A stretch of DNA of 9,060 nt from the NCBI GenBank assembly GCA_946886675.1, contig CAMPIZ010000052.1:1-9060 (forward strand). Reading direction: 5' to 3'. Positions 1 to 9,060 of the stretch are shown here, one piece after another (the stretch's first letter is position 1; every line of letters begins with the position of its first letter). A program made the position numbers and the translations under genes. The DNA is from an uncultured Flavobacterium sp. (GTDB lineage Bacteria > Bacteroidota > Bacteroidia > Flavobacteriales > Flavobacteriaceae). The notes under the pieces were generated by a model. The model was given only the letters and a program-made list of their open reading frames with translations. It was not told where the DNA came from and did no database searches.

Positions 1-31
1 AATATCATCAATGAGATTAGCTCCTTTTTTA

Positions 32-45
32 GTGATGAGAATCAT
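32..45 (+). promoter_or_regulatory. Candidate Crp/Fnr operator upstream of the small peptide and regulator
   Basis: The sequence GTGATGAGAATCAT contains TGAT-N4-ATCA, the same dyad core as the three operators further on. Its centre (38.5) is exactly 33 bp upstream of the centre of a promoter-like TAATTTTA at 68-75, the spacing seen at the other three sites. The outer base on the left is G instead of A, making it the weakest of the four. It would place the 36-residue peptide, and perhaps the downstream regulator gene, under the same control (autoregulation). This is inferred from pattern and spacing. Confidence 0.5.
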
Positions 46-67
46 TTTTTAGCAGAGTGTCCATATA

Positions 68-75
68 TAATTTTA
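68..75 (+). promoter_or_regulatory. Candidate -7 promoter element (TAATTTTA)
   Basis: This matches the Bacteroidota -7 consensus TAnnTTTG at five of six fixed positions (final G is A). It was noticed because of its exact 33-bp distance from the operator at 32-45. Transcription would begin around 78-80, about 36 bases before the ATG at 116. Alone the match is weak; its support is the shared spacing. Confidence 0.4.
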
Positions 76-115
76 CACTGCTTTTAAATCAAAGGCACAC
101 TAATGGGTAAGTTTT

Positions 116-226
116 ATGATATATTTTGCCGCCGTAGTTTTAGTAATTGTACTTTTTATACTGATGCTAAGCCTCTCTGCGCTTTCAGGCTTTACAAATA
201 AAGATCAGGAACCCAATAAAAATTAA
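116..226 (+). CDS. Candidate 36-residue single-span membrane peptide
   Basis: The ATG at 116 opens a 36-codon frame ending in TAA at 224-226. Residues 2-24 are almost wholly hydrophobic (MIYFAAVVLVIVLFIL at the start), followed by a short polar tail ending KDQEPNKN. That layout, one membrane span and a charged end, is typical of small membrane proteins and unlikely in random sequence, but no family is recognised. An ATG at 103 in another frame gives a peptide without such order, so 116 is preferred. No strong ribosome binding site is visible, which is normal in Bacteroidota. It lies 54 bases upstream of the regulator gene and downstream of a candidate operator and promoter, so the two may be cotranscribed. 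Function unknown. Confidence 0.4.
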   Translation: MIYFAAVVLVIVLFILMLSLSALSGFTNKDQEPNKN

Positions 227-280
227 AATTATAAATCTTCTAAATAACCAATAAAGTCTAACTAATTAATCACAGACGTT

Positions 281-955
281 ATGAGCAATTGCGAACAATG
301 TATAGTGCGACGCACGAGTTCTCTAAAAGCATTAAATGAAGCAGAAATAAATGTTATACAGGATTGCAAAACAACCCATACCATAAAACGCGGAGATCAG
401 CTTTTTGGCGAAGGAGAGCACCTGAATGGTATATTTTGCATTAAGGCCGGAACATGCAAACTCACCAAGTTAAGCCCTAATGGCAATGAGCAGATTGTAA
501 AGCTTATAAGCGGTGGCGAATTGCTTGGCCAGCGCTCCATGATAAGTGGTGAGCCTGCAAACCTAAGCGCTGTCGCGCTGGAAGACATGATAGTTTGCAG
601 TATACCTAAAAATGAAGTAATGCCTTTTTTTAATAAGAACAATGGCTTTTCTATGAATGTAATGAAAACCATTTGCAGTGAACTTAAAACTGCCGATGAT
701 CATTTAGTAACTATGGCACAAAAACCGGTTAAGCAGCGACTTGCAGAAACACTTGTTTATCTGTACGATAAATTTGGAACACTTGAAGATGGAAACCTTA
801 GTATAAAATTATTCCGTGAAGAGCTGGCAGGCATGGTGGGTACTGCAACTGAAAGCTGTATAAGAATGCTTTCTGACTTTAATAAGGCCGGCTATATACA
901 GCTTAGCGGTAAAAAAATAAGCATAAACAGAGAGAAACTGGTTAAGTATGCTTAA
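281..955 (+). CDS. Crp/Fnr-family transcriptional regulator
   Basis: A 224-residue regulator with the two-domain Crp/Fnr layout. Residues about 15-120 form a cyclic-nucleotide-binding-like beta roll (IKRGDQLFGEGE at 35-46, then GGELLGQRSMISGE at 78-91). A dimerisation helix covers about 122-147 and a winged helix-turn-helix about 150-220 (FREELAGMVGTATESCIRML at 178-197). E191 and R195 align with E209 and R213 of E. coli FNR, which read the TGA core of the half site. The arginine with which CRP holds cAMP is not at the expected place (NLSA at 94-97), so cAMP is an unlikely ligand. N-terminal C4-x2-C7 resembles the start of the FNR iron-sulfur motif, but the third cysteine six residues on is missing; other cysteines are at 29, 53, 59, 106, 132 and 193. 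The signal sensed is therefore open. Its position beside the cco genes and the TGA-cored operators nearby make it the likely activator of the locus. Confidence 0.92.
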   Translation: MSNCEQCIVRRTSSLKALNEAEINVIQDCKTTHTIKRGDQLFGEGEHLNGIFCIKAGTCKLTKLSPNGNEQIVKLISGGELLGQRSMISGEPANLSAVALEDMIVCSIPKNEVMPFFNKNNGFSMNVMKTICSELKTADDHLVTMAQKPVKQRLAETLVYLYDKFGTLEDGNLSIKLFREELAGMVGTATESCIRMLSDFNKAGYIQLSGKKISINREKLVKYA

Positions 956-957
956 CC
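940..957. terminator. Inverted repeat at the convergent stop codons, possible weak bidirectional terminator
   Basis: GGTTAAG, the four-base loop TATG, then CTTAACC form a perfect 7-bp stem spanning the stop codon of the regulator gene and reaching the first base of the stop codon of the opposing gene. The one-base gap leaves no other room for termination. The stem is AT-rich and lacks a clean T-tract on either side, so it would be a weak intrinsic terminator. Confidence 0.35.
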
Positions 958-1394
958 TACTCCTTTAACTCCTTAAGGGCTTCATTTAGTTTTTCGCGAT
1001 CTTTATAAAACCCATCTTTAAAATCTTCCATTTTTTGTATCATTTCTTCATCAGGCTGTATTCGGGTATAATTATAGGCAGAGATTCTCTGTAAACGTTC
1101 ACATAGTGTTTCAAGCCTGGTTTCTGCCTTAACTATAGAACCTTTTAGCCTTGATCTTCCCGATTTTAAATCATACAGCCTGTCATTTGCTACAGAAATA
1201 TCTTTTTCCGCGGCCATTATAGTGCTGTCTGCCTGGCGCAAAAATTTTTCCCAGTCCTCAACTGTTTTCCTTACAAAAATATCTTCGGCTACATAGCCTA
1301 CCTCATCTATATCTCTGTATTCTTCACTATCGTCTTCTTTACATTTAATTGGCGCTGCCGCCAGAAACAAACCTGCCAGTATAAGTGTTTTCAT
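957..1394 (-). CDS. Exported coiled-coil protein of unknown function, candidate regulon member
   Basis: A 145-residue protein of no family I recognise. It starts with a lysine and a hydrophobic stretch (residues 2-14, LILAGLFLAAA), a signal peptide. Cysteine 18 follows, then the acidic run KEDDSEE. Cys followed by acidic residues resembles the lipoprotein export signal of Bacteroidota surface lipoproteins, but the lipobox is poor (PIK before the Cys), so it may instead be a soluble periplasmic protein. The rest (about 40-145) is charged and helix-rich with heptad-like spacing, suggesting a coiled coil; C98 is the only other cysteine. The start is supported by AAAG just before the ATG and by the signal peptide. 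It runs divergently from ccoI, and a promoter match 33 bp from its own operator lies just upstream, so it is probably induced with the oxidase. A role in oxidase assembly or the envelope response to low oxygen is speculation. Confidence 0.8.
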   Translation of the reverse strand: MKTLILAGLFLAAAPIKCKEDDSEEYRDIDEVGYVAEDIFVRKTVEDWEKFLRQADSTIMAAEKDISVANDRLYDLKSGRSRLKGSIVKAETRLETLCERLQRISAYNYTRIQPDEEMIQKMEDFKDGFYKDREKLNEALKELKE

Positions 1395-1421
1395 CTTTAT
1401 GGATTTACATTAATATATTTT

Positions 1422-1429
1422 CAAATTTC
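1422..1429 (-). promoter_or_regulatory. Candidate -7 promoter element of the divergent unknown gene
   Basis: On the minus strand this reads GAAATTTG, five of six fixed positions of TAnnTTTG. It is exactly 33 bp from the centre of the operator at 1452-1465, and its last base is 28 bases before the ATG at 1394. The same operator has no such match at that spacing in the plus direction. Confidence 0.5.
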
Positions 1430-1451
1430 TGCCCTTTAAAGCATATAGCAA

Positions 1452-1465
1452 ATGATATATATCAT
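1452..1465. promoter_or_regulatory. Crp/Fnr-type operator serving the divergent unknown gene
   Basis: ATGATATATATCAT is a perfect 14-bp palindrome with TGAT-N4-ATCA at its core. Its centre (1458.5) lies 33 bp from the minus-strand promoter match and 35 bp from the centre of the second operator (1493.5). It most likely acts on the gene at 957-1394, but could also act on ccoI from a more distant upstream position. The binding protein is inferred to be the regulator at 281-955. Confidence 0.7.
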
Positions 1466-1486
1466 GTTCTGCAAAAAAACGGGAGT

Positions 1487-1500
1487 ATGACATATATCAT
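1487..1500. promoter_or_regulatory. Crp/Fnr-type operator of ccoI
   Basis: ATGACATATATCAT differs from the palindrome at 1452 by one base. It is followed by GTTTT, as is the operator before ccoS. Its centre (1493.5) is 33 bp upstream of the ccoI promoter match, which puts it near -40 relative to the expected start of transcription, the class II activator position for Crp/Fnr proteins. Confidence 0.75.
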
Positions 1501-1522
1501 GTTTTAAAACACCAATGTGTAC

Positions 1523-1530
1523 AACTTTTG
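1523..1530 (+). promoter_or_regulatory. Candidate -7 promoter element of ccoI (AACTTTTG)
   Basis: Five of six fixed positions of TAnnTTTG match. It ends 21 bases before the ccoI ATG, exactly as the ccoS promoter ends 21 bases before its ATG. No good -33 box is seen beyond the T-rich GTTTT abutting the operator, consistent with dependence on an activator. Confidence 0.55.
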
Positions 1531-1550
1531 TATCAGGTAATTGAACAGAT

Positions 1551-3926
1551 ATGAGTACAAGTTGTTATCACTGCGGGCTGGATATAGAGCGTAGTAAAGA
1601 AATTATATTTGATGATAAGTCTTTTTGCTGCAACGGCTGTAAAACTGTATATGAAATTTTTAACCAAAGCGGCTTAACCGACTATTACAAATATGAAAGG
1701 TCTCACGGCACTACTCCAGCCGGAGCCGATGGCAGATATGATTTTCTGGATAATGAAGACATAATACAGCGCCTGCTTGATTTTGAAGAAAAAGATACCT
1801 CAGTTTTACCTTTATATATCCCCACAATACATTGCAGTTCGTGTATTTATGTATTAGAAAACCTCGATAAACTACATAGCGCCATAAGCAGCTCTCAGGT
1901 AAATTTTAATGAGAAAAAAGTAAGGATTGTTTTTAACCGTAGTAAAATATCCTTAAAAGAAATAGCACTCCTGCTTAACTCCATAGGCTATGAACCTTAC
2001 ATAAGTCTTGACAATTATGATAAAAAGTCAAAAAAAGCCAATAGGGAATTAATATATAAACTTGGTGTTGCTTTCTTTTGTTTTGGCAATGTAATGCTGC
2101 TCTCCTTTCCTGAATATTTTGAGGTAGAAGAATACTGGCTGGATAATTATAAAGGCTTCTTCAGGTGGCTCATATTCGCCCTTTCCCTCCCTTCATTTCT
2201 GTATGCAGCCAGCGGTTATTATGTCTCTGCATGGAAAAGCTTTAAATCGGGCATGCTAAATATAGATGTGCCTATAGCTCTTGGCATTATTGTAATGTTC
2301 ATAAGGAGTACTATAGAAATTGTACTCGGCCTGGGCCAGGGCTTTTTTGACAGCCTTACCGGCCTGGTATTTTTTATGCTGTTAGGGAGGCTTTTTCAGC
2401 AAAAAACCTATGACTTCCTTTCTTTTGAAAGGGACTTTAAATCTTATTTTCCTATTGCGGTTACCAAAATAATTACCGGAAGGAAAGAGGTATCTGTACC
2501 CGTTTATGAAATTGCCGCCGGAGACAGGCTGCTTATACGCAATCAGGAGCTTATACCTGTAGACGGCATACTGATAAGCGAAAACGCATCTATAGATTAT
2601 AGCTTTGTTACCGGAGAAGCAATACCGGTAGAGAAAAAATCGGGCGATACCATTTATGCAGGAGGCAGGCAGGTAAGCCAGGCTATAGAGCTCGAAGTTT
2701 TAAACTCGGTTTCCCAAAGCTATCTCACACAACTGTGGAGCAACGATGTATTTACAAAAAAGCAAACAAAGAATTTTAAAACCATTACCGATACTATAAG
2801 CAGATATTTTACCCCCATACTGCTGCTAATAGCGGCATGTGCTTTTACGGTATGGGTTTTTATAGATGTACTTACCGCTTTAAATGTGTTTACAGCTATA
2901 CTTATTGTAGCCTGCCCCTGTGCATTGGCTTTAAGTGCGCCTTTTGCCCTTGGCAACATCCTCAGGATAATGGGCAACAAAAAGCTATACCTTAAAAATG
3001 CAACAGTTATTGAGCAAATGGCAAAAGTGGATACGGTGGTATTTGATAAGACAGGTACAATAACAACAAATTCACTTTCCGGAATACAATTTATAGGTGA
3101 AGAGCCTGACGAAAAAGAACTGATGTATATAAAAGCGTTGTTAAGGGCATCAAACCATCCGCTGAGCCGTAAGCTATATGATTTTCTTCCTGAAGCAGGA
3201 ACTAAGCTTGCAGAGGATTTTGAAGAAATTCCCGGTAAAGGCATTAAAGGTGTGGTAGATGGCTTTTCTATAAGAATAGGCTCTGCAGAATTTGTTGGGG
3301 AAGCTCCGGAAAGCACACTGCAAACTGAGGTTTATGTATCTGTTAACAGAAACTGCATTGGCAGGTATGTATTTACAAACAGTTACCGCTCCGGACTGGC
3401 TGAGCTATTTGAATCATTAAGTAAAAACTACAAGCTAATAATACTTTCCGGCGATAATGAAGGTGAACGCGAAATCCTTAAAAAACTACTTCCTGAAGGG
3501 ACAGAACTGGTATTTAACCAAAAACCCGGTCAAAAGCTCTCCTATATAGAAAACCTGCAAAAGCAGGGACATAATGTTATGATGGTTGGCGATGGACTTA
3601 ACGATGCAGGAGCGCTTGCACAAAGCAATGTAGGCATTGCCGTATCCGAAAATATAAATGTATTCTCCCCTGCGTGCGATGGTATCCTGGATGCTTCAAA
3701 GTTTTCATGGCTGCATTACTTTTTAAAGCTTTCAAAAAACACCATTAAAACCATAAAAATGAGTTTTGTGCTCTCTATACTCTATAACCTTGTAGGCCTC
3801 TCTTTTGCTATTACAGGCAGGGTTTCCCCGCTCACGGCAGCCATTATAATGCCTCTAAGCACTATAACTATTATAAGTTTTGTAACTATAATGGGTAACT
3901 ATTACTCAAAAACTACAAAGGCATGA
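1551..3926 (+). CDS. ccoI: CcoI/FixI copper-transporting P1B-type ATPase for cbb3 oxidase maturation
   Basis: This membrane pump moves copper out of the cytoplasm so that the binuclear centre of cbb3 oxidase can be built. The 791 residues show a cysteine-rich N-terminal metal-binding domain (C5-x2-C8, then C26 C27-x2-C30), a second heavy-metal-binding-like domain with CSSC at 95-98, and about eight membrane spans. The copper-selective CPC motif is at 455-457, the actuator motif TGEA at 354-357, the phosphorylated aspartate D499 in DKTGT, the HP motif at 536-537 and the hinge GDGLND at 680-685. All catalytic residues are present. The N-terminal CxxC/CCxGC domain together with its place before ccoS and ccoNO identifies CcoI rather than a general CopA. 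Its own promoter and operator lie upstream; its stop codon is inside the next operator, with 60 bases to ccoS. Confidence 0.96.
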   Translation: MSTSCYHCGLDIERSKEIIFDDKSFCCNGCKTVYEIFNQSGLTDYYKYERSHGTTPAGADGRYDFLDNEDIIQRLLDFEEKDTSVLPLYIPTIHCSSCIYVLENLDKLHSAISSSQVNFNEKKVRIVFNRSKISLKEIALLLNSIGYEPYISLDNYDKKSKKANRELIYKLGVAFFCFGNVMLLSFPEYFEVEEYWLDNYKGFFRWLIFALSLPSFLYAASGYYVSAWKSFKSGMLNIDVPIALGIIVMFIRSTIEIVLGLGQGFFDSLTGLVFFMLLGRLFQQKTYDFLSFERDFKSYFPIAVTKIITGRKEVSVPVYEIAAGDRLLIRNQELIPVDGILISENASIDYSFVTGEAIPVEKKSGDTIYAGGRQVSQAIELEVLNSVSQSYLTQLWSNDVFTKKQTKNFKTITDTISRYFTPILLLIAACAFTVWVFIDVLTALNVFTAILIVACPCALALSAPFALGNILRIMGNKKLYLKNATVIEQMAKVDTVVFDKTGTITTNSLSGIQFIGEEPDEKELMYIKALLRASNHPLSRKLYDFLPEAGTKLAEDFEEIPGKGIKGVVDGFSIRIGSAEFVGEAPESTLQTEVYVSVNRNCIGRYVFTNSYRSGLAELFESLSKNYKLIILSGDNEGEREILKKLLPEGTELVFNQKPGQKLSYIENLQKQGHNVMMVGDGLNDAGALAQSNVGIAVSENINVFSPACDGILDASKFSWLHYFLKLSKNTIKTIKMSFVLSILYNLVGLSFAITGRVSPLTAAIIMPLSTITIISFVTIMGNYYSKTTKA

Positions 3927-3936
3927 CAATTATCAT
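3923..3936. promoter_or_regulatory. Crp/Fnr-type operator of the ccoS-NO-QPGH operon
   Basis: ATGACAATTATCAT has the core TGAC-N4-ATCA and, like the ccoI operator, is followed by GTTTT. It contains the ccoI stop codon (TGA at 3924-3926). Its centre (3929.5) is 33 bp upstream of a perfect promoter match. It predicts independent activation of the structural oxidase genes. Confidence 0.75.
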
Positions 3937-3958
3937 GTTTTTTAAACCCAACCAGCAA

Positions 3959-3966
3959 TAGCTTTG
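3959..3966 (+). promoter_or_regulatory. -7 promoter element of the ccoS-NO-QPGH operon (TAGCTTTG)
   Basis: A perfect match to the Bacteroidota consensus TAnnTTTG, 33 bp from the operator centre and ending 21 bases before the ccoS ATG. Transcription should begin near 3970, giving a leader of roughly 17 bases. Confidence 0.7.
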
Positions 3967-3986
3967 TTAACATAACTTTAAGAGGT

Positions 3987-4172
3987 ATGAGCGTAATCTA
4001 TTTATTAATCTCCATCAGTATAGTTGTGGCAGTTTCCTTTTTTCTTGCTTTTGTAAAAGCAGTCAAAAGCGGTCAGTATGATGATGACTATACTCCTTCT
4101 GTCAGGATTCTTTTTGACAACGAACTCAAAAAAAACAAAACCGAACAAAACAACACAAATATCACAAAGTAA
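3987..4172 (+). CDS. ccoS: CcoS, small membrane protein for cbb3 oxidase maturation
   Basis: A 61-residue protein with one N-terminal membrane span (about residues 3-25, IYLLISISIVVAVSFFLAF) followed by a short soluble tail containing SGQYDDDYTPSVRILFD. The acidic YDD stretch just after the span is the usual CcoS signature. CcoS is needed in proteobacteria for putting cofactors into the oxidase. The start is preceded by AAGAGGT, a plausible ribosome binding site, unusually good for this window. The stop is one base before the ccoNO start, so the two are translationally close. It is the first gene of the main oxidase transcript. Confidence 0.93.
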   Translation: MSVIYLLISISIVVAVSFFLAFVKAVKSGQYDDDYTPSVRILFDNELKKNKTEQNNTNITK

Positions 4173-4173
4173 T

Positions 4174-6372
4174 ATGGAAGTGCAACAGTTTTATTATGAC
4201 AATAAAATAGTTAAAAAGTTCCTGTATGCCACAATTGCGTTTGGTGTTATAGGAATGCTTGCGGGGCTGCTTATAGCCTCTATGTATATGTTCCCAAACC
4301 TTACCGAAGGTATCTCATGGCTAAGCTATGGGAGGCTAAGGCCGCTGCATACCAATGCAGTAATATTTGCTTTTGTGGGTAATGCCACATTTGCTGGTAT
4401 CTATTACTCCATGCAAAGGCTGCTTAAAACAAGAATGTACAGCGACCTGCTTAGTAACATCAACTTTTGGGGGTGGCAGCTTATTATTGTGGCTGCAGCT
4501 GTTACACTGCCTTTGGGCTACACAACCTCAAAAGAATATGCTGAGCTGGAATGGCCTATAGATATTGCCATCGCCATTGTTTGGGTGATATTTGGTATAA
4601 ATATGATAGGTACCATATTGAGGCGAAGGGAACGCCATCTTTATGTGGCAATATGGTTCTACATCGCCACCTTTGTAACGGTAGCTGTACTCCATATTTT
4701 TAACAGTCTTGAGCTTCCTGTAAGCGGGCTTAAAAGCTACTCTGTATATGCGGGAGTGCAGGACGCCCTGGTGCAATGGTGGTATGGCCATAATGCGGTT
4801 GCTTTCTTTTTAACCACACCTTTTCTTGGGCTCATGTATTATTTTCTTCCCAAGGCTGCCGAAAGGCCGGTGTACTCTTACAGGCTGTCTATAATACACT
4901 TTTGGTCGCTTATATTTATATACATATGGGCAGGGCCTCACCATCTGCTCTACTCTGCCCTGCCCGACTGGGCACAAAATCTGGGTGTAGTTTTCTCTAT
5001 AATGCTTATAGCGCCTTCGTGGGGAGGTATGATAAACGGTTTGCTTACTTTAAGGGGTGCCTGGGATAAAGTGCGTACAGACCCGGTTTTAAAATTCTTT
5101 GTGGTAGCTATAACCGGTTATGGTATGGCTACTTTTGAAGGGCCTATGCTGTCGCTTAAAAATGTAAATGCCATTGCCCATTTTTCCGACTGGATTGTGG
5201 CCCACGTACATGTAGGAGCGCTTGCCTGGAACGGTTTTTTAACCTTTGGTATGATATACTGGCTTGTACCAAGAATGACAAAAACATCATTATACTCTGT
5301 TAAGCTGGCTAATTTCCATTTCTGGATCGGTACGCTGGGGATTATACTTTATGCTTTACCTATGTATGTAGCAGGGTTTGTACAGGCATCTATGTGGAAA
5401 CAGTTTAATCCTGACGGTACTTTAAAATACGGTAACTTCCTTGAAACAGTAAAGGAAATAATGCCTATGTACTGGATGAGGGCCATAGGCGGTACACTCT
5501 TTGTCATTGGGTTACTGGTACTGGTATACAATATTATAATGACTGTAAAACAGGGCCGTGCCATTGAAGATGAACTTGCTGAAGCTCCCGGCCTTGAAAA
5601 GCTAACCGGAAAAAGACTTAAGGGCGAAGGTTTTCACCCGTGGCTGGAAAGAAGGCCTGTACAGCTAACAATACTTGCCACTATAGCAATACTTATTGGC
5701 GGGATTATACAAATTGTACCAACACTGGTAGTAAAATCAAACATCCCTACTATATCCACAGTTAAGCCCTATACTCCGCTGGAGCTGGAAGGCCGCGACC
5801 TTTATATTAGGGAGGGTTGTGTTAACTGCCATTCGCAGATGATACGTCCCTTCAGATCGGAAGTGGAACGGTATGGAGAATATTCCAAATCCGGAGAATA
5901 TGTTTACGACCATCCGTTTTTATGGGGTTCAAAAAGAACAGGGCCAGACCTGATGAGGGTTGGTGGCAAATATAGCGACAACTGGCACTTTAACCACATG
6001 TGGGACCCGCAAAGTACATCCTCCGGTTCTATCATGCCTTCCTATAAATGGCTATTTGATAATAATAAAATGGATTATAGTGATATACGCAAAAAAATGG
6101 AAGTAATGGTTCAGCTTGGTGTACCCTATACTGAAAAGGATATAGCTGATGCCTATAAGGACATTGCGGAACAATCGGCAAAAATAGAACAGAATCTTTA
6201 TACAGACCCTGACTTTGTAAAGAGCTATGAAGAAAGTAAAAAAGCTGCTGCTGCAAGGGGCGAAGAATTTGTGGAAATGAAAGATCGTGAAATTGTAGCA
6301 CTAATAGCTTACCTGCAGCGATTAGGCACCGATATAAAAATAAAAAATACTTCAGAGCTAACACATAAATAA
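4174..6372 (+). CDS. ccoNO: CcoNO, fused catalytic subunit and membrane cytochrome c subunit of cbb3 oxidase
   Basis: One 732-residue protein joins CcoN (about 1-465) and CcoO (about 485-732); in proteobacteria they are separate. CcoN reduces oxygen and pumps protons. Its ligands are present: H59 and H346 for the low-spin haem b, H344 for haem b3, H206, H256 and H257 for CuB, with Y250 where the cross-linked tyrosine of cbb3 enzymes sits and E322 in TFEGPM. A linker (GRAIEDELAE to HPWLERRP, 461-494) leads to the CcoO membrane span (about 496-520), then the c-haem site CVNCH (549-553), with M621 in GSIMPSYKWL as the probable axial methionine. The start at 4174 (MEVQQFYYDN) is chosen because the frame's earlier ATG at 4078 lies deep inside ccoS. 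Fusion of these subunits is known in Bacteroidota. No frameshift is seen. Confidence 0.97.
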   Translation: MEVQQFYYDNKIVKKFLYATIAFGVIGMLAGLLIASMYMFPNLTEGISWLSYGRLRPLHTNAVIFAFVGNATFAGIYYSMQRLLKTRMYSDLLSNINFWGWQLIIVAAAVTLPLGYTTSKEYAELEWPIDIAIAIVWVIFGINMIGTILRRRERHLYVAIWFYIATFVTVAVLHIFNSLELPVSGLKSYSVYAGVQDALVQWWYGHNAVAFFLTTPFLGLMYYFLPKAAERPVYSYRLSIIHFWSLIFIYIWAGPHHLLYSALPDWAQNLGVVFSIMLIAPSWGGMINGLLTLRGAWDKVRTDPVLKFFVVAITGYGMATFEGPMLSLKNVNAIAHFSDWIVAHVHVGALAWNGFLTFGMIYWLVPRMTKTSLYSVKLANFHFWIGTLGIILYALPMYVAGFVQASMWKQFNPDGTLKYGNFLETVKEIMPMYWMRAIGGTLFVIGLLVLVYNIIMTVKQGRAIEDELAEAPGLEKLTGKRLKGEGFHPWLERRPVQLTILATIAILIGGIIQIVPTLVVKSNIPTISTVKPYTPLELEGRDLYIREGCVNCHSQMIRPFRSEVERYGEYSKSGEYVYDHPFLWGSKRTGPDLMRVGGKYSDNWHFNHMWDPQSTSSGSIMPSYKWLFDNNKMDYSDIRKKMEVMVQLGVPYTEKDIADAYKDIAEQSAKIEQNLYTDPDFVKSYEESKKAAAARGEEFVEMKDREIVALIAYLQRLGTDIKIKNTSELTHK

Positions 6373-6379
6373 GAAGGCT

Positions 6380-6574
6380 ATGCTAAAATTTATAAAACAT
6401 AATATGGACAGTATCTCAGGGATTGAGATCTATCCTATAATATCGCTTCTTATCTTTTTTATCTTTTTTGTTGCACTCTATACCTGGGTATATACCTATA
6501 AAAAAGATAAGATTAACGAAATGAGCAATATTCCTTTTAAAGGAGATGAAAATAACAGCCCTGAACTAAAATAA
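6380..6574 (+). CDS. ccoQ: CcoQ-like small subunit of cbb3 oxidase
   Basis: A 64-residue protein with one membrane span (about residues 17-39, YPIISLLIFFIFFVALYTWV) and a charged tail (KKDKINEMSNIPF). Size, topology and place between ccoNO and ccoP fit CcoQ/FixQ, which stabilises the association of CcoP with the core enzyme. An internal ATG at codon 9 (6404) is a possible alternative start; the first is kept because of its 7-base gap from the ccoNO stop, equal to the next two gaps in the operon. Sequence conservation in this family is low, so the call rests heavily on context. Confidence 0.85.
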   Translation: MLKFIKHNMDSISGIEIYPIISLLIFFIFFVALYTWVYTYKKDKINEMSNIPFKGDENNSPELK

Positions 6575-6581
6575 CAGACCT

Positions 6582-7490
6582 ATGAAAAAATTTATTCCGG
6601 TTTATGTAAGAGTGCCTGTTCTCTTTGCACTGGTGTTTATGGCCCTTGAATATTTTATAGATTCCGGAGACAGGCCGGCTTTTTTAAAGTATCCCGAAGT
6701 TTCCATTTTTCTGGGACTCTTTCTTTTCCTGCAAATAGCCATAGAAATTGTTCTAAGCGCCATAGACAACATTACCTACAGCCTGCTTACAGAAGAACAA
6801 AAGCAAAAACTGGCAGCCGCAGATGCTATTGAATTTAAAGATACCAAACTGTATAGGAAAATAAAAGGGTGGTTTGTAAAATCTAAACCTATTGAAGAAG
6901 AAGCCTCTATAACATTACATCATAATTATGACGGTATCGAGGAACTTGATAATGTTTTGCCTCCATGGTGGGTAAACCTTTTTTATGTCACTATACTCTT
7001 TGGGGTAGTTTATCTTGTACGCTACCATATTTTTAATGGTGAGGACCAGAAAACAGAATTTGAAACAGAAATGGCTGAAGCCCGCAAAGCGGTTGAAGAA
7101 TATAAAAAGACTGCAAAAGACCTGATAGACGAAAACTCCGTAATTCAGCTTTTTGAACAAAGTGAACTGGCAGAAGGTAAAAAGATTTTTGAAACCAACT
7201 GTGCCGCGTGCCACAGGCCCGATGGCGGGGGTGCCATAGGTCCAAATCTAACAGATGAATACTGGATTATGGGCGGCGGTATCAAAAATGTATTCCATAC
7301 AATTACAGAAGGCGGCCGGGACGGTAAGGGTATGGTTGCCTGGAAAGGCACGCTCAAACCATCTGAAATACAGTTGGTGGCCAGCTATGTGCTCTCGCTA
7401 CAGGGAACCAATCCCGCAGACCCTAAAGCGCCGGACGGTGATATATGGAATAATGAAGCTGACAGCGAAGTAGCTGCAAACATAAAATAA
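6582..7490 (+). CDS. ccoP: CcoP, single-haem cytochrome c subunit of cbb3 oxidase
   Basis: This subunit passes electrons from the quinol/cytochrome c side into CcoNO. The 302 residues begin with two membrane spans (about 8-25 and 40-61), a cytoplasmic loop, then the FixP N-terminal motif LDNVLPPWW (122-130) leading into a third span (about 131-149). A charged helical linker follows (155-185). One cytochrome c domain carries CAACH at 207-211 and probable axial M251 in GKGMVAWKG. Proteobacterial CcoP has two CxxCH motifs and usually one membrane span; here there is one haem site and an added N-terminal membrane hairpin. The reading frame is intact, so this appears to be the lineage's form rather than damage. 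Gaps to ccoQ and ccoG are both 7 bases. Confidence 0.95.
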   Translation: MKKFIPVYVRVPVLFALVFMALEYFIDSGDRPAFLKYPEVSIFLGLFLFLQIAIEIVLSAIDNITYSLLTEEQKQKLAAADAIEFKDTKLYRKIKGWFVKSKPIEEEASITLHHNYDGIEELDNVLPPWWVNLFYVTILFGVVYLVRYHIFNGEDQKTEFETEMAEARKAVEEYKKTAKDLIDENSVIQLFEQSELAEGKKIFETNCAACHRPDGGGAIGPNLTDEYWIMGGGIKNVFHTITEGGRDGKGMVAWKGTLKPSEIQLVASYVLSLQGTNPADPKAPDGDIWNNEADSEVAANIK

Positions 7491-7497
7491 AAGCACA

Positions 7498-8907
7498 ATG
7501 CAGGAAGAAGCGTTTAGAGACAGGATAGCTACAATAGATGATAAAGGAAAAAGAGCATGGATATATCCTAAAAAGCCTTCCGGAAAATTTTACAGGTACA
7601 GAAAGATGGTAAGCTATATATTGCTTGCTTTCCTTGTCCTTGCTCCTTTTGTTAAGATAAACGGCAACCAGTTTCTTATGTTTAATGTGCTGGAGCGGAA
7701 ATTCAATATTTTCGGTTTTCCTTTCTGGCCACAGGACTTCCATCTGTTTGTAATCTCCATGATTACAGGTGTTGTTTTTGTAGCACTATTTACGGTGGCA
7801 TTTGGCAGGTTATTTTGCGGATGGGTATGCCCGCAAACCATATTTATGGAAATGGTTTTCCGGCGTATTGAATACTGGATAGAAGGTGACAGGAACGCAC
7901 AGATAAAACTGGACAAGCAAAACTGGAATGCTGAAAAAATCAGGAAAAAAGTGATCAAATGGTTTATTTTCATTATTATTTCTTTTCTAATAGCCAATGT
8001 CTTCCTGGCTTACCTGAGTGGTAGCGATAAGCTCATACAAATGGTTACCGAAGGCCCTGCCCAACGCCCCGGAACCTTTATTGCATTATTGATATTTACA
8101 GCCGTATTTTACTTTATCTATATATGGTTTAGGGAACAGGTTTGTATTATTGCCTGTCCTTATGGAAGGCTGCAGGGAGTTTTGCTGGATAATAAATCGG
8201 TAATTGTTGCTTACGATCACAAACGCGGCGAAGGCGAAACAGGGCGGGGGAAAATTGTAAAGAATGAAGACCGGAACGCGGCGGGTAAAGGGGATTGTAT
8301 AGACTGCAGGCTTTGTGTACACGTATGCCCCACAGGCATAGACATTCGCAATGGGACACAGCTGGAATGCATAAACTGCACTGCCTGTATTGACGAATGT
8401 GATACGGTAATGCAAAAAGTAGGTCTGCCAAAAGGGCTTATACGATATGCAAGTGAAGACGAGATAACCAAAAAAGAAAAGTTTGCCTTTACACCAAGAA
8501 TGAAAGGTTATACAGCCGTATTAATTATTCTCCTTGGCATTTTTACCGGCATGTTGTTTTTAAGGAATGAAGTTGAAGCCACAGTATTGCGGTTGCCGGG
8601 GCAGCTGTATGAACATAAAGGTGATAATATAAGTAATGTGTTTACCTATAAAATTGTGAATAAAACCACAAAGGATTTTAATAATGTCCATTTTGAGCTT
8701 GCTAACCTGGAAGGAACTATAAGAGTTGTGGGCAGGCAGGAATTTAAAGTACCTAAAACAGGAACTGCACAGGGTACTTTGTTTGTGGAAATAAACAAAT
8801 ACCTTATAAAAGGCGACAAAACAAAAATTAAGCTAAGGGTTTACAACGGAGATAAACTGATAGAAACCGAATCAGTGAACTTTTTGGGCCCGAGGACCTT
8901 TAACTAA
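7498..8907 (+). CDS. ccoG: CcoG/FixG, membrane iron-sulfur protein for cbb3 oxidase assembly
   Basis: A 469-residue membrane ferredoxin-like protein; CcoG is known as a cupric reductase that prepares copper for the cbb3 binuclear centre. Membrane spans lie near 38-52, 82-102, 153-172, 194-210 and 338-354. The conserved FCGWVCPQT contains C107 and C111, and CIIACPYGR contains C216 and C220. Two classic 4Fe-4S motifs follow: C267-x2-C270-x2-C273-x3-C277-P and C291-x2-C294-x2-C297-x3-C301; the latter lacks the usual following proline (D302). After the last span comes a beta-rich domain of about 110 residues typical of the FixG C-terminus, expected in the periplasm. Length and order match the family. 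The start ATG is 7 bases after the ccoP stop. Confidence 0.96.
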   Translation: MQEEAFRDRIATIDDKGKRAWIYPKKPSGKFYRYRKMVSYILLAFLVLAPFVKINGNQFLMFNVLERKFNIFGFPFWPQDFHLFVISMITGVVFVALFTVAFGRLFCGWVCPQTIFMEMVFRRIEYWIEGDRNAQIKLDKQNWNAEKIRKKVIKWFIFIIISFLIANVFLAYLSGSDKLIQMVTEGPAQRPGTFIALLIFTAVFYFIYIWFREQVCIIACPYGRLQGVLLDNKSVIVAYDHKRGEGETGRGKIVKNEDRNAAGKGDCIDCRLCVHVCPTGIDIRNGTQLECINCTACIDECDTVMQKVGLPKGLIRYASEDEITKKEKFAFTPRMKGYTAVLIILLGIFTGMLFLRNEVEATVLRLPGQLYEHKGDNISNVFTYKIVNKTTKDFNNVHFELANLEGTIRVVGRQEFKVPKTGTAQGTLFVEINKYLIKGDKTKIKLRVYNGDKLIETESVNFLGPRTFN

Positions 8908-8918
8908 AATTATTAATT

Positions 8919-9060
8919 ATGAAATTTAATTGGGGAACTGGAATCGTTGTGGCTTTTGCTTTGTTTATGAGTTTCATTTTATTCTTTGTTTTCAGGGTGC
9001 AAAGTGACCAAAAATATGACAACGAACTTGTAATTGAAGAGTATTACAAGCAGGAAAGAG
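8919..9060 (+). CDS. ccoH: CcoH/FixH, N-terminal part (runs off the window)
   Basis: The ATG at 8919 opens a frame of 47 codons with no stop before the window ends. It has a short polar start (MKFNWGTG), one membrane span (about residues 8-26) and a periplasmic start with KYDNELVIEEYYKQER. The WGTGIVVAF start and the YDNELVIEEYY stretch are typical of CcoH in Flavobacteria. CcoH is a membrane assembly factor that stays with the cbb3 complex. The gap to ccoG is 11 bases, so it continues the same operon. Confidence 0.9.
   Translation, partial: MKFNWGTGIVVAFALFMSFILFFVFRVQSDQKYDNELVIEEYYKQER

Follow-up and report, generated by a model that had tools for sequence, protein, structure and literature searches.

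Within the window, that is, the whole stretch of 9,060 bases analysed here, four dyads of the form TGAY-N4-RTCA (TGAYNNNNRTCA) each lie 33.0 bp from a box resembling TAnnTTTG (Table 1). This arrangement raises the question of whether the sites are a genuine set of operators and, if so, which protein reads them. An earlier note had claimed an Fnr-type regulon in which the regulator encoded at 281-955 activates all four promoters, and its coordinates for dyads, boxes and distances were all correct on recount.

Dyads and boxes in the window

Dinucleotide shuffles of the window contained a mean of 0.33 dyads, and at least four occurred in 0 of 200 shuffles. Boxes matching at least five of the six fixed bases have p = 0.014 per position under an intergenic Markov model; the probability that all four dyads have one common box distance within 15-60 bp is about 3e-5 (analytic; 0 of 5000 simulations), which bears out the view that the constant distance is hard to explain by chance. 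None of the dyad centres is contained in an open reading frame of at least 90 aa; dyad 1 lies inside a 28-aa frame open at the window edge, and dyad 4 starts in the stop codon of ccoI, which provides its first TGA.

Table 1. Features of the window (PWM, score in the position weight matrix described in the text).
Feature	Position	Strand	Remarks
Dyad 1, TGATGAGAATCA, weak operator candidate	33..44		Centre 38.5; PWM 2.5 bits, rank 21
-7 box TAATTTTA, 5/6	68..75	+	Centre 71.5; 33 bp from dyad 1; faces small ORF and fnr
Small putative ORF, 36 aa	116..226	+	Between dyad 1 and fnr; hydrophobic by eye
Crp/Fnr-family regulator (fnr)	281..955	+	CxxC at residues 4-7; also Cys 29, 53, 59, 106
Orphan gene, 145 aa	957..1394	-	Faces dyad 2
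-7 box GAAATTTG, 5/6, candidate for 957-1394	1422..1429	-	Centre 1425.5
Dyad 2, ATGATATATATCAT, strong candidate operator	1452..1465		Centre 1458.5; PWM 19.9 bits
Dyad 3, ATGACATATATCAT, strong candidate operator of ccoI	1487..1500		Centre 1493.5; PWM 20.9 bits; conserved before ccoI in relatives
-7 box AACTTTTG, 5/6, candidate for ccoI	1523..1530	+	Centre 1526.5
ccoI-type heavy-metal P-type ATPase	1551..3926	+	Domain/family matches
Dyad 4, ATGACAATTATCAT, strong candidate operator of ccoS-ccoNO	3923..3936		Centre 3929.5; PWM 21.3 bits; conserved before ccoS in relatives
-7 box TAGCTTTG, 6/6, candidate for ccoS	3959..3966	+	Centre 3962.5
ccoS	3987..4172	+	Domain/family matches
ccoNO, fused cbb3 oxidase subunits I and II	4174..6372	+	Domain/family matches
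ccoQ-like	6380..6574	+	Match below curated cut-off
ccoP-type cytochrome c subunit	6582..7490	+	Pfam FixP_N above cut-off; NCBIfam ccoP below its own
ccoG	7498..8907	+	Domain/family matches

An equal standing of the four sites is ruled out by a PWM built from 19 ccoS and hemN sites of relatives, all of which matched TGAYNNNNRTCA by construction. Dyads 2, 3 and 4 are near-perfect ATGAY-N4-RTCAT candidate operators, and the next best place in the window reaches 11.0 bits. For dyad 1 it is the spacing that points to a possible operator function; for a single dyad, the probability that chance puts a box 33 bp to one side or the other is about 0.028. The 36-aa ORF had no match in 18 relative loci by tblastn at E 1e-3, and domain and family searches with the 145-aa orphan protein gave no family. 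A duplication of promoters was also considered as the origin of the common spacing: the pairs share 13-30 of 53 positions outside the dyad, which makes duplication unlikely for most of them, while the ccoS/ccoI pair, with the highest value (30), may still be related in this way.

Conservation of the pattern and class II geometry

The expectation that the dyads would be conserved in other Flavobacteriaceae was confirmed, since the dyad with a box at 33 bp precedes ccoI in 17 of 18 relative loci and ccoS in all 16 loci where this gene was located. When 31 spacings were scanned in 10 relatives, 63 matches were found at 33 bp and 19 at 34 bp, with a mean of 2.3 at each other spacing (150 of 154 matches listed). 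The genome-wide pattern search envisaged in the earlier note, run on 149 genomes of the family, gave 577 matches at 33 bp versus 6 when the distance was set to 38 bp and 4 when it was set to 28 bp. Chance in AT-rich intergenic DNA, for which the abundance of 5/6 boxes could be invoked (184 in the window on both strands), is thus a most improbable source of the sites and their spacing, given the window probability and these family counts, and for the spacing of the three strong sites it is refuted by the shifted-spacing controls and the spacing histogram. The recurrent targets of the pattern are ccoS-ccoNO (10 of 10 genomes), hemN (9 of 10), ccoI and OmpW.

The sigma-A box of F. psychrophilum is placed at -12 to -5 in the main text of PMC9723704. 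If this placement is applied to the boxes described here, the operators would be centred at -8.5 - 33 = -41.5, the class II position, so that the proposal of a site near -41 gains support from an arrangement conserved and repeated genome-wide before respiratory genes. According to the same main text, oxygen limitation induces the cbb3 oxidase and enzymes of the heme pathway in F. psychrophilum (PMC9723704), which matches ccoS-ccoNO and hemN among the predicted targets.

The explanation that we favour, with a probability of about 0.77, is that a Crp/Fnr-family dimer uses the dyads as operators and acts as a class II activator of sigma-A promoters, the linked regulator 281-955 being the most likely binder. 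Sitting at -41.5, next to the -33 region or on top of it, the dimer would recruit RNA polymerase to the -7 boxes and turn on ccoS-ccoNO-Q-P-G, taken as one operon, as well as the metal pump ccoI and, in the window organism, the adjacent orphan gene. The substrate of the pump is probably copper, judging by its position in the cco cluster. As a sensor, the regulator would be FNR-like and rich in cysteines, with Fe-S or thiol chemistry, and would act at low oxygen. From the sites, their fixed spacing, conservation and recurrent targets, together with the domain family and conserved cysteines of the regulator, we infer binding, the direction of regulation, oxygen as the signal, the single operon and a function for the weak dyad 1. 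Very probably, a regulator of the oxygen or redox type acts through the predicted fixed-distance switches and so lets a Flavobacterium-like bacterium induce its high-affinity respiratory enzyme.

Candidate readers of the operators

FNR proper carries four cluster cysteines, three of them N-terminal as C-x2-C-x5-C and one in the beta roll. Protein 281-955 belongs to the Crp/Fnr superfamily, with a beta roll of the cNMP-binding type (PF00027, 4.6e-18) and a Crp helix-turn-helix (PF13545, 7.2e-13), and its AF2 model (pLDDT 79, below 50 for residues 1-16) matches Crp/Fnr structures, FNR 5e44 standing at rank 30 with a TM of 0.77. Its CxxC and a later cysteine align with cluster cysteines of the A. 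fischeri FNR chain, which we take to be Cys20, Cys23 and Cys122 in the ligand numbering, so that three of the four are kept. At the position equivalent to FNR Cys29 (residue 13), all 49 sequences compared have S or N, genome G004 being included twice in this set; a cysteine 22 residues after the CxxC (residue 29 in its own numbering) is found in 45 and a histidine in 2, and the recognition residues E191, S192, I194 and R195 are invariant. The FNR model PRK11161 is the best NCBIfam match (1.6e-25), but its 89.8 bits stay below the cut-off of 228. The "Fnr-type" label therefore stands for the Crp/Fnr family and three cluster cysteines and has to be qualified for the third; because this ligand is missing, oxygen sensing through a [4Fe-4S] cluster is not established.

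The regulator gene adjoins ccoI in 17 of 18 relative loci (it is about 3 kb off in L006) and in 54 of 59 further loci, ccoI being outside the roughly 1.5 kb available on each side in the remaining five. The two genes are divergent in these 54 loci and in all 18 of the first set. Genomes with fnr and no REC-CRP response regulator hold a mean of 3.29 operators versus 0.48 in those with neither regulator, kinship being ignored. A perfect match is absent in 5 of 90 genomes with fnr and present in 5 of 29 with neither; the latter are smaller (mean 2.4 Mb), and 3 of the 11 with at least 2.6 Mb have a match.

That the operators depend solely on an orthologue of 281-955 was rejected, as 28 of the 32 genomes that have no more than a weaker match still carry them, and this led the search to REC-CRP. 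As an alternative, the main reader of the sites could be a different member of the Crp/Fnr family, for example REC-CRP under the control of a FixL-like heme PAS kinase, and 281-955 would share the sites or only modulate them. REC-CRP has a match at E <= 1e-60 in 65 of 149 family genomes, and the recognition residues E-S/T-x-I-R, as in 281-955, in 12 of 12 sequences read. Where it is present and fnr absent, operators are kept in 28 of 30 genomes, which argues against 281-955 as their binder, and the counts per genome are roughly additive (7.57 with both and 3.90 with REC-CRP only, beside the two means above, all uncorrected for shared ancestry). Among 20 sites from six fnr-less genomes, operators precede ccoNO (2), hemN (1) and cytochrome c genes (4, one confirmed by Pfam and the others by similarity). 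In 10 of 12 loci, the gap between REC-CRP and its adjacent gene contains a dyad, and in nine of these ten the dyad precedes a gene that is presumably universal-stress-like. Solved structures most similar to the PAS domain of one neighbouring kinase are FixL and DosP, with FixL first (1d06, E 1.9e-14; His and Arg aligned), and the His/Arg motif is kept in the three kinase frames where it was found (12 loci, several kinases being cut by the stretch end); heme binding is putative. The shared recognition residues and the operators of fnr-less genomes point to REC-CRP as a possible binder. A leading role for it is nonetheless unlikely: a full-length match occurs in only one of 10 Flavobacterium genomes (G008, 42% identity) and is lacking in nine, and 50 of 55 genomes with fnr and without REC-CRP keep operators.

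With 281-955 retained as the most likely binder, its own promoter has to be considered, since the regulator could bind the sites and yet be autorepressed, dyad 1 being a chance or decayed site, as its PWM score would suggest. The odds of this are about even. The fnr and ccoI genes of relatives have a single operator in common, located mostly 33 bp from the box facing ccoI and 19-20 bp from that facing fnr; the latter distance would put the dyad near -28, over the promoter, and suggests autorepression. The 54 intergenic regions between fnr and ccoI contain thirty 6/6 boxes that face fnr at 19-20 bp from the common dyad; in the 18-locus set, 16 loci have a dyad before fnr, and in 15 of them a box stands at 19-28 bp, five of these boxes being 5/6. 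Against this, the window is arranged differently, in that the box of dyad 1 lies at 33 bp; in L004, a 6/6 box facing fnr occurs at 33 bp besides one at 19, the box of L008 is at 39 bp, and other distances also occur among the 54 regions. The earlier claim of four activated promoters is doubtful for dyad 1, a poor match, and self-activation of fnr is not the conserved arrangement.

A possible family code and its known counterparts

Among the matches listed in a search of titles and abstracts of the open-access literature, there was neither a Flavobacteriaceae Fnr regulon nor an operator shared with REC-CRP. The words "fnr" and "crp" have 0 occurrences each in the main text of PMC9723704, which thus assigns no such regulator. 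A CRP/FNR homologue of a Flavobacteriales genome, possibly a protein other than 281-955, is predicted in part of PMC8510549 to be carbon-sensing and MalR-like, which speaks against the oxygen reading. Switches of this type are known in other bacteria; this regulon appears new, as do the hints of a second oxygen-sensing system reading the same switches in relatives.

A broader reading, tentative and somewhat less probable than its opposite, is that low-oxygen respiration in Flavobacteriaceae follows one code, ATGAY-N4-RTCAT placed 33-34 bp before TAnnTTTG (-41.5/-42.5). It could be read by two chemically different sensors, either of which may stand in for or add to the other depending on the species: a cysteine-based FNR-like protein, whose missing third ligand would be replaced by the Cys (or His) 22 residues beyond the CxxC, and a FixL-like heme kinase whose response regulator itself contains the CRP domain. 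If true, the rhizobial FixL-FixK/FnrN network would have a convergent and shorter counterpart here, in which a shared operator activates ccoI and represses fnr. A large and little-studied family would gain an oxygen regulon with a testable sequence rule, predicting targets in each genome and transcription starts to the base, and the questions would arise of how one set of operators could serve two different sensors and by what means a protein of the FNR-like kind senses its signal without the canonical third ligand.

In E. coli, the consensus operator of FNR is TTGAT-N4-ATCAA. The system described here resembles FNR and its class II promoters in the Crp fold, three cysteines, an operator at -41.5 and respiratory targets, but differs in the S or N at the Cys29 position, the Cys (His in two sequences) 22 residues after the CxxC, the additional Cys53 and Cys59, the operator ATGAY-N4-RTCAT and the Bacteroidota TAnnTTTG promoter. 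The main-text account of the F. psychrophilum transcriptome agrees in the position of the sigma-A box and in the low-oxygen induction of cbb3 and heme genes (PMC9723704). Passages of a paper on rhizobia describe the cbb3 oxidase (fixNOQP) and fixGHIS operons under an anaerobox at a near-constant distance, -32 to -34 by its count, with a heme-kinase pathway (FixL-FixK) and an FNR-like sensor (FnrN) acting on the same boxes, and with both positive and negative auto-regulation of fnrN; the box that activates one gene and probably represses its neighbour is there a K-box, not an anaerobox (PMC7888657). As far as these passages go, both systems share cbb3 and related operons, a near-constant box distance and two sensor types on common boxes, whereas in the family studied here the CRP domain forms the end of the response regulator and FixK as a separate protein is missing, and the phylum, operator and promoter are different.

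Operators and promoter boxes in the window and its relatives

The window holds a cbb3 oxidase region of the Flavobacteriaceae type, whose nearest relatives found belong to Flavobacterium, with an identity of the regulator of 75% at best. The 9060 bases contain four matches to the pattern TGAYNNNNRTCA, against 0.33 expected, and four or more were obtained in 0/200 shuffles. The earlier note had described four matching dyads, each 33 bp from a TAnnTTTG-type promoter box, a constancy considered hard to obtain by chance. A pattern search over the whole window recovered all four dyads; a box with five or six of the 6 fixed bases stands exactly 33.0 bp from each, and the probability of one common distance for four dyads, calculated over 15-60 bp with an intergenic Markov model and simulations, is about 3e-5 (0/5000 simulations). 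The four sites are unequal in quality: with a PWM built from 19 ccoS and hemN sites of relatives, the likeness extends to three strong dyads (21.3, 20.9, and 19.9 bits), while the dyad before the regulator gene scores a poor 2.5 bits (rank 21).

Features of the cbb3 oxidase region in the window
Feature	Position	Strand
Dyad before the regulator gene	centre 38.5	
Possible 36-aa hydrophobic small protein	116-226	+
Crp/Fnr regulator (fnr)	281-955	+
Orphan gene	957-1394	-
Dyad of the orphan gene	centre 1458.5	
Dyad of ccoI	centre 1493.5	
ccoI	1551-3926	
ccoI stop codon TGA, which doubles as the TGA of the ccoS operator's first half-site	3924-3926	
Dyad of ccoS-ccoNO	centre 3929.5	
ccoS, fused ccoNO, ccoQ, ccoP, ccoG	downstream of ccoI	

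The possible small protein, encoded between the first dyad and fnr, has no match in 18 relative loci. The orphan gene, although its protein search (31 candidates scored) matched itself alone (6 member sequences, 16 contigs), carries a strong operator with a box at 33 bp.

In 10 relatives, TGAYNNNNRTCA followed by TANNTTTG at 18-48 bp gave 154 matches and the reversed-pattern control 66; among the 150 matches listed, 63 have a spacing of 33 bp and 19 one of 34 bp, with a mean of 2.3 for each of the 29 other spacings. The genome scan for an operator with a box at 33 bp, proposed earlier and run here in relatives, bore out the spacing: across 149 family genomes, scanned at 33, 38, and 28 bp, the strict pattern was found 577 times at 33 bp (118 genomes; reversed-pattern control, 1) vs. 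6 times at 38 bp and 4 at 28 bp. A second class of dyad, TTGAY-N4-RTCAA, also lies 33 bp before TAnnTTTG boxes in a number of genomes (loci L062, L079, L080, L112, L113, and L114) and perhaps belongs to another Crp/Fnr paralogue sharing this promoter geometry.

Two of the promoters keep this arrangement in the 18 relatives fetched with the regulator: a dyad and, 33 bp from it, a box of 5/6 or better precede ccoI in 17/18 loci (L018 being the exception) and ccoS in 16/16 of those where ccoS was located. The two promoters show a conserved difference, the ccoI box lacking its first T in 16 of the 17 loci with the 33-bp arrangement, as in the window, and the ccoS box being 6/6 in 15/16.

Target genes and promoter geometry

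Target genes were collected in the 10 genomes from the 82 listed matches with a spacing of 33 or 34 bp, with one member per family domain-scanned. The operator precedes ccoS-ccoNO in all 10 genomes, a radical SAM protein (as far as Pfam goes) that we take to be hemN in at least 9, an OmpW protein in at least 7, and a hibernation-factor-like protein in at least 6, with a 34-bp spacing in one of them. In at least 5 it precedes an AhpC-type peroxiredoxin, each time at 34 bp and not 33 (L050, L103, L110, L119, and L124). The remaining targets are mostly single, and some sites fall within reading frames, where the matches may be due to chance. ccoI was seen once among the matches listed, because its box is usually 5/6.

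In F. psychrophilum the sigma-A box spans -12 to -5 (PMC9723704); its centre is thus at -8.5, and an operator 33 bp upstream would be at -41.5, the class II position. Among E. coli FNR-activated promoters with a known start, 19/23 sites lie within 4 nt of -41.5 (PMC3688515), and the F. psychrophilum study reports that at low oxygen the cbb3 oxidase is strongly induced and heme-pathway enzymes are induced (PMC9723704). The operator set at the cbb3 respiration genes is real, strongly conserved, and of the class II Crp/Fnr type.

The earlier proposal that the regulator activates all four promoters agrees with the class II spacing at ccoI and ccoS, but not with the usual geometry at fnr in relatives. 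The genes fnr and ccoI are divergent in 18/18 relative loci (about 3 kb apart in L006) and in 54/59 further loci, that is, in all that show both genes; in the other 5, ccoI does not appear in the roughly 1.5 kb covered. Four of these 59 loci come from genomes already among the 18. In the 54 loci, ccoI-facing boxes of at least 5/6 lie at 33 bp in 46 cases and at 34 in 4, followed by 9 at 25 and 8 at 15, and fnr-facing 6/6 boxes lie mostly at 19 bp (16) or 20 bp (14), the remaining 9 being scattered over seven distances that include 33 bp. At 19-20 bp the bound protein would sit over the fnr promoter, an arrangement that suggests autorepression of fnr together with activation of ccoI from a shared operator. 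The window departs from its relatives in having fnr in tandem with ccoI, the orphan gene in the place of fnr, and two strong dyads 35 bp apart.

Candidate readers of the operators

The regulator has the Crp/Fnr domains, and its best NCBIfam match is FNR, with a score far below the cut-off. With the FNR ligands numbered Cys20, Cys23, Cys29, and Cys122, Cys4, Cys7, and Cys106 of the regulator align with Cys20, Cys23, and Cys122. A set of 49 sequences was compared (one from the window, 18 from the relative loci, and the top 30 from a family search, with G004 included twice and others perhaps also). All 49 have S or N where FNR has Cys29; residue 29 of the regulator is mostly C (45), with H in 2, and one S and one N; Cys53 and Cys106 are invariant, and Cys59 is present in 48/49. 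Unlike E. coli-type FNR, the regulator has three aligned cluster cysteines and no equivalent of Cys29; this pattern suggests a sensor that is either FNR-like, with one ligand displaced, or thiol-based.

The operators are retained in many genomes without this fnr. There the next relative, about 350 aa long, combines a receiver domain with a CRP output domain (REC-CRP). Perfect operators number 7.57 per genome where both regulators are present (at least one in 35/35 genomes), 3.29 with fnr only (50/55), 3.90 with REC-CRP only (28/30), and 0.48 with neither (5/29), counts that are not corrected for kinship and in which the last group has smaller genomes on average (2.4 Mb; among its 11 genomes of at least 2.6 Mb, 3 have an operator). 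The recognition residues E-S/T-x-I-R are common to the 49 fnr and 12 REC-CRP proteins compared, the latter being without the fnr cysteines. Among 20 sites of 6 genomes with REC-CRP and without fnr, the operator precedes ccoNO (2), hemN (1), and cytochrome c (4).

A histidine kinase precedes REC-CRP where the stretch shows it, and a presumed universal-stress-like gene follows it, with a dyad between, in 9/12 loci read (L161-L172). The one kinase scanned has PAS, HisKA, and HATPase domains. For the PAS domain of one kinase, FixL and DosP are the best matches among solved structures, and the His and Arg of the FixL motif, which act in heme binding in FixL, align to a His and an Arg. The motif was located in 3 kinase frames. 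REC-CRP is a probable second reader of the operators in some genomes of the family.

This kind of control is known already; the candidate regulon itself was not met in the literature searches made. The operator set is accompanied by an atypical FNR-like sensor and, in some of the family, by a probable second reader. In rhizobia, FixK and FnrN have boxes in common, including those before fixNOQP (PMC7888657), a likeness to the sharing proposed here for fnr and REC-CRP.
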